Source of the DNA: an archaeon | GTDB lineage: Archaea > Nanobdellota > Nanobdellia > Woesearchaeales > UBA9642 | Direction of reading: 5' to 3' | DNA: 59,311 nt | NCBI GenBank assembly: GCA_020057295.1 | Contig: JAGVGF010000004.1 | Coordinates: 1 to 59,311 of the forward strand | Shown: piece after piece, positions 1-59,311 of the stretch | How the letters are laid out: each line of letters begins with the position of its first letter | Numbering within the stretch: position 1 is the stretch's first letter | Made by a program: the position numbers and the translations under genes | Notes under the pieces: model-generated | What the model was told of the DNA's origin: nothing | Seen by the model: the letters and a program-made list of their open reading frames with translations, nothing else | The model's database searches: none

Positions 1-3000
1 CGTGCATAATTCATATCCGTTTACACTTTCTGTTGCTCCACCATCATTTACACAACTTGTTGCTGTTGCATGACAATATGATGGTGCTCCTGAATAATCT
101 GCATCACAATTTCCACTCGTACAATCACCATCATCGCTACATGCATTTGTATCAGCGAGTTTTGCTGCACATGATCCTCCAGTACATCTTCCACTTGAAC
201 ATTCTCCGTCTACATCACATGCTTGACCATTAGCACTACTGTAACATAAATTATTTCCACTATAACAATGATATCCTGACCAACATAGTGCATCATTATT
301 TGTTGCACAACTGTTTGCATTACAACTTGTTGTGCTGCTTGTGAAGTATGGTTCACAACTAGTACAAGAAGTGGCAACACATCCACTACCAGCGTTACAT
401 GTTTCAGCTAAATCATATCCGCTTCCAGCTCCTCCTCCTGCATTACATAAATCATTTGTAATATCACAAGTTGCAGTACTCATAGTGCATGTTGTACTCG
501 AACATGCTTGCGTTCCGAAATAACATGTACTTGATGACAATGTTCCAGAAGGTGGACAGTAACCACCACCAGTTACTCCTCCTGTTCCACATGTATCACA
601 ATAATATTGTCTTAATGCTCCTGAACTGCCATATCCACATCCTGTTACATCAGTACATGTTCTTCCATAATAACATGTTTCAGCACTTGTAACAGTATGG
701 CTTCCAGCACATGCTCCTCCCGCATTATTATTTATACACGGATTTTCACAATTTTCAGAAGCACCGTTTGCTCCTCCTGTACTTCCAATACTACATGCTA
801 CATCTCCATAATAACATGTATTTCCTTGTAAATTTCCATTTCCTATAATTGTAACAGCATTTGATATTACTCCCGAACTACCGTAGCATATACTGCATGT
901 TACACTTGTGGAACTACTTAATGATCCACTATATGTATTCCAATTATCGCTAGAAGCGCCATCATCACTACAACAGTTGGGTGTACTTCCTCCAGTTGTC
1001 CCCTGACTTGCCATCCATGTTCTTGCAGTACATCCTGATGCTGCTGATGTACAATATCCTGATGCAGCATCTTTATCGTGAGTTCCATAATCTTGACATC
1101 CAGAACCACCATTACATGCATATCCGTCGGCATATGTTTCTCCAGTACAGTGTGCACTACTTGTAGAACAAGTACTCGTACCTGTAGTTCCAGCAGGAGC
1201 AGCACCACATGATCCGCTTGTACACCAACTAGCACATGTTCCACTGCACGCTGTATAAGTATATCCGCAACTAGTGCTTGCTCCACACACATTGCTATCT
1301 GTTATTTGTGTACCGCTAGCACAACTAGTTCCACCACTACATATTCCTGATGGATCTGCATTTGCTGCAGTATTATAACAATCACCGTAAGTACCGCCTG
1401 TAGGGTTGTAACAAGCGTTGTCACAAGTTCCATCACACCATGCTTTAGACGCTAAATAACATCCTCCACCACCATCACATTCATATTGTGCTATGTGTTG
1501 TGGTCCACCGTTAGCAACGTCACAAATAAAATTCTGACATGCTGGAGAAATATCCCATAAGAGAGCTACAGTACATGCACTGTTTCCGTTATAACATTTA
1601 CTTGCACATGTATCTCCACATGTTACTATATTTCTTCCACATGCATCGTTAGTTCCATCACATGCATTTTGTACAACTGTTTGTCCACTACAAGTATATG
1701 AGCCAGTACTACAACTATGACCTGCACTTCCTGCACCATAAGCATTACATGATGTTCCGCTTGTATAACAACATGCTAGTGCATCACATGCAGCACCATA
1801 TGATGTCCATGAACAAGGATTTCCAGCTAACGCATTATATTCTCCAGTAGCGTTTCCTGTTTCATTCCAAGCTGTTCCAAGTCCATTCTCTTCAAAACTA
1901 TTTGTTTCTATATCCATAATATAGTTTAATGCATTTAGTCTAGAAAAAAATCTCTCTATTTTTTGAATAATATCTCCTGTATGTATTAATTTATTTTTTG
2001 TTTCAGCAGGAGTAGTACTTTGTAATTGTAATTTCAATGCTATTGTTCCAGTAACAAATGGTACAGACAGACTTGTTCCTGATACAGTCATGCTATTACC
2101 ATTATTATCTTTTGTAGTAATATATTGTCCTGGAGCAAGTAATAATGTTGCTCCATTAAAATTTGTAAAATCTGCAACAGTATCTTGTTTTGTCGATGCA
2201 CCAACAGCTAATGCGCTACGTGCACATGCAGGAACTTTAACAAATCTTGCACCATCATTTCCAGTAGCTGCAACGGTTATTATAGAATAATTTGTTGATA
2301 AATCATTTATTTTTTGTGCAACAATATCATCATCACAATATCCATAATATGCTCCTCCTCCTAAACTTAATGATATTATGCTAACATTTTGGTCTTGACA
2401 ATATTGTAAACCTTGTAATAATGTAGATGCATAACCTGCACCGCCTTGATCTAATACTTTACCAACAATTAATTTTGATGATGGAGCAACGTTATATATA
2501 ATATAGCCTACGCTTGTACCGTGTCCATTATCATCTGAAGGATCATTATCATTATTAATAAAATCATAACCGTAAACATAATTTGTAACAACAGAAGGAT
2601 TAATACCAGTATCAAGTAAACATATTTTTACTCCTTCTCCATTAAGTATGATTCCATTATTTGATAAATATGTATTTTTAGCGTTGTCAATATTGGTAAT
2701 ATTAAGTGATTCTAACATAGACATTTGTATACCGATATCTACGTAAACAGCTTCAACATTAGGATTATTATTTAATGCTTCTAACTCATTAAGTCCTATA
2801 TTATCTGCTACTTGAACATTTAATTCTGGAATATCTTCTACAGTAGTTACGTTCATAAGAAGAATTTTATTAACCTTATCTATATTATCTATCTTATATT
2901 TCACATCTTCTAATTGTGCTGTTGCTTGATTTATTTCTGTATTGATACTAGCAATACTACTGTCTCCTTTACCGCTAGTAATTCCTAATCCTATTTTTGA

Positions 3001-4818
3001 TCCTTTCGCAATCTCTGCTTTATTTTTATCTAACTCTTTAATTCTCTGTTCTAAAGAATTCTTTTCATTATTGAGTGTTGCAGCATCAAGTACTGTTGTA
3101 GGACCGTCACTTAATCTGCTTTTCAAATCCTTGATGTATCCTTCAGCATTATTAGTACTATTTACTTTAGTTTTATATTTTATAATCATCCTCTCTTTAA
3201 CATCTTCTCTGATAAAGGGAATATTTTTATCTACCTTGAACTTAGCCGTTGTAACATCAAAAGATTTGGTTCCGAAATTCTTTATGGGTTCATTGATAGG
3301 TTTAGTTAAGTTCTTAATAATTACAGACTTATTTTGAGTCTTATTTATTGATAGATTTAATGTGGTATTTATTGAAATATTTAATGTCGTATTAACTGTT
3401 ACATTGATTGAAATATTTTCAGTAATGTTCTGCGTAATATTTAATGTTTCATTAGCACTAATATTTATTATAGGATTATATACTACAAATATTTTGAATG
3501 TATTAGAATTAATAATTTCTTTACCATCAGTAACATAAACATATAGAGGATATTCTATGTTTGAATCATACTTTTTACTAATAGTTAATAATTCTTTATC
3601 CAAACTAATATTTAATTGATTTGTTGAGCCACTAATATCATAAGTTAAACTGTTATTATCATCATCTATAAAATAATTAGAAAGGTTAATTATTACAGAA
3701 GAATAACTGTTATTTAAGTAGAAATCCGGAATTCCAACAATTTGTTTTGGTGCACGATTCTTAATTAATTCTACATGTGTAATGCTATATAATTTCAATG
3801 AACTATTGTCTGATACTTCGATAAGTAAATATGTATTATTAGAATTCAAATTTATCTTGCATGTTTCCGAGCATTCATCAGAAAGTATTTTGATATTTAA
3901 TGGAATGCTATCTGTTGGCGGAAGAGTAATATTTTCAGAACTATTCACTATGGGTGGTTCTATAGTAATATTTTCCTGTATTGTAATATTCTCTGCTGGT
4001 GGTTGTACAGTAATATTTTCTTCCAAAGAAATATTTACAAATGTTTCTTCAGTAATATTCTCAGTAACATTAATAATATTATCTGTAATATTTATAGATT
4101 CATTACTTGTAGAATTAATGGTGAAGTTATCTTGTGGTGTAAGATTTGTTAATGGAATTGTCTCATTAGATGTGATATTTGTAGCATTTGTACTATTGTC
4201 TGTGTTGTTTTCTGTATCTAATACGACAAATCCTCCTATATTTGAAGTTTGGATTCCGTCATAAACAAGATATTTTTGTATATTATCTACAGATTGATTT
4301 GTTAGAGAATCTAATATCTTTTCCTCTTTAACTAAGTAAATTTTAATGTTACCATAATATTCTCCGCTAATTTTTAGAGATGTTAATTGTACGTCATTAA
4401 ATGGTAGGTAATATTTTTGAATAGATCCTGCAGGGTATGTGATATTAACTATGGTGTTTACTTCTTTTTGATTACTAAATAAGAATAATGCTGTAAATTT
4501 AGGATTTGTGAAAACAAAAAATGAAGAGATAGCAAGCATCACTAAAACTCCAGCAACAATTATGTTACGTGCGTGTACTAACTTGAATTTTTCTTTATCT
4601 CTAATAATTTTTCTTTCCAGAGAACCAATTTCAAGGTTTAATGTGGTTAAATATTCTTTTTCAGAAACTCCTTTAGTTATAGAATTAATTGTAAAGTGGC
4701 GTTCATAAGAAGTGGTTTTTTTGCTCTTTAATTTCTCGTCTAATAAGCGTAATAAGTCTATGAAGTGCTCTCGCTCTTCCTTAAGCTTCTGTAACTTGTT
4801 AATATCTGAATCAACCAT
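1..4818 (-). CDS. Giant membrane-anchored subtilisin-family (S8) surface protein with Cys-rich tail, partial at C-terminus
   Basis: One frame is open from the ATG at 4818 to the window edge, giving at least 1606 residues; I checked most lines for stops. Residues 1-86 are charged and cytoplasmic, followed by a membrane segment at about 87-104. Two tracts packed with N-X-S/T sequons lie at 187-306 and 447-506, with a cadherin-like domain between them (starts 'NRAPKQIVGIPDF', ends 'VTDGKEIINSNTFKI'). An inhibitor-like propeptide containing a coiled coil precedes the S8 domain. Its triad is D736 (LLDTGI), H766 (DNGHGTS) and S916 (SGTSLSVP), with oxyanion N854. Residues 987-1606 hold 74 Cys and very few Lys. 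This is probably a disulfide-rich extracellular adhesin or protease held by an N-terminal anchor. The true end lies outside the window. Confidence 0.9.
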   Translation of the reverse strand, partial: MVDSDINKLQKLKEEREHFIDLLRLLDEKLKSKKTTSYERHFTINSITKGVSEKEYLTTLNLEIGSLERKIIRDKEKFKLVHARNIIVAGVLVMLAISSFFVFTNPKFTALFLFSNQKEVNTIVNITYPAGSIQKYYLPFNDVQLTSLKISGEYYGNIKIYLVKEEKILDSLTNQSVDNIQKYLVYDGIQTSNIGGFVVLDTENNTDNSTNATNITSNETIPLTNLTPQDNFTINSTSNESINITDNIINVTENITEETFVNISLEENITVQPPAENITIQENITIEPPIVNSSENITLPPTDSIPLNIKILSDECSETCKINLNSNNTYLLIEVSDNSSLKLYSITHVELIKNRAPKQIVGIPDFYLNNSYSSVIINLSNYFIDDDNNSLTYDISGSTNQLNISLDKELLTISKKYDSNIEYPLYVYVTDGKEIINSNTFKIFVVYNPIINISANETLNITQNITENISINVTVNTTLNISINTTLNLSINKTQNKSVIIKNLTKPINEPIKNFGTKSFDVTTAKFKVDKNIPFIREDVKERMIIKYKTKVNSTNNAEGYIKDLKSRLSDGPTTVLDAATLNNEKNSLEQRIKELDKNKAEIAKGSKIGLGITSGKGDSSIASINTEINQATAQLEDVKYKIDNIDKVNKILLMNVTTVEDIPELNVQVADNIGLNELEALNNNPNVEAVYVDIGIQMSMLESLNITNIDNAKNTYLSNNGIILNGEGVKICLLDTGINPSVVTNYVYGYDFINNDNDPSDDNGHGTSVGYIIYNVAPSSKLIVGKVLDQGGAGYASTLLQGLQYCQDQNVSIISLSLGGGAYYGYCDDDIVAQKINDLSTNYSIITVAATGNDGARFVKVPACARSALAVGASTKQDTVADFTNFNGATLLLAPGQYITTKDNNGNSMTVSGTSLSVPFVTGTIALKLQLQSTTPAETKNKLIHTGDIIQKIERFFSRLNALNYIMDIETNSFEENGLGTAWNETGNATGEYNALAGNPCSWTSYGAACDALACCYTSGTSCNAYGAGSAGHSCSTGSYTCSGQTVVQNACDGTNDACGRNIVTCGDTCASKCYNGNSACTVALLWDISPACQNFICDVANGGPQHIAQYECDGGGGCYLASKAWCDGTCDNACYNPTGGTYGDCYNTAANADPSGICSGGTSCASGTQITDSNVCGASTSCGYTYTACSGTCASWCTSGSCGAAPAGTTGTSTCSTSSAHCTGETYADGYACNGGSGCQDYGTHDKDAASGYCTSAASGCTARTWMASQGTTGGSTPNCCSDDGASSDNWNTYSGSLSSSTSVTCSICYGSSGVISNAVTIIGNGNLQGNTCYYGDVACSIGSTGGANGASENCENPCINNNAGGACAGSHTVTSAETCYYGRTCTDVTGCGYGSSGALRQYYCDTCGTGGVTGGGYCPPSGTLSSSTCYFGTQACSSTTCTMSTATCDITNDLCNAGGGAGSGYDLAETCNAGSGCVATSCTSCEPYFTSSTTSCNANSCATNNDALCWSGYHCYSGNNLCYSSANGQACDVDGECSSGRCTGGSCAAKLADTNACSDDGDCTSGNCDADYSGAPSYCHATATSCVNDGGATESVNGYELCT

Positions 4819-5221
4819 TGTTTAATAATGGTTAGCACGTCGTACTTGAATCTAGGCTAGACATAGATCAATCTATAATTTATAACCTGCTCTACCCCAC
4901 AGAGTACTTAACCACATTTATACACCCACCACTTTTTATAACACTACACTGTAAGTGAATGTTTATAAAGGTTTTTCTTTTATTAAGGTATACAAACGGA
5001 TACTAACTTAAGACGATACAGCACTTACTATGTAGTGAAAAAATTTTATAAAAATCTTTAGTATTTTATTATATCTTTTTGATTGAAATTTTCGTTAAAA
5101 TTAAATCTAAAATTGTATAAAACAAAAACGAAAAATATATATGATTATGTAAAATCAAACATTAGTAACATTTAGGATTATACGAAATATTTATAAATGA
5201 TTTATTGGTTCTTTAGCTTGT
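4819..5221. promoter_or_regulatory. Intergenic region between the S8 gene and the tRNA cluster
   Basis: No coding frame is seen. On the minus strand a TATA-like element (TGTATAAATG, about 4912-4921) would place the S8 mRNA start near 4890, giving a leader of about 70 nt. On the plus strand, ATATTTATAAAT at about 5187-5198 is well spaced for the tRNA-Asn gene at 5222. Further TATA-like stretches at 4962-4970 and about 5045-5053 have no assigned gene. The region also holds the inverted repeat pair described separately. Confidence 0.5.
4942..5037. repeat. Pair of 16-bp inverted repeats, possible operators
   Basis: CACTACACTGTAAGTG (4942-4957) and CACTTACTATGTAGTG (5022-5037) are reverse complements at 14 of 16 positions, 64 bp apart. 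Each half is itself nearly palindromic (CACT...AGTG). They could be two sites for one dimeric regulator upstream of the S8 gene, or the ends of a very small insertion. Which of these applies is not known. Confidence 0.45.
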
Positions 5222-5293
5222 GCCCCCTTAGCTTAGTGGTGGAGCGCGAGACTGTTAATCTTGAGGTCGGCAGTTCGATCCTGCCAGGGGGCG
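5222..5293 (+). tRNA. tRNA-Asn(GTT)
   Basis: The acceptor arm GCCCCCT pairs with AGGGGGC, with G as discriminator. The anticodon stem is CGAGA/TCTTG and the loop CTGTTAA gives anticodon GTT. A T-arm with TTCGATC is present and CCA is not encoded. There is no intron. Confidence 0.95.
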
Positions 5294-5359
5294 TATATTA
5301 TTTCACCACACTAATTATTTTATGGATTGTAAATAATAGACCATAAATTATTATTAATC

Positions 5360-5477
5360 GAGCCCGTAGCTTAGCCTGGTGGAGCGCACGACTGATAATT
5401 GTGTCAGTCCTGATGTATTGCATCATGCAAACACATCTGATATCGTGAGGTCCCGTGTTCGAATCACGGCGGGCTCA
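5360..5477 (+). tRNA. tRNA-Ile(GAT) with 44-nt intron
   Basis: Acceptor GAGCCCG pairs with CGGGCTC, discriminator A. The anticodon stem is CACGA (5387-5391) and TCGTG (5443-5447). The loop reads C-T-GAT-A, then an intron at 5398-5441, then A38. The intron sits between positions 37 and 38, the usual archaeal place, and would be cut by the archaeal tRNA splicing endonuclease. The anticodon GAT is at 5394-5396. Confidence 0.93.
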
Positions 5478-5480
5478 TCG

Positions 5481-5514
5481 AATATTTTAATGCTAAATAA
5501 ATATTTTAATGCTA
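5481..5514. repeat. 15-bp tandem direct repeat at the 5' end of the Hel308-like gene
   Basis: AATATTTTAATGCTA occurs at 5481-5495 and again at 5500-5514, 19 bp apart, right after tRNA-Ile. Each copy has a TATA-like core and an ATG. It may be a duplicated promoter, or a scar from the event that joined the helicase fragment to the tRNA gene. Confidence 0.6.
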
Positions 5515-5535
5515 CATAAGCATTTGTTAATTCTC

Positions 5536-7206
5536 ATGAAAACAGAAGTTATTCGCGTTGAAGATAGAAATTCTGATTCTACAATAAATCTTGCTATAGA
5601 CACATTAGTACTAGGTAAACAATGTATAATATTTGTTAATACGAAGAAGGGTGCTGAAAGTCTTGCAGAAAAATTATCACAAGTAATATTTAAAGATAAA
5701 AAAAATAATTATAAAAAGTTGATAGATGAAGAAAAATTGAAAATATTATCACATAAAATTGTCACAGCCGTTTCTACGCCAACCAGACAGTGTCATAGAT
5801 TAAGCGAATTAGTAATGTATGGTATGGCATTTCATCATTCAGGTTTAGTAAGTGAGCAAAGAAGTTTAATTGAAGATAATTTTAGAGATGGAACTGTAAA
5901 AATTATTGTAGCCACCCCAACACTTGCAATGGGTGTCGATCTTCCTGCATTTCGTGTGATAATTAGAGATTTAAAAAGATTCGGCCTGTGGGGTATGCAA
6001 TACATTCCTGTACTAGAATATGAACAACAGGCTGGAAGAGCTGGAAGACCAAGTTATGATAATTATGGTGAAGCAATATGTATAGTAGATGATGCAAGTG
6101 AAAAATTAGAAGTTAAAGAAAAATATATAAATGGTGTTCCAGAAGAAATAATTTCAAAACTTGCTGTAGAACCAATAATGCGAACATACATTTTAAGTTT
6201 AATAGCATCAGAATTTATTAGAACAACAAAAGATTTAGAAAAATTCTTTGAAGAAACATTCTATGCAAAACATTATGGAGATACAGAAAAACTTAGACAA
6301 ATAATTCATAGAATGCTAGAACAATTAGAAGAGTGGGAATTTATAATAGTTGGTGAAGGCAGCGAAAAAAACAAGAAAGAAACTGATAAACAAGATTTTG
6401 TTAGTGCATTGAAACTAACGTTCAAAAAATCAGGACAAGCAGAAGAAAAAGTTTATGCTACATTGATAGGACGCAGAGTATCTGAATTATATTTAGATCC
6501 TTATGCTGCATACAATATTATTGAAGCATTAAAAATAGGATTAAAGAAAAAATCTGAAGATAAATTTACTAGTTATTCTATAGTGCACTTAATATGCAAT
6601 TGTTTAGAGATGAGACCGTTACTTAGAACAAAGTCTAAAGAAATAGATGAAATGACTGAAGAGATAAACATAAATTCTGATTTTATATTAACAGAAATCC
6701 CCGAAATATTCGACGAGGAATATGAAGAATTTTTGAATGCCACTAAAACTGCAAAATTTTTCATGGAATGGCTTGATGAAAAAGATGAAGAATATTTATT
6801 GGAAAAATATGATGTAAGACCTGGGGAATTACATTCAAAAAAAGATATTGCAGACTGGTTATTATATAGTTCAGAAGAATTATCAAAACTCTTAAAGATG
6901 CACGTGATGATAAAAGATATTGCAAAATTAAGATTTAGACTAAAATACGGTGCGAAAGAAGAATTAATACCTTTATTACAATTAAAAAATATTGGACGAA
7001 TCAGAGCAAGAAAATTATATGATAATAAGATACGAGATGTAGCAGATATTAAAAAAACAGATTTAACAACATTAACACAGTTACTGGGAAAAAATGTTTC
7101 TCTCGACGTAAAAAAACAAGTTGGACAAGAATTATCGGATGATAAAATTGTTGTTAAAGAAAATAAGAGAAAAGGACAAATCAATTTAAATGATTACGAC
7201 ACCTGA
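5536..7206 (+). CDS. Hel308/Ski2-like helicase lacking the first RecA domain (C-terminal part)
   Basis: Hel308 unwinds stalled replication forks in archaea and normally has about 700 residues. This ORF starts at the linker before RecA2 and carries 'FVNTKKGAESLAEKL', 'AFHHSGLV', motif V 'ATPTLAMGVDLPAF' and motif VI 'QQAGRAGRP'. The winged-helix, ratchet and helix-hairpin-helix parts follow ('LKNIGRIRARKLYDNK'), with a 'GQINLNDYD' tail. Motif Q, Walker A GKT and the DExH box are absent, so it cannot act alone as an ATPase. I chose ATG 5536 as a leaderless start after the TATA-like repeat; ATG 5509 adds nine residues. It is either one half of a split gene whose N-terminal half lies elsewhere, or a decayed gene. 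The intact long frame favours a split gene. Confidence 0.85.
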   Translation: MKTEVIRVEDRNSDSTINLAIDTLVLGKQCIIFVNTKKGAESLAEKLSQVIFKDKKNNYKKLIDEEKLKILSHKIVTAVSTPTRQCHRLSELVMYGMAFHHSGLVSEQRSLIEDNFRDGTVKIIVATPTLAMGVDLPAFRVIIRDLKRFGLWGMQYIPVLEYEQQAGRAGRPSYDNYGEAICIVDDASEKLEVKEKYINGVPEEIISKLAVEPIMRTYILSLIASEFIRTTKDLEKFFEETFYAKHYGDTEKLRQIIHRMLEQLEEWEFIIVGEGSEKNKKETDKQDFVSALKLTFKKSGQAEEKVYATLIGRRVSELYLDPYAAYNIIEALKIGLKKKSEDKFTSYSIVHLICNCLEMRPLLRTKSKEIDEMTEEININSDFILTEIPEIFDEEYEEFLNATKTAKFFMEWLDEKDEEYLLEKYDVRPGELHSKKDIADWLLYSSEELSKLLKMHVMIKDIAKLRFRLKYGAKEELIPLLQLKNIGRIRARKLYDNKIRDVADIKKTDLTTLTQLLGKNVSLDVKKQVGQELSDDKIVVKENKRKGQINLNDYDT

Positions 7207-7222
7207 TTTTTTATAACAATGC

Positions 7223-8455
7223 CTAATCAAAATATTTATGTACATATTTTTCGAAGCTTAATCTTTCAGTTGAAATTTTAACTTTGTTTTTAATAATAAT
7301 AATTTCTCCAGGCAGCGGTCTATTATTATATACTGATGCCATGCTGTAACAGTATGCACCAGCATTTTGTATTATTAATATATCTCCCTCGCGTATTTCT
7401 TCAATCATGCGTTCTTTAGCAAATAAATCTCCGCCTTCACAAATGTTTCCAGCAATGTCATACTTTGTCTTAATTCCATTAGGATTGTTGCAATTAACTA
7501 TGTGATGATATGCTCCATAAAGTAATGGTCTTATAAGTTGTGAAAATCCGGAATTTACACCAGCATAATTTTTATGCGGCGTTTTTCTTATAGTGTTAAC
7601 TTCAACTAACAGTATGCCTGACTGTGCTACCATATATTTTCCCGGCTCAAACAATAATTCAAGAGTTTTACCATAATCTTTACAAAATTTATCGAATATT
7701 TCTATAAGTTTTTTACCGAATTTGTTATAATCTATAGTGTGTTCATCAGGTTTATATGGTACTTTGAATCCTCCACCAAAGTCTACAAATTCTAAATTTT
7801 CGAATTTTTTTGCAACATTTAAAGTTCTGTTAATACTTTCAAACATATCATCCGTATCGTATAACCCGGAACCAGTATGTTCATGGATTCCGATAATATT
7901 CAAATGATATTTTTCTATAATGTTCTTTGCAGCATCAACATCTTCAAGTAATATGCCAAATTGCGATTCTTTGCCTGCAGTTTTTACCAGATCATTCTCT
8001 CCCGATTCTACCTCGGTATTAATTCGTAAACATACTTTTGATTCTGGATGTTTCTGACCAAATTTTTCTAAACGTGAAAGGTCTCCAATATTAATTAAGA
8101 CATTACTTTTAACAACTAGCTCAATTTCCTCATCACTAGCATTGTTTGTAGTATATATAATATCTTCAGGAGTAAATCCTGCCTTTAATGCTACAAGTAT
8201 ATCACCATAACTTACTGCATCAATAGATGATCCTTTACTTTTGAGAAATTTTAATATATCTATATTAGAGTTAGCTTTCATAGCGTAACATATTCTAAGT
8301 TTTGGCCAATCAAAAGATTTCTTAATAGAATCATACTGTTCACCAACAATATCTAAATCGTATACATATGTTGGTGTGCCAAAACTTTTAGCTATATCTA
8401 ATAACTTTACATCGCCAAAGAAATATTCATTATTTGTTATATGTAATGGATACAT
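7223..8455 (-). CDS. lysA: Diaminopimelate decarboxylase
   Basis: This PLP enzyme removes CO2 from meso-diaminopimelate to give lysine, in the cytoplasm. It is a 410-residue alanine-racemase-fold group IV decarboxylase. The PLP lysine is K60 in 'CYAMKANSN'. Other marks are 'GIHEHTGSG', 'FEPGKYMVAQSG' and 'ICEGGDLFAKER', the last holding the active-site Cys of the partner subunit. It lies tail to tail with the helicase gene. No other lysine gene is in the window, so the rest of the pathway is unlinked or absent. A related carboxynorspermidine decarboxylase is less likely given the CEGGD motif. Confidence 0.92.
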   Translation of the reverse strand: MYPLHITNNEYFFGDVKLLDIAKSFGTPTYVYDLDIVGEQYDSIKKSFDWPKLRICYAMKANSNIDILKFLKSKGSSIDAVSYGDILVALKAGFTPEDIIYTTNNASDEEIELVVKSNVLINIGDLSRLEKFGQKHPESKVCLRINTEVESGENDLVKTAGKESQFGILLEDVDAAKNIIEKYHLNIIGIHEHTGSGLYDTDDMFESINRTLNVAKKFENLEFVDFGGGFKVPYKPDEHTIDYNKFGKKLIEIFDKFCKDYGKTLELLFEPGKYMVAQSGILLVEVNTIRKTPHKNYAGVNSGFSQLIRPLLYGAYHHIVNCNNPNGIKTKYDIAGNICEGGDLFAKERMIEEIREGDILIIQNAGAYCYSMASVYNNRPLPGEIIIIKNKVKISTERLSFEKYVHKYFD

Positions 8456-8489
8456 TATTGAATAATTTTATCATAATTTAAGAATTTTA

Positions 8490-9707
8490 TTATTTCCTGA
8501 CTATCCAGGCTTCCCCACCATCTATGATAACCTGAATTTTCTGATTAATTTCTAAATTTTCAGATGGGTTCATCAATCTTGCCTGATAGTATGTTGTCGG
8601 ATCCAAAATTTCAAATTCAGGATATTTTTTTATTAACATTACTTCTAATGGTTTTAGTACATCGTAGGAATCTTTATGCGGTATTAATGTTTTAGTGTTG
8701 TTTTTCATATTAATAACATGTATTTTTTCGTCCATACTAATAATTTTGTATAGTTGTTCATCTAATTTAATAACATCATTTTTACGATATTTTGGTAGTT
8801 CCACAAGTACGTTTAATCTATACAAATTTTTACTAGTTTCCCAATCTATAGAGAATAATTGTGCATTGTGCTTTATTCTAGCACCAAAATTTTTTCTAAG
8901 TTTTTCAGAAATAACCTTCAAATATTTTTTATCAGTATAATAATAATCAACATTTGCTCCTGTACCATCGATGTCTACTTCCTTATTAACGTGCACTCCT
9001 CTAGATTTATTCTTATGAAGGTCATTCTTAATAAAATCATTAATTTCTGGAGTAGCATTACGTATCTGTAATACTCCTTCAAAATATTTTGTTCCCTGTT
9101 TTGAGCATTTAGGACATAGTGTTACATCGATGATTCCTGGTAAATCAAAATTTTCTTTACCTGTACTTACTGTGACAGTAAAATCTTTATGGACTCCTGC
9201 TTTATATGATAATAATTCCTCAATTTTTTCTTCAGGTAAGTTTTGATAATGAACTGTTTGTTTAACACTAGATTGTACAATTTCTTTTAATATACTGTTT
9301 AAGTTGTAGAATTTTTTCCATTTATTTTTATAATTATATGATTTACAATTATTACATGTAAATAATTTAATTTCCTTAAAATCAAAATCAACAACTCTGC
9401 AGTTCTTACATAATGTTCCACCATCAATTATTGTTCCGCCGCAGTTTGGACAGAATTTTTTAGCATACTGTTTATGTACGATCACTTTCTTAATATTTTT
9501 ATGTGCTGTCGAATTTGTCCTTTGATGTATCTTCTTATGTTCTAATTTGTGTGTTGCTAAATGTTTCTTAACATTCTTTACATTATGAGCTTTAGATTTA
9601 GAACGGTTTACTATTTTATGTTTTTCTATACTCTTATGTTTACTTAGAGCTTTATGTTTAATCTTATGGACCATTGTCTTACCAACTTTCTTAACCTTTT
9701 TACTCAT
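8490..9707 (-). CDS. NMD3-family 60S/50S ribosome export-adaptor homologue with a Lys/His-rich N-terminal tail
   Basis: Archaeal NMD3 binds the large ribosomal subunit; eukaryotic NMD3 is its export adaptor. The zinc region has 'CPNCGG' (86-91), 'CKNC' (100-103) and 'CNNC' (118-121), followed by the family block 'VTLCPKCSKQGTKYFEGVLQIRN'. The C-terminal part is a beta-rich domain. The first 84 residues, before the first zinc knuckle, hold 26 Lys and 11 His and look disordered and RNA-binding; I do not know this tail from typical archaeal NMD3. The ATG at 9707 lies about 28 nt after a minus-strand TATA, so the message is probably leaderless. Confidence 0.88.
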   Translation of the reverse strand: MSKKVKKVGKTMVHKIKHKALSKHKSIEKHKIVNRSKSKAHNVKNVKKHLATHKLEHKKIHQRTNSTAHKNIKKVIVHKQYAKKFCPNCGGTIIDGGTLCKNCRVVDFDFKEIKLFTCNNCKSYNYKNKWKKFYNLNSILKEIVQSSVKQTVHYQNLPEEKIEELLSYKAGVHKDFTVTVSTGKENFDLPGIIDVTLCPKCSKQGTKYFEGVLQIRNATPEINDFIKNDLHKNKSRGVHVNKEVDIDGTGANVDYYYTDKKYLKVISEKLRKNFGARIKHNAQLFSIDWETSKNLYRLNVLVELPKYRKNDVIKLDEQLYKIISMDEKIHVINMKNNTKTLIPHKDSYDVLKPLEVMLIKKYPEFEILDPTTYYQARLMNPSENLEINQKIQVIIDGGEAWIVRK

Positions 9708-9791
9708 AATATTCTGTATATATACATTATTTATAAAGTTATTCTGATATTAATCATAACATTTATAATATAATATTCAGTCATTAAGATT
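9708..9791. promoter_or_regulatory. Divergent promoter for NMD3 and signal peptidase
   Basis: The minus-strand TATA CTTTATAAATAATG (about 9730-9742) serves the NMD3 gene. The plus-strand TATA ATTTATAATATAAT (about 9761-9774) serves the signal peptidase. Both start codons lie 20-30 nt past the box, so both messages are likely leaderless. Confidence 0.6.
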
Positions 9792-10439
9792 ATGAATTGG
9801 AAGACCATTAAAGGTTATTTGAAAGATTTCTGGAACTTCTTATGGAATGAGGACAGCGTATGGAGTTGGATGCTTAATATTATTATAGCGTTTGTACTAA
9901 TAAAATTTCTAATATATCCAGGCATAGGATTAATGCTTGGAACAAATCTTCCCGTAGTTGCTGTAATTTCTGAAAGTATGGAACACGGCGGAGATTTTGA
10001 TAAATGGTGGGAAAGTCCAGCATTGTGTGATGATAAAAATGTTGCAAGACCATGCACTCAAGGTGACTGGTATACTCAGAACAATATTGTAAAAACACAA
10101 TTTCAAAGTTATATTATGAATAATGGTTTTAATAAAGGAGATATAATTGTACTTAAGGGAGTAACATTTGATGATTTAAAAATTGGTGACATACTAGTAT
10201 ATCAATCAAAATTATCTTATCCTGTAATACATCGTGTAGTATACAAGGGAGATGTTATAGGAACTAAAGGCGATCATAATCAGAAACAGATAATTGATGC
10301 AAGACTAAATGAAAAATATATTACTAAAGATCAAATATTAGGAAAAGCATGGATTAAGATACCTTATTTAGGTTATGTCAAGATATATTTTGTAGAGTTT
10401 ATAACATGCATAACATTCAATGGATGTACGTTCGGGTAA
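9792..10439 (+). CDS. Signal peptidase I, archaeal/ER type (S26B)
   Basis: This membrane serine protease removes signal peptides after Sec export. One membrane segment spans about residues 27-45, and the active site follows on the outer face. The nucleophile is S62 in 'ISESME', H147 in 'PVIHRVV' takes the place of the bacterial Lys, and D161 lies in 'TKGDHNQ'; this is the S26B set. About 45 extra residues, including two Cys, separate the Ser box from 'KGDIIVLKG'. The protein ends soon after 'PYLGYVKIYF', so the second membrane segment seen in many relatives is short or missing. The next gene starts 2 nt later. Confidence 0.9.
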   Translation: MNWKTIKGYLKDFWNFLWNEDSVWSWMLNIIIAFVLIKFLIYPGIGLMLGTNLPVVAVISESMEHGGDFDKWWESPALCDDKNVARPCTQGDWYTQNNIVKTQFQSYIMNNGFNKGDIIVLKGVTFDDLKIGDILVYQSKLSYPVIHRVVYKGDVIGTKGDHNQKQIIDARLNEKYITKDQILGKAWIKIPYLGYVKIYFVEFITCITFNGCTFG

Positions 10440-10440
10440 A

Positions 10441-10890
10441 ATGGAACTTAAAGAATTTTTAGTGGCTGCAAAAAGAAACACTTATGCTAGCAATAATCCT
10501 ACTTCTAAAATTAAGAGAAAAGATGGCGGCAGAGAATTACGATATAAAAAAAGTGATTTTTCTTATAGAGATATTTATTTTGGATCTAATCCCTTTTCAG
10601 GACAGGAAGTTGTTTGGCATAAGAAAAAAATATTATGGTCGATGGTTTATTACGGATTTGTTTTAGATGAATCTCTTGTGAAAGAAGTTACTATTTTCTT
10701 AAAAGAATGTTTAAGAAAAGTTGATAAGAAAAATCCTTACAGAGGTCCAAAGAAATATTTACGTGGAGATTTTAAATACGAAAATTTCGTCAAAGGGACT
10801 ATAAATCATTTTTCATGTTATGAAATTATTTATTACAAAAAAAGACGAGTCTATACATTAATGTATTATGGCGGCTTGATAAAAAACTAA
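10441..10890 (+). CDS. DUF5680-domain protein
   Basis: About 149 residues from ATG 10441, just after the signal peptidase stop. The sequence 'MELKEFLVAAKRNTYAS' followed by 'LRYKKSDFSYRDIYFG', 'FSGQEVVWHKKKILWSMVYYG' and a second 'YTLMYYGG' fits the DUF5680 pattern, recognised from memory. In bacteria this domain often follows a helix-turn-helix; here it stands alone. Its function is unknown. It is probably cotranscribed with the signal peptidase gene. The upstream in-frame ATG at 10420 overlaps that gene and is less likely. Confidence 0.7.
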   Translation: MELKEFLVAAKRNTYASNNPTSKIKRKDGGRELRYKKSDFSYRDIYFGSNPFSGQEVVWHKKKILWSMVYYGFVLDESLVKEVTIFLKECLRKVDKKNPYRGPKKYLRGDFKYENFVKGTINHFSCYEIIYYKKRRVYTLMYYGGLIKN

Positions 10891-10935
10891 ATTTAAAAAC
10901 TGTTTAATACTTTGAATAGCGATAGGTGGTTATTT

Positions 10936-11256
10936 ATGATGTTTTGTCCAAAATGTGGGTCGATGTTAAGACCAAAAGTTGTTCGCGATAAAAAAGTACT
11001 TGGATGTAATTGTGGATATGTTGCAGATTCAGCGCAAAGCACAGTAACATTTACACAAAAGAGGGACGATGTAAGTAAAGAGGTTGAAATTTTAGAGAAA
11101 GAGATATCTGTACATCCAATAGTTGATGAGGAATGTCCTAAATGTAAGAATCCTAAATCATATTTTTGGAGTCAACAAATGCGTGCAGGTGATGAACCTG
11201 AAACACAATTTTTTAAATGTACAAAATGCAGTCATCAGTGGAGGGGCAGTAAATGA
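10936..11256 (+). CDS. Transcription factor S (TFS/RpoM-like), copy 1
   Basis: TFS enters the RNA polymerase funnel and stimulates cleavage of backtracked RNA, like TFIIS. The N-terminal zinc ribbon has 'CPKCGS' and 'GCNCGY'; the second pair is C-X-C, not C-X2-C. A linker leads to the C-terminal ribbon, 'CPKC' and 'CTKC', with the catalytic loop acids in 'RAGDEPET'. The start at 10936 matches the paralogue's start and follows an AGGTGG ribosome site (10924-10929). The stop overlaps the next start (ATGA), so translation is coupled. Confidence 0.88.
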   Translation: MMFCPKCGSMLRPKVVRDKKVLGCNCGYVADSAQSTVTFTQKRDDVSKEVEILEKEISVHPIVDEECPKCKNPKSYFWSQQMRAGDEPETQFFKCTKCSHQWRGSK

Positions 11257-11498
11257 TTGATGTAAAAAAATACGTCATCAAAAATTATCTTAAAATCCTT
11301 GTAAAGCCCAATTCCCCCCAAACAGAAATTCTAGAATATGACCTTGAAAGAAAAGTTCTTCGTGTAAATGTTCATGCAAAGCCAGAAGATAATGCAGCAA
11401 ATCTTGAAGTTATTAAATTTTTTAGTAAACTATTAAAAAAACGTGTAATTATAAAATCTGGATTAAAAAATAGAGAAAAATTATTATATATAGAATAA
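11253..11498 (+). CDS. DUF167/YggU family protein
   Basis: 81 residues. 'ILVKPNSPQTEI', 'LRVNVHAKPEDNAANLEVIKFFSKLL' and 'IIKSGLKNREKLL' match the DUF167 (YggU) fold, whose role is unknown although the family is very widespread. It overlaps the upstream TFS gene by 4 nt (ATGA) and lies 21 nt before the second TFS gene, so the three form one operon. Confidence 0.88.
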   Translation: MIDVKKYVIKNYLKILVKPNSPQTEILEYDLERKVLRVNVHAKPEDNAANLEVIKFFSKLLKKRVIIKSGLKNREKLLYIE

Positions 11499-11519
11499 TT
11501 TATTATTTGAGGTGTTTAG

Positions 11520-11840
11520 ATGAAATTTTGTCCAAATTGTGGTTCGATTTTAAAGGCGAAAGATGTTGATGGAACAAAATATTTGGGTTGTAGTTGTGGT
11601 TATATTGATGACAAAGGCACAAGTATTGTAACTTTCAATGATAAAAAGCACGTTCATAATGTTGAAGTTGTAGAAAAAAGTGATGCACCGCACGTAATAG
11701 TTGAAGAGGCATGTCCTAAATGTGACAATAATGAAGCAGAACATTGGACACAACAAGTAGGACCGAGTGATGAACCAGAATCAAACATCTTCAAATGTAC
11801 GAAATGTAATTATAGTTGGAGAGACACACATCATTACTAG
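11520..11840 (+). CDS. Transcription factor S (TFS/RpoM-like), copy 2
   Basis: 106 residues, with the same two zinc ribbons as copy 1: 'CPNCGS', 'GCSCGY', 'CPKC' and 'CTKC'. The cleavage loop 'GPSDEPES' keeps the two acids needed to stimulate RNA cleavage. It also shares the C-X-C variant in the first ribbon, so the two copies look like a local duplication around the DUF167 gene. Ribosome site GAGGTG is at 11509-11514. Unlike the inhibitory TFS4 of Sulfolobus, which lacks the acids, both copies look active. Confidence 0.88.
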   Translation: MKFCPNCGSILKAKDVDGTKYLGCSCGYIDDKGTSIVTFNDKKHVHNVEVVEKSDAPHVIVEEACPKCDNNEAEHWTQQVGPSDEPESNIFKCTKCNYSWRDTHHY

Positions 11841-11949
11841 AACGGATGTGTTGTTTTGATGCTGTTGTAGTCCTGATTTCTTAACAAGTATTTTACAAAA
11901 GATATTTTCTTAACATGTTTTCGTCTCATACAGGTTATAACACGATAAT

Positions 11950-12015
11950 CTTTATATATTCCATGAATAGTTTCCTGTAAGTTTAAAATAAGTTTTAACT
12001 TTGTGGGGGATTATT
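11950..12015 (+). promoter_or_regulatory. Promoter, leader and strong ribosome site of the ThyX-like gene
   Basis: The TATA-like CTTTATATATTCC (about 11949-11961) would give a start near 11978 and a short leader. The leader ends TTGTGGGGGATTATT just before ATG 12016. Nearly the same 19-21 bases precede the unknown gene at 52960. Confidence 0.55.
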
Positions 12016-13776
12016 ATGGCTGAGAAAATTATTCCAGATAAAACATTACAAACTAATGTAGGAAAACCTAATGAAGGATTGTGGGAATTCTACGGTGAAG
12101 AAAAATTAGGTATAACTGCCATTACTTATAATCAAAAAGACACTGGTGCAGTACTTGCAACAGTTCACGGCAACCCTAATATGAGAACTGCATCTCATAT
12201 AGCATGGGCTGGCGCGAGACATTCAAGAGCTCCGGGAGATACTGTTGAAATTCTTCAAGAAATGGGCCAAAAAGGAGTTGATCCAGATCAAAAATTAGAA
12301 GATACATTCAAGAACTATGGTCATGCATCTGTTGCTGACATGGCACGTGTAGCTGTACAATTCAACAACGTACCAATGCATGTTCCAATGAATTTATTCA
12401 ATGAAACAGTAATAAATAGTGGTCAAGAAAAATCTACAAGATATCAAAAACAATTTAGTGGAGCAATATTACATCCATTAGGATTATATTTACATGATCC
12501 ATCACCACAATTAGTTGCGATGTATGAATCATTAGGAAGATTATCATTAGAGACATTTGGAAGACAAAAACCAATAATAACACAAGCTTATGAAGAATTC
12601 TACAAACCTACAATTGCAGACGCAAATTCAAGTAAGGCAGAAATAGAGCAAGCAAAAAAAGAAAAATCATCTTTAGATTCAAGAGTCTTGGATACAATAA
12701 GATTTAATTTACTTCTTGGGCAATCTACAGGATTCGCATTAGAAACTAGTGCTAGAGATTGGTCGAAAATAATATCACACATGAAAGGTTCTGAAATGTC
12801 ATTCTATCAGAACTTAGGCCAACATTTAGAAACAATGCTTGCTCCAGATGCATATATCGAAGAAGGACTAGGATTTAAGGCTGAAGCTCCATCATTAATA
12901 AGACATACAAAAGCAGATACTTCATTATCCACTGATTTAAGAGAATTAAAAAAATATATGGATGCGAAAGATTTGACTAAACATTTGTTTTCTCATTCTA
13001 GTCCATTATTTGTATTTTCTTATGAACCACAAGGTGCTTCATTGCTTGATAGCCAAAGATATAGTGCTACAGAAAAAATGGTAGCGCAATACTTCTTAGC
13101 AGCACATCCAGGCGGAAAAATGGATGCAGCACTAGAATTAGCTAAGAATCTTCCACCAGACATGAGAGAAGATATATCTAGTATAATATTTATTGGACAC
13201 TCACATCAAAAAGAATTACCGCAACAATTAGCAACAACAGAAGAAACAACCATAGCATTTGAAGGAACGTTAGGAGAATTAAGAGACTTTAACAGACATA
13301 GAGCATGGGGTAGATTCTTACAACATGCACCTTTATACAATGGTCCACAAGTTGAACGAAAAGATTTCGATAGAATACTAGATTTAGGATTTGGATTACC
13401 ATTATATGTTACAGAAATAGAACAACTTTCTGAATTAGGATCAATGATGGAAAAAGATTTAGTAAATTATTATACTAAAGTTTTAGAATTTGAAAACGCA
13501 GTACACAAGGAATATGGTGATAGTGCAAATTACTATTTTATGATGAATCTTTTGCCATTAGCACATAGATCAAATATTTTAATGCATGGTAATGTTAAAC
13601 AAGCACATTACTTATCACATTTGAGAGTAAGACCTGGAGGTCATATAAACTACAGGGCACTAACACATGATGCTGCGCAAATGATAAGTGAAACAGACTT
13701 ATACTTGGCAAGATTAATGCCTGTAAGTAGTAAACCAGATCCGGCTGGTAGAGAAGAATTTTTCGGAAGATCATAA
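12016..13776 (+). CDS. Double-domain ThyX-like (FAD-dependent thymidylate synthase superfamily) protein
   Basis: ThyX makes dTMP from dUMP using FAD and folate and is normally 200-300 residues; this protein has 586. Domain 1 has 'NYGHASVADMA' (about 100-110) and 'SGQEKSTRYQ' (135-144), the dUMP-binding SxRY end of the ThyX signature, but RHR is replaced by NET. Domain 2 has 'LRDFNRHRAWGRF' (422-434) with RHR but no SxRY after it, then 'LPLAHRSNILMHGN' and 'YLSHLRVRPGGHINYRALTHDAAQMI', matching the ThyX C-terminal region. So the signature is shared between two half-matching copies. The start 12016 is fixed by a GGGGGA ribosome site. It leads an operon with the next two genes. Activity as a thymidylate synthase is inference. 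Confidence 0.75.
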   Translation: MAEKIIPDKTLQTNVGKPNEGLWEFYGEEKLGITAITYNQKDTGAVLATVHGNPNMRTASHIAWAGARHSRAPGDTVEILQEMGQKGVDPDQKLEDTFKNYGHASVADMARVAVQFNNVPMHVPMNLFNETVINSGQEKSTRYQKQFSGAILHPLGLYLHDPSPQLVAMYESLGRLSLETFGRQKPIITQAYEEFYKPTIADANSSKAEIEQAKKEKSSLDSRVLDTIRFNLLLGQSTGFALETSARDWSKIISHMKGSEMSFYQNLGQHLETMLAPDAYIEEGLGFKAEAPSLIRHTKADTSLSTDLRELKKYMDAKDLTKHLFSHSSPLFVFSYEPQGASLLDSQRYSATEKMVAQYFLAAHPGGKMDAALELAKNLPPDMREDISSIIFIGHSHQKELPQQLATTEETTIAFEGTLGELRDFNRHRAWGRFLQHAPLYNGPQVERKDFDRILDLGFGLPLYVTEIEQLSELGSMMEKDLVNYYTKVLEFENAVHKEYGDSANYYFMMNLLPLAHRSNILMHGNVKQAHYLSHLRVRPGGHINYRALTHDAAQMISETDLYLARLMPVSSKPDPAGREEFFGRS

Positions 13777-13806
13777 ATAATACATAAATAATAATTTGGT
13801 GATGTT

Positions 13807-14847
13807 ATGCGTGAATATATTGATTTAGTAATTGCTGGCCCAGATTTTTCTGGTACAACGACGCAGATATCTGACTTGATGAATTATTGTTCTGGTGCAG
13901 GTTTGATTGTAAAGGATTTACGAGACACAGAAATTGATGCATTATTTCATGCAGACACATTCTCTGAGTTAAATAAACCATACACTTCTCTAAAACAGTT
14001 TCTTGATGATGCTAACTTGTCAAAGTTATCAGGAAATTCTTTCGGATCAAGAATTGTTTTTACATTAAAACAAACTTTATCAGAATTTTCGAATAGAGAC
14101 TTATCTAGAGGAACAAAAGATAAATTATTAAGACAAATGTACTCATTATTGTCTGGTCATCATCAAAATTCTGATTTAATGGTTGCATCAATGGTAAGAA
14201 ATAATTGCAGTACATATATTAATCCGTTGAGTGCTGATATGTGGGTTAATGAAGAACCAACAAGAAGAGGTGCTGGACAAGTTAATAGAACAATTGAGCA
14301 ACGTAGAAGTGCATTTGGTTCACAACTAGATGCTAATAGTGCTGCGTTAACTCATCAAGTTTATCGTATTGATGAATTTTTAAGATTCAGAAATCCTATT
14401 AGAGAAAACGGATTAATTAGTCTTAGGAGTAGATCTGAAGAGTCAGCATGTTATCAGATATATGATGCTCAAAGCTTACATAGTGGTATTAGATTAGATA
14501 AATATTTAGATTTACCTGGTCATAAAATAGCATTTGCAAATCCTCCAACACACATATTTGTAGTATGTGGTCCAGAAAATTGGGATTCTGAGGAATATAA
14601 AAAATTAAAAGCTGAACGAACAGGTTCAAGATTATTAGATGACCATGAAGCTAATTATTCATATCAATTATTGGTTAATCAAAGATATGCAAGTGATTGG
14701 CTTGAGGAATTATATCATAAGGGTTGTAGGATGTATGATTCCAGGGAACCAACCATAGTAAGATTTGATATCTATGATAGTAAGGAACAGACTAAACATA
14801 AGATGATTAGAGAATTAGAACAGATATTAATAGTGCGTGGCAGATAA
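13807..14847 (+). CDS. Thymidylate-kinase-like protein with a degenerate P-loop
   Basis: TMK phosphorylates dTMP to dTDP. The P-loop at 11-20 reads 'GPDFSGTTTQ', so the invariant Walker Lys is Thr. 'EEPTRRGAGQ' (149-158) looks like the TMK EPT motif but lies about 100 residues later than usual. 'LISLRSRSEESACYQ' (about 203-217) resembles the DRYxxSxxAYQ motif with the Asp changed. 'PPTHIFVVCGPE' and 'RLLDDHEANYSYQLLVNQRY' match the later strand and lid. At 346 residues it is well above the usual 200-210. It sits 30 nt after the ThyX-like gene with a GGTGATG ribosome site. It may bind dTMP without catalysis, or use an altered nucleotide site. Confidence 0.65.
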   Translation: MREYIDLVIAGPDFSGTTTQISDLMNYCSGAGLIVKDLRDTEIDALFHADTFSELNKPYTSLKQFLDDANLSKLSGNSFGSRIVFTLKQTLSEFSNRDLSRGTKDKLLRQMYSLLSGHHQNSDLMVASMVRNNCSTYINPLSADMWVNEEPTRRGAGQVNRTIEQRRSAFGSQLDANSAALTHQVYRIDEFLRFRNPIRENGLISLRSRSEESACYQIYDAQSLHSGIRLDKYLDLPGHKIAFANPPTHIFVVCGPENWDSEEYKKLKAERTGSRLLDDHEANYSYQLLVNQRYASDWLEELYHKGCRMYDSREPTIVRFDIYDSKEQTKHKMIRELEQILIVRGR

Positions 14848-14873
14848 ATTATTTTAATATTGTCAGGTGAACA

Positions 14874-15395
14874 ATGGCTGAAGAATTTAATTTTGAAATA
14901 ATTCCTTACATAAAGGCAGAAGATGTACAAAGAATTTCTCCAATTGCTAGAGATTCCGGATATACGCTTGCTGATTTAGATGAAATTGAAGCTCTCGGAA
15001 GAGCAACAGCATATGTTAGAACATTGCTAAATCATCATGTAACTACATCATTGCAATTAGAGGGGAAATTTAAGTCAGATATAAAGACTTTAAGAGCGAT
15101 TCTAAATATAAATCAGAATATTGCGCAACTCGTTGAAGGATTTAATGAATCTCAAAGAGGTCTTATAACTAATTCCGGTGCTCCAAGAAATATTATTTAC
15201 AACACATTAGATTTTGGAACAGTGTATAATATAAATGTGTGTGGTCACGGAAAAATATTAATGCTTGAAACTATTGCTGAAAGGGATAAGAGAATAGAGC
15301 AAAGAGCACTTGAAATATCACGATCTATTGGTTCAAGTTTGTATAAGGAATTAATTGCACGAAAAAAATATGAAGATTTATCGGAACTTCTTTAA
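14874..15395 (+). CDS. Unknown protein, third gene of the ThyX-like operon
   Basis: 173 residues, soluble and mostly helical by eye, with no family I recognise. The first half has a helix-rich run ('LADLDEIEALGRATAYVRTL', then 'LRAILNINQNIAQLVEGFN'). A central strand-like part 'NIIYNTLDFGTVYNINVCGHGKILM' holds the only Cys-His pair. The C-terminus is charged ('AERDKRIEQRALEISRSIGSS'). AGGTGA at 14867-14872 precedes ATG 14874, and the gene follows the TMK-like gene by 26 nt, so it probably works with the two upstream proteins. Confidence 0.6.
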   Translation: MAEEFNFEIIPYIKAEDVQRISPIARDSGYTLADLDEIEALGRATAYVRTLLNHHVTTSLQLEGKFKSDIKTLRAILNINQNIAQLVEGFNESQRGLITNSGAPRNIIYNTLDFGTVYNINVCGHGKILMLETIAERDKRIEQRALEISRSIGSSLYKELIARKKYEDLSELL

Positions 15396-15417
15396 AATTT
15401 CTTATTAGAATTATTTT

Positions 15418-15448
15418 ATAAAAAAAATATTTAGAAGCTTATGCTTCT
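15418..15448 (-). terminator. Hairpin plus T-run at the end of the small minus-strand gene
   Basis: On the minus strand AGAAGC-ATAA-GCTTCT (15448-15433) spans the stop codon of the 35-residue gene and is followed by a T-rich run (about 15431-15420). This looks like a terminator. It also lies at the end of the convergent plus-strand operon. Confidence 0.45.
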
Positions 15449-15546
15449 TTAACTTCAACTGCTTCTGGTACTACTTCTGTTTTTGCTTCAAAGAAACTTG
15501 CTAATTGTTGACTACTTGTTTTTGCCACGTAACTTATTTTTGCCAT
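15439..15546 (-). CDS. Small 35-residue protein with strong ribosome site
   Basis: ATG 15546 to TAA 15439. The product begins 'MAKISYVAKTSSQQLASFFE' and ends in an acidic Glu/Val-rich tail ('EVVPEAVEVKEA'). GGGGGA lies 8 nt before the ATG, as strong as any ribosome site in the window. A minus-strand TATA (CTTTATAAATA, about 15663-15673) sits upstream, with a leader near 95 nt and a terminator-like hairpin after the stop. No family is recognised. Start and stop signals make it a likely real small gene. Confidence 0.55.
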   Translation of the reverse strand: MAKISYVAKTSSQQLASFFEAKTEVVPEAVEVKEA

Positions 15547-15568
15547 TTTTTATTCCCCCTTTCACACC

Positions 15569-15587
15569 AATCAATTATTAATTGATT
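15569..15587. promoter_or_regulatory. 19-bp perfect palindrome in the leader of the 35-residue gene
   Basis: AATCAATTA-T-TAATTGATT is a perfect inverted repeat about 20 nt before the ribosome site. It lies downstream of the predicted RNA start, so it could be a repressor site or an RNA hairpin that hides the ribosome site. Confidence 0.5.
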
Positions 15588-15848
15588 AGCATCACTCGAA
15601 CAACTTATTCACTTTTGTTGTTATCGTCGATGTTTTTGTTGATGATTTATTACAGGGACACTTATTTATAAAGACTGTTGTCTCTCAAAGTGTGTTTAGA
15701 AAAATAGCGAAAAGAAAGACTAGTTTGAGAATTATATGTTAGAGAACACAAAGAATCCTCCTAAAGTAACAACTCAAGCACAAAAATTTCAGTTCATTAG
15801 ATAGTAACAACCGTAGTATACTTTATGTATCTCATTTAATATTAATTT
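15588..15848. other. Noncoding region between the small gene and the membrane-protein gene
   Basis: It holds the minus-strand TATA and leader of the 35-residue gene and a weak plus-strand promoter (TTTATGTATC, about 15821-15830) for the gene at 15849. I see no other gene here. Confidence 0.4.
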
Positions 15849-16382
15849 GTGATTAAAAGTTTTAATTACGCAAATTTTTTTAATACTGTTTTTAATAATA
15901 ATCTTTTTATACCTGAATATGATTGGATGTTTGTGGATAAAAAACTCAAGGAGTGGCTAAAAAGATATCTTCCTGCAAACATTTTTGCGACAATAATGGT
16001 TTTGATTGTTTCATGGATTATTGTTTTATTAACAAAAAATTATATTCTTGCGGCATTCATAGCATCTATTGTTGAAACTATTACATATTATAGTTTTATC
16101 TTGGTTAGAGACGTTATATATGCAAGAAAATTGTCTATAAGCAAGAATAGAAAGTACACTTTTGTATCTTTCTTAAAAAATGTTAGAAATCTCTTTTTAG
16201 AATTTGGTGTTGGGGAAGTTTTGGATACGTTTATTGTTCGTCCATTCTTTTTGTATTTTACGCCAAGACTTGTAAGAAATTATACTATAGGATTAATAAT
16301 CGGTAAATACGTTTCTGATTTGATATTTTATATACCAACAATAATATCATATGAACTACGTAAAAAACATTTGAAAGATTAA
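15849..16382 (+). CDS. Multi-pass membrane protein of unknown function
   Basis: 177 residues from GTG 15849, a possible leaderless start; ATG 15927 is the next candidate. Hydrophobic stretches lie at about 42-62 ('IFATIMVLIVSWIIVLL'), 66-86 ('YILAAFIASIVETITYYSF') and 145-165 ('YTIGLIIGKYVSDLIFYI'). A basic loop separates the second and third. I recognise no family. It converges on the next minus-strand gene with a 4-nt overlap at the stops. Confidence 0.65.
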   Translation: MIKSFNYANFFNTVFNNNLFIPEYDWMFVDKKLKEWLKRYLPANIFATIMVLIVSWIIVLLTKNYILAAFIASIVETITYYSFILVRDVIYARKLSISKNRKYTFVSFLKNVRNLFLEFGVGEVLDTFIVRPFFLYFTPRLVRNYTIGLIIGKYVSDLIFYIPTIISYELRKKHLKD

Positions 16383-16876
16383 ACTTTCCAATTCATTAAA
16401 TTTTCTTTCTTATGTTTTAGAATTTTTCCGTTTACTGCGTTAATCTTAACATTTATTACACTAAATGTAGTTGTTACTATAGTAATATTCCAAATTTGTC
16501 CAAATTCTGGAAGATTTTGTAATAAAAATATCGCATTGGTTAATGATTCATGAGGATAATTTTCTTTTAGTAAAGCATCACATATGTCTACAGCTTCACC
16601 TCTAGAAGTTTCAAGTTCTTCAAGTTCTAATTTTTTAATATATTCTTCTTTTTTTAATGCATCTTCAGGAGGATGTATTAAAATAAAGTCGTTGTTATGT
16701 TCGAACACAACAAGTTTATCTGTATCTTTGCTATAGTATCCAATCTGCCATACATCTTTATGCTCAGAATCTAGTAAACTAAAAACGTGAACTAAATAAT
16801 ATTCTTTATTATTTTTAATAAAGTCCTTAAATTCTTTAGATTCCTCTACTAACCCTACAACGTGTTTAAAATCCAT
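16379..16876 (-). CDS. Unknown protein, 165 residues
   Basis: Starts 'MDFKHVVGLVEESKEFKDFI'. ATG 16876 lies about 25 nt after the minus-strand TATA ATATATAAACG, so a leaderless start is likely; the in-frame ATG at 16891 is too close to the box. The protein mixes beta strands ('EYYLVHVFSLLD', 'DVWQIGYYSKD', 'KLVVFEHN') with helices and ends in strands ('IWNITIVTTTFSVINVKINAVNGKI'), a shape like PepSY-type or substrate-binding small domains. No clear family match. It has no membrane segment. Confidence 0.6.
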   Translation of the reverse strand: MDFKHVVGLVEESKEFKDFIKNNKEYYLVHVFSLLDSEHKDVWQIGYYSKDTDKLVVFEHNNDFILIHPPEDALKKEEYIKKLELEELETSRGEAVDICDALLKENYPHESLTNAIFLLQNLPEFGQIWNITIVTTTFSVINVKINAVNGKILKHKKENLMNWKV

Positions 16877-16898
16877 AATCGAAATTAACAACAGACGT

Positions 16899-17543
16899 TT
16901 ATATATTTTGTTGTTTAGACATTAATTGTCTTAATACAGTTAAGTCTTCATCATTCAAAGGTTTTTTGTACAGTTCATTCACAAGCCATAGTCCGCTTGT
17001 TCTGATTTTATCTTTTGGGGAATAATTACCTAACCAATCCTTTGACGCCTTGCAATCCGTGCACGAAGATATTGTAGAAATAATTTTTGATTCTAGCTTC
17101 AATCTTTGATCTTTATCATCAACTCGAAAAACTATGAATGTAAAATGATCTTGTAAATATTTTGTAACTTGTCTCTCAACTTGTTTTTGTTTATTCATAT
17201 CAATTTTTTTCAAGAATTTGTCTTTATTTTCTTTAGGCGTAAGATCTATCTCCCATTGCTTAAGAAATGTGTCCTTATTTTTATTGAGTAAAGCTCTGCC
17301 AATATTTTTTCTGAATATGCTTCTATCTTTATTTTCATTCACAAAATGTTGCCATAATCTTGAGCGTAATTGATTTTTACCCGTATGTGTTCCAACACGA
17401 ACTATTCTGTTAGCACCGTGAGCTTTTTCATCTTTCTGAAATAATATATAAATACCATTCAGAGGGATGCTATCTGGATTGTATGGAAATTTATATCTAG
17501 ACATGCTGTTGGATAGTTTGTGTAATTCTTCGCAACAATTCAT
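16899..17543 (-). CDS. GIY-YIG-type nuclease-domain protein
   Basis: 214 residues. 'LNGIYILFQ' (about 29-36) and 'RIVRVGTHTGKNQLRSRLWQH' look like the GIY and YIG strands and following helix of a GIY-YIG endonuclease, with VRVG standing for YIG. The rest has a basic middle and a Cys pair 'SSCTDC'. Its start overlaps the stop of the DUF6884 gene by 4 nt, so the two are coupled. The substrate is unknown; repair or defence is possible. Confidence 0.65.
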   Translation of the reverse strand: MNCCEELHKLSNSMSRYKFPYNPDSIPLNGIYILFQKDEKAHGANRIVRVGTHTGKNQLRSRLWQHFVNENKDRSIFRKNIGRALLNKNKDTFLKQWEIDLTPKENKDKFLKKIDMNKQKQVERQVTKYLQDHFTFIVFRVDDKDQRLKLESKIISTISSCTDCKASKDWLGNYSPKDKIRTSGLWLVNELYKKPLNDEDLTVLRQLMSKQQNI

Positions 17544-17953
17544 TTTGTATGCGCCTTCATATATTGTAATTGTCTACCAAAACTCAATCCTTTCAACGGT
17601 ATCTCGTAATTTCTAATATGCGGTATTAAAAATTTTCTATACTTATCACCAGCAATAAATACTATATTATCTTTTTCTAAATCTATTAATTCTTCTAGTC
17701 TACTAACAACATTCTTTGCCCATTCTTTAGACGCACTAACAGACATATTATTTAATGTCATTTCATATGGTTCTATTCTTTGATCTAATTCCACAACACC
17801 ATATTTCGCAGAAAGAACGTATATCGCATCAGGATTTAATGAACGTGCATATGCTAGACTGAACTTAAACAATTGGCTAGTATACAATTCTTTAGCAGGA
17901 GCTGCATGCTTAAGCTTTGTTTTTACACATGAAATTAAAACAATTTTACGCAT
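17540..17953 (-). CDS. DUF6884-family protein
   Basis: 137 residues. 'ISCVKTKLKHAAPAKELYTSQLFKFSLAYARSL' split by short gaps, then 'YVLSAKYGVVELDQRIEPYEMTL' and 'WAKNVVSRLEEL', is the DUF6884 pattern as I remember it. The domain often sits beside nucleases or modification genes, but its reaction is not known to me. It has its own TATA (CTATATATACTG, about 22 nt upstream of ATG 17953) and is translationally coupled to the GIY-YIG gene. Confidence 0.65.
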   Translation of the reverse strand: MRKIVLISCVKTKLKHAAPAKELYTSQLFKFSLAYARSLNPDAIYVLSAKYGVVELDQRIEPYEMTLNNMSVSASKEWAKNVVSRLEELIDLEKDNIVFIAGDKYRKFLIPHIRNYEIPLKGLSFGRQLQYMKAHTK

Positions 17954-17984
17954 GACTTTATTAGTAAATAACAGTATATATAGT

Positions 17985-18425
17985 TTATGCCTTATTTAAT
18001 AGTCTAATCAAGAAATTTTTATCTTTGTTTTCTCCGTAATATCTGTAATATTTTGGTTTCTTATTGATTTTCCAGGTTATACGTTCAATAATAATCTTGT
18101 AATCTTCTTCTTTTGGTATCCAATCATTATGCAAATTTTTAGGATATTTATTGATATTAATTGTCTTATTAGGATTAAAACCGCGTTTTTTCATCTCTTT
18201 TTTTAAAAGTTCATGACGCTTTTTTAAATAAATTATTTTATCCTTAAAAAATTTTATATGCCCATTATTTAGGGTATATCTGGTTGGTATTTCAGATTTT
18301 CCTTTAATGAGTTTAATTTCCGGATAACGTTTGATATATCCTAGTAACATCAGTATTTCATTATATTCTGCTATCAGGTGTTGATCTGCCAGGCATTTAG
18401 GATTTAATAAATTTACACGAACCAT
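17985..18425 (-). CDS. Pyrimidine-dimer DNA glycosylase, T4 endonuclease V (DenV) type
   Basis: 146 residues that follow T4 endonuclease V along its whole length: 'LADQHLIAEYNEI', 'LNNGHIKFFKDKIIYLKKRH', 'MKKRGFN', 'DWIPKEEDY' and the C-terminal 'KPKYYRYYGENK'. The known enzyme cuts at UV-made cyclobutane dimers. R3, H16, E20 and the catalytic E23 are kept. The attacking group in T4 is the free amino group of Thr2; here residue 2 is Val, which still allows Met removal and a free amino end. Ribosome site GAGGTAAG precedes ATG 18425. It lies 15 nt after the phosphoesterase gene. Confidence 0.88.
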   Translation of the reverse strand: MVRVNLLNPKCLADQHLIAEYNEILMLLGYIKRYPEIKLIKGKSEIPTRYTLNNGHIKFFKDKIIYLKKRHELLKKEMKKRGFNPNKTININKYPKNLHNDWIPKEEDYKIIIERITWKINKKPKYYRYYGENKDKNFLIRLLNKA

Positions 18426-18440
18426 AAACTTACCTCGAAA

Positions 18441-19058
18441 TTATAAATCAATAATCATTCCATCCCATCCAGGATTAATCAATCTAGAATTATTTATTTT
18501 ATCGCTCATTCCAGCACTTTCATGAATGTGGCCAGACATTGCAATTATTGGTTGATGTTTAATTATAAAATCTGTAATGCTTTGATTGCCAACATGACTA
18601 AAACCATCTCCTAGGTCATCAAGGTTTGTTCCAAATGGTGGAGCGTGAGTAATTAAAACTAAACGGTAATGCTTGTGATTCTCATTAGATAATTTTTTTA
18701 AATCTTCTAAAAATAAATTCATTGAATGTGTGAATGATTCATCTCTAACACTAAATCCTCCACCACCATAACCATAGAATACTAAATCATTAACAATATA
18801 ATAATTTTTATGAATGAAATGCAAATTTTTCAAGTTAGAGCATTCCATCATCAAACCTGTTGCAGTTTCGTGATTACCATGAATAATTAACACAGGTTTG
18901 CCTACATTATTTATCTTTCGAAGTATCTTATTCATGTCATTCTCAAATATGGTTATGTCTCCGCCACAAACTATAAGGTCAACATCTTTAGCTCTATCTA
19001 GGACTTTCTTTAACCATGACTCATTACCGTGAGTATCAATAAAAAATAAGACTTTCAT
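18441..19058 (-). CDS. Calcineurin-like metallophosphoesterase
   Basis: 205 residues with the full two-metal set: 'IDTHGN' (7-12), 'VCGGDIT', 'IHGNHE', 'ITHAPP' and 'SGHIHE'. These fit a small single-domain phosphoesterase of the YfcE/Ser-Thr phosphatase-like group. The substrate cannot be told from sequence. It is the first gene of a minus-strand group with the EndoV homologue. Confidence 0.87.
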   Translation of the reverse strand: MKVLFFIDTHGNESWLKKVLDRAKDVDLIVCGGDITIFENDMNKILRKINNVGKPVLIIHGNHETATGLMMECSNLKNLHFIHKNYYIVNDLVFYGYGGGGFSVRDESFTHSMNLFLEDLKKLSNENHKHYRLVLITHAPPFGTNLDDLGDGFSHVGNQSITDFIIKHQPIIAMSGHIHESAGMSDKINNSRLINPGWDGMIIDL

Positions 19059-19131
19059 AACAATAAGAACGTTAGGGAATTTTTAAATGTTTTTAACACA
19101 AAAAATATAAACATACAAATAAGTCCATATT

Positions 19132-19944
19132 ATGCCTAAAAAAGAATCCAAGACAATTAAATTCTTCCGCGTAATAATATGGCCGTTTAAAATATTATTT
19201 ATAATAATATCGTGGATTTTTAAAGTTATAATCATGAGTATAGGATGGATTATTGGATTAATATTTAAAGAACGACCAATGAAAGAGAATAGTATGCATG
19301 AATCATACGTTTCATTTAAAATTATTAAAATTGTTAGTGGAAGTTTTCAGAAATTTGAAGATAATTTATTGAAGAAAGATAGTACTATAGGAATAATCCT
19401 TGGAGCTAGAGGCTCTGGTAAGAGTGCATTTGGATTAAAACTTTTGGAAAACTTACATTCAATTTCCAAACGTAAAATATTTACGATGGGTTTTAAGACG
19501 CATGATTTGCCATCATGGATACATAATGTCACAGAATTAGAAGATATAGAAAATGGTTCTTATGTATTAATTGATGAGGGAGGTATATTATTTAATGCCA
19601 GACAAGGTTTTAGCAATGCTAATCAATTATTAAGTAAACTATTGCTTATAGCAAGACATAAGGATTTAAGCATAATGTTTATCACACAGAATTCTTCTAA
19701 TCTAGAAATTAATGCGATAAGACAAGCAGATTATCTTATATTAAAACCTTCATCATTATTACAATTAGATTTTGAACGTAAAAAGATAAAAGAGATATAT
19801 ACAGAAGTAATTGATGATTTTAAAAAATATAAGAATACAAAAGGATTAACATATATTTATTCTGACTCATTCAAAGGATTTGTAAGCAATCCATTACCAT
19901 CTTTCTGGACGAATAAGATAAGTAAGAGTTTCAGCGAAAAATGA
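19132..19944 (+). CDS. Membrane-anchored Zot-like P-loop ATPase
   Basis: 270 residues. A long hydrophobic stretch at about 13-45 forms one or two membrane passes. The ATPase follows, with Walker A 'GARGSGKSA' (91-99), Walker B 'YVLIDEGG' (144-151) and a polar sensor 'MFITQNSS'. The order and the short ATPase recall the zonula-occludens-toxin/phage pI and HerA-like group, which push DNA or filaments through membranes. It stands alone between divergent and convergent genes, with a leaderless-type start. A virus- or plasmid-derived origin is possible but not shown. Confidence 0.65.
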   Translation: MPKKESKTIKFFRVIIWPFKILFIIISWIFKVIIMSIGWIIGLIFKERPMKENSMHESYVSFKIIKIVSGSFQKFEDNLLKKDSTIGIILGARGSGKSAFGLKLLENLHSISKRKIFTMGFKTHDLPSWIHNVTELEDIENGSYVLIDEGGILFNARQGFSNANQLLSKLLLIARHKDLSIMFITQNSSNLEINAIRQADYLILKPSSLLQLDFERKKIKEIYTEVIDDFKKYKNTKGLTYIYSDSFKGFVSNPLPSFWTNKISKSFSEK

Positions 19945-19977
19945 ATAGGATATTTTTCCATAAAGGTTAGAATATGT

Positions 19978-21228
19978 TTATTTCTCTCTAACATTGGCGA
20001 ATATTATCCATGCTATTACAAAGAATGGTATCAGCACGAGCATTGCTGTCCTTTGGCTAGCTGCAAATACTGAGATTGTTCCAAAGAGGATTGGTCCTGT
20101 TGTTGCGGCAATCTTGCTTGCAAATCCGTTGAATCCGAAGAACTGTGATCTCTTATTGTATGGAATGATTCTGCTGAGCCATGATCTTGCAACCGCCTGG
20201 CTTGAGCCTACAGCCAATCCTGCTATGACCGCTACTATATATAATTCTGTCATCGTTGTAGCAAAATAGAGTATTATTACTGTGATAATCCATAAAATTA
20301 TCGCTCCTAGAACTATCTTCTTAGGACCTGTCTTGTCGCTTAATATCCCGAGTAATATTGTTGCAAGACATCCTATAATTTGTACTATAATTATTATTAT
20401 CAAGATATCAGACATAGCAATATTCATAGTATTTTTTGCATATAGCGGGAGAAACGCAAATATAGTCACAAGCGCATCATTCAGGAAATAGAATGCAATC
20501 AAGAACCAGAACACATTTTTATGATTCTTTATCTCTCTAAATGTTTTCCATATGTTGTTAAATCCTGCCCTGATATTACTGATATTGTCCTTTACTTTTT
20601 TCTTTATTGTCTTAGCCTCTTTTATGTATAGAAATGATGGTAGAGCAAATATTAAGAAGAATAATGCTGTTAGGGGAAATGTTAGTTTATACAATAACTC
20701 GTTACTGCCTTCGAAACCTGAAGCGTATAATGGTCTGAGCAGAAGCATTGCAGCTATCCCTCCCAGATATCCAAGACCCCATCCAAGTCCTGAAATGAAT
20801 CCCGCATTCTTTTTTGTAGATATCTGCGGTAAAAAACTATCATAAAGGCTTTGCGCTAGCTCAAGAAATAAATTGGCGATAATGAATATAATACATGCCA
20901 GCATTAATCTTCCCTCTCCCGTAAAATATAATGCTGCAGTTCCGATTACTGCTAGTAATGTGAATATTATAAATTTACTTTTTCTTTTCTGGTCATGATC
21001 TGCTATCGCTCCGATTATTGGTGCAGATATGCCTCCGATAAGAATAGATAAACTCACTATCAGGCCCCAATAAAAATCGCCCATGCTGTTGCCAGCAATA
21101 ACATCTTTAAAATATATTGGAAAGACAAAACTTAGAATTAGAACAGTATATGCAGAATTAGCGAAGTCATATAATGCCCATGATACAACTTGTTTCTTAT
21201 CAACACCTTTAAGATACTTATCGCGCAT
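19978..21228 (-). CDS. MFS transporter of the UMF1/Atg22-like group
   Basis: 416 residues, about 12 membrane segments. 'SWALYDFANSAYTVLI' near the N-terminus is the signature of the UMF1 group. Relatives are thought to export small solutes; the substrate is unknown. The gene uses visibly more CTG, ATC, GGC and GCC codons than its neighbours, which prefer A/T-ending codons, so recent transfer or different constraint is possible. Confidence 0.87.
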   Translation of the reverse strand: MRDKYLKGVDKKQVVSWALYDFANSAYTVLILSFVFPIYFKDVIAGNSMGDFYWGLIVSLSILIGGISAPIIGAIADHDQKRKSKFIIFTLLAVIGTAALYFTGEGRLMLACIIFIIANLFLELAQSLYDSFLPQISTKKNAGFISGLGWGLGYLGGIAAMLLLRPLYASGFEGSNELLYKLTFPLTALFFLIFALPSFLYIKEAKTIKKKVKDNISNIRAGFNNIWKTFREIKNHKNVFWFLIAFYFLNDALVTIFAFLPLYAKNTMNIAMSDILIIIIIVQIIGCLATILLGILSDKTGPKKIVLGAIILWIITVIILYFATTMTELYIVAVIAGLAVGSSQAVARSWLSRIIPYNKRSQFFGFNGFASKIAATTGPILFGTISVFAASQRTAMLVLIPFFVIAWIIFANVREK

Positions 21229-21263
21229 GATTTCTTATGTGCAGGAGGATATATAAAGTTTCT

Positions 21264-22607
21264 CTAGAATTTGACGCCACCTTGCATTTGTTTCATCATC
21301 TTTTCCATGTTTTTGTCATTGCCTTTGAACATTTTCATAAGCTTCTTAGATTGTTTATATTGCTTCACAAGTTCACGAACTTCTCCACTTCCAAGACCTG
21401 AACCTTTTGAAATACGTTCAGCACGACTAGCATCTATAATTTCTGGATCTTCTAATTCTTCACGAGTCATTGATTGCATTGCATACTTCCACTTGTCGAG
21501 TTTAATTTCTTGATTTTCAAGCATATCCTTCGGAATTTTTAATCCGCCCATTCCAGGCATTAGTTCCATAACTTTAGTTAATGGTCCCATTTTCTTCATT
21601 GCTTGCATTTGTTCATACAAATCTATAAGATTAAATTCGCCCTTTAAGAATTTTTTACCCAGATCTTTAGCATCCTCTTCTGATATTGCATCACCAACTT
21701 TTTCAAGTAATGCCTCTAAATCTCCCATTCCTAAAATTCTACCAACAAATCCTTCAGGTTTAAATTCTTCAAGTGCATCAATTTTTTCTCCTATACCAAT
21801 AAATTTGACTGGAGCGCCAGTTACAGCACATGCTGTTAACGCTCCTCCACCTTTTGCTGTACCATCAAGTTTAGTAATTATAACTCCAGTAATTGCGCAA
21901 GTGTCGTGGAAGGTTTTAGCTTGTTTCTCAGCAGCTTGACCAATATCTGCACTAATTACAAGTAAATTCTCATCTGCCTTAACGATACTTTTAATCTGAT
22001 TTAATTCTTCGATTAACTCATCATTTAATGCATCACGTCCAGCAGTATCTATAAGTACTATATCATACTTTTTCAAATCTTCTTGATAAGTCTTAAATAT
22101 TTTTACAGGATCTTTTTCTCCTTTAATACCGTAAAAGTCTACACCAACTTTTTGTGATAATTGTTGTAATTGTTCATATGCTGCAGGTCTCCATGTGTCA
22201 GTACTAATAAGACCTACCTTGTATCCTCTTTTCTGATAGTACTTAGCAAGTTTTCCAGCATGAGTAGTTTTACCAGAACCAAAAAGTCCAACAAGCATGA
22301 TATAGAATGGTTTTTTATTGATATTAATCTTCGCGCCCTCGCCACCTAAAAATCTAACTAGTTCATCGTAAACAACTTTTACTAAATATTCTTTTTTAGA
22401 AAGATTTTTTGGAATATCTTCCTTCAAGGCTTTTTCCTTAATACTCTTTGTTAATTCGAAAACCAATCTAACATTAACATCTGACTGTAACAATGCTTTT
22501 TGTATATCTTTAATTAGTTCATTGATGAGTTTTTCATCTACAAAAAGTGCATTCTTGATTTTATCAAGAGTTCCTCTTAGTCCTTCACCAAGTTTGTCTA
22601 AGACCAT
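21264..22607 (-). CDS. Signal recognition particle 54 kDa protein
   Basis: SRP54 binds 7S RNA and signal sequences and docks ribosomes at the membrane with FtsY. The N domain is followed by the G domain with 'GLFGSGKTTHAGKLA', 'DTWRPAAYEQL', 'DTAGRD' and 'TKLDGTAKGGGAL', then a Met-rich M domain ('MQAMKKMGPLTKVMELMPGMGG') that ends 'MEKMMKQMQGG'. I chose ATG 22607, about 25-27 nt after the minus-strand TATA CCTTTATAAATCC (22629-22639); the longer frame from 22622 starts too close to the box. Confidence 0.96.
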   Translation of the reverse strand: MVLDKLGEGLRGTLDKIKNALFVDEKLINELIKDIQKALLQSDVNVRLVFELTKSIKEKALKEDIPKNLSKKEYLVKVVYDELVRFLGGEGAKININKKPFYIMLVGLFGSGKTTHAGKLAKYYQKRGYKVGLISTDTWRPAAYEQLQQLSQKVGVDFYGIKGEKDPVKIFKTYQEDLKKYDIVLIDTAGRDALNDELIEELNQIKSIVKADENLLVISADIGQAAEKQAKTFHDTCAITGVIITKLDGTAKGGGALTACAVTGAPVKFIGIGEKIDALEEFKPEGFVGRILGMGDLEALLEKVGDAISEEDAKDLGKKFLKGEFNLIDLYEQMQAMKKMGPLTKVMELMPGMGGLKIPKDMLENQEIKLDKWKYAMQSMTREELEDPEIIDASRAERISKGSGLGSGEVRELVKQYKQSKKLMKMFKGNDKNMEKMMKQMQGGVKF

Positions 22608-22691
22608 ACATTTAGAGAACAAATAAGGATTTATAAAGGTTTATCTGTGTGAAATCGAAAACTATTAAAAAGTGATTCTGTAGATAGATAT

Positions 22692-23426
22692 ATGGAAGAT
22701 AAACGATTTAGAGGAATTGCTAGTAAAGATTATGATATTTCAACTATAGGAATTCCACATCGCATGGAACTTCAGCAAAAAATTACTGATGTCATTAAGA
22801 AATCTTTCAAAAATTCTAAAATACACGTTATATCTGTGGTAGAAATTGGTTGTGGTACTGGACAAACTACTACTGCTATTTTAGAATCCGATAAGAGAGT
22901 ACATGTATCTGCAGTTGATAATGAGCCTTCTATGATAAAACAGGCGAAAATATTTCTCAAAGAATTTATTGATACTGAACGCGTTAAGTTAATTGAGAAA
23001 GATGCTTTAAATTTCCTAAAAAAACAACACTCAAACTCATTTGATGTATTTGCTTCAGCGTTTACATTGCATAATTTTCGTAGGAATTTTAGAAATAAAA
23101 TTCTGAAAGAAATATTTCGTGTTCTAAAAAAGGACGGAATTTTTGTTAATGCTGATAAGTATGCACTTGATGATATTTTAGCACACAAGAAAACATTAAA
23201 TTGGCAATTGAATCGATTTAAAACAGAGTATTCAAAAATTAATCGTCAAGATTTAGTTGAAGAATGGACTAATCATTATTTGGAAGATGATAAGCCAGAC
23301 ATTATAATGAAAGAATTAGAATCATTCAAAATAATGAAGGAACTAGGATTTAAAGATTCTGGAATAATATTTAGAAAACAGATGGATGCCGTTCTTGTTG
23401 CAAAAAAATATATTAAAAAGAAATAA
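22692..23426 (+). CDS. Class I SAM-dependent methyltransferase
   Basis: 244 residues. The SAM-binding glycine motif is 'VVEIGCGTGQTTTAIL' (about 49-64), followed by the acidic end of strand 2 ('AVDNEPSM'), 'FDVFASAFTLHNF' and 'IFRVLKKDGIFV'. The fold is sure but the substrate is not; the small-molecule UbiE-like group is the nearest in pattern. It diverges from SRP54 over a short shared promoter region and converges on the DEAD-box gene. Confidence 0.82.
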   Translation: MEDKRFRGIASKDYDISTIGIPHRMELQQKITDVIKKSFKNSKIHVISVVEIGCGTGQTTTAILESDKRVHVSAVDNEPSMIKQAKIFLKEFIDTERVKLIEKDALNFLKKQHSNSFDVFASAFTLHNFRRNFRNKILKEIFRVLKKDGIFVNADKYALDDILAHKKTLNWQLNRFKTEYSKINRQDLVEEWTNHYLEDDKPDIIMKELESFKIMKELGFKDSGIIFRKQMDAVLVAKKYIKKK

Positions 23427-23439
23427 AAAATAGAAGAAT

Positions 23440-24687
23440 TTATCTTCTTCCGCCGCCTCTGAATCCGCCACCGCCACGCTGTGGTGCTCGACCTTGACCT
23501 CCACTACGTCCACGTCCAAATTGTCTCATTGGTGGTCTTCCGCCTTGCGATCCTGATCTACTTTGACCTCTAGTAAATGGTACAGGCTGGAATGCTGGTA
23601 TATTTTCACGTACAATATTTAGTGTTCTATCACGTTGTATCTTGCCGAATTTATCATAATCTGCATGTGTTAGTAATGTTATTGCAACTCCAGTTTCTCC
23701 TGCTCTTGCTGTTCTTCCAATTCTATGAATATATTCATCAGGAGTTCTTGGCAAGTCATAATTGAATATGTGTGTAATATTTCTAATATCAAGACCTCTT
23801 GCTGCAACATCAGTTGCGACTAGTGCTGTGATATGTTCTTTTCTTAACATTTCAACAACTTGTAATCTTTTACCTTGTGTTAATCCACCGTGAATAGCCA
23901 TAGCTTTAATGCCATTTCTATCAAGATTATCTGTTACTAAGTCAACTTCATGTCTTGTTGCACAAAATATTATAGATATTCCTTTATGTAATTTTAAAAA
24001 ATGTACAAGTAATGGGAATTTCTCATTTTGTTGAATGCTATAATATACTTGTTTTAATAGCGATCTATCAACCTGCATCTGTCCTCTGATATGTGTTGGA
24101 TTATTGAAGAATTGTGAAATTATCTTCTTAATATCAGTCGGCATTGTTGCACTAAACATTAATGATTGCTTAGTTTTTGGTGTACTCTTTAATATTAGTC
24201 TTATATCATCTATAAATCCCATCTCAAGCATTTTATCTGCTTCATCTAAGACAAAATATTTTATATGACTTATGTCAAGAGATCTTCTATCTAAGTGATC
24301 CATTGTTCTTCCTGGTGTTCCTACAACGATGTCTGCTCTACGTAAGTCATCTATTTGTGGTCCTATTCCTACACCACCATAGACACATGCGTATCTAATT
24401 GGTAGATATTTTGAAATAAGTTTTAATGTATCGTGTACTTGTACACATAACTCTCTTGTTGGCGTTAAAATTATTGCTTGTACGCCTCTGCCTGGTACAA
24501 TATTTTGTAACATTGGCAATCCGAACGCTGCAGTCTTTCCAGAACCAGTCTGTGACTGTCCAACAATATCTTTACCAGTCATTATTTCTGGAATACATTT
24601 TGCTTGGATTTCTGTAGCTTCTACAAATCCTAATTGAGTTATAGCTTTTAATAACTCAGGTTTTAAATTTAGTTCTTCGAACTTCAT
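23440..24687 (-). CDS. DEAD-box RNA helicase with RGG/Gly-rich tail
   Basis: ATP-dependent RNA unwinding and ribosome or mRNA remodelling. All motifs are present: 'QSQTGSGKTAAFG', 'PTRELC', 'TPGR', 'DEADKML', 'SATMP', 'ATDVAARGLD' and 'HRIGRTARAG'. The last 50 residues are Arg/Gly/Gln-rich with RGG repeats, a non-specific RNA-binding tail as in CsdA/DeaD and eukaryotic relatives. ATG 24687 follows a CGGAG ribosome site; the in-frame start at 24720 lacks one. A leader near 150 nt carries two hairpins (see separate entry). Confidence 0.95.
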   Translation of the reverse strand: MKFEELNLKPELLKAITQLGFVEATEIQAKCIPEIMTGKDIVGQSQTGSGKTAAFGLPMLQNIVPGRGVQAIILTPTRELCVQVHDTLKLISKYLPIRYACVYGGVGIGPQIDDLRRADIVVGTPGRTMDHLDRRSLDISHIKYFVLDEADKMLEMGFIDDIRLILKSTPKTKQSLMFSATMPTDIKKIISQFFNNPTHIRGQMQVDRSLLKQVYYSIQQNEKFPLLVHFLKLHKGISIIFCATRHEVDLVTDNLDRNGIKAMAIHGGLTQGKRLQVVEMLRKEHITALVATDVAARGLDIRNITHIFNYDLPRTPDEYIHRIGRTARAGETGVAITLLTHADYDKFGKIQRDRTLNIVRENIPAFQPVPFTRGQSRSGSQGGRPPMRQFGRGRSGGQGRAPQRGGGGFRGGGRR

Positions 24688-24744
24688 CTTATTTTCTCCG
24701 TAAGAATCCTTAATTAACAATCAAATATTATACAGTCAAAAGTG

Positions 24745-24792
24745 ATGACGTAATGTCATACATATCGACAGTTCAGTGATTGCCGAACCGTC
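24745..24792 (-). promoter_or_regulatory. Structured 5' leader of the DEAD-box helicase gene
   Basis: Between the minus-strand TATA (CTTTATAAAG, about 24856-24865) and ATG 24687 there are about 150 nt of leader. On the RNA strand 24792-24767 folds as GACGGUUC/GAACUGUC (8 pairs, one GU) with a 10-nt loop, and 24759-24745 as AUGAC/GUCAU with a 5-nt loop. Long structured leaders are known on bacterial cold-shock DEAD-box genes, where they serve autoregulation. The same role here is inference. Confidence 0.5.
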
Positions 24793-24922
24793 TCAATCAA
24801 TTAGAATGAGTTGGCTCTTCAAAATTCTTTACTAATATAAGGAGTGAAGGGCCCTTTATAAAGTATATTATTTCAAAAATCTTTATAAAGACTTGACGTA
24901 TCCATTTAGTATAATTAATATT

Positions 24923-24994
24923 GCGTCTGTGGTCCAGCGGTTAAGACTCCGGCCTTCCAAGCCGGGTACCCGGGTTCAAATCCCGGCGGACGCA
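24923..24994 (+). tRNA. tRNA-Gly(TCC)
   Basis: The acceptor GCGTCTG pairs with CGGACGC (one GU), discriminator A. The anticodon stem is CCGGC/GCCGG and the loop CTTCCAA gives TCC. The T-arm is CCGGG-TTCAAAT-CCCGG. There is no intron and no encoded CCA. Confidence 0.95.
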
Positions 24995-25089
24995 TATTTT
25001 TATAAATATTCTTTGGCGCTGCTTTAGCAGCCTTTTTAGTGCAGGTTTTGCTTGCAAAAAGTGCAGTGGGATCCCGGCGGACGCATATT
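24980..25089. repeat. Direct duplication of the tRNA-Gly 3' end around a 72-bp spacer
   Basis: ATCCCGGCGGACGCATATT occurs at 24980-24998, inside and just past the tRNA, and again at 25071-25089. The spacer holds a hairpin GCTGC-TTTA-GCAGC (25018-25031) followed by T5, and TTTTGC-TT-GCAAAA (25046-25059) flanked by AGTGCAG repeats (25038-25044, 25060-25066). The layout is that of attL/attR left by a tRNA-targeting integrase, but almost nothing lies between. A collapsed integration or a tiny insertion are both possible. Confidence 0.6.
25018..25037 (+). terminator. Hairpin with T5 downstream of tRNA-Gly
   Basis: GCTGC-TTTA-GCAGC followed by CCTTTTT about 25 nt past the tRNA end. It could end the tRNA transcript. 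Confidence 0.35.
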
Positions 25090-25169
25090 CTTATACATTT
25101 CTTAACTTTACAATTCTCTATTTATGCTTGACGCATACATTTTTAAATTAATAATACTTCTACTTTGTA

Positions 25170-26222
25170 ATGGCTAAAAATCTCAATAGAGGTTCAGAAA
25201 CTCTTGAACGTAACGTTAATTCTGAACATATTAGACTTGAACGTGATAAGTTACTATTTTTTACATTAAGAAACATTTCAAGACTTGCAATTAAAACCAC
25301 CTCTTTTAAGCACTATGATATTCCAGAAGTAACACAAGAAATAATGGATTATCAAAAATTTTATGGCGACATAAGTATATTATATGTAGGTTTACATAAA
25401 AGTTTATGGGAAACCATAGGTGTACCTTATGCCATAAACAAGTTTGGCGGTGAGATACCTTTTGTGATGATGGGTAGCAACTTAGTTAAGAAGAGTACAG
25501 GAATACTAGAGCACATACTTAGAAGCTCTCTTGAACGTAGTGGTGTAGTTATTGTAGATAGAGATGATTGTCCAAGACTTTCTTCGGCACAATTAGCTTC
25601 AGATATAGAATATTTATTATCAAATAATATTCCTACAATGTTATTTCCAGAAGGTACAAGATCAAAAAGTGGGATACCAGGAGATTTTAAATCAGCAGGA
25701 TTTCAAGGTGTAATAGATGCTGCTAAACATGGACCTACAGCAATTATACCTTTTAATGTGGATTACTCATCAGTTAATGAGGCAAAAGAATATCTAAAAA
25801 TGAGTACGACACCTTACAGTTTCAAATTTAAAGAATTACCAAAATGGTTTAAAAATTTTGGAGATATATACATATCATTCGGATTACCAATAGTTGTGGA
25901 CTCATTTAATGATCGTAAAAGTTTAGCTATACAAACTAGGAATGCATGCTTAGACTTAGTAAAAATTCAGCCAGTTAATATATTATCAGAAGCAATGTTA
26001 CGTCTTAATCCTGTAGCAGGAAGTAGTGTAGATATGAGACAATTATACGGCATAATAAATTCTGTACTTATAGAATTATTACCTCATAAAGAAAAATTTC
26101 AAGGGATTATGAGTGGTACTCCAGAAGAGATAATTACTAATTCTAATTTACTCATAAGTTCTGGAATGGATAAAATGTATAATATTTATGCCGGATATAT
26201 AAGACATTACATCAAAAGATAA
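25170..26222 (+). CDS. PlsC/GPAT-like acyltransferase
   Basis: 350 residues. 'LHKSLWET' (75-82) matches the HxxxxD box with Glu for Asp (H76, E81), and 'LFPEGTRSKSG' (158-168) is the glycerol-phosphate-binding motif. Relatives move acyl groups onto glycerol phosphates or lysolipids. There is no clear membrane segment. Archaeal lipids are ether-linked, so an acyltransferase here may act on imported lipid or on another alcohol. It leads a row with a PIG-L deacetylase and a GT4 glycosyltransferase, spaced 31 and 38 nt. Confidence 0.8.
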   Translation: MAKNLNRGSETLERNVNSEHIRLERDKLLFFTLRNISRLAIKTTSFKHYDIPEVTQEIMDYQKFYGDISILYVGLHKSLWETIGVPYAINKFGGEIPFVMMGSNLVKKSTGILEHILRSSLERSGVVIVDRDDCPRLSSAQLASDIEYLLSNNIPTMLFPEGTRSKSGIPGDFKSAGFQGVIDAAKHGPTAIIPFNVDYSSVNEAKEYLKMSTTPYSFKFKELPKWFKNFGDIYISFGLPIVVDSFNDRKSLAIQTRNACLDLVKIQPVNILSEAMLRLNPVAGSSVDMRQLYGIINSVLIELLPHKEKFQGIMSGTPEEIITNSNLLISSGMDKMYNIYAGYIRHYIKR

Positions 26223-26253
26223 CTTTAAAAACTAGTATAATACTATTTCTGTA

Positions 26254-26943
26254 ATGGTCAAGAAATTCAAAAAAATAATATTAGACAATAATGGTCATGA
26301 TCCGAATAGTGTACTAATTATATGTGCGCATTCTGACGATCAAACATTTGGTCCAGGAGGCACTGTCGCAAAGTATGCTAAAGAGGGAAAAAAAGTACAT
26401 ACGATAATATTCTCATACGGTGAGATGTCATTACCATTACAACAGAAAGAGTATACAATAAAAGCTAGGGTTAAAGAATCTCTAGATGTAGATAAATATC
26501 TTGGTGGCGATGGTGTAGTGTTCCTAGGATTAGAAGAAACAAAATTTACAGATCAATTTAAAAACAAAAAAATGTATCCTAAACTTAAAAGATTAATACT
26601 GCAATATAATCCTAGTATAATATTTACACACTCAAATGATGATCCTATGCCAGACCATAGAGCATTAAATAAAGTGTTACTAGAAACATTAGATAGAATG
26701 AGATATAATTGTGACGTGTACATGTTTGATGTATGGAATGTATTCAATTTTAAGAAACGAAACTATATAAAAATTTTAGTTGACATATCAGACACTTTTG
26801 AATTTAAAGTTAAAGCCTTGAAAATGTTTAAAAGCCAGAAGATGAGCCTTTTTAGTTTAATGTGGAGTGTATATACTAAAGCATGGATTAATGGTAAAAA
26901 TATCAAGGTAAAATATGCAGAAGCATTTTACAAGATAAGATAA
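26254..26943 (+). CDS. PIG-L/LmbE-family deacetylase
   Basis: 229 residues. 'CAHSDDQTFGPGGT' (24-37) is the zinc-binding AHPDDE box with Ser for Pro and Gln for Glu. 'MPDHRALNKVLLETL' supplies the later His. Family members remove acetyl groups from N-acetylglucosamine on lipids, mycothiol precursors and the like. Its place between an acyltransferase and a glycosyltransferase suggests glycolipid work. The Glu to Gln change lies next to the metal site and may affect rate. Confidence 0.8.
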   Translation: MVKKFKKIILDNNGHDPNSVLIICAHSDDQTFGPGGTVAKYAKEGKKVHTIIFSYGEMSLPLQQKEYTIKARVKESLDVDKYLGGDGVVFLGLEETKFTDQFKNKKMYPKLKRLILQYNPSIIFTHSNDDPMPDHRALNKVLLETLDRMRYNCDVYMFDVWNVFNFKKRNYIKILVDISDTFEFKVKALKMFKSQKMSLFSLMWSVYTKAWINGKNIKVKYAEAFYKIR

Positions 26944-26981
26944 TAATTAGATAAGATTACTAAAGTGATATTTGGTGTACT

Positions 26982-28157
26982 ATGACCTTAACAACTGAAG
27001 ACCATCCAGCACTAGAACATAAGAGAAAACTTGTAATAGCTACAGATAACTTTCTTCCGCGATGGGATGGTATAGCAAGATTTTTATCAGAAATCATACC
27101 AAGACTACACACGCATTATGATATAACTGTTATCGCTCCAGACTATGGAACTTATGAAGATCCAAATATTAAACTGGTTAAAATTCCATTAATGAAGATA
27201 TTAAGAGTTGGAGATTTTAGAATACCAAAATATAAGAAAAGCCTAATTAATAGTATTATTAAAGATTCAGACTTAGTATTTGCACAAACCATAGGCACGG
27301 TAGGAAAACTATCCATAGATGCGGCTAAACATCATAAGAAACCAGTAATATCATTCATACACTCTATAGAATGGGAATTAGTACCAAGAGCTATGGGTAA
27401 CATATTATTAAAGAAATATTCTCAGATTGTAGCTAAAAATTTTGCCAGAACAACATATAATAAATGTGATTTATTAATCATGCCGTCAAATAATGTTTCA
27501 GAAATATTTCTTTGGAATAATATAAGAACAAAATCTGTAATCGTAAATTTAGGTGTTGATACAAAAAAATTTACACCACTTGATGCTGAAGCACGAAAGG
27601 ATTTACGTGAACAACTAGGATTTGATAAAGATGATATTATAATAGGGTATCATGGAAGGATTGGTAGAGAAAAAGATTTAATCACACTATTAAGAGCGTT
27701 TACGAGATTACAGATATACAACAACAATATTAAATTATTAATAGTTGGCGATGGTGTAGAATCAATAAAAAAACAATTATCTTCAAGATCAGAGGTAATA
27801 CTTACTGGTGCGAAAAATAATCCTATACCTTACTTACAAGTTATGGATATATATACATTAACATCATTAACAGAAACAACATGCTTAAGCATGCTTGAGG
27901 CAATGAGTTGCGAATTAGCAGTTGTAAGTACAGAAGTAGGATTTATTAAAAGCTATGTTAGAAATGGTTATAATGGATTGTTCTTTGAAAAACAGAACCC
28001 TTATCATTTAGCAAGAAATATACAAAAATTGATTGGTGATGCTACTTTAAGAAAAACGTTAGGATGGAATGCACGTAAAACTGTTGTGGAAAAATTCTCA
28101 TGGGATAAAACCGCACAAGGTATAGAACATGCATTAAACGGATTACTGAAAAAATAA
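26982..28157 (+). CDS. GT4-family glycosyltransferase
   Basis: 391 residues, two Rossmann domains (GT-B). The N-terminal part has 'ATDNFLPRWDGIARFLSEI' typical of GT4. The C-terminal sugar-nucleotide site has 'GYHGRIGREKDL', 'LIVGDGVE' and 'TSLTETTCLSMLEAMSCELAVV' with the ExxxxE-like acids. Sugar and acceptor are unknown; a diacylglycerol or polyprenol acceptor fits the neighbours. Confidence 0.87.
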   Translation: MTLTTEDHPALEHKRKLVIATDNFLPRWDGIARFLSEIIPRLHTHYDITVIAPDYGTYEDPNIKLVKIPLMKILRVGDFRIPKYKKSLINSIIKDSDLVFAQTIGTVGKLSIDAAKHHKKPVISFIHSIEWELVPRAMGNILLKKYSQIVAKNFARTTYNKCDLLIMPSNNVSEIFLWNNIRTKSVIVNLGVDTKKFTPLDAEARKDLREQLGFDKDDIIIGYHGRIGREKDLITLLRAFTRLQIYNNNIKLLIVGDGVESIKKQLSSRSEVILTGAKNNPIPYLQVMDIYTLTSLTETTCLSMLEAMSCELAVVSTEVGFIKSYVRNGYNGLFFEKQNPYHLARNIQKLIGDATLRKTLGWNARKTVVEKFSWDKTAQGIEHALNGLLKK

Positions 28158-28183
28158 TTTTTTATATAATTTATTTTAACATT

Positions 28184-29299
28184 TTATTTCACATGATTTC
28201 TTGAATCGTATAATTTTTTATATACTTCATGTCCGTACTTCGAAAAACCTTCAAAATATCCTGTAAACCATTGATTAAGAGATATGCCTGCCCTTTCGGA
28301 ATCCATTATATCATTCCAGTTTTCTATTCCACCAGTTCTTATAACATGAAATTCTTGAGAAGGACCTCCAGCTTTTATGTACTCTACAGCTCTAGCTGCA
28401 AGTTCTAACGATTTTTCTTTAAGAGGCCTTCCACTGATCCCTCCATTAAATGTTCGAGTAAAATAATCAAATAATTTTCTTTCATCAGGATGAATCTTAT
28501 CTCTTATTAATTGATATTGTATTGAAGTGTTTCCTATATTTATTCCATGAAATCCTTTACTAAACATCAAGTCTAGAAGATATGGAAGTTCTTCGACTGT
28601 CTTATCATTTGATATTTTTATTATTATCGGAATGTTGCTTCTTCTTTTTTTAAGATAATTTCTTTCAACATACGACATCTGATCCTCTAAACTCTCACAC
28701 TTTCCATGGCTAACATTTGGACAACTAATGTTCCATTCAATAAAATCTACGCCAGCATTTTCATAGCATACTATACCGCGAACTATTCCTTCATATTGCG
28801 CTTCCCCTTCAAGATCTGGAGATGCCATAACACTCCAACCAATTGGAGTTCCTGAAATTCTTTCAATTCTTAATATTTTTCTAGAGTTTACTTCATCACC
28901 TTTATTTGGAAGACCCATAAAATTCGATGATGAGCCTGATTTAGGATAAGGTACAAATGGTAAATGTATTCCGTTTTTAACATTACCTTGACGAGCATTC
29001 CATGTTCCCGTCCCTCCAAGATATGCTCCAGCACCTTGTTTAGACATCATTTCATAACAATCGCCTTCCTTAAACATTCCCGCGGCATTCATTATAGGAG
29101 ATCTAAAAGTTATACCCCATAAAGTTCTCGTTAAATCATCTGGAGGAACAACTATTTCTGAAGGAATATCTTTTTTAAGTTGTGATAAGAAATATTTTCT
29201 GCCTGAAGAATACATTTTTACAGTAAAATTTGGAGGTGCATATCTTGTTATACTGTCACGAAATTCACCATCGATTTTCGCAAGTGTTGTAGCCTTCAT
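28184..29299 (-). CDS. pyrD: Dihydroorotate dehydrogenase-like protein
   Basis: Oxidises dihydroorotate to orotate with FMN. The TIM barrel shows 'FRSPIMNAAGMFKEGD', 'LGGTGTWNARQGN', the 'WNISCPNVSHGKCE' block, 'IIIKISNDKT', 'GINIGNTS', 'GGISGRPLKEKSLE' and 'IRTGGIENWNDIM' with phosphate-binding glycines. 371 residues. The start overlaps the pyrC stop by 4 nt, so the two are coupled. It diverges from short class 1 enzymes by an extended N-terminus of about 60 residues. Confidence 0.87.
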   Translation of the reverse strand: MKATTLAKIDGEFRDSITRYAPPNFTVKMYSSGRKYFLSQLKKDIPSEIVVPPDDLTRTLWGITFRSPIMNAAGMFKEGDCYEMMSKQGAGAYLGGTGTWNARQGNVKNGIHLPFVPYPKSGSSSNFMGLPNKGDEVNSRKILRIERISGTPIGWSVMASPDLEGEAQYEGIVRGIVCYENAGVDFIEWNISCPNVSHGKCESLEDQMSYVERNYLKKRRSNIPIIIKISNDKTVEELPYLLDLMFSKGFHGINIGNTSIQYQLIRDKIHPDERKLFDYFTRTFNGGISGRPLKEKSLELAARAVEYIKAGGPSQEFHVIRTGGIENWNDIMDSERAGISLNQWFTGYFEGFSKYGHEVYKKLYDSRNHVK

Positions 29300-30354
29300 T
29301 TTTTATATCCTATATGATTCTCCATAGGTTGATACGGATTGAAAGGATAATCATCTCCGCGATATTTAAGTTTACGTTTAGAGGGTGAAATTTCAAGTCC
29401 AAATCTTTTAGCAGCATTATAAAAAGTCAGATGTTCTATCTGATTATCGTTGAAGTTATTACGTCTTAGATGTTCTACAAAAACAGGCCACCAAGGTATT
29501 CCAGGAATTCCTGACATGAATGGTTCATTAGCTTTTTCTTCTAACGAATGTGGTGCGTGATCAGTTTCTATCCAATCAATTTTTCCGTCACGTAGTAACT
29601 CTAACATAGCATTTTTAGAATTTAAATTACGTAATGGAGGGTTCATCTTCCACAATATTCCATCATTAGCATCCATTTGTTGCCAGTCGTAAATAAAATG
29701 ATGTGGACATACACCACATGAAACATCTAAACCTCGAATTTTGGCGCTATCAATCATCGATACAGCTACAGGTGAAGAAATATGTGCTATGTGAAGTTTT
29801 CCATGAAATTTACTCTCGTATGCTAATCTTAATTGATCGGCAACTGATGCTATTTCGGCTTTTTCAGGACGTGCGTGACAATGTGTGATTGGATGTAATG
29901 GATCCCATAGTTTTGGTTCTAATAATGATTCTTTTTCAGCATGAACAGCTAACATCCCATAATATCCTTGTTCTGAAAGTGTTTGATACACTCTTTGTTG
30001 ATCCTCAAGTTGTATAACACCTAAATTTCCTACAGAATGCCCTGCATACAGTTTCATTCCTACTACTTGTGGAAATTCTCTATAGATATCTACAGCTCTT
30101 TTAACTTGCTCTGTATCAGAAGTTAAACCGATATATAAACCGTAGAATACTCCAGAAACATTTGCGTCTTTAACTATTTTTAATCTATCAATAACTACAT
30201 CTCTAGTAATTATTGCAGGATTAGTATTTGGCATATCGAACACTGCATCTAAGCCAGAATTATACGCGACTTCTAGTCCGTGTTTTATAGTTTCTTTATG
30301 CTTTTGATTAAAGTCCCTTAGATGGACGTGAGGATCTATAAACATTTTTTCCAA
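29296..30354 (-). CDS. pyrC: Dihydroorotase
   Basis: Closes carbamoyl-aspartate to dihydroorotate. 352 residues with 'IDPHVHLRDF' (metal HxH), 'FDMPNTNPA', the carbamylated-Lys site in 'VGMKLYAGH', 'HAEKE', 'HIAHISS' and 'DWIETDHAPHSLEEK'. First gene of the coupled pyrC-pyrD pair. The other de novo UMP genes are not in the window. Confidence 0.92.
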   Translation of the reverse strand: MEKMFIDPHVHLRDFNQKHKETIKHGLEVAYNSGLDAVFDMPNTNPAIITRDVVIDRLKIVKDANVSGVFYGLYIGLTSDTEQVKRAVDIYREFPQVVGMKLYAGHSVGNLGVIQLEDQQRVYQTLSEQGYYGMLAVHAEKESLLEPKLWDPLHPITHCHARPEKAEIASVADQLRLAYESKFHGKLHIAHISSPVAVSMIDSAKIRGLDVSCGVCPHHFIYDWQQMDANDGILWKMNPPLRNLNSKNAMLELLRDGKIDWIETDHAPHSLEEKANEPFMSGIPGIPWWPVFVEHLRRNNFNDNQIEHLTFYNAAKRFGLEISPSKRKLKYRGDDYPFNPYQPMENHIGYKK

Positions 30355-30433
30355 AAGTGTTAATACTTTAAAAATTTTATTGTAGTATTATTCCTTTAAA
30401 GTGAGAACTATTTAATAACAAGGCATTTTTTAA

Positions 30434-33400
30434 TTATATCTTTAAACTTGTAACTTTAGAAATTCCGAACTCGTTCATACTAACACCGTACAATATGTCT
30501 GCTTCTGAAATTACGCCATCGTTATGACTAATTATAATATATTGTGCCTTCTTAGCATAATTTTTCACAAGCAATGCTAATTGTTCTGAATTCTTTTTAT
30601 CAAGTGCTGCATCTACTTCATCAAATATATAAAATGGTGCAGGATCATACTCTTGAACAGCAAATATAAATGCTATAGCAGTTAAGGTCTTTTCTCCACC
30701 AGATAATGATTTAATATCTAAGAACTTTGTACCACTAATTCTTACTTTAATCAGTAATCCTCCATTAAATGGATCATTTTTATCTTCCAGTTCAAGCGAT
30801 GCCTCTCCTTTACTTGATAACGCACCAAATATTACCTTAAAGTTGTGATCAATAATTTCATAAGTTTTCATGAACAATTCACGCTTCTTACTATCAATTT
30901 CATTAATCATCATTAATACATCTTCACGTTCACTCAATATTTTGTCCTTCTTATCAATAAATGTCTTATATTCTTTTTCTATTTTTTCATAAATTTCAAG
31001 CGCACGCATATTTACTGCACCAATATCTGATATTAATTTCTCGAATTGTGCAATTTCCTTTAATATTTCTGACTCTGGCTTATCCTTGAATAATTCAACA
31101 CCTTCATACTGTTTATACTCTTCAATCATTCCAGATAATTGTGCACGTATTTCAGCGCCTTGTAATGATACTAAATTGCCTTTCTGTTCAATTCTTCTAG
31201 AATCTTCCTGTTTATTGTATATCTCATTTTCATTTTTACTAATCTCTTCAGATAACTTATTTCGTTTATTGAATAATTCTTTAAATTGTGCAAAGAATTT
31301 AGCCTCAACAGCTTCTTTTTCTTTTAATGAACCTTCTTGTTCCTTAATTTTCTTTATTAATGCGGATTTTTCATCTTCGAATCCTGCTTTTTCTTTATCT
31401 TGCTGCTTCAAAATTTTTGATATATTCTCTTTTTCAGGATTTAAAACATTAGACACTTGTGCATCATTATTCTTTATTTCTATTCTATAATTATTCACTT
31501 CCTCTTTTAATTGTGTCTTTTTCTGCTCGAATGCATTTAATTCTGCAAGTAGTGCAGGATTTCTTAATTCATTTATCTTATCTCGTAATTGTTGTTTCCT
31601 AATTTTTAATTGTGCTAACTGCTTATTTTTTTCAGAAGTCTTAACAATAATATTATCTAAATTTTTATCTATCTCTGTCATTAATTTTTTTAATTCTGTC
31701 TTCTGTTTTTTACTAACATCTAAATCATTAGAATCTAAATGTAAGGTTCTTTCCATTACTATTACTTCGCCATCAATATTAGATTTTAATTGTCTTAATC
31801 TATCTATTAACTCTTCATTATCTAATCTCTTTTGTTCCAAGTTACTTAACATTCCTGTATAATCTGATATTTCCGATTCGAGTCTGTTGATACCGTCGCT
31901 AACTTCTTTCTCTTGGAATCCTGAACCTGTCTTAGTTCTAAATCCACCTTGCATCGATCCAGAAGTTTCAAGTAAATCTCCTGTCATTGTAACCATACGA
32001 TAATTTCCAACACCAATTTTTCTTGCTGTTTCTACATCTTCAACAACTATAGTATTTTCGAAAACGTAACTGAAAACTTTTTCAAATTTAGGATCATAAG
32101 TAACTAAGTCAATTGCTAAACCTTTAATTCCTGGAGCCTTCAGATTTTTTAACTCAGGTTTTATTGACACGCTTCTAATCTTGTTCATTGGTAAGAATGT
32201 TGCAACACCAAGTTTATTATCTTTTAAATATCTTATACATTCTGCAGCTACTTTATCATCTTCGACAACTATGCTTCTTATTCTTCCACCTGCAGCAACT
32301 TCTAACGCTAAACTAAATTCTGATTGCACATTACCAAGTGTAGATACTAGTCCATAGATGCCTTTTTTAGTTTCTCGCATCTCTAAAATTCTTTGAACAG
32401 CAACACCTGCTGCTACACTTTCTCTAATAGTATTATTTTTAGCTTGTAATTTTACTAATTCTTCTTTTCTACTTAACATTTTAGAACGTGCATTTTCCAT
32501 CTGCGCAGCAAGTGATGAATTTTCAGATAATGCTGCATTTAATTCTAAAGTTATTTTTTTAAATTCATCCTTCTTCTTTTTTAATATCTCAACCTGTTCT
32601 TTATTTTCTTTTTCAAGTTTTAGAACATTATCAATACTTTCATCAATATTCTTTAATATTAACTCATTTTTATCCTTATCTCTGAGAAGATTTTGTTGTT
32701 CCTCACGGAATTTTTGTGCTTCTTCCTGTAATAATTCGCTATCCTTATCTATTTGTTCAATCTCTTTGTCGATTTGTTGTACACTATCTAAATTATTTTT
32801 TTCTAAGAAATTTTTAATTTTTAGATCAATCTGTTGTAATTCTTTATCTTTAATATTAATTGTTCCTTCAAGTTCTTTCTTACTATTGTGAAGTTTCTCT
32901 ATTTTTTCAGTCAATTCATCATAAGAATTTTGTAATTGTTGTTTTCTCTCATTAATTTTAGTTAATTCTGTTTCTATACCATTAACACGCTGATTATTTA
33001 GTGCTAATTCAATCTTTAACTTTTCAACCTCTTTATGTATTGCAACTTGTTCCTTTTCGCCTTTTTCTTCAATCTCTTTATTTATCTTTTCAATCTCTCT
33101 TTTTTTATGATCTATAGTATCTTTTAATTTATTAACTTCTTCCGTGAATTTAGCTATTTTACTGGATCCTTCATCGATTTCCTTCTGTAACTTATCACGT
33201 TCAGTACTCTTTGTTTTAATTTTAGAATCAAGTAATGTTGCTTTATTACTCTTAATTTTATCATTTAAATCTTTGAATTTTAATGCTTGATCCCTGTCTC
33301 TTTTTAATTCTTGTAAATGTGTTTTTCTCTCTGCTAGAATTATTTCAACTTCATTCATCTTTTCTTCAACACGTTGCAATTCTCTTAACGCCTTTTCTTT

Positions 33401-33973
33401 CTTTTCTTCATAAACACTAAGGCCTGCTATTTGTTCAAGCATTTGTCTACGTTCTAATGGACTCATTTCTATTAATCTAATTATTTCTCCTTGTAGAACT
33501 ATATTATATCCGTCTGGATTAATTTTAGCAAAACTTAGTAAATCTAGAATTTCTTGTCTGGTCTTTGATTTGTCATTTATTTTATACACAGATTGTCCAT
33601 TTTCTTTGATTATTCTTGTAATTTTTATTTCATCTTTATACTTTTCTTCTTGAGGTTTCTTTCTTTTAGAATCATCTCTAATCTCAGGAAATATTTTGTT
33701 AGTATTATCAAAGAATATTGAAACTTCTCCATCCTTGGCCGGATTCTTTAACTTTCCACCATTATATATCAAGTTCGAAGATTTTTCTGCACGCATTTCC
33801 TTAGAAGAACCTTTACCAAGAACGAAACATAACGCATCCATTACATTACTCTTTCCAGAACCATTAGGACCTAAAACGCAATTATAATTATCTCCAAATA
33901 ATAACTCAGTCTTATTAGCGAATGACTTAAAACCCTTAATTTCCAACTTAGTAATTTTTGTAACTCTAGACAT
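30434..33973 (-). CDS. smc: Chromosome segregation protein SMC
   Basis: 1179 residues, the usual SMC length. Walker A 'GPNGSGKS' is at 35-42. Two long coiled coils flank a hinge at about 520-670 ('GIYGLVSTLGNV', 'AAGGRIRSIVVEDDKVAAE', 'SGSMQGGFR'). The ABC signature 'SLSGGEKTL' and Walker B 'YIFDEVDAALD' lie near the C-terminus. SMC dimers loop and compact DNA with ScpA/ScpB. No scpA is next to it here. The start overlaps a small upstream gene by 8 nt. Confidence 0.97.
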   Translation of the reverse strand: MSRVTKITKLEIKGFKSFANKTELLFGDNYNCVLGPNGSGKSNVMDALCFVLGKGSSKEMRAEKSSNLIYNGGKLKNPAKDGEVSIFFDNTNKIFPEIRDDSKRKKPQEEKYKDEIKITRIIKENGQSVYKINDKSKTRQEILDLLSFAKINPDGYNIVLQGEIIRLIEMSPLERRQMLEQIAGLSVYEEKKEKALRELQRVEEKMNEVEIILAERKTHLQELKRDRDQALKFKDLNDKIKSNKATLLDSKIKTKSTERDKLQKEIDEGSSKIAKFTEEVNKLKDTIDHKKREIEKINKEIEEKGEKEQVAIHKEVEKLKIELALNNQRVNGIETELTKINERKQQLQNSYDELTEKIEKLHNSKKELEGTINIKDKELQQIDLKIKNFLEKNNLDSVQQIDKEIEQIDKDSELLQEEAQKFREEQQNLLRDKDKNELILKNIDESIDNVLKLEKENKEQVEILKKKKDEFKKITLELNAALSENSSLAAQMENARSKMLSRKEELVKLQAKNNTIRESVAAGVAVQRILEMRETKKGIYGLVSTLGNVQSEFSLALEVAAGGRIRSIVVEDDKVAAECIRYLKDNKLGVATFLPMNKIRSVSIKPELKNLKAPGIKGLAIDLVTYDPKFEKVFSYVFENTIVVEDVETARKIGVGNYRMVTMTGDLLETSGSMQGGFRTKTGSGFQEKEVSDGINRLESEISDYTGMLSNLEQKRLDNEELIDRLRQLKSNIDGEVIVMERTLHLDSNDLDVSKKQKTELKKLMTEIDKNLDNIIVKTSEKNKQLAQLKIRKQQLRDKINELRNPALLAELNAFEQKKTQLKEEVNNYRIEIKNNDAQVSNVLNPEKENISKILKQQDKEKAGFEDEKSALIKKIKEQEGSLKEKEAVEAKFFAQFKELFNKRNKLSEEISKNENEIYNKQEDSRRIEQKGNLVSLQGAEIRAQLSGMIEEYKQYEGVELFKDKPESEILKEIAQFEKLISDIGAVNMRALEIYEKIEKEYKTFIDKKDKILSEREDVLMMINEIDSKKRELFMKTYEIIDHNFKVIFGALSSKGEASLELEDKNDPFNGGLLIKVRISGTKFLDIKSLSGGEKTLTAIAFIFAVQEYDPAPFYIFDEVDAALDKKNSEQLALLVKNYAKKAQYIIISHNDGVISEADILYGVSMNEFGISKVTSLKI

Positions 33974-34184
33974 TATGCTTCTTTACCTCACGTTTGACTA
34001 ACACTTTGGCACGACCGCTATTTCCTGCTGCTAATGGTGGCAGAATGTGCGAAAGCAACTGTTCTGCAGTCAATTTCCTTACTTTTCCATTTGTTCTTTG
34101 AATCCATTGACCTGCTACTTTATTGTAAGTTTGTTTCCATCCTGAAGGCAAAACGATATAGATTGTGCATTCATCGTTCTTCAT
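33966..34184 (-). CDS. Small unknown protein coupled to smc
   Basis: 72 residues from ATG 34184, which follows a GGAGA ribosome site. It begins 'MKNDECTIYIVLPSGWKQTY' and has a WQ/W-containing beta part, then a basic C-terminus ('GRAKVLVKREVKKHNV'). I recognise no family. It overlaps smc by 8 nt, so its translation is likely coupled to smc. DNA binding or an SMC partner role is only a guess from context. Confidence 0.65.
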   Translation of the reverse strand: MKNDECTIYIVLPSGWKQTYNKVAGQWIQRTNGKVRKLTAEQLLSHILPPLAAGNSGRAKVLVKREVKKHNV

Positions 34185-34279
34185 AGTTTGTCTCCATAAC
34201 ACCAGCTACAATCTTTTGTGCCTCTCACCTAAAACAAGGTTTTTATCCATATTTTATATATAAATTTGATGTTTTTGAT

Positions 34280-35068
34280 TTACTCTTCATTTTTTTTGAG
34301 CACAAATACTACAAAACGTGAATTTCTAGGAAATATTTTTATAAATAACATTAACTTTGTCATGCTTATAGCAAAAAATTTGTTCATATTTCTTAAAATA
34401 TACAAAGGTTTTAGATCAAATACTATTCCTTCTGAGTGTGTAACCTTGAATCCATTTTTTTTAAAATGATCTAATGCCTCATCATATTCCCATTCGTTTA
34501 AATGTTCTGGTATAATCAGGCCTTCTCTTTTTTTAAAAATCAATTCGAACTTATTCATGAGTGTTTTATTTATAAACGGATATGATATTACAAATATTCC
34601 GTCTTTTTTTAATACCCTATGACATTCTTTTAATACTTTATCAGGATTTAGCACATGTTCTATAGTTTCAACACATGTAATCTTATCAAAGAATTCATCC
34701 GGAAATTCTAATCTTTCAATATTCATTTTTTTGAATATAACATTTCCTTTTTTTGTGTTATTTTTCTGAAACGCAGTTTTCGCTATATCAACACCATAAA
34801 CTTTTTTACATTCTTTAGATATTTTTATTGAAAAAAATCCTTCTCCACATCCTGCATCTAAAACAGTATCTTTTTTTTGAAGATTTAAACTTTTTAATAC
34901 TGATTTTTGTCTTTCTTTATGATACATTTTACCAATATCTATACCAAATAGAATTAATCCTTGATATCCTTCCTTATGCCATACATTATTATAATATTTT
35001 TCTAATTCTTTGTTGTTCTTGAACTTTAATTTTCCTTTATTTTGCATTATTTCTCTGAATTTCTTCAT
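34280..35068 (-). CDS. Class I SAM-dependent methyltransferase
   Basis: 262 residues. 'DTVLDAGCGEGFFSIKIS' is the SAM loop, followed by 'VYGVDIAKTAF', 'NIERLEFPDEFFDKITCVETIEHV' and 'ECHRVLKKDGIFVISYP', typical of UbiE/COQ5-like and lipid- or glycan-linked enzymes. The hydrophobic C-terminal part may touch the membrane. Its start overlaps the TrmB-like gene stop by 4 nt, so the regulator and methyltransferase form one operon. Confidence 0.83.
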   Translation of the reverse strand: MKKFREIMQNKGKLKFKNNKELEKYYNNVWHKEGYQGLILFGIDIGKMYHKERQKSVLKSLNLQKKDTVLDAGCGEGFFSIKISKECKKVYGVDIAKTAFQKNNTKKGNVIFKKMNIERLEFPDEFFDKITCVETIEHVLNPDKVLKECHRVLKKDGIFVISYPFINKTLMNKFELIFKKREGLIIPEHLNEWEYDEALDHFKKNGFKVTHSEGIVFDLKPLYILRNMNKFFAISMTKLMLFIKIFPRNSRFVVFVLKKNEE

Positions 35069-35775
35069 TTCATCTCTGGAGCATCAGTATTCATGTAGTA
35101 TCTTGTGAATAACTCTTTCATGACTTTTGCAAATGCTGCGTCTCGTATGAGCATCGTGGTGTTTGATTTAATCAATCCTATCATTACATGTTTGTCATCT
35201 GCAATTGATATTGCAACGCCTTCATTTTCTATTGGTCGAATATTCTTATCTAAATTCATCCATTCTTTCAAATTTGGTTTGGTTTCTTCATCTACTCTTC
35301 CTAATGTTCTATATTCCACTCCTTTGACTTTTTTCTCTCTTGCACTTCTTATGAATTCTGGACTTAGACTGAATAAATATTTGATGCTGTATTCGTATTT
35401 TTCTGCTGTATCTATTTCAGCACTTATTTTATGGAAACTACTTTTACCTTTCGCGATCAATACTGGCTCAATTGTTTTTTCTTCGTATATTTTTTTTAAT
35501 TCTTTCACATGATTATCTATGTCCATTAGGCCTTTTATTTTCATATCTATTATTTCATGAAGTTTGTCCGGATCTGTAGGAATATATTTTTTAGTCTTTT
35601 CAGGAACAACTCTAACTAATCCTTTTTCTTCCAATGATTCTAGAACGGTATAAATCCTTCCGTAAGGGATTTGAGCCTCCTTACTTATATGCGCGGCAGA
35701 AGTTTTTCCTAAGCGTAGCATTATCTCATACGCCTTCGTCTCGTTACTAGTAAGTCCTAGTACTTTATAGTCCAT
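35065..35775 (-). CDS. TrmB-family transcriptional regulator
   Basis: 236 residues from ATG 35775, which follows a GAGGA ribosome site; the longer frame starts at TTG 35796. The N-terminal winged helix is 'LGLTSNETKAYEIMLRLGKTSAAHISKEAQIPYGRIYTVLESLEEKGLV' in parts, then a helix and a C-terminal effector-like domain. TrmB proteins sense sugars or other small ligands. The gene has a long upstream region with a structured RNA candidate and faces the gene at 36098, whose TATA box is framed by an inverted repeat. Confidence 0.85.
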   Translation of the reverse strand: MDYKVLGLTSNETKAYEIMLRLGKTSAAHISKEAQIPYGRIYTVLESLEEKGLVRVVPEKTKKYIPTDPDKLHEIIDMKIKGLMDIDNHVKELKKIYEEKTIEPVLIAKGKSSFHKISAEIDTAEKYEYSIKYLFSLSPEFIRSAREKKVKGVEYRTLGRVDEETKPNLKEWMNLDKNIRPIENEGVAISIADDKHVMIGLIKSNTTMLIRDAAFAKVMKELFTRYYMNTDAPEMK

Positions 35776-35845
35776 AACGTCCTCATTGCTTTCCAAGCAC
35801 AGTTTTTTCCAAGCGTAAATTGAATGATGAATTAATGAATATAAA

Positions 35846-35967
35846 ATACCTCTTTAGCGTCCTCGATCCTTGATTATACGCTACGACCTTTGGCGCGTCG
35901 TACCCTTTGAAGGCTACCATGTTGTTCATAAACATCAGCAAGCGTAGAAGCCCGCTAAAGACGGTAT
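35846..35967 (-). ncRNA. Candidate 122-nt structured RNA, or leader of the TrmB operon
   Basis: The ends close with AUACC-G-UCUUUAGCG pairing to CGCUAAAGA-GGUAU: 14 pairs with one bulged base. Inside are two arms: GG-CUU-CUAC...GUAG-CC with an inner AUGUU/AACAU hairpin (35919-35935), and UACGAC/GUCGUA (35882-35902). The three-way shape is like a small ncRNA or riboswitch. A minus-strand TATA (CTTTATATATT, about 36000-36010) would start RNA near 35980, and the TrmB ATG lies 70 nt past the 3' side. The DNA is richer in G/C than the AT-rich flanks. No known family was recognised, and 5S rRNA-conserved bases are missing. Confidence 0.55.
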
Positions 35968-36034
35968 ACTTATTCTACTATTGATTTATTATTTATTTAA
36001 TATATAAAGTTTACGTTCGCAACCTCCTTTGGGG

Positions 36035-36060
36035 TGGCAAACATATAAATACTATTGCCA
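36035..36060. promoter_or_regulatory. Inverted repeat framing the TATA box of the nucleotidyltransferase-like gene
   Basis: TGGCAA (36035-36040) and TTGCCA (36055-36060) are perfect reverse complements 14 nt apart, and the TATA box CATATAAATA (36042-36051) sits between. A dimer bound here would block TBP. The divergent TrmB-like regulator is the obvious candidate. A GGGG/GAG ribosome site follows before ATG 36098. Confidence 0.55.
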
Positions 36061-36097
36061 CTATCTAGTAATAACATAAAAAATAGGGGTTGAGATT

Positions 36098-36823
36098 ATG
36101 AATCAAAATTTAACAGAGGCAAACAATCAAGCACAATATCCTTACTCTTGGGATGATATCGAACCATATATCAAAGAAAAATTATCTCAAGCAAAATCTA
36201 TAATGACTTTTGGAACGATTGGAAGTAGAAACGTACAGCATGACATTGATATAATCGTAACAAAAAAAACAGATGCAAGCACATCACAATATTATAAGGA
36301 AATACATGAATTACTTGATGGATTAGATGCCTACTTAAAGGGAAATTATGGTAAGAAACTGATAAAATTCACTAAGTTTGCACATCAAGAAGAATTTCTT
36401 TACATAGGAAATTATCAATTAGGAGATTTAGCTTTACACGTAATGAACTACTCAAATTTGGAGCATATGAAGCAAATTTGGGCTCCTGACTTAAAAAATG
36501 GAGAAGATATAGAAACAATATTAAGAGAGAATTTTGTTCCATTATGTGGATCCAAAGAGTTCCTATTTAGTGAAGATTTCAAACATAGAAAAATGTATGA
36601 TGGATTATTATTGAAACTGGATGAGCAAGATAGAACAAATGCACATTATCCAGAATCATTGCTAGTAAACAGTTCGAATCATCTGTACAAATATGTGTTG
36701 AAATATCTAGGCGCACAAGAGAAATGCGTTGCCAAAGATAGACAAGAAGTACGAGAATATTTCTACAAAATATTAGACCAGATAGATATGATGAATAATT
36801 TAGAACAAAAAATGGAGGGATAA
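36098..36823 (+). CDS. Nucleotidyltransferase-fold protein
   Basis: 241 residues. 'MTFGTIGSRNVQHDIDIIV' (about 36-54) has the hG[GS]...DhDh pattern of pol-beta-type nucleotidyltransferases, with Asp at both metal positions. The rest is mixed helix and strand, with no HEPN motif. Substrate unknown. It is followed 2 nt later by an unknown gene with its own GGAGG site. The pair lies behind a promoter with an operator-like repeat. Confidence 0.6.
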   Translation: MNQNLTEANNQAQYPYSWDDIEPYIKEKLSQAKSIMTFGTIGSRNVQHDIDIIVTKKTDASTSQYYKEIHELLDGLDAYLKGNYGKKLIKFTKFAHQEEFLYIGNYQLGDLALHVMNYSNLEHMKQIWAPDLKNGEDIETILRENFVPLCGSKEFLFSEDFKHRKMYDGLLLKLDEQDRTNAHYPESLLVNSSNHLYKYVLKYLGAQEKCVAKDRQEVREYFYKILDQIDMMNNLEQKMEG

Positions 36824-36825
36824 AA

Positions 36826-37206
36826 ATGAAATTAGACAAAAAAATAGATTTAAGTGTTCCTGCAGAATTGTTGTTTGATTTGAATAACGATAATGCGCAG
36901 GATTTTGTTTTGGCTGTAAATGATTTTTTTAATGATGAAAAAAAACACTGCTGTTTTAGTAAAAGCAATAAGGGATTATATCTTGTAGATGTTCAAAATC
37001 CTAGAACGTTCGATCACGCGTATCGTCTTGGAAAAGATCAAGTTGCATTGCAATGTTCGTCAAAAGATTATTTATGTCATTATTTAAAATTTGAAAATAG
37101 GCCAAGATTTGCATTTTTAGATAAATCTAGAATGTATGTATCTCAAGGATTTTCACGAGACACGTCTTTTACTGGACGTCATGAGCATTTGTATATTATA
37201 GAATAG
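36826..37206 (+). CDS. Unknown protein paired with the nucleotidyltransferase-fold gene
   Basis: 126 residues; begins 'MKLDKKIDLSVPAELLFDL'. It has a Cys pair 'HCCFSK' and a His/Arg-rich end ('FSRDTSFTGRHEHLYII'). No family is recognised. A GGAGG ribosome site lies 8 nt before ATG 36826, inside the end of the upstream gene, so expression is coupled. Toxin-antitoxin or modification partner roles are open guesses. Confidence 0.55.
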   Translation: MKLDKKIDLSVPAELLFDLNNDNAQDFVLAVNDFFNDEKKHCCFSKSNKGLYLVDVQNPRTFDHAYRLGKDQVALQCSSKDYLCHYLKFENRPRFAFLDKSRMYVSQGFSRDTSFTGRHEHLYIIE

Positions 37207-37285
37207 TTGTTCTATATGTTCAAACAATAACCTTTTTATACTCTTTCTTTTATGTTTTTTTATTAATAGTTACGGGGTGTTATTA

Positions 37286-38200
37286 ATGGCAGATAAACAT
37301 AATAATCATAGTGAGAGTCATCATGCAGATTCTAAGCATGAACATCATAAGAAAAAAAGGTGGCCTGTTGTTTTAGGAATAGTTTTTGGATTAATAGTTG
37401 TGATTGTTTTAGTTGTATATTTTACAATATTTAGAGTAAGTACGCCAACAGGAACATTAACAATATTGAATGGTAATGTTGAAGTTAACAAAGGTTTAGG
37501 ATTTACAGCAGTATCAACTGGACTTGGATTAAAGGAAGGATACGCTATTAAAACATTAGATGGCAATGCTAGGATAGTATTACTTGATAGTGTGATATTA
37601 ACTTTAGATCCGCAAACCGTCATAAAATTAGAAACTATTGGCTCAGATACGGTTGTTAGTTTAGATCAAGGTACTGCATGGAGTAAATTCATTAAAGGAA
37701 ATATACAATCATATACTTTGCTTGCCAAAGATTCTAACATGGTAGCATATGGTACATCGTTCAAATCAGAAGTTAATTCAGATAATGTAATATTAACTGT
37801 TAGCGAAGGCACTGTAGAGTTTAAGAGTACTGCTGATAAACTCAGTGTTCCTAAAGGTAAAAAATATATTCTAAGCAAAGGAAAAATTGCTGAATCAACA
37901 TTAACTTCTGAAGAAAAAGCATCTTTAGTAAATGGATTGAAGAAAGATAAAGAAGCTATAAAAGATTTACGTATGGATATGATGCAACGTAATAAGGCAA
38001 TATATGATAAGCTAAAAAATATGTTTAATCAAACAGATAAGGACGTGCTTATTGTGCTTGATAAGATTGATAATGGTGAATGGAATGATTCTGAATTAAT
38101 AGCTAAATCTCCAATAAATGTTCCGATAATAGAAAAATTGAAATTAATGAACGATGAAGTAAAATATCAAGATTTAGCTATAAAAGAATTATCTAAATAA
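37286..38200 (+). CDS. Membrane-anchored FecR-domain protein
   Basis: 304 residues from ATG 37286, behind GGGGT; the GTG at 37277 is less likely. A His/Lys-rich cytoplasmic start is followed by a membrane segment at about 28-50 and an outer beta-rich domain ('GTLTILNGNVEVNKG', 'LKEGYAIKTLDGNARIVLLD', 'VAYGTSFKSEV', 'VSEGTVEFKS'), the FecR fold. The C-terminus is helical and charged. In bacteria FecR senses outer-membrane signals with a sigma factor; archaeal copies more likely bind surface polymers. Confidence 0.8.
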   Translation: MADKHNNHSESHHADSKHEHHKKKRWPVVLGIVFGLIVVIVLVVYFTIFRVSTPTGTLTILNGNVEVNKGLGFTAVSTGLGLKEGYAIKTLDGNARIVLLDSVILTLDPQTVIKLETIGSDTVVSLDQGTAWSKFIKGNIQSYTLLAKDSNMVAYGTSFKSEVNSDNVILTVSEGTVEFKSTADKLSVPKGKKYILSKGKIAESTLTSEEKASLVNGLKKDKEAIKDLRMDMMQRNKAIYDKLKNMFNQTDKDVLIVLDKIDNGEWNDSELIAKSPINVPIIEKLKLMNDEVKYQDLAIKELSK

Positions 38201-38215
38201 ATAATTTTATTTTTT

Positions 38216-38677
38216 CTATTGATTTCTCGTTTTTGACCAGTATTTTTCTATAAAGAATATTATGCCAAATGCTACGAGTAAGACGGATACGGCGTATATT
38301 TTACTTGATTCAAACTGTTCAACTTTAAACAACATCTCTCTAACTAAAGATATTATCCCCAGTTCTATAACTCTTTCAACTTTAATATAATGTTTCAGCA
38401 AGTAAGAGTATAATATTGTAAATAATTCAATTAATATTAACGTTAATAATAAATTATTTATTACACTCTGGAAATCTCCATTAATTAAATCTACGAAGAA
38501 TAACACATACAATTTGAATACTATTGTTAATAATAATGCAAATATCAATGCCACTATGATAATATTTCCAACAGCTTTCAACGAAGGTAATAGTTTGTTT
38601 TGTATAAAAGAATCTGTTTTTGTTAATTTCTCTACAGGAATATAATGTTCGTTTTGACGTATTTCTTCTTTGCCCAT
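38216..38677 (-). CDS. PsiE-like membrane protein
   Basis: 153 residues from ATG 38677, behind a GAGAG-type site; the longer frame from 38773 would overlap rnhB by 61 nt. About four membrane segments are seen. 'KVERVIELGIISLVREMLF' resembles the conserved end of the phosphate-starvation-inducible PsiE family. Function unknown. It follows rnhB on the same strand. Confidence 0.65.
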   Translation of the reverse strand: MGKEEIRQNEHYIPVEKLTKTDSFIQNKLLPSLKAVGNIIIVALIFALLLTIVFKLYVLFFVDLINGDFQSVINNLLLTLILIELFTILYSYLLKHYIKVERVIELGIISLVREMLFKVEQFESSKIYAVSVLLVAFGIIFFIEKYWSKTRNQ

Positions 38678-38712
38678 TTTATCTTCTCTCAAACAGTCAT
38701 TTATATATTTTG

Positions 38713-39393
38713 TTAATATTCTCCTAAATTTTTCTGCTGTTTTGCTCTTGCTAGTTTTTTGTATGTTTCCCAAGACTTTCTGAATATGTGTTGAAGTTTT
38801 GGATTATTCCAATGTTCCTGCAAGAATTTTTTTGTGTTAGGATCTGAAGGATATCCCGAACCAAAATCAATATGTAATTTTTTCTTTAATTTTTCTAATT
38901 CTTTTTCTCTTGTGACCTTTGCAATAATCGATGCTGCTCCAACTATTAAGTAATTTAAATCTGCTTTATGTTCAACTTGTAGTTTAGTTTCATTATTATC
39001 GACTTTTTCTTGAAAATATTTAGAATATGCTTGAATATTGGTCGATGGACAATCAATTACACATTTTTTTATATCATTATTTAATTTCACATCGAGTTTG
39101 TTTAATATTGCGGCACCATGATCTGCTTCAAGCCAATTTAAGTTAGTATTTTCAGAATTTAGTGCGTTATCAACATCTTCAGGACTAAGAATTACTAATT
39201 CATATTTTACAATTTTCTCTAGATGTTTTAGTATATCTTCACGTTGTTTTTCAGTTAATAATTTAGAATCTTTAACACCTAAAGCTTTAAGTTCAGATTC
39301 CTTGCCTTCTTCTATTGCAGCTACTGCTATAACTAATGGTCCTATTATCGGCCCTCTTCCAGCTTCATCAATACCAGCTATAAAATTTACCAT
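38713..39393 (-). CDS. rnhB: Ribonuclease HII
   Basis: Removes RNA paired to DNA and single ribonucleotides. 226 residues with 'GIDEAGRGPIIGPLV' (the first two acids and the GRG signature), 'VKDSKLLTEKQRE', 'CVIDCPST', 'EHKADLNYLIVGAASIIAKVTRE' and 'GSGYPSDPNTKKFL'. The set of four acids is complete. Archaeal/eukaryotic-type length and layout. Confidence 0.95.
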   Translation of the reverse strand: MVNFIAGIDEAGRGPIIGPLVIAVAAIEEGKESELKALGVKDSKLLTEKQREDILKHLEKIVKYELVILSPEDVDNALNSENTNLNWLEADHGAAILNKLDVKLNNDIKKCVIDCPSTNIQAYSKYFQEKVDNNETKLQVEHKADLNYLIVGAASIIAKVTREKELEKLKKKLHIDFGSGYPSDPNTKKFLQEHWNNPKLQHIFRKSWETYKKLARAKQQKNLGEY

Positions 39394-39476
39394 AGAGTTA
39401 ATCGTTACATATAAGATTTATAAATATTTGTAAAAGAGATAAAAACTATAGGGAAAATAACAAAAAATGATTAAAA

Positions 39477-40436
39477 TTATTCTTTATCGAATTCTTCGAA
39501 TAGTTTACGCATTTCATCAACATTTTTTACAGTACTGATTTTGTTTCTCAATTTTACTGCGCCGTTTATTCCTCGACTAAACTGCATAGCCTGAATTTTA
39601 ATATCTGCTGGAGAGATATTATATATCTTAGCATACTCGAGATATTTATAGAATTGCCCGATTTGTATTTGTTTTTTGATAATATCATATTTTCCTGTTT
39701 CTAAATACTGTTTTATTTGATTAAATATTACCGGGTTGCCCATTGCACTTCTTCCAATCATCACATAATCACACCCTGTTTCAGCAATTATTTTTTTAAC
39801 ATCTTCAGGAGTTTTTACATCTCCGTTGCCAACAACAGGAATACCTACACTTTCTTTCAATTCTTTGATTAAATTCCAATTACTATGTCCGCTATATCCT
39901 TGCTTTAACGTTCTAGCATGTAATGTAATCATTTGTACACCGCATTCTTCGGCAATTTTTGCGATTGGCTTGTATAAGTAGCAGTTAGTATCATTTATAC
40001 CTGCTCTGACTTTTAATGTTACAGGTTTGTTAACACTTTTAACTAGTTTGGTAAATAAATCTCTTACATGCTCAGGCTTATCTAGCAATGCTGCACCAGC
40101 CATTTGTTGAGTGATATGTGGAGCCGGGCATCCCATATTAAAATCAATAATATCAAAATATGGTTCAACAACTTTTGCAGCTTTACAAACTACTTCAACA
40201 TCATGACCGAATAATTGTACAGAACGTGGACGCTCTTTTTTTGATAATTCTTCAAATTCTTTAATCAACTGTTTAGAACGATCTTTGTGTGTTAATGCAT
40301 GAACACTAGTCAATTCAGTAACAGTTAATCCTGCACCATTTTCTATACATAATAATCTAAACGCAGAATCACTTATACCCGCCATTGGTGCAAGAAAACA
40401 TTTAGATGGGAATTTAGGCAAACTCGTTGAATCCAT
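39477..40436 (-). CDS. tRNA-dihydrouridine synthase
   Basis: FMN enzyme that reduces uridines in tRNA. 319 residues with 'LAPMAGISDSAFR', 'VQLFGHD', 'DFNMGCPAPHITQQMAGAAL' (catalytic Cys), 'TLKVRAGIND', 'TLHARTLKQGYSG', 'PVVGNGDVKTPED' and 'VMIGRSAMGNP'. It lies 6 nt after the GT-C gene on the same strand. Confidence 0.95.
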   Translation of the reverse strand: MDSTSLPKFPSKCFLAPMAGISDSAFRLLCIENGAGLTVTELTSVHALTHKDRSKQLIKEFEELSKKERPRSVQLFGHDVEVVCKAAKVVEPYFDIIDFNMGCPAPHITQQMAGAALLDKPEHVRDLFTKLVKSVNKPVTLKVRAGINDTNCYLYKPIAKIAEECGVQMITLHARTLKQGYSGHSNWNLIKELKESVGIPVVGNGDVKTPEDVKKIIAETGCDYVMIGRSAMGNPVIFNQIKQYLETGKYDIIKKQIQIGQFYKYLEYAKIYNISPADIKIQAMQFSRGINGAVKLRNKISTVKNVDEMRKLFEEFDKE

Positions 40437-40441
40437 ATTTA

Positions 40442-42022
40442 TCAGCGCCTCTTCATATACATTACACGAATTTTATTAAACGAGTTTTTTGAATTAATAA
40501 TATTTAGTTCTGGCCATACTTTAGTATCATATGCATAGAATGTTTTTTCATCAACAACGTAATATTTAGAATTTATACTACTCATTATGTTACTTAAATC
40601 GTTTATGCTTTCACTACGAGATATTATAATAATAATTTCCGAATCATTAAGATATCCTATGTCATTGATATTTTTTACTGCAATAACATTTTTTGAACGT
40701 AAGCAATCATACATCATATTATCAGATTCTGAAGAATCGATTAGACATTGCATATTATGATAGTATGCTAATGAAAATGCGTCGTAATTGATCATTACAC
40801 CAATTTGCATTCTATGATTATTGACTTCATAAGCAGCAATATACTTGTTTACGTCACTCCAAGGATCTTTAGTCACAGTGTTTTGTTGAATATATATACA
40901 TGATATTGATACTAAAACTATTAATGCTAACAAAATATTTCTAGAAACCTTTTTAGATTTAGATAATGATATTCCATAAATAATTATTAATGGTAAAAAA
41001 GACATAATAATGTATCTTGTCATATATATTGATGTAAATATTATGGAAAATATGTACGTTACAATTATCGGTGTTAAACACCATATTATTAGAAATTTAC
41101 TATCTAAGTTATCTTTTCTAGATATGATATATTTAAAAATTAAGTATGCATATATTGCAAGTAAAATTATCCAAAATATAGGGAATATTTTTCCAAATGA
41201 TGCTTCAGAGATAAAATTAACGAGTGAATAAATTGTTGGTCTGGCAATATGTGAAAATGATACATTATGTGTGAACAATATTTTTGGAAGCATGATAATC
41301 CAAGGAATATATAATATAAGTATTGCTGCTTGTATCATAATCCAGTTAGCAATCTTTTTATAATCAAAATTTTTGAAGCTAAACTTTCTTATGATATAAT
41401 GTATCGAATGTGCAAGCAGTATTAAGAATCCAAACAGATGCGTATATATCATTAATGCGCTACATATTACATATAATATCACATCTTTATTAAATAGTTC
41501 TTTTCCACTAACATATTTTCTGATGTCTTTAACATTTTTATTATTGTGCTTGTCAAACTTCTGTAATATAGAAACATAGAAATAACTTGATAACAGGCTC
41601 ATCATAAACAACAATATATACGCTCTAGCTTCTTGAGCATACCATATGTGTATTGGAGACACAGCAAGTATTAATGCAGCATATACTCCTGCATTTTTGT
41701 TAAATTTATTTCCTAAAAGATATATAACATATATTGATGCTGTACTAATTGCTACTCCGAGTAATCTTACGCCTATAGCGGATATGCCAAATATCTTAAT
41801 CCAAAACCATAATAACACATTATAGAATGGTGGTGTTGGGTCATTGAATGTTATAACGTTATAGAAACTATGTATAGAAGCTTGCATTGATATAACTTCA
41901 TCAAACCACACGCTCTGATATCCTATATTGTATAATCTCAAGAATAATCCTAAAACTACTATAAGAATTATGATTAGGGCTGAGTTTTTTGTAATATTCT
42001 GAATGTGTCTTGATAATCTCAT
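40442..42022 (-). CDS. Membrane GT-C glycosyltransferase (ArnT/PMT-like)
   Basis: 526 residues with about 10-12 membrane segments. 'SVWFDEVISMQAS' has the acidic loop after the first membrane pass typical of GT-C enzymes, and 'SPIHIWYAQEARAYILL' is the second conserved block of the RgtA/PMT group. These enzymes use polyprenyl-phosphate sugars on the outer face. The neighbouring GT2-GtrA protein could make or flip that donor. Confidence 0.83.
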   Translation of the reverse strand: MRLSRHIQNITKNSALIIILIVVLGLFLRLYNIGYQSVWFDEVISMQASIHSFYNVITFNDPTPPFYNVLLWFWIKIFGISAIGVRLLGVAISTASIYVIYLLGNKFNKNAGVYAALILAVSPIHIWYAQEARAYILLFMMSLLSSYFYVSILQKFDKHNNKNVKDIRKYVSGKELFNKDVILYVICSALMIYTHLFGFLILLAHSIHYIIRKFSFKNFDYKKIANWIMIQAAILILYIPWIIMLPKILFTHNVSFSHIARPTIYSLVNFISEASFGKIFPIFWIILLAIYAYLIFKYIISRKDNLDSKFLIIWCLTPIIVTYIFSIIFTSIYMTRYIIMSFLPLIIIYGISLSKSKKVSRNILLALIVLVSISCIYIQQNTVTKDPWSDVNKYIAAYEVNNHRMQIGVMINYDAFSLAYYHNMQCLIDSSESDNMMYDCLRSKNVIAVKNINDIGYLNDSEIIIIISRSESINDLSNIMSSINSKYYVVDEKTFYAYDTKVWPELNIINSKNSFNKIRVMYMKRR

Positions 42023-42089
42023 ATATTTAGATATGATTGATACAATAAAAAGTTAACCAATTATATCTAGTTGTATTCAATGGCTTTAT

Positions 42090-43163
42090 TCAAGTCTTGA
42101 ATACATATTTTCTATTAATAAAATATCCTAGCATATAAAAGAATGCTATTACTCCAATTATAACTAAAAGATAATAATCTACACCTATAATCTCTGTAAG
42201 TCTTTTAACAACGTATGCTTGCAAAAAACTCATCAATATAGCATATCCAAAAAATAGTAACAGTTTTCTTAACATAAAATCTTTATTGTTAAATGTATAT
42301 ATGGTATGCATTGCGAATTGTGTTAATAATCCGACTGATAGTCCTATGATATATGCATAAAAATATTGCGGTCTTCCAAAGACTAATTCTGTAAGTGTAA
42401 ATGTTAATAACAAATTAACCAAAACTCCTATTATTGAAGATATGGAAAATTTAATGAAAGTCTTTACTCTCCAAAATCCTATGATTATAAGTAGTTTTGA
42501 ATGATTGATTATCTCCCGGAAATTATTTATTTTTGACACTCCTTTTTTTCTTATCCCTAGTGTTACAGGCACTTCTAGTATGTTTTTATTATTCTTAATC
42601 AGATTGAATAATATTTCGGCGTTAACATTAAAATCTTTAGATTCAATATGCATATTTTTAACAACACTTGTTTTATATAATCTAAACATAGGACTTACTG
42701 AAGTAATTTTTTTTCCAAGTACTAAATTATATAATGTATTAACTCCTTTACTTAATATCTTTCTGTATAAAGGAATATTCTTAGATAATTGTCCAAGCTG
42801 ATACGATCCTATGACGCAATCTGCACGAGTTTCTATGTATTTATTTACTAAATCCTTAATATACTTTGGATGAAATGTCATGTCAGCATCTAATGTGATT
42901 ATAACATCACCCGTACAAGATTTTATGCCTGTTTTTATTGCTGATCCTAATCCTAGATTCTTTTTATGTCTGACGATTTTAATCTTAGAATCTGTCTTAG
43001 AATTTTTTAATTTTAATAATTCGTTATATGTATTATCAATAGATCCATCATCAACAAATAATACTTCATAATCATAATCTTTGATATAAGGAAATAATTC
43101 TTTACGAAAATCCTTAACATTTCCCTCTTCATTAAAACAAGGGATAACTATTGATATCTTCAT
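42090..43163 (-). CDS. Dolichyl-phosphate sugar synthase (GT2) fused to a GtrA domain
   Basis: 357 residues. The GT2 half has 'IVIPCFNEEGNV', 'VLFVDDGSIDNT', 'KNLGLGSAIKTG' and the metal-binding 'ITLDADMTFHP', as in DPM1-like enzymes that put a sugar on dolichyl phosphate. The C-terminal 120 residues have four membrane segments with 'GVLVNLLLTFTLTEL' and end 'NRKYVF', the GtrA/flippase-like domain. Fusions of this kind charge and move lipid-linked sugars to the outside. It lies next to the GT-C gene. Confidence 0.9.
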   Translation of the reverse strand: MKISIVIPCFNEEGNVKDFRKELFPYIKDYDYEVLFVDDGSIDNTYNELLKLKNSKTDSKIKIVRHKKNLGLGSAIKTGIKSCTGDVIITLDADMTFHPKYIKDLVNKYIETRADCVIGSYQLGQLSKNIPLYRKILSKGVNTLYNLVLGKKITSVSPMFRLYKTSVVKNMHIESKDFNVNAEILFNLIKNNKNILEVPVTLGIRKKGVSKINNFREIINHSKLLIIIGFWRVKTFIKFSISSIIGVLVNLLLTFTLTELVFGRPQYFYAYIIGLSVGLLTQFAMHTIYTFNNKDFMLRKLLLFFGYAILMSFLQAYVVKRLTEIIGVDYYLLVIIGVIAFFYMLGYFINRKYVFKT

Positions 43164-43280
43164 AATGATGTAACTCGATTATACATTATAAATGTTGTTA
43201 GCATATACTTTTTTAGCTAACTAATTGTAAAGTATTACAAAATACATATAATATATAAATAAGTTCAAATGTGTCCTATT

Positions 43281-43568
43281 ATGAGAGTACAATACAAACA
43301 AAAATGCATTAAGTGCAAGAAAAATTATGTTCTAGCAACATCAAGATCATCATACGTCGTATGTTACGATTGTCAGAAGAGTTCATTAATCGGAGAAATA
43401 ACCGATCCCTTTTATAAAAAATTATTTGATATACCCGAAGAATATTATAAAGAAAACTCTTTCTTAAGAAATATTAAAGTCAACTATCTAAAATATCATA
43501 ATTTAACCGATGCACAGATAGTAGCATTCGAAAAAGTAGTACAACAGATAAAAGAAAATAAAGAATAA
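43281..43568 (+). CDS. Small zinc-ribbon protein of unknown function
   Basis: 95 residues. ATG 43281 lies about 26 nt after TATA TATATAAATA (43251-43260), so a leaderless start is likely; ATG 43269 is too close. 'KCIKCKKNY' and 'VVCYDCQKS' give two C-X2-C pairs, a small zinc ribbon. A helical tail follows ('LTDAQIVAFEKVVQQIKEN'). No further family assignment. Confidence 0.65.
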   Translation: MRVQYKQKCIKCKKNYVLATSRSSYVVCYDCQKSSLIGEITDPFYKKLFDIPEEYYKENSFLRNIKVNYLKYHNLTDAQIVAFEKVVQQIKENKE

Positions 43569-43648
43569 TCCTTCTATTCTAAGATTTTTTTTATTTAATT
43601 ATTATAATTTTTAAATAACTTTTTAAATAAATTAATATTCACTTCGTA

Positions 43649-44143
43649 ATGGAAACTAAAAACATTTTCTCAATAAACACGAATTGGAACTATAAGAATA
43701 TAGTTTTTTTTACATTTATTATATTATTGCCTAATTTGCTTAGCGTTTTTAATATACCCACATCTTATGGTTTTAATATTCATTTTTTTCAACTAGCAAT
43801 AATACTTGCAGCAATTCTTTATGGACCGACAGGCGGTATGATTTCAGGTTTAGTAGGTTCAATATATTCTGCTGTTATGATGAATAATCCTTATTTAATA
43901 GTTGGTAATATTATTTTAGGATTATGTGTAGGATTATTTGTTCGATACAAATGGAATACTATTGCGGCTGTACTAACGGCATTTGCTATAGAATTACCTT
44001 GGCTTATTGGAACAGATTATTATTTGATGCATATGCCTATAATGATTATCATGACATTAATCGGCGCATTGTTCTTGTCAAATCTAATATGGGCGGTTGT
44101 TGCGCATTATAGCTCAAAACCTTTGAAAAATCTATTGAAATAA
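43649..44143 (+). CDS. ECF-transporter S-component-like membrane protein
   Basis: 164 residues, five or six membrane segments. 'FFQLAIILAAILYGPTGGMI' and 'SGLVGSIYSAVMM' recall the first parts of ECF vitamin-uptake S components (BioY/QueT/ThiT group). No ECF ATPases are in the window. The DUF1893 gene starts 15 nt later, so the two may be one operon. Which small molecule is bound is not known. Confidence 0.6.
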   Translation: METKNIFSINTNWNYKNIVFFTFIILLPNLLSVFNIPTSYGFNIHFFQLAIILAAILYGPTGGMISGLVGSIYSAVMMNNPYLIVGNIILGLCVGLFVRYKWNTIAAVLTAFAIELPWLIGTDYYLMHMPIMIIMTLIGALFLSNLIWAVVAHYSSKPLKNLLK

Positions 44144-44158
44144 TTTTTTGATTTTAAT

Positions 44159-44596
44159 ATGTCAGACTCTATAAATTCAAATGTCGCTATTTCTGGTATA
44201 TTAGAAGATTATTCTCTGAAGCTAATTAGTAATAACAATATCATTTATATTTCTAAAAATCCTGGTATTAAACCTTTATTTTTCTGCGTTACAGAACAAA
44301 AATCAAACTTTAAATCTAAAGAATGTGTTCTTTATGATAAAGTAATAGGGCTCGCTGCAGCAAGATTAATCGTTTACTCGAACATAATCAAATCAGTACA
44401 TACACCTACTGCTTCAGTTAAAGCAATAGAATTATTGAAACAGAACGGAATTGAAATTATTGCAACAACAGTTGTTGATATTATTCTAAACAAAGACAAA
44501 TCTGCTCAGTGTCCAATGGAAGAGCGTGCATTAAAATCTCTAAACAATGAAGAATTTTATAATCAATTAAAACACTTGTTTACGTCTTTACGTTAA
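44159..44596 (+). CDS. DUF1893-family protein
   Basis: 145 residues. 'KNPGIKPLFFCV', 'YDKVIGLAAARLIVYSNI', 'KAIELLKQNGIEI' and 'NKDKSAQCPMEERAL' match DUF1893, a cytidine-deaminase-like fold with a conserved Cys near the end and no known reaction. It follows the ECF-S-like gene and converges with the HAD gene (4-nt overlap of stops). Confidence 0.8.
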   Translation: MSDSINSNVAISGILEDYSLKLISNNNIIYISKNPGIKPLFFCVTEQKSNFKSKECVLYDKVIGLAAARLIVYSNIIKSVHTPTASVKAIELLKQNGIEIIATTVVDIILNKDKSAQCPMEERALKSLNNEEFYNQLKHLFTSLR

Positions 44597-45189
44597 TTAG
44601 CTTTCACAAATATTTCTTTCAACATTTTCAGTACTCTTGATGGTTCTTTAATGAGAAAAGCGTTCATGCCTAACCTTTTTGCATAATCAATATTTGTTTC
44701 AGAATCATCAAAATATAATATCTCTTTATTTTCTATATCTGTAATTTCAGACACTATACTTAATAGCTCTGGTTTAAGCATTCTATGTTCATAAGAACAT
44801 ATTTTATAATCAAATTCTTTTAAAAAATCAAATCTTTCATCAAGTACTCGAATTCTATCCGGAAAATTATTTGTGCAGATGACCTTTTTAATATTATTTT
44901 GATTGAGTATTTTCATGATTTCTTTCTTTTTACCATTGAGTTCATATCCTTCCTGTAAGATTTCCAATAGTTCTTGTCTGTTCTTTTTTAATTTCCATTC
45001 TTTAATAGCATAATTCCAGAATGTTTCTCCATCGATAAAACCTTGTTTATATTGTTTCATCATATCAGATTTAATATATACCTCGATGATTTTTTTTTCA
45101 GAAACACCTAACTTAGAAATATTACTAATAAAATTATCTCTTCCATTCATGAAATATACTCCGTCAAGGTCTAGGATTATAGCTTTCAT
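44593..45189 (-). CDS. HAD-superfamily hydrolase
   Basis: 198 residues. 'IILDLDGVYF' holds the nucleophile Asp and helper Asp, 'VICTNNFP' is motif II, K in 'HRMLKPELL' is motif III and 'LYFDDSETNIDYAKRLGM' is motif IV. The four-helix cap is small. A phosphatase of small molecules is most likely; the substrate is not clear. Confidence 0.85.
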   Translation of the reverse strand: MKAIILDLDGVYFMNGRDNFISNISKLGVSEKKIIEVYIKSDMMKQYKQGFIDGETFWNYAIKEWKLKKNRQELLEILQEGYELNGKKKEIMKILNQNNIKKVICTNNFPDRIRVLDERFDFLKEFDYKICSYEHRMLKPELLSIVSEITDIENKEILYFDDSETNIDYAKRLGMNAFLIKEPSRVLKMLKEIFVKAN

Positions 45190-45205
45190 TTTTTATTATA
45201 GAAAC

Positions 45206-45280
45206 TAGCGGGGGTTGGATTTGAACCAACGACCTCAGGGTTATGAGCCCTGCGAGCACTCCTGTCTGCTCTACCCCGCT
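45206..45280 (-). tRNA. Initiator tRNA-Met(CAT)
   Basis: On the minus strand it begins AGCGGGGTAGAGCAG and ends CCCCGCT with discriminator A. The acceptor A1-T72 pair and the three G-C pairs beside the anticodon loop (GGG-CTCATAA-CCC) are marks of archaeal initiator tRNA. No intron is present. TATA-like TTTAAATAAA lies about 22 nt upstream. Confidence 0.93.
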
Positions 45281-45465
45281 ACAGTAGAGCAGAACAAGGA
45301 TTTATTTAAAAAGCTTGTCATATGTTTTTTATTCGCTGAAAGATATTTTTGTGTGAATTGTTATATATTAACATTGTTTATTATTGTGCCTGATATGGTA
45401 ACAGAAAGATTTATAATATATTAATTGTTATCCCTTGAAAATAGAGATTTTATGCGGGTGATTGC

Positions 45466-46935
45466 ATGACAAGTTATAATTGTGGTAATACTAAACTTCA
45501 AGAATTATCTTTACTCGACCTAAAAAAATGTGACACTGTTAATGACATTGTTACAGGAATGGGTAAATGTTCTTTTGGTGCAAGATGTGCTGGAGAAGTT
45601 ACAGATACTTTACATCATATTATTGATCGTGATGCTGAACGTGTTATAGTTTATGATGGCTCGAGAGATTCTACTTTGGGGAAGTATGTTCAGGATTTTT
45701 CTAAAAAATTTGGTTTTAAACTTATGACAGCAACTGGTTATTCTAATGTTACAAAAAAGCGTCCACAAAATCTTTTTGTTATTGGAAGATTTTCAGAAAG
45801 ACACGAAGCTAAAATTCATGAAGGTGGCGAGTTCAATACTATTTTTATAAATAAAGAAGAACTTTCTGCTCCCGGTCAAACACGCGACGGATATTTTCCT
45901 AATGTTTTATTTGTTGACCCAACTTATGGTGTTCCATTAATTTCTACAGCGCTTGACGAACGTTTAAATGGCAAGAAAACATCAGTATCAGAATTTGTAA
46001 CTCAATTAGGAACTTTCGATTATGGACTTGCAAATGAAGTATCTGGTGGAGCAAAAAATTTTAGTCGTATTGCAAACGATCCAAAATATACAATTTTTAT
46101 GACGATGAGTGGCGCTATGACTATTGCACAGATGAGTTATGTACTTTGTGATATGATTGATAATTCTTTAGTAAATTCTTTAACAACAACTGGCGCTGCA
46201 ATGGCGCATGGTCTTGTTGAAAGTATGGGATACAAACATTACAAACACGATCCAAAAATTCCAGATAGCGTTCTTACAAGAAGAAAACTGAATAGAGTAA
46301 CTGATACTCTAGAGCCTGAAGAAAATTTTGATCACATTGATGAAATTGTCCATTCAGTTCTTTCAGGATTTTCCGGATCAAGTTCAATTACTCCAAGTAC
46401 ATTTCATGCACGAATAGGCAAATATTTACATGATAATTTCCCTGGCGAGAGAGGGATTTTGAAATCTGCATTTGAGAAAAATATTCCAGTATTTGTTCCA
46501 GCATTCTTTGATTCAGAAATTGGAAACGATATAACTACATATAATATTATTAAATCATCAAGACATCAAAGAAAATTAAGATTCGATCTTGAGGCAGAAA
46601 ATCATAAACTTGTAGATATGGTACAACGAGCAGAAAGAACAGGATTATTCACAGTTGGTGGCGGCGTTCCAAGAAATTGGACGCAAAATGTTGCACCATT
46701 AATAGAGATTATTAATGGACGAACAAGTAAAGGACTTGCCGAACGTAAATTCTCTTCAGGTATTAGAATTGATCCTGCATCAATGGCACTCGGACATTTA
46801 TCTGGATGTACATATGGAGAAGGAATGACATGGAGAAAAATGGATCCTAAAGGATTATTTATAGAAATTCATGGTGATGCAACAACTATTTGGCCTATTG
46901 TTGTAAAATATGCTCTTGAAAGAAAAGCTGCCTAA
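45466..46935 (+). CDS. Deoxyhypusine-synthase-like protein with a duplicated N-terminal unit
   Basis: DHS adds a butylamine from spermidine to a Lys of aIF5A. 489 residues against the usual 310-370. The C-terminal 300 residues carry 'TMSGAMTIAQM', 'TTTGAAMAHGLVESMG', 'TVGGGVPRNWTQ' and 'EGMTWRKM', where K458 matches the catalytic Lys. The extra N-terminal 150 residues look like a second copy of the first unit: 'DTVNDIVTGMGKCSFGARCAGEV' against 'TSVSEFVTQLGTFDYGLANEVS'. GGGTGATT precedes ATG 45466. It could also be a homospermidine-synthase-like branch. Confidence 0.75.
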   Translation: MTSYNCGNTKLQELSLLDLKKCDTVNDIVTGMGKCSFGARCAGEVTDTLHHIIDRDAERVIVYDGSRDSTLGKYVQDFSKKFGFKLMTATGYSNVTKKRPQNLFVIGRFSERHEAKIHEGGEFNTIFINKEELSAPGQTRDGYFPNVLFVDPTYGVPLISTALDERLNGKKTSVSEFVTQLGTFDYGLANEVSGGAKNFSRIANDPKYTIFMTMSGAMTIAQMSYVLCDMIDNSLVNSLTTTGAAMAHGLVESMGYKHYKHDPKIPDSVLTRRKLNRVTDTLEPEENFDHIDEIVHSVLSGFSGSSSITPSTFHARIGKYLHDNFPGERGILKSAFEKNIPVFVPAFFDSEIGNDITTYNIIKSSRHQRKLRFDLEAENHKLVDMVQRAERTGLFTVGGGVPRNWTQNVAPLIEIINGRTSKGLAERKFSSGIRIDPASMALGHLSGCTYGEGMTWRKMDPKGLFIEIHGDATTIWPIVVKYALERKAA

Positions 46936-46981
46936 ATAGTATTTTTTATTACATTAGAATCGATTGTATCTTATTAAATTT

Positions 46982-47269
46982 TTAGAACGATATATATTTG
47001 AATAATTTTCCTTTTAGCTGTTCGTATTTCTCGTTTTTCCTGAGTATTAGATGAATTTTTTCTTTTCCATATACCACAAGCAATTTTTCTCTATCTTTTG
47101 TCTCTAAATTCCATGCACTTTCATAAAATTTCTCTTTATTCATCAACACTTCTTTGTCTTGATCTTCTAGATTTAGAGATTTAAGAAAAGAGATCATTTT
47201 ATCAAAATCTTTGAGAGTTATAGAAACTATTAATTCTTCATCAGTGTTTACTGTGTGCATTTTAATCAT
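46982..47269 (-). CDS. Small unknown protein
   Basis: About 95 residues, beginning 'MIKMHTVNTDEELIVSITL'. The frame stays open back into tRNA-Ser, which is not coding. A TATA TTTATATTATATG (47294-47282) favours a leaderless start at 47269 or the next ATG, 47260; 47275 is also possible. Strand-helix-strand content, with a basic end. No family recognised. Confidence 0.5.
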   Translation of the reverse strand: MIKMHTVNTDEELIVSITLKDFDKMISFLKSLNLEDQDKEVLMNKEKFYESAWNLETKDREKLLVVYGKEKIHLILRKNEKYEQLKGKLFKYISF

Positions 47270-47294
47270 ATCCATACTACACATATAATATAAA

Positions 47295-47420
47295 CGCCGC
47301 GGGTGGGATTTGAACCCACAAATCCTTTCGGACACTGAATCAATGCGCGTAATGCGTGGTAATCATAAGCACGCATAGTGCTTAGCAATCCAGCGCAGTA
47401 CCAGGTTGTGCCACCGCGGC
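47295..47420 (-). tRNA. tRNA-Ser(GCT) with 42-nt intron
   Basis: On the minus strand the acceptor GCCGCGG pairs with CCGCGGC, discriminator G. The anticodon stem is CTGGA/TTCAG and the loop T-T-GCT-A then A38, giving anticodon GCT (47386-47384). An intron at 47382-47341 lies between positions 37 and 38. The long variable arm TGTCC-GAAA-GGAT marks a class II tRNA. A TATA (CTTTATAAAA) lies about 35 nt upstream. Confidence 0.88.
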
Positions 47421-47533
47421 ATGGTCAACCTCAAGTTGAAGAACAGGATGATGTTTTATAAAGTTTATTGCTTCCATATATCTTCTCTATATTTTTTCTA
47501 AAAATATATAAATGGAACACTCTTCGGTTCATC

Positions 47534-49561
47534 ATGAGGGTTAAAACTTGTTCTATTATTATATTGTTAGTCATTATATTTCTAGTTCCTTTAGTACATG
47601 CTCAAAGTTATGATGATAAAAGCACATTGAATACCGTAGTAACTATTAGTAATACTTTCGATGTTTTACCAACATCTAATGATTATAATATTCGTTCTAT
47701 CAATGCTTCTGTCAGCGCATATCCTAAAAATGATACAAGGCAAATTGTTAGTCAAATACTTACCAATCCACAAGCAATGATTGCTGATAATGCTATAACA
47801 TTTTTTTATGATAATCCCTTAAGTCAACATTATACTATTCAGATAAAATCTGATGTTAATACCAGAAATATTTTTGACGAAGTAAAAGTTCCTGTTAAGT
47901 TTCCAATAACTGCTCTTGATGGTTCATTTTATAAGTATACTCAAGCAACACCAATAATTGATGTTACTCCAGAAATAAGAGATTTGGCTTCAGAATTGGT
48001 CGGTGATAATAAAGATATTTACGAAATCGAGTATGTATTTGCTGAATATGTCAGAAAAAATGTTAATTATGACTTAGGATCATTAACAAGCAATGCTGAC
48101 CAAAAATCTTCTTGGGTTCTACAAAATAAGAGGGGAGTTTGTGACGAGATTACTAATTTATTTATCTCATTGAATAGAGCTGCAGGAATTCCTGCAAGAT
48201 TTGTATCAGGAGTTGCTTATACTAATCTAAATGATATATTTGGTAAAAATTGGGTTTCACACGCTTGGGCGGAAGTATATTTCCCAGGATATGGATGGGT
48301 GCCTTATGATGTTACTTATGGACAGTATGGTTTTATTGATGCAGGACACATAAAATTACTCGATTCTGTAGAGTCATCAAGTTCAAACATTAATTATAAT
48401 TATTATGGTAGAAATATACAGTTAAAGCCTGGAAGTATGGATATAGATGTGAATATCTTAGATTTCGGAGAAAATGTTAAAAGTAAATATTCTTTTCAAA
48501 CGACATTATTTAGTGAACAGGCAGGTTTTGGATCATATAATTTAGTTAAAGTAGAGATTAAAAATAATAAGGATTACTACATAGTTGCTGATTTATATCT
48601 TGGAGAGACCGAGAATGTTAAAATTATAGAAAATTCTGTTGAACGTGTATTAAATAAAACTTTACATCGTAAAGAAGTATTATTAAAACCTTATCAGATT
48701 AAAACAGTGTATTGGCTTGTGAAAATTGATGACTCATTAGACAAAAACTATATTTATACTTTCCCAATCACAGTGTATAATACATATAATGAAACCAGTA
48801 CAGCAAATTTAGACTCTAGAAAAGATTATGTGCTTTTAGATGCAGACTACTTAAATAAATTACTTGCATCACAAGATGCGGAATCAAGAAAGCCATATTC
48901 TAGATATATAACTGTACAATGTATTCCAGAAGTAAGTAATATGTATTTAGAAGACACAGTAACTGTAGGCTGTGTGATAGATAATAAAGGGGATAAATCT
49001 TTTAGTTCAATAAATATTTGTGTAGATGGTAATTGTACTACACAAAATTTAGCTATTCAAAGATTATCTACAACATTTACGAAAAAATTTTCTGATGTTG
49101 GATTAAAAAATATCGAAGTGAAAGTTTACAATGATGATTTTATAAAAGTAAGCTACGTTCCTATAAACGTTCAGGATAAACCTAAAATATTAATCAGCGA
49201 TGTAAAGATGCCTGAAAGTGTATTATATAATGAACAATTTGATATAGTTTTTAAGATTAGTAAAGAATCATCATCCACTCCAAAAAATTTAAGATTGTCA
49301 TTAATAGGACCGGTAAGCAAGGTTGAATGGTTGTTTGAAGGATTTGATACACAAAAAATCTTTAGCATAAAATCTTCCGGCAGCGCGATGAGTCCAGGAA
49401 CAAACAATTATAAGATTGTAGTACAATATAAAGATGATAAAGGTAATGATTATATCGAAGAATATCCCTTCCAGATAGAGTCTGATGCGGGATTTTTCGA
49501 AAATATATTATTATATTTTAACGTTATAGGACACTCTATTGAGAAAGTGTTTATTGAGTAG
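47534..49561 (+). CDS. Secreted transglutaminase-like cysteine protease or amidase
   Basis: 675 residues from ATG 47534, about 25 nt after TATA AATATATAAAT. A signal peptide covers the first 24 residues, ending 'LVPLVHAQS'. The transglutaminase-like core has C203 in 'KRGVCDE', H243 in 'VSHAWAEVY' and D259 in 'PYDVTYG', a complete triad. The C-terminal half is built of Ig-like strands (CARDB-like) with a Cys-containing part. No clear anchor follows. Likely crosslinks or trims surface proteins. Confidence 0.85.
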   Translation: MRVKTCSIIILLVIIFLVPLVHAQSYDDKSTLNTVVTISNTFDVLPTSNDYNIRSINASVSAYPKNDTRQIVSQILTNPQAMIADNAITFFYDNPLSQHYTIQIKSDVNTRNIFDEVKVPVKFPITALDGSFYKYTQATPIIDVTPEIRDLASELVGDNKDIYEIEYVFAEYVRKNVNYDLGSLTSNADQKSSWVLQNKRGVCDEITNLFISLNRAAGIPARFVSGVAYTNLNDIFGKNWVSHAWAEVYFPGYGWVPYDVTYGQYGFIDAGHIKLLDSVESSSSNINYNYYGRNIQLKPGSMDIDVNILDFGENVKSKYSFQTTLFSEQAGFGSYNLVKVEIKNNKDYYIVADLYLGETENVKIIENSVERVLNKTLHRKEVLLKPYQIKTVYWLVKIDDSLDKNYIYTFPITVYNTYNETSTANLDSRKDYVLLDADYLNKLLASQDAESRKPYSRYITVQCIPEVSNMYLEDTVTVGCVIDNKGDKSFSSINICVDGNCTTQNLAIQRLSTTFTKKFSDVGLKNIEVKVYNDDFIKVSYVPINVQDKPKILISDVKMPESVLYNEQFDIVFKISKESSSTPKNLRLSLIGPVSKVEWLFEGFDTQKIFSIKSSGSAMSPGTNNYKIVVQYKDDKGNDYIEEYPFQIESDAGFFENILLYFNVIGHSIEKVFIE

Positions 49562-49634
49562 TTTTATTAAACATTTTATTAAGTAAATTTTTAAACTAAT
49601 AAGCAACTTTATTAGATAATTATAAGGTGATTAA

Positions 49635-51470
49635 ATGACTGATAGAATAGTTCCAGATACAAGTGTACTCATTGAAGGCATACTTTCTAAAAAGATTACT
49701 AATGATGAAATACTTCCTAAAGAGATAATAATACATGAAGCATCATTGTCTGAATTAGAAGCACAGGCAAATACTGGCCGTGAAATAGGGTATATGGGAT
49801 TAGATGAGATAAAGAAATTACTAGCATTATCTAAAGAAAGAAAATTCACAATAAAATTTTCTGGCGAAAAACCTTCAGAAGATGAAATATCTAGAGCAAG
49901 AAAAGGCGGAATAGATTCTCTGATAAGAAATCTTGCCTATGAATTAAAAGCTACACTTGTTACAGTTGATAAAGTCCAAGCATTAACCGCTGAAGCTAAA
50001 GGCATCGATGTTATACTAATAAAAGTGGATGTTTCTCCTAAACCTCTAATCTTAGAAAAATATTTTGATTCTACAACAATGAGTGTTCACTTGAAAGAAA
50101 ATTGCAAGCCTAAAGCTAAAAAAGGTGTTCCTGGTAAATGGGAGTATGTGGAAATTTCACAAGATGTTATTGATAAAGATACTATGAAAGTTATAGCTAA
50201 AGATATTATCGAAGAAGTTAATATGCGTAATGATGCATTTATAGAAGTTGAAAGAAAATATTCTACGATTGTACAATTAGGAAAATTTAGGATAGTTATT
50301 GTTAGACCTCCTTTCGCTGATGGTTATGAAATTACTGTTGTAAGGCCCGTTAAAAAATTAAATTTCTCAGATTATCCTATGAGCGAAAAATTACGTGAAA
50401 GAATAGAAGCACATGCTGAAGGAGTATTAGTTGCAGGAGCGCCAGGACATGGTAAGAGTACGTTTGCACAAGCACTTGGAGAATTTTATTCGTCAAAAAA
50501 TAAAGTTGTAAAAACTATTGAAGCACCGAGGGATTTAGTTTTAACTGATGATGTTACACAATATGCAATAACTTATGGTACATCGCAAGAAATTCATGAT
50601 ATATTATTATTATCTAGACCAGATTATACTTTGTTTGACGAAATGAGAAATACGGATGATTTCGCACTATTTTCAGATTTAAGACTTTCTGGTGTAGGAA
50701 TGATTGGTATATTACACGCAACTAACCCTATTGATGCAATACAACGATTTATTGGACGTATAGAATTAGGAGTTATTCCTCATGTAATGGATACTGTAAT
50801 ATTTATCAAGAATGGTACTATAGAAAAAGTGTTCGCTGTAAGTTTAGAAGTAAAAGTTCCTAGTGGAATGATGGAAGCAGATTTAGCAAGACCTATAGTT
50901 GTAGTGAATGATTTTGAGACTGGAAAATTAGAATTCGAAATATATAGTTATGGTGAAGAAACTATTGTTGTTCCAGTACAAGTGCAAAGTGTAAGTCCTG
51001 CTGCAGAACTTGCTGCACGTGTCGTTAAAGAAGAGTTTTTGAAATATTCTGATTTCGTACGTGTAGATATGGTTAGTAATAATAAGGCAGTAGTATTTGT
51101 TCCAGAATCAAGAAAGGCAATGATTATCGGAAAGCAAGGAGCGAATATTGAACAGATAGAAAAACGTTTAGGATTAAGTATTGATGTTCGAGAACTTACT
51201 GAAAAAACATCGTCTGGCAGAGATAAGATATCAGCTGGTAGTAGAGACAGAACAGTATATTATCAGGTAAAATTTGATAAGAAAAATATTACTTTTATAT
51301 TGACTAATGAATCTGCAGATAAAGAAACGGATATATATGTTAATGATGAATTTGTACTAACTGTAAAAAGTGGAAAGAATGCTGTCATAAAGATAAATAA
51401 ACAGAGTAGTCAGGGTAGGACTATTGCAAATGCATTAAATGAACAGGAAAAAGTAGAATTAAGGCAGTAA
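49635..51470 (+). CDS. PINA-type protein: PIN nuclease domain, PilT-like ATPase, KH domain
   Basis: 611 residues. The N-terminal PIN domain has D8, E40, D94 and D112-type acids ('VPDTSVL', 'ASLSELEAQAN', 'GGIDSLI', 'TVDKVQA'). The ATPase has 'GAPGHGKST' (268-276), 'FDEMRNTDD' and 'GILHATNPIDAI'. A KH domain follows ('AMIIGKQGANIEQIEKRLG'). In Sulfolobus PINA acts with the Holliday-junction nuclease Hjc and with Hel308. GGTGATTAA precedes ATG 49635. It is present whole here, while Hel308 is not. Confidence 0.92.
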   Translation: MTDRIVPDTSVLIEGILSKKITNDEILPKEIIIHEASLSELEAQANTGREIGYMGLDEIKKLLALSKERKFTIKFSGEKPSEDEISRARKGGIDSLIRNLAYELKATLVTVDKVQALTAEAKGIDVILIKVDVSPKPLILEKYFDSTTMSVHLKENCKPKAKKGVPGKWEYVEISQDVIDKDTMKVIAKDIIEEVNMRNDAFIEVERKYSTIVQLGKFRIVIVRPPFADGYEITVVRPVKKLNFSDYPMSEKLRERIEAHAEGVLVAGAPGHGKSTFAQALGEFYSSKNKVVKTIEAPRDLVLTDDVTQYAITYGTSQEIHDILLLSRPDYTLFDEMRNTDDFALFSDLRLSGVGMIGILHATNPIDAIQRFIGRIELGVIPHVMDTVIFIKNGTIEKVFAVSLEVKVPSGMMEADLARPIVVVNDFETGKLEFEIYSYGEETIVVPVQVQSVSPAAELAARVVKEEFLKYSDFVRVDMVSNNKAVVFVPESRKAMIIGKQGANIEQIEKRLGLSIDVRELTEKTSSGRDKISAGSRDRTVYYQVKFDKKNITFILTNESADKETDIYVNDEFVLTVKSGKNAVIKINKQSSQGRTIANALNEQEKVELRQ

Positions 51471-51550
51471 TCAACTAATTATATTTTAGAACAAATACAA
51501 TATAACAATTATTTTGTAATATCTTTCTTTTTAAATATATTTAGAAATAA

Positions 51551-51673
51551 TTATGATGCAGTATACATATCTATTATTATCATTATTTCTTCATCTTCGT
51601 ACACTTCATATATAGAATTATTATACTTATTAATAATGTTTTTAGTCGTTATATCTATATTTTTTATTTCCAT
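51551..51673 (-). CDS. Possible 40-residue protein
   Basis: Short frame from ATG 51673 ('MEIKNIDITTKNIINKY') ending 'MYTAS'. A minus-strand TATA (AATATAAATAAG, about 51692-51703) lies 20-25 nt upstream, the spacing for a leaderless message. The composition is Ile/Asn-rich, as AT-rich chance frames also are, so it is uncertain. No family is recognised. The rest of the 51471-51726 gap shows nothing further. Confidence 0.35.
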   Translation of the reverse strand: MEIKNIDITTKNIINKYNNSIYEVYEDEEIMIIIDMYTAS

Positions 51674-51726
51674 GAGATGTATATTTCGATCTTATTTATA
51701 TTATTTACGCAAAATTTTAAAGAATT

Positions 51727-52260
51727 TTATTTATTTAGAACTTCCCAAAGCTTTTCTGCATACTTTTGTGCAGCAGGAGGCCCGTTTGCAGTAACTATTT
51801 TTTCATCAACTGTAACATCTTCTCCAGTATATTTTGCTCCTTTATTTCCTAAATATTCTGATGTTAACATTCCAAATTCTGAATCATCTCCATCCCATAC
51901 AGTAGCATTCTTTCCATCTAGAACCCCTGACTTTGCAAGTATTGTTGGACTCCAACAAATTGCTCCGATAATTTTTCCTGCATTAAACGCCTCTTTAGAA
52001 ACTCTTACACTATCTTTATCTGATCTTAATATTATTGTTCCAGGACCGCCAACAAATGTTATTGCATCATACTCTTTGACATTCAATTCATCAATAGAAT
52101 GTTTAACATCAAATGTTGCCCTAAAACTTCCCTTAGCCAAACCTTTTCTTGTGCTATAAACATCCACAATTGCTCCTTTACTCGTAAAATACTGATACGG
52201 TGTATTAAATTCTATATCTTGAAAACCTTGTGGTGCTATAATCATTGCAATCTTTTTCAT
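51727..52260 (-). CDS. DJ-1/PfpI-family protein
   Basis: 177 residues. 'AMIIAPQGFQDIEFNTPY' carries the Glu of the nucleophile elbow pair and 'GAICWSPTIL' the active Cys; 'FVGGPGTIIL' is the oxyanion loop. The family covers glyoxalase-III, protease-like and deglycase claims; the true reaction here is open. It ends 'GPPAAQKYAEKLWEVL'. Confidence 0.9.
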   Translation of the reverse strand: MKKIAMIIAPQGFQDIEFNTPYQYFTSKGAIVDVYSTRKGLAKGSFRATFDVKHSIDELNVKEYDAITFVGGPGTIILRSDKDSVRVSKEAFNAGKIIGAICWSPTILAKSGVLDGKNATVWDGDDSEFGMLTSEYLGNKGAKYTGEDVTVDEKIVTANGPPAAQKYAEKLWEVLNK

Positions 52261-52303
52261 AAATAGAATTATTATTGATGACGTTTATATTTTTTATGAA
52301 ATA

Positions 52304-52699
52304 TTAGAATTTTTTAGCGTATTCAACAATTGTATCTTTATGTTTATGGAAACTTTCAGAATTTCCTACACGCATTGGCACAGACCATTTATTAATGTTA
52401 TCTGTAAATGTAATCTCTGCCGTGTGATCCATTGCTGTAACAACTAATTCTAAAACACTTACATTAGCTGTTTGACCTGATGTTTGATCAAGTGTGTTTT
52501 TACTTACTATTATTTTGTAACCTTTATCATTATCTGATTCAAGACTCACACTCTTACCAGAATTTTTTAGTGCATCACTTAACGCTAACTGTAGAGCGTC
52601 ACCAATACATCTTTGATGTTCATACAATCTTAATCTTTCACTATCAGAACCAAGATATTTCATTATGTGATATATCGGATTAATTTTTTTCCACTGCAT
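52304..52699 (-). CDS. Unknown protein, 131 residues
   Basis: ATG 52699 follows a GGGAA site; the longer frame would start at TTG. It begins 'MQWKKINPIYHIMKYLGSD', then helices 'YEHQRCIGDALQLALSDAL' and strands 'KGYKIIVSKN', 'NVSVLELVVTAMD', 'AEITFTDNI'. It looks like a small alpha-beta soluble protein. No family recognised. Confidence 0.55.
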   Translation of the reverse strand: MQWKKINPIYHIMKYLGSDSERLRLYEHQRCIGDALQLALSDALKNSGKSVSLESDNDKGYKIIVSKNTLDQTSGQTANVSVLELVVTAMDHTAEITFTDNINKWSVPMRVGNSESFHKHKDTIVEYAKKF

Positions 52700-52729
52700 A
52701 TTTTCCCTTTTAGTAATAATTTTTTTCAA

Positions 52730-52959
52730 TCACTACGCTAGTTTCAATATTGATAGGACGAGTTTAAATGTTTTATGTAATTCGCAAGTTTAACATTTAC
52801 TAATTAATATTGTAAAATAATTTGCTAATATTTATTTCGTTCAAAAATATGAACTACTTTTGAATAGTTAAAATAATAAAGTATATAAACACTTTGATGA
52901 TATCAGAACTATATTAATTGGAGTTTGATTTATCTGTTACAATTGTGGGGGAGATTATT
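52730..52959. promoter_or_regulatory. Intergenic region with promoter of the beta-propeller-like gene
   Basis: AT-rich and noncoding. A TATA-like AGTATATAAAC (about 52879-52889) would start RNA near 52912, giving a leader of about 48 nt. The leader ends TTGTGGGGGAGATTATT before ATG 52960, almost the same as that of the ThyX-like gene. Nothing else is seen. Confidence 0.5.
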
Positions 52960-53937
52960 ATGGATATAGATATGATTCAACAAGCATTTTCTGACGTTAT
53001 GTACATTGAACCAAAGCTCACTGTTTCTCACGTTTTACCTGAACCTGTTGGTGATATATCTAATGTGGCCGGTCTAACTCTTGCTTTTTCCAGAGATTTA
53101 AAACATGCTATAGATGTACATTCAGGTAATGTGAAATATACTGCTCCAAACGGGACATCTTTTCATCCGGGGTCGCTTTATAGATCAAGTGGAGGTTACA
53201 TTGTTGCCCAAGTTACACCGACAAAATTTGTATATTTAGATGATAACTCTTTTTTGTCTGATAAAACATTCTCGGAACTACCAGAGCCTGTTCAACCTTT
53301 TATATCTTCATTCCAAGATAGAATTGTAGTATGTTCTAAGGATGGGAAAAGATTTTATGATTTAAAGACAAGAAAAGTATGTCTTGAATCAAGAGAAGCT
53401 ATGTCTCCAGAAGTTATATCTGTTGATAGAACATATTTGGTAAACATTAAAGGAACACTTTATGATACTACCACAGGAATAAAACTTAAATTACCTGCAC
53501 CTGTAGTTTCAGATGTTCAGAAACTTGGAGATGATACATTTTTAGTAATGAGTGCTTATGCTCAGAGATTTTTTGATCTCCACACAAAAGCAGAATATCG
53601 TTTGCATGGAAAACATATGACTGTGGAATTATATCCTACTATAAACAATATTAATGGGATGTGGCTTGTTATGGGTACAGACGCAAAAACATTCTATGAT
53701 ATAAAAACTGGAGAAATTGCATTTAAACTTCCAGAAAAAGTACGAGCAAAAATACCTTGGTCAGGACGTCCAAACGAGTATACTGTTATAGGTGAAGATT
53801 CTCAGACAGTACATACTTTGACGTTAGAAAAACGATTGAATTGTGCATTAGACAGAGTTTTGGAAGAGTTAAATGTCGAAGGAAAAAGATTATTCACAAA
53901 AAATCTTGGTTGGAGCTTTGGATCTCGTGACGGCTGA
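52960..53937 (+). CDS. Unknown soluble protein, probably a beta-propeller
   Basis: 325 residues from ATG 52960, set by the GGGGGAG ribosome site. It has six or seven repeating strand units of the type 'RFYDLKTRKV', 'TLYDTTTGIKL', 'RFFDLHTKAEY', 'TFYDIKTGEIAF' and 'TVHTLTLEKRL', each an aromatic-D-x-x-T motif, as in WD40/PQQ-like propellers. No signal peptide. The role is unknown; such proteins are usually scaffolds. Confidence 0.65.
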   Translation: MDIDMIQQAFSDVMYIEPKLTVSHVLPEPVGDISNVAGLTLAFSRDLKHAIDVHSGNVKYTAPNGTSFHPGSLYRSSGGYIVAQVTPTKFVYLDDNSFLSDKTFSELPEPVQPFISSFQDRIVVCSKDGKRFYDLKTRKVCLESREAMSPEVISVDRTYLVNIKGTLYDTTTGIKLKLPAPVVSDVQKLGDDTFLVMSAYAQRFFDLHTKAEYRLHGKHMTVELYPTINNINGMWLVMGTDAKTFYDIKTGEIAFKLPEKVRAKIPWSGRPNEYTVIGEDSQTVHTLTLEKRLNCALDRVLEELNVEGKRLFTKNLGWSFGSRDG

Positions 53938-53946
53938 ATAATTCTT

Positions 53947-54231
53947 CTATTTATTTATAATTTTATTATCTTTAAAATTTACTCCTTCTTTTCTTAATAA
54001 ATTGATTTTCTTTCTAGAATTCATTTTTCCGTTATAACCGCCAAGACTACCGTCACTTTTAATAACTCTATGACATGGAACAATAGGGGCATAAGGATTA
54101 ACTCGTAATGCTTGACCAACAGCTCTTGGACTCGACTTTAGAATTTTAGCAATTTTTCCATAAGTCATAGTTTTGCCTTTAGGAATTTTCTTGCATATAG
54201 AATAAACTTTTTCTTGAAATGGTGTGACCAT
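53947..54231 (-). CDS. ogt: Methylated-DNA-protein cysteine methyltransferase, short form
   Basis: Removes alkyl groups from O6-alkylguanine by transfer to its own Cys. 94 residues, only the catalytic C-terminal domain: 'FQEKVYSICKKIPKGKTMTYGKIAK', 'SPRAVGQALRVNP', 'IVPCHRVIKSDGSLGGYNG'. The active PCHR is kept, so it is not an alkyltransferase-like (ATL) protein with changed Cys. The N-terminal domain seen in longer Ogt proteins is absent. Confidence 0.92.
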   Translation of the reverse strand: MVTPFQEKVYSICKKIPKGKTMTYGKIAKILKSSPRAVGQALRVNPYAPIVPCHRVIKSDGSLGGYNGKMNSRKKINLLRKEGVNFKDNKIINK

Positions 54232-54322
54232 GATATGCCTTAATTATGATAGAATAAAAAGTTTGTTAAAAAAATGTTATTAAAATTCTAGAATTAAATA
54301 AGAAATAAAAAAATTAATAGCT

Positions 54323-54922
54323 TTATCTTGCTGCGTCTGCTTGTCTTTCAAGCTCGAGCTTCTTTGAGATTGCTCCGCTATTTGGTGACATTTGATATGC
54401 CGAAATTATTTCATCAGCTAATGTCTCTGCAGCGCCCTTCTTTGCATTGAATGATTTTGCGAATGATCCTTGTGTCATTTGTCTTAATACCAAGTCAACT
54501 CTTCTTTGAGGTGCGCATTCTAAAGCTTTAGGATATCTTGCACCACCATATTCTATTGCAATTACTTCTTCTCTTGGTGCTGCATTCTCTACTGCCTTAA
54601 CGAACACTTCAACAGGATTTTTCTTTAACTTAGTTTCTATGATTGTGAATGCCTTTTCGACTAATGTATATGTTGTTAGACCTTTACCAGTGCATTGTCT
54701 AGAAGTTATCTTGTGCTTCTTAGATCTGTGTCCTGGAACCATTAACTTGTTCATTAATCTTTCAACAATAAATATTTTGGACTTGTAAAATTTATTACCT
54801 GCGTATCTTGCACCTGTCTTATTAACAATCATCGGATTAGTAACAATATATGGTGCTACACCTGGATCTTCTACTTTTATTTGGGAACAATCCCACTTGC
54901 CGAATGCTAAAATATTACTCAT
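54323..54922 (-). CDS. rpsG: 30S ribosomal protein uS7
   Basis: 199 residues from ATG 54922 behind GAGGT; a TTG lies 6 nt upstream. Archaeal uS7 pattern: 'GKWDCSQIKVEDPGVAPYI', 'VERLMNKLMVPG', 'KKNPVEVFVKAVENAAPREE', 'GGARYPKALECAPQRRVDL' and a helical end. It binds the 3' major domain of 16S rRNA. It stands alone, without the usual rpsL and elongation-factor neighbours. Confidence 0.96.
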   Translation of the reverse strand: MSNILAFGKWDCSQIKVEDPGVAPYIVTNPMIVNKTGARYAGNKFYKSKIFIVERLMNKLMVPGHRSKKHKITSRQCTGKGLTTYTLVEKAFTIIETKLKKNPVEVFVKAVENAAPREEVIAIEYGGARYPKALECAPQRRVDLVLRQMTQGSFAKSFNAKKGAAETLADEIISAYQMSPNSGAISKKLELERQADAAR

Positions 54923-55104
54923 TTTCAATAAACCTCATATCTTAATCTTAATTTGTATTGATATGAGGAATTTTAGAGTATTTATAAACGTTTTGGTGTG
55001 CACGTATATTCTAAACTATGCAACATACAACAGATAATATTTATAAATAAGGCCGATGTATTTCATATGTTTTGAGGCTAAGAATTATTTAGAGGATATT
55101 TAGT

Positions 55105-56901
55105 ATGAATAAACAAGATGTAAAGAAAGATGTGAAAAATACAGAAAATAAGATACGAGTAAGCTCTTGGGATGAATTTAAACAAGAGCAAAAAGAGAAA
55201 AAGATAAAAAATTTTTCTAAAGTCGCAAAAGAAGAGCCATTATATAAAAAGAAGGAAGACAGTATTAATTATTCCATTAAAGACGGATTATATTCATCAG
55301 TAAAAGGTGGCTTGACTGAAAGTTTTGTAATGCCTTTCGCAATTGCATTAAGCGCAAGCACAGGAATGCTCGCTGCATTAAGTAGCATCCCAGATTTATT
55401 AGCATCTTTTTTCCAACTATTTTCACAAGCATCATTAAAATTCTTTAAAACAAGAAGTAAATTAATCGTTTGGACTGCATTTATACAGTCATTGATGTGG
55501 TTACCCTTGCTATTTATTCCATTAGTTGCGGGTTCTAATATAACATTAGCGTTAACTTTATTACTAATATTTATTACATTAGAAAAAATTTTTGGAACAT
55601 TTCAAGGACCAATATTAAACAGTATGCTTGGAGATATCATAGATGACGATAAACGCGGAGAATTCTTTGGTAAAAGAAATAGAATTGTAAATTTGATGGG
55701 TTTCATAAGCACATTCCTTGCTGGGTTATTATTAACTTTTTTCAAGCAATTCGATTCTGGTAATAATGCACACTACATCTTTTTTGGATTTGGAATATTA
55801 TTCTTCTTGGCATTTATATTTAGAGCGATAGCATCTTATTACAAATCTAAAATATATGATTCGCCTTATACTCCTCAAAAGAATAATATTACTTTTTTTA
55901 ATTTTATGAAGAATATGACTCATAACAACTATGGAATATTTGTATTATATATATTCATGTTCAAACTTGTCGCGTTCATTAGTGCACCATTTTTTGCTTT
56001 ATATTTACTTCGTGATTTAGGTATTTCTTATATATATTTCACATTAATACTTGGCGCATCAATTATGGCTAGTTTCATAACAATGGGTATGTGGGGTAAA
56101 ATAATAGATAAACATGGTAGTAAATTAGTATTGACAATATCGGCATTTCTTACACCATTAACTGCTTTATTACTAGTTTTTGCGATGTTTATAAAAGATC
56201 CATTATGGCTGTTTATATTTTTATTATTAGAAGAAGCATTTTCTGGATTTGTATGGGCGGGATTCAATCTAAGTACCTCGAGTTTCTTGTTTGATTCAAC
56301 ATCTAAAGAAGAACGTGTGAAATATATTGCATACTATAATTTTTTAACAGGAATAGCAGTATTTCTTGGTGCAATGTTAGGTGGAGTGTTAATAAGATTT
56401 TATCCTCGGTGGACTATTGTATCGACAGCACTTGTTTCAGCCATACCAGTAATATATGTAACAACAGGTGTGTTAAGATTATTAATTACTAGTATATTCA
56501 TAAAGAAAGTACGCGAATCTAGAATGGTAGAAATAGATTTCCCTGGCAGAGGATTCTTTCATAGAGTATTAACCGTAAATCCTCACTCGCATAATCATGT
56601 AGAGATATTATCATCTTATGAGGGCCCACAACAAGCGCATTTTCATAGTCTGTTGTTTGTTAAGAATAATATTAAACCAGTAAAGAATATTACTAGTCAT
56701 AAAATGACGGAAAAAGAATTATATGAAAAGAAATCATTTGAGTACTATAGACAGAATGCTATGAAGACAATGAATCAGAAAGACAAACCTGTTACTCCGA
56801 AGGATGATTCTGATAAGATTGCAAAAAATATAGAGCAAGATAAAAAAAGTATCACTGAATTAACAGAAAAAATAAAGAATGAGCATATAAAAAAGAAATA
56901 A
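55105..56901 (+). CDS. MFS transporter with charged cytoplasmic ends
   Basis: 598 residues. About 60 charged residues precede 12 membrane segments between about 70 and 460, and a long hydrophilic tail with His clusters ('NPHSHNHVEIL', 'AHFHSLLF') and a Lys/Asp-rich end follows. 'FGKRNRIVNLMGF' and 'MGMWGKIIDKHGSKLVL' are loop motifs of the family. The substrate is unknown. GAGGA precedes ATG 55105. Confidence 0.82.
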   Translation: MNKQDVKKDVKNTENKIRVSSWDEFKQEQKEKKIKNFSKVAKEEPLYKKKEDSINYSIKDGLYSSVKGGLTESFVMPFAIALSASTGMLAALSSIPDLLASFFQLFSQASLKFFKTRSKLIVWTAFIQSLMWLPLLFIPLVAGSNITLALTLLLIFITLEKIFGTFQGPILNSMLGDIIDDDKRGEFFGKRNRIVNLMGFISTFLAGLLLTFFKQFDSGNNAHYIFFGFGILFFLAFIFRAIASYYKSKIYDSPYTPQKNNITFFNFMKNMTHNNYGIFVLYIFMFKLVAFISAPFFALYLLRDLGISYIYFTLILGASIMASFITMGMWGKIIDKHGSKLVLTISAFLTPLTALLLVFAMFIKDPLWLFIFLLLEEAFSGFVWAGFNLSTSSFLFDSTSKEERVKYIAYYNFLTGIAVFLGAMLGGVLIRFYPRWTIVSTALVSAIPVIYVTTGVLRLLITSIFIKKVRESRMVEIDFPGRGFFHRVLTVNPHSHNHVEILSSYEGPQQAHFHSLLFVKNNIKPVKNITSHKMTEKELYEKKSFEYYRQNAMKTMNQKDKPVTPKDDSDKIAKNIEQDKKSITELTEKIKNEHIKKK

Positions 56902-56952
56902 TGCTCGAATAAAACAATATATTTTATAAATACTGAATATTTTCTAGACAAT

Positions 56953-58332
56953 ATGGTTGTTAAGTTTGATAAGAAGAAAAAGTTGAAGGACGAATTTGAG
57001 CTAAAGAAAGAGAAAGAAGCTCAAGAATTAAAAGAGAAAGTAAAATTACAACGTAAAAAAAATTCTGACAATTCTAATAAAGAAGTTGAACAAAAAGAAC
57101 CAGTACAACCAGTAATCAATGTAGGATTAGTTGGACATGTAGATCATGGTAAAACAACTCTTACTGAAAAATTAACTGGAAAATGGACTGATACACACTC
57201 TGAAGAAATTAAGAGAGGGATTACTATAAGATTAGGTTATGCAGACATAACTTTTAGAAAATGTCCTCAGTGTGATGAGCCTGATTGTTTTACTACAGCT
57301 AAAACTTGTAGCGTACATAATGTTCCAACTGAATTTGTTAGAAAAGTATCTTTTGTTGACGCTCCTGGACATGAATCATTAATGGCTACGATGTTATCTG
57401 GCGCAGCAATAATTGATGGTGCATTATTATTAGTTGCAGCAAACGAATTCTGTCCACAACCACAAACTAGAGAACACTTGATGGCGCTTGAAATGTCTGG
57501 AATAAAAAATGTTATTGTAGTACAGAATAAAATAGATTTAGTGGATAAAGATAGAGTTATGAAAAATTATTCTCAAATTAAGGAGTTCTTGAAAGGCACT
57601 AGCTACGAGAACGCTCCTATAGTTCCGATAAGTGCACAGCATGATGTAAACCTTGATTTATTAATTAAGAACATTGAAGAAGTTATTAAGACTCCAAAAC
57701 GTGACGAGTCAAAAGAACCAGCAATGTTTATTGCAAGAAGCTTTGATATTAACAAACCAGGAACGATGCCACAAAAAATGAGGGGAGGAGTTCTTGGTGG
57801 TGCAATAATGCAAGGTATAATTAAAGTTGGCGATAAGATAGAAATAAGACCTGGACACATTGTTGAAGAGGCAAATCAGATTGTTGCTAAACCTTTATTT
57901 ACTACGGTATTATCTGCAATGACTGGAAGTTCTCCTGTAGATGAATTACATCCAGGAGGTTCAGTAGCATTAATGACTGATCTAGATCCAAGTGTTGTAA
58001 ATTCAGATAAATTAACTGGAAACATTGTAGGATTGCCAGGAAAATTACCGAAGATATGGTATTATTTCGATTTAGAAGTTCACTTACTTGAACGAGTTGT
58101 TGGAGCAAAGGAAGATTTGAAAGTTGATCCGATAAAGATTAATGAAGTATTAATGTTAAATGTAAATTCTGCAGCAACAGTAGGATTTGTACAAAGCATA
58201 GGAAAAGGTCGTGTAAAGTGTAAATTAAAACTACCTGTGTGTGCAGAAATAAATTCTAAGGCCACAATTTCTAGAAGAGTCGGTACTCGTTTTAGGCTTA
58301 TTGGCTATGGTGTAATTAAGGGAGAGAAATAA
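56953..58332 (+). CDS. Translation initiation factor aIF2 gamma
   Basis: The GTPase that brings initiator tRNA to the ribosome, with alpha and beta subunits. G1 'GHVDHGKT' (61-68), switch 'KRGITIRLGYADI', zinc knuckle 'CPQCDEPDC' and a later Cys, 'DAPGHESLMATMLSG', 'NKIDLV' and the beta-barrel domains II-III ('GGVLGGAIMQGIIKVGD', 'SIGKGRVKCKLKLPVCAE'). An N-terminal extension of about 50 Lys/Glu-rich residues, forming a charged helix, precedes the G domain; most relatives lack it. Confidence 0.96.
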   Translation: MVVKFDKKKKLKDEFELKKEKEAQELKEKVKLQRKKNSDNSNKEVEQKEPVQPVINVGLVGHVDHGKTTLTEKLTGKWTDTHSEEIKRGITIRLGYADITFRKCPQCDEPDCFTTAKTCSVHNVPTEFVRKVSFVDAPGHESLMATMLSGAAIIDGALLLVAANEFCPQPQTREHLMALEMSGIKNVIVVQNKIDLVDKDRVMKNYSQIKEFLKGTSYENAPIVPISAQHDVNLDLLIKNIEEVIKTPKRDESKEPAMFIARSFDINKPGTMPQKMRGGVLGGAIMQGIIKVGDKIEIRPGHIVEEANQIVAKPLFTTVLSAMTGSSPVDELHPGGSVALMTDLDPSVVNSDKLTGNIVGLPGKLPKIWYYFDLEVHLLERVVGAKEDLKVDPIKINEVLMLNVNSAATVGFVQSIGKGRVKCKLKLPVCAEINSKATISRRVGTRFRLIGYGVIKGEK

Positions 58333-58431
58333 ATTCTTAGTTTATATTATTATCTTACACAATATTTATGTTTACACTTGTTAGTAGCAAAAATAAGTAA
58401 GATTTATAAATCGTTCTATATGAACATTTTT

Positions 58432-59311
58432 ATGGGTATTAATATATTATATGTTGTTGGCGGATATGGTGGTGGCGTAAAAACTTATCTAGATAATTTG
58501 TCGCAACACCTATTAAAATCAGAAGCTGTAGATTCAATATCTATATTAACATTTGAGCAAGCAGGAAACTTGCCTTTAATAACTAATGGAAAATTAGAAT
58601 ATTCTATACTACCAACTAAAGATTTTGAAAAAACTATTGTCCGTAATTTATCTCCAAGAACGCTTGTTCGAGCCAATAGAAGTATCAAAGAAATTGTTAC
58701 ACAGAAAAAAATAGATTTATTTCATATTCATACACATAATATTCCTTTAGCAGATATTGCTACATTTACTTCTTTGACAAGAAATATTCCTTTAGTAGTA
58801 ACATATCATGGTAGTGATAAAAGATCTTTAAAAGCTCATATTTCAATTAACACATTCGGTCTTATACCAAAATATTTCGCTGACAAAAAATTTGCTGTAT
58901 CGCATGCTGCACAAAATATCTTAGGAAAGGATTCTGAAATTGTTGGTGTGCCAATACATGAAAGTTTTTATTCTGATCAATTTGAAAAAGGTTTTTTTTC
59001 CAGATACGGAATCCATGGAGAAAAGATAGTGTTTTATCCAGCAAGGATAGATCCTAAAAAAGGTCAAATGGATCTTGTTTTAGCAGAATATAAATTACTA
59101 AATGATGGATGTAGAATTCCTCACAAAATAGTTTTGGCTGGCGATGTTCAAGAAACAGCATATTTGAAATTATTACAATCAAAGATTTCAGAATATGGAT
59201 TAGGTCAAAATATTATTTTGACTGAAAGAATACCTTTTGAGCAAATGCACAATGCATATCATGGCAGTCTTATTCAAGCATTTCCAACAAGAGAAGAAGG
59301 GCTTCCGCAGA
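58432..59311 (+). CDS. GT4-family glycosyltransferase, partial at the window edge
   Basis: ATG 58432, about 27 nt after TATA GATTTATAAAT; an in-frame ATG at 58420 is too close to the box. The frame is open to the window end (293 codons seen). 'ILYVVGGYGGGVKTYLDNL' is the N-terminal acceptor-side loop, 'DLFHIHTHNIPLADI' and 'TYHGSDKRSL' follow, then 'YPARIDPKKGQMDLV' and 'FPTREEGLPQ' of the donor domain. The C-terminal end is outside the window. Confidence 0.85.
   Translation, partial: MGINILYVVGGYGGGVKTYLDNLSQHLLKSEAVDSISILTFEQAGNLPLITNGKLEYSILPTKDFEKTIVRNLSPRTLVRANRSIKEIVTQKKIDLFHIHTHNIPLADIATFTSLTRNIPLVVTYHGSDKRSLKAHISINTFGLIPKYFADKKFAVSHAAQNILGKDSEIVGVPIHESFYSDQFEKGFFSRYGIHGEKIVFYPARIDPKKGQMDLVLAEYKLLNDGCRIPHKIVLAGDVQETAYLKLLQSKISEYGLGQNIILTERIPFEQMHNAYHGSLIQAFPTREEGLPQ

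What the first reader, a model, noticed from the sequence alone, without database searches (positions are those of the whole stretch)
5481..7206. Hel308 lacking its whole first RecA domain, placed after a tRNA gene
The frame begins at the linker between RecA1 and RecA2, so the cut is at a domain border. The remaining 557 residues are intact and carry motifs V and VI. That fits a split gene, as in some Nanoarchaeota, with the partner elsewhere. A direct repeat and a tRNA gene mark the break. PINA, a known Hel308 partner, is whole in the same window.
Basis: partly seen in the sequence, partly recalled or inferred. Interest (0 to 1): 0.7.

Follow-up and report, generated by a model that had tools for sequence, protein, structure and literature searches.

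The report
Repair helicase split into two genes
Across a whole order of tiny archaea, the DNA-repair helicase Hel308 is made as two separate proteins that must probably meet to form its ATP-driven motor, so this short gene is a conserved subunit and not a broken relic.

Summary
In detail: window 5536-7206 (+) encodes the RecA2, winged-helix, ratchet and C-terminal domains of Hel308, without RecA1, behind two tRNA genes. The same genome (1.2 Mb, 6 contigs, listed 100% complete) has a lone 218-aa RecA1 half on another contig, with Walker A, DEIH and SAT motifs. On a full-length Hel308 model the halves tile without a gap (positions 7-217 and 218-717). In 148 genomes of the same order, 139 have the RecA1 half and 136 the C half; every RecA1 frame printed was separate. 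In other orders of the class Hel308 is a single 687-747 aa gene, or absent. Motifs are intact in all halves examined, so this is neither a pseudogene nor an artefact. Two refinements: the break lies about 15-20 residues past the RecA1/RecA2 border, so the RecA1 protein carries the first strands of RecA2; and the C half has a PIP-box-like tail in 45 of 50 split but 0 of 21 fused proteins. tRNA-Asn/Ile genes recur upstream of the C half but do not mark a fresh break. Most likely a two-subunit Hel308 with a shared ATP site; assembly and activity are untested. I found no prior description.

The parts
5536..7206 (+). Hel308 C half: RecA2, winged helix, ratchet and C-terminal domains; 556 aa from the preferred ATG (565 aa from ATG 5509)
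   Evidence: PRK02362 positions 218-717 of 739; only PF21280 domain in the genome
5833..5847 (+). motif IVa HHSGL (the HH[AS]GL motif that controls annealing and unwinding in Hel308)
   Evidence: HH[AS]GL in 50 of 50 C halves; role of motif IVa from PMC10484726
5911..6054 (+). motifs V (ATPTLAMGV) and VI (QQAGRAGRP)
   Evidence: sequence read directly; QxxGR[ASC]GR in 50 of 50 C halves
7162..7203 (+). C-terminal tail NKRKGQINLNDYDT: PIP-box-like motif, typical of the split form
   Evidence: pattern in 45 of 50 split C halves and 0 of 21 fused relatives (Fisher p 1e-13); PfuHjm has a C-terminal PIP box (PMC2636818)
5221..5294 (+). tRNA-Asn(GUU) gene upstream of the C half
   Evidence: also upstream in same-genus relatives G002 and G003
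5360..5477 (+). intron-containing tRNA gene, read as tRNA-Ile(GAU), directly upstream of the C half
   Evidence: Rfam tRNA, 52.1 bits; missed by ARAGORN; relatives carry the same pair
5481..5518 (+). 19-nt tandem direct repeat between the tRNA and the ORF; not part of the preferred coding sequence
   Evidence: not seen by eye in the same intergenic gap of G002 and G003

Best explanation
The window gene encodes the large subunit of a two-gene Hel308 helicase. The small subunit is the RecA1 lobe (218 aa here: Walker A, DEIH and SAT motifs) from a distant locus. In an ancestor of this order a rearrangement cut the single hel308 gene just inside the start of RecA2. Both pieces kept their own start and stop codons and have been inherited since. 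The two proteins most likely bind without a covalent link: RecA1 supplies the nucleotide site, the large subunit supplies the arginine finger of motif VI and the DNA-threading ratchet, and the strands at the end of the RecA1 protein (WRPVxLxxGIYLDxxIEF) complete the RecA2 fold and hold the pair together. The large subunit's tail probably binds PCNA. Shown: the split, its conservation, the complementary coverage, the intact motifs, and the tail's restriction to the split form. Inferred: assembly, the strand lock, ATP-driven unwinding, PCNA binding.
For: The halves tile a full-length Hel308 model without gap or overlap: PRK02362 7-217 and 218-717 of 739. The RecA1 half is in the same genome, with no other lone RecA1 Hel308 and only one domain-4 match. 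Of 148 same-order genomes, 139 have RecA1, 136 the C half and 128 both; all 137 in-order RecA1 frames printed are 212-299 aa. Of 88 genomes of other orders, the 21 with both parts carry one fused frame (648-747 aa, the shortest cut by a contig end) and most of the rest have none. Motifs: GKT, DE[IV]H and SAT 48/48; HH[AS]GL and motif VI 50/50. Codon position 3 differs most and position 2 least. Nearly all split RecA1 proteins examined end within a few residues of one position. C halves form one clade, support 83/89. Distances of the halves correlate across 23 genomes, r 0.60, Mantel p<0.001. Inteins sit in motif V of some C halves, a site that needs a working product.
Against: No physical or biochemical evidence that the halves bind. 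The RecA1 tree is too short to show one origin: two long-branched fused rows fall among the split ones, though one clade is not rejected (AU p 0.51). About 19 of 148 genomes show one half only; the numbers fit incomplete assemblies, but real losses are possible. The correlation of distances is also expected from shared descent alone. The AlphaFold model of the C half alone was poor (pLDDT 46, 4 sequences) and says nothing either way.
Confidence: 0.86

Rival explanations
1. The halves no longer work as one helicase. The C half acts alone as an ATP-independent DNA-binding or strand-annealing factor, and the RecA1 half serves something else.
For: Motif IVa, which controls annealing in Hel308, lies in the C half (PMC10484726). 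Some genomes of 97-100% listed completeness show RecA1 without the C half: G011, G097, G117, G127.
Against: Motif VI (arginine finger) is kept in all 50 C halves and Walker A/DExH in all 48 RecA1 halves, which separate roles would not require of both. RecA1 also keeps the WRPV strands that belong to RecA2. Missing halves are as frequent as incomplete assembly predicts (expected 0.7 genomes with neither, seen 1).
Confidence: 0.08
2. The two halves are joined after transcription or translation (RNA trans-splicing or a split intein) into one full-length Hel308.
For: Trans-joined tRNA halves occur in N. equitans (PMC3655853); some C halves in this order carry inteins.
Against: RecA1 frames end with a stop right after the linker and C halves have their own start codons; no split-intein sequence is seen at either end. 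The inteins are complete and lie inside motif V, not at the break.
Confidence: 0.03
3. Pseudogene remnant of hel308.
For: The protein lacks the ATP-binding domain; taken alone the gene looks truncated.
Against: Frame intact over 556 codons, conserved motifs, separate RecA1 gene in the genome, and the same arrangement throughout the order.
Confidence: 0.01
4. Assembly or binning artefact: a contig break, chimaera or frameshift splits a normal gene.
For: Most genomes here are in many contigs and probably metagenome assemblies.
Against: Both halves lie inside contigs with unrelated neighbours. In the single-contig genomes G015 and G118 they are tens of kb apart (about 37 and 142 kb). The same cut recurs in over 120 assemblies.
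Confidence: 0.01

Closest known systems
Archaeal Hel308/Hjm (PfuHjm 2ZJ2, Afu Hel308 2P6R, Ski2-type helicase 2VA8)
   Same: All five domains and the helicase motifs, counted over the two proteins together; C-terminal PIP box reported in PfuHjm (PMC2636818)
   Different: Known enzymes are one polypeptide of about 700 aa; here RecA1 is a separate protein from a distant gene
Split genes of Nanoarchaeum equitans and Nst1 (reverse gyrase, large helicase-related protein, DNA polymerase I and others; PMC3655853)
   Same: An information-processing enzyme cut into two distant genes in a reduced DPANN archaeon
   Different: Hel308 is not on that list; this split is fixed across a whole order
Split Dph1/2 reported in some Woesearchaeota, Pacearchaeota and others (cited in PMC6349945)
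   Same: Split gene in the same broad group of archaea
   Different: Different enzyme; no motor cut between its two ATPase lobes
Fused Hel308 of other orders in the same class (for example G069, L117, 711 aa)
   Same: Closest relatives, same domains, linker at the same place
   Different: One gene; lacks the KRKGQ-type tail

Membership tests
Hel308 (archaeal, Ski2-like SF2 helicase), two proteins taken together | RecA1 with Walker A, DExH and SAT | tested here: met
   P0001: PTASGKT, DEIH, SAT; PF00270 E 8e-33; met by the second gene, not by the window gene
Hel308 (archaeal, Ski2-like SF2 helicase), two proteins taken together | RecA2 with motifs IVa (HHAGL), V and VI (QxxGRxGR) | tested here: met
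   P0002: HHSGL, TPTLAMGV, QQAGRAGR
Hel308 (archaeal, Ski2-like SF2 helicase), two proteins taken together | winged helix, ratchet domain 4 and C-terminal helix-loop-helix | tested here: met
   PF21280 102 bits over cut-off; HTH_61 23.9 and HHH_5 18.7 bits, both below cut-off; alignment to 2ZJ2 through residue 688
Hel308 (archaeal, Ski2-like SF2 helicase), two proteins taken together | single polypeptide of about 700 aa passing full-length cut-offs | tested here: not met
   NF040935 and PRK02362 matched in two complementary pieces, each under its cut-off
Hel308 (archaeal, Ski2-like SF2 helicase), two proteins taken together | DNA-stimulated ATPase, 3'-5' unwinding of forked DNA | not testable with these tools
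   needs purified proteins
Split gene (as in N. equitans) | both parts present at separate loci, single gene in relatives | tested here: met
Split gene (as in N. equitans) | the two products assemble into an active enzyme | not testable with these tools
   no complex prediction or biochemistry available here
PIP-box protein (PCNA-binding) | QxxhxxaY/F-type motif at a free terminus | tested here: inconclusive
   GQINLNDYDT at the C-terminus; conserved pattern in 45 of 50; the second aromatic of the canonical box is absent
PIP-box protein (PCNA-binding) | physical PCNA binding | not testable with these tools
   needs pull-down

The most novel reading that the evidence does not exclude
An order of archaea runs a helicase whose single ATP site is shared between two separately encoded subunits: a small exchangeable RecA1 ATPase lobe and a large DNA-binding, PCNA-tethered subunit. 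Association and dissociation of the RecA1 lobe would switch the large subunit between ATP-driven unwinding and ATP-independent annealing.
Probability: 0.2. Interest if true: 0.85.

Novelty: new variant of a known kind. Interest (0 to 1): 0.62.

Why it matters
SF2 helicase motors need two RecA lobes closing on one ATP, and they are almost always one chain. A whole order that encodes the lobes of a repair helicase in distant genes is a natural experiment on how tightly the lobes must be linked. It would offer separately expressible halves for kinetic and annealing studies of Hel308/HELQ, give a marker for this order, and correct annotation, since each half alone looks like a truncated helicase. 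It also extends split genes from isolated Nanoarchaeota cases to an order-wide change in a DNA-repair motor.

Tried and rejected
Pseudogene and assembly artefact: rejected by the partner gene and by order-wide conservation. tRNA or repeat as mark of a fresh break: rejected because the split is ancestral; the repeat is a local 19-nt tandem duplication not seen in G002 or G003. Link by split intein: none at the break. A hidden fused copy in the own genome: not found; the other SF2 helicases are Lhr-like, Hef-like, XPD/rad3-like and a DEAD-box protein. Recovering missing halves with profiles: only paralogous helicases appeared. A survey of another phylum could not be run.

Full report
Observation. 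The frame at 5509-7206 (+) encodes 565 aa from its first ATG; relatives favour the ATG at 5536 (556 aa). Pfam gives Helicase_C, HTH_61 (just under its cut-off) and Helicase_dom4_arc and no DEAD domain. phmmer against solved structures gives archaeal Hel308/Hjm first (2ZJ2, E 8e-78), aligned from residue 228 of the 720-aa chain onward. So the protein is Hel308 without RecA1. The gene follows a tRNA-Asn and an intron-containing tRNA that I read as Ile. The direct repeat is a 19-nt tandem duplication between tRNA and gene. The PINA homologue is intact 44 kb away; PINA binds Hjm through its KH domain in Sulfolobus (Zhai et al. 2018, cited in PMC8775617), but the window alone does not link the two genes.

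The missing half. The DEAD profile found a lone 218-aa RecA1 protein on contig C4 of the same genome, between an argS-like gene and an unrelated gene (I named argS from its sequence). It has PTASGKT, DEIH and SAT and matches Hel308 first (2ZJ2, E 1e-63). On the NCBIfam model PRK02362 it covers positions 7-217, and the window protein covers 218-717 of 739: complementary, no gap, no overlap. The genome is listed as 100% complete with 0.46% contamination, has only one Hel308 domain 4, and its other SF2 helicases are Lhr-like, Hef-like, XPD/rad3-like and a DEAD-box protein.

How widespread. In 60 close relatives the C half was matched in 55 and the RecA1 half in 56, the latter always as a 215-281 aa frame (the C-half count includes a few genomes with weak paralogue matches only). 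In an even sample of 236 genomes of the phylum, 148 belong to the same order. Of these 139 have RecA1 and 136 the C half at E <= 1e-25; 128 have both, 11 RecA1 only, 8 the C half only and 1 neither (counted by me from the lists). All 137 in-order RecA1 frames printed are 212-299 aa. The other 88 genomes belong to other orders of the class: 21 have both parts in one frame (687-747 aa; one of 648 aa is cut by the contig end) and nearly all the others have none.

Is it functional? Walker A, DE[IV]H and SAT are kept in 48 of 48 RecA1 halves, HH[AS]GL in 50 of 50 C halves and motif VI in 50 of 50, two of them with a GR[CS]GR variant. Within the genus, codon position 3 differs most and position 2 least. 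Some C halves carry large LAGLIDADG-like inteins inside motif V (recognised by eye), a site where failed splicing would destroy the product. In single-contig genomes the halves lie far apart: about 37 kb in G015 and 142 kb in G118; in G138 they lie on one contig about 3 kb apart in divergent orientation. This rules out a frameshifted normal gene.

Where the cut lies. In PfuHjm domain 1 is residues 1-197 and domain 2 is 198-399 (PMC2636818). The RecA1 half aligns to at least residue 210 and ends ...WRPVQLKKGIYLDNSIEFY; nearly all the 48 split RecA1 proteins end within a few residues of this point, a few with short charged tails. So the RecA1 protein carries the first strands of RecA2, about 15-20 residues. 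I infer that these strands pair with the RecA2 sheet of the other subunit and act as a lock; this is not tested.

Tail. The split C halves end with [KR]GQxx[LIVM]xx[YF] in 45 of 50 cases, the fused relatives in 0 of 21 (p 1e-13 without correction for relatedness). PfuHjm has a C-terminal PIP box that binds PCNA. The tail resembles one but lacks the second aromatic residue, so PCNA binding is a prediction.

tRNA context. A tRNA lies within 400 nt upstream of the C half in 9 of 40 loci (7 on the same strand), in seven families, often Asn or Ile; the controls give 1 of 40 (20 RecA1 and 20 fused loci; p 0.014, not corrected for relatedness). The pair is present in all three same-genus loci inspected. 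The C half may have landed behind this tRNA pair when the gene was cut, and borrowed its transcription; that is inference.

Evolution. C halves form one clade (83/89) with two fused genomes of other orders (G069, G171) as nearest relatives. The RecA1 tree is unresolved and does not reject one clade (AU p 0.51). Distances of the halves correlate across 23 genomes (r 0.60, Mantel p<0.001), which shows co-inheritance, not binding. One fission at the base of the order is the simplest account.

Known work. Podar et al. list the split genes of N. equitans and Nst1; Hel308 is not among them, though a large helicase-related protein is (PMC3655853). Split Dph1/2 is noted for some Woesearchaeota (PMC6349945). 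No held paper contains both Woesearchaeota and Hel308, and a fusion/fission survey of archaea mentions neither helicases nor Woesearchaeota in its main text (PMC11237513). The library is limited to open papers, so an earlier report is possible.

Limits. No structure or interaction was obtained: the permitted alignment had four rows and the model was poor. Only one phylum was surveyed. Lone halves in about 19 genomes could be assembly gaps or real losses.

Noticed in passing
L171, L172, L173 (G044, G128, G032); by size also G012, G093, G104, G209 and, with a frame break, G001: Large inteins (about 500 aa, LAGLIDADG-like, starting C and ending HN before S) inserted in motif V (TPTL / S-GVDLP) of the Hel308 C half in several families of the order.
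   Followed up: partly
L028 1477-3783 (G045): The Hel308 C half is in one frame with a methyltransferase domain (PF05430) and has lost the KRKGQ tail: a second fusion event or a lost stop codon.
   Followed up: partly
and one search matches of 630-760 aa in many order genomes (e.g. L152): Many relatives have a second, unsplit Ski2-like helicase of about 650 aa, about 30% identical; no such frame showed up in the window's own genome.
   Followed up: partly
G011, G097, G117, G127: Genomes of 97-100% listed completeness with the RecA1 half but no C half found even by profile search; G060 shows the reverse.
   Followed up: partly
window 10912-11256 and 11520-11840: Two similar small zinc-ribbon proteins near each other; the first matches TFIIS-type zinc ribbons (TFS-like).
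   Followed up: partly
window 47295-47420 (-): Another long tRNA (126 nt, likely with an intron) found by Rfam but missed by ARAGORN.
   Followed up: no
window 5221-5477 and loci L017, L018: The tRNA-Ile directly upstream keeps an intron in all three same-genus loci, of different sequence and length; tRNA-Asn has one in G002 but not in G000 or G003.
   Followed up: no

Follow-up and report, generated by a model that had tools for sequence, protein, structure and literature searches.

A thymidylate kinase-fold protein without the Walker A lysine is a probable dTMP kinase of nanoarchaeal cells

The window analyzed here is a 59,311-nucleotide stretch of a contig from a woesearchaeal genome assembly (GCA_020057295.1; 1.20 Mb in six contigs, completeness rating 100%). 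A gene at positions 13807..14847 of the plus strand encodes a 346-amino acid protein with the thymidylate kinase (TMK) fold that has no Walker A lysine. Directly upstream is the gene for a double-domain, 591-amino acid ThyX-like thymidylate synthase (12001..13776, plus strand). As the initial annotation stated, the kinase-like gene comes right after it; 30 bases separate the ThyX-like stop from the next start, and the two genes likely belong to the same operon. A 173-amino acid open reading frame begins 26 bases past the kinase-like gene (14874-15395, plus strand); it matches nothing in Pfam or NCBIfam and lacks a counterpart in the corresponding locus of G001, a genome of the same genus. The kinase-like protein was not placed in a family by Pfam, NCBIfam (nothing near the cut-off), PHROGs, or a PDB sequence search. 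The Pfam TMK profile PF02223 does not match the window protein, and the best of the 16 family members reaches an E-value of 0.014, short of the cut-off. We use TMK-T as a working name for the uncurated family that holds the window protein.

Six clear orthologues (E-values 1e-59 to 1e-91) emerged when 352 genomes of the order were searched, and the remaining matches were weak and fell on ordinary ~245-amino acid thymidylate kinases. When an alignment was used to scan 84,980 species and the phylum, the total rose to the 16-member set used below. These are distinct proteins of 309-346 amino acids whose aligned sequences are 41-59% identical to that of the window protein and share 51 invariant positions. 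The alignment query recovered 14 TMK-T loci from genome contigs, whereas a single-protein query against genome contigs returned zero matches. The hosts are Woesearchaeota, Pacearchaeota, Nanobdellota, and related nanoarchaeal metagenome-assembled genomes. TMK-T is rare and has a scattered distribution, occurring in about 2-3% of the class, and extra sampling of the class yielded no further member. Two members were recovered from bins that carry the names of other phyla, an Uhrbacteria bin (L098) and a Nitrososphaerales bin (L096); these two may reflect either misbinning or horizontal transfer. A phage or viral origin was considered and rejected, as no relative turned up in phage records, in IMG/VR scans, or among PHROGs. 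The viral proteins that match it structurally are mostly annotated dTMP kinases. Literature searches for a DPANN or a lysine-less TMK found none.

The Walker A region of the window protein is GPDFSGTTTQ (residues 11-20; 13837..13866, plus strand), and Thr17 (codon ACA, 13855-13857) occupies the position expected for the lysine. The alignment of homologues proposed beforehand as a check on this residue gave a clear answer. The family consensus is GPD[MFG]SGT[STGN][TS]Q in 16 of 16 sequences, the lysine position is threonine in every one, and no orthologue has a GxxxxGK[ST] loop. One substitution in the codon (AAA to ACA) is enough to turn the lysine into threonine, and ACA is the codon in the window, which would fit a sequencing error or gene decay confined to this genome. 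However, the 16 independent orthologues encode the threonine with all four of its codons (ACA 7, ACT 4, ACC 3, and ACG 2), which neither chance nor sequencing error explains. Together with the 51 invariant positions, this refutes the error explanation and leaves it a vanishingly small probability. The residue after the threonine, normally the serine or threonine that binds magnesium, varies among S, T, G, and N. A P-loop shifted by one residue, with Thr17 as the magnesium-binding residue, was rejected, as Q20 and the flanking columns align without gaps. The second loss concerns the DR(Y/H) motif, whose aspartate was correctly described as changed in the initial annotation. The window protein has RSR in place of xDR(Y/H) (residues 207-209; 14425..14433, plus strand), with Ser208 for the aspartate, an extra invariant Arg207, and Arg209 retained. 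RSR is found in 16 of 16 members. In P-loop kinases that have been studied, the Walker A lysine pairs with the Walker B aspartate in the resting state (PMC8517177); TMK-T has neither the Walker A lysine nor the aspartate of its own DR(Y/H) motif.

An AlphaFold2 model built from 15 sequences has a pLDDT of 83.6 and a pTM of 0.83 and is poor only at residues 73-99. All 50 of the PDB matches listed by Foldseek and a structural aligner are thymidylate kinases, and the best superimposes with a Z-score of 20.6 and an rmsd of 2.7 over 205 residues. On its predicted structure, TMK-T is a member of the thymidylate kinase fold superfamily, in agreement with the original description of the protein as TMK-like. 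The EP motif begins at residue 150 within EEP (residues 149-151; 14251..14259, plus strand), the counterpart of REPGG/EPT in TMKs. It lies late, as first reported. The P-loop-to-EP spacing is 133 residues in the window protein and 97-113 in the orthologues, compared to 42-48 in the nearest lysine-bearing TMKs and 23-26 in canonical TMKs. The motif is late because a helical subdomain common to the TMK-T family is inserted ahead of it, past the strand that follows helix 1 (about residues 40-148; 13924..14250, plus strand). Residues 73-99 of this insert are specific to the window protein and modeled with low confidence.

The residues assigned to the dTMP site by their roles in TMKs generally are conserved, including the P-loop aspartate, the EP pair, the arginine of DR, the thymine-contact arginine, and YQ. 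D13, E150-P151, R161, R187, R209, and Y216-Q217 are invariant in TMK-T, S213 is kept apart from threonine in one member, and position 183 is histidine or tyrosine where TMKs carry a stacking phenylalanine or tyrosine. The LID segment (K268-x2-R271-x3-R275-x2-D278-D279-x-E281; 14608..14649, plus strand) is a candidate source of replacement positive charge, and its K268, R271, R275, D278, and E281 are invariant. Seven basic residues, R154, R195, R199, R207, K268, R271, and R275, are invariant in TMK-T and missing or variable in the lysine-bearing relatives.

The nearest relatives are ~245-amino acid TMKs of archaea from the same order that belong to PF02223 and have a GLDGSGKG P-loop. Profile alignment with hhalign matched TMK-T to this family from P-loop to LID with the P-loops aligned (probability 99.5, E-value 4.5e-23, 207 columns), and the homology runs along the whole chain. 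Both groups have the EP motif, the xR, the DR-type arginine, the YQ, the LPGN/LPGH motif, and the LID, and in neither is the serine or threonine after the Walker residue fixed. They differ in that the shorter proteins have the lysine in 21 of 21 cases, lack the inserted subdomain, and form a separate clade. The tree places the 16 threonine proteins in one clade and the 21 lysine proteins in another with 100/100 support, and the TMK-T branch is long. The aspartate change is not unique to TMK-T, as the lysine-bearing family has Glu, Ser, Gly, or Asp at that position. Among individual sequences (e.g. L003, L068, L077, and L081), the P-loop is often GKG without a magnesium-binding Ser/Thr, and ERG or SRS stands in place of DRY. 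With the aspartate already variable and the residue after the lysine often glycine in these relatives, the metal and phosphate site was perhaps loosening before the lysine was lost. This comparison of sequences suggests that the donor site eroded stepwise in this lineage. Canonical dTMP kinases (PF02223; Escherichia coli, human, Pseudomonas aeruginosa, and Thermus thermophilus) are more distant. They resemble TMK-T in fold (Z-score about 20), dTMP-site residues, and LID; in contrast, TMK-T has the Walker A lysine-to-threonine and DR(Y/H) aspartate-to-serine changes, has about 75-110 extra residues from P-loop to EP, and falls below Pfam detection.

A thymidylate synthase gene adjoins TMK-T in 12 of 16 loci, either directly or with one small open reading frame or a dihydrofolate reductase (DHFR) gene between them; 4 of 16 loci have no adjoining synthase. 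Six loci (the window, L086, L087, L096, L097, and L099) have a single, double, or divergent ThyX as the neighbor, and six (L084, L090, L091, L092, L100, and L112) have ThyA, with DHFR intervening in L084 and L112. An association with either of two unrelated synthases is consistent with an enzyme that acts on their common product, dTMP. These data, along with the retained dTMP-site residues, support the link to dTMP drawn in the initial annotation. In G001, a canonical TMK (GIDFCGKSTQ) occupies the slot of TMK-T, after a ThyX that is 54% identical. Genes for dCMP deaminase or dUTPase are close to TMK-T in many loci. In four loci, TMK-T adjoins a fusion protein that joins a P-loop nucleotide-kinase-like domain (AAA_18) to a dCMP deaminase domain (L084:1076-2164, L086:8475-9491, L087:2391-3404, and L097:3036-4097).

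ThyA or ThyX is encoded in 12 of 12 TMK-T genomes, and the window's genome also encodes a thymidine kinase; thus, these cells presumably produce dTMP and have to consume it. A search for a normal TMK in the window's complete genome found no recognizable one, and the same is true of 10 of the 12 TMK-T genomes, the window's included. PF02223 scores above cut-off in 3 of 12; one of these hits is an adenylate kinase, which leaves real PF02223-like kinases beside TMK-T in two (G189 and G249). By eye from sequence, the apparent TMKs of G402 and G448 are adenylate kinases and that of G000 is FtsY. PF02223 occurs in 279 of 343 genomes of the phylum sample and in about 276 of 331 (~83%) of those other than TMK-T genomes, so it is rarer in the TMK-T genomes (2 of 12; Fisher p about 1.6e-6, or 2e-5 counting all three). 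In Pseudomonas putida, Tmk is replaced at the tmk locus by a T4-type dNMP kinase (PMC10653934), a precedent for another kinase standing in for Tmk, though one of a different family from TMK-T; the T4-type kinase was sought in the 12 TMK-T genomes and found in none.

These data argue that TMK-T is probably the dTMP kinase of its host cells with a rebuilt donor-phosphate site. The loss of both the Walker A lysine and the DR(Y/H) aspartate from a protein that keeps its dTMP-site residues and is linked to thymidylate synthases could also point to a pseudo-kinase, which would bind dTMP without phosphorylating it and act as a carrier, sensor, or synthase partner while a broad NMP kinase makes dTDP. 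We consider this unlikely, given the 10 genomes without another recognizable TMK or a T4-type enzyme, the canonical TMK in the same slot of a same-genus genome, and the invariant K268/R271/R275 and D278/E281 of the LID, which would be superfluous in a protein that only binds dTMP. The carrier or regulator role first proposed is disfavored on similar grounds, as TMK-T usually stands in place of TMK in the window's genome and 11 others. Counting against a dTMP kinase are the additional PF02223 kinases of G189 and G249, the four loci without an adjoining synthase, and the possibility that another NMP kinase phosphorylates dTMP. Replacement of the lysine normally cripples P-loop kinases, which also counts against an active TMK-T. 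We lean, with somewhat less confidence, toward a lysine-less P-loop kinase that is the cell's only dTMP kinase and in which the roles of the lysine and aspartate have moved to LID and NMP-domain residues or a different donor is used.

A dTMP kinase would convert to dTDP the dTMP made by the neighboring thymidylate synthase and, in hosts that have one, by a thymidine kinase. TMK-T and the ~245-amino acid TMKs (GxDGSGKG P-loop) share an ancestor, and the TMK-T lineage exchanged the lysine for threonine and the aspartate for serine and gained a subdomain of ~50-85 residues beside the NMP-binding site. The P-loop backbone may still cradle the donor phosphates, and the lost charge may come from relocated invariant basic residues, K268, R271, and R275 of the LID and possibly R207, R154, or R195/R199. 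We infer catalytic activity, ATP as the donor, and the identity of the lysine substitute. The altered donor site beside a retained acceptor site could also reflect a different phosphate donor, as the initial annotation suggested; a dTMP kinase supplied by, for example, polyphosphate, PPi, or an NTP other than ATP could dispense with the Walker lysine. This alternative seems quite improbable, as the P-loop backbone motif (G-PDxSG), the LID, and the C-terminal strand-helix are retained and no sequence feature indicates another donor. With the LID basic residues at hand, ATP with relocated charges is the simpler guess.

WNK protein kinases lack the catalytic lysine at its usual place, and it has possibly been relocated. 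TMK-T would be their P-loop analogue, an analogy limited to the missing lysine since the folds are unrelated. The Walker A lysine is generally regarded as almost universal among P-loop NTPases and kinases. A family without it and without its aspartate partner would demonstrate that such chemistry is open to rewiring, and TMK-T would offer a natural setting in which to probe the function of the Walker lysine. These proteins are probably essential kinases and would fill a dTMP kinase step that annotation pipelines would score as missing. Three TMK-T genomes also encode a ~215-amino acid protein of the ThyA fold (PF00303, E-value 2e-19) without a cysteine at the usual catalytic position (G000 contig 3, about 31704-32345, which is L139:1205-1846; L140:6967-7626; and L141:1185-1844). 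It lies downstream of a larger protein, which is HTH-like in L140.
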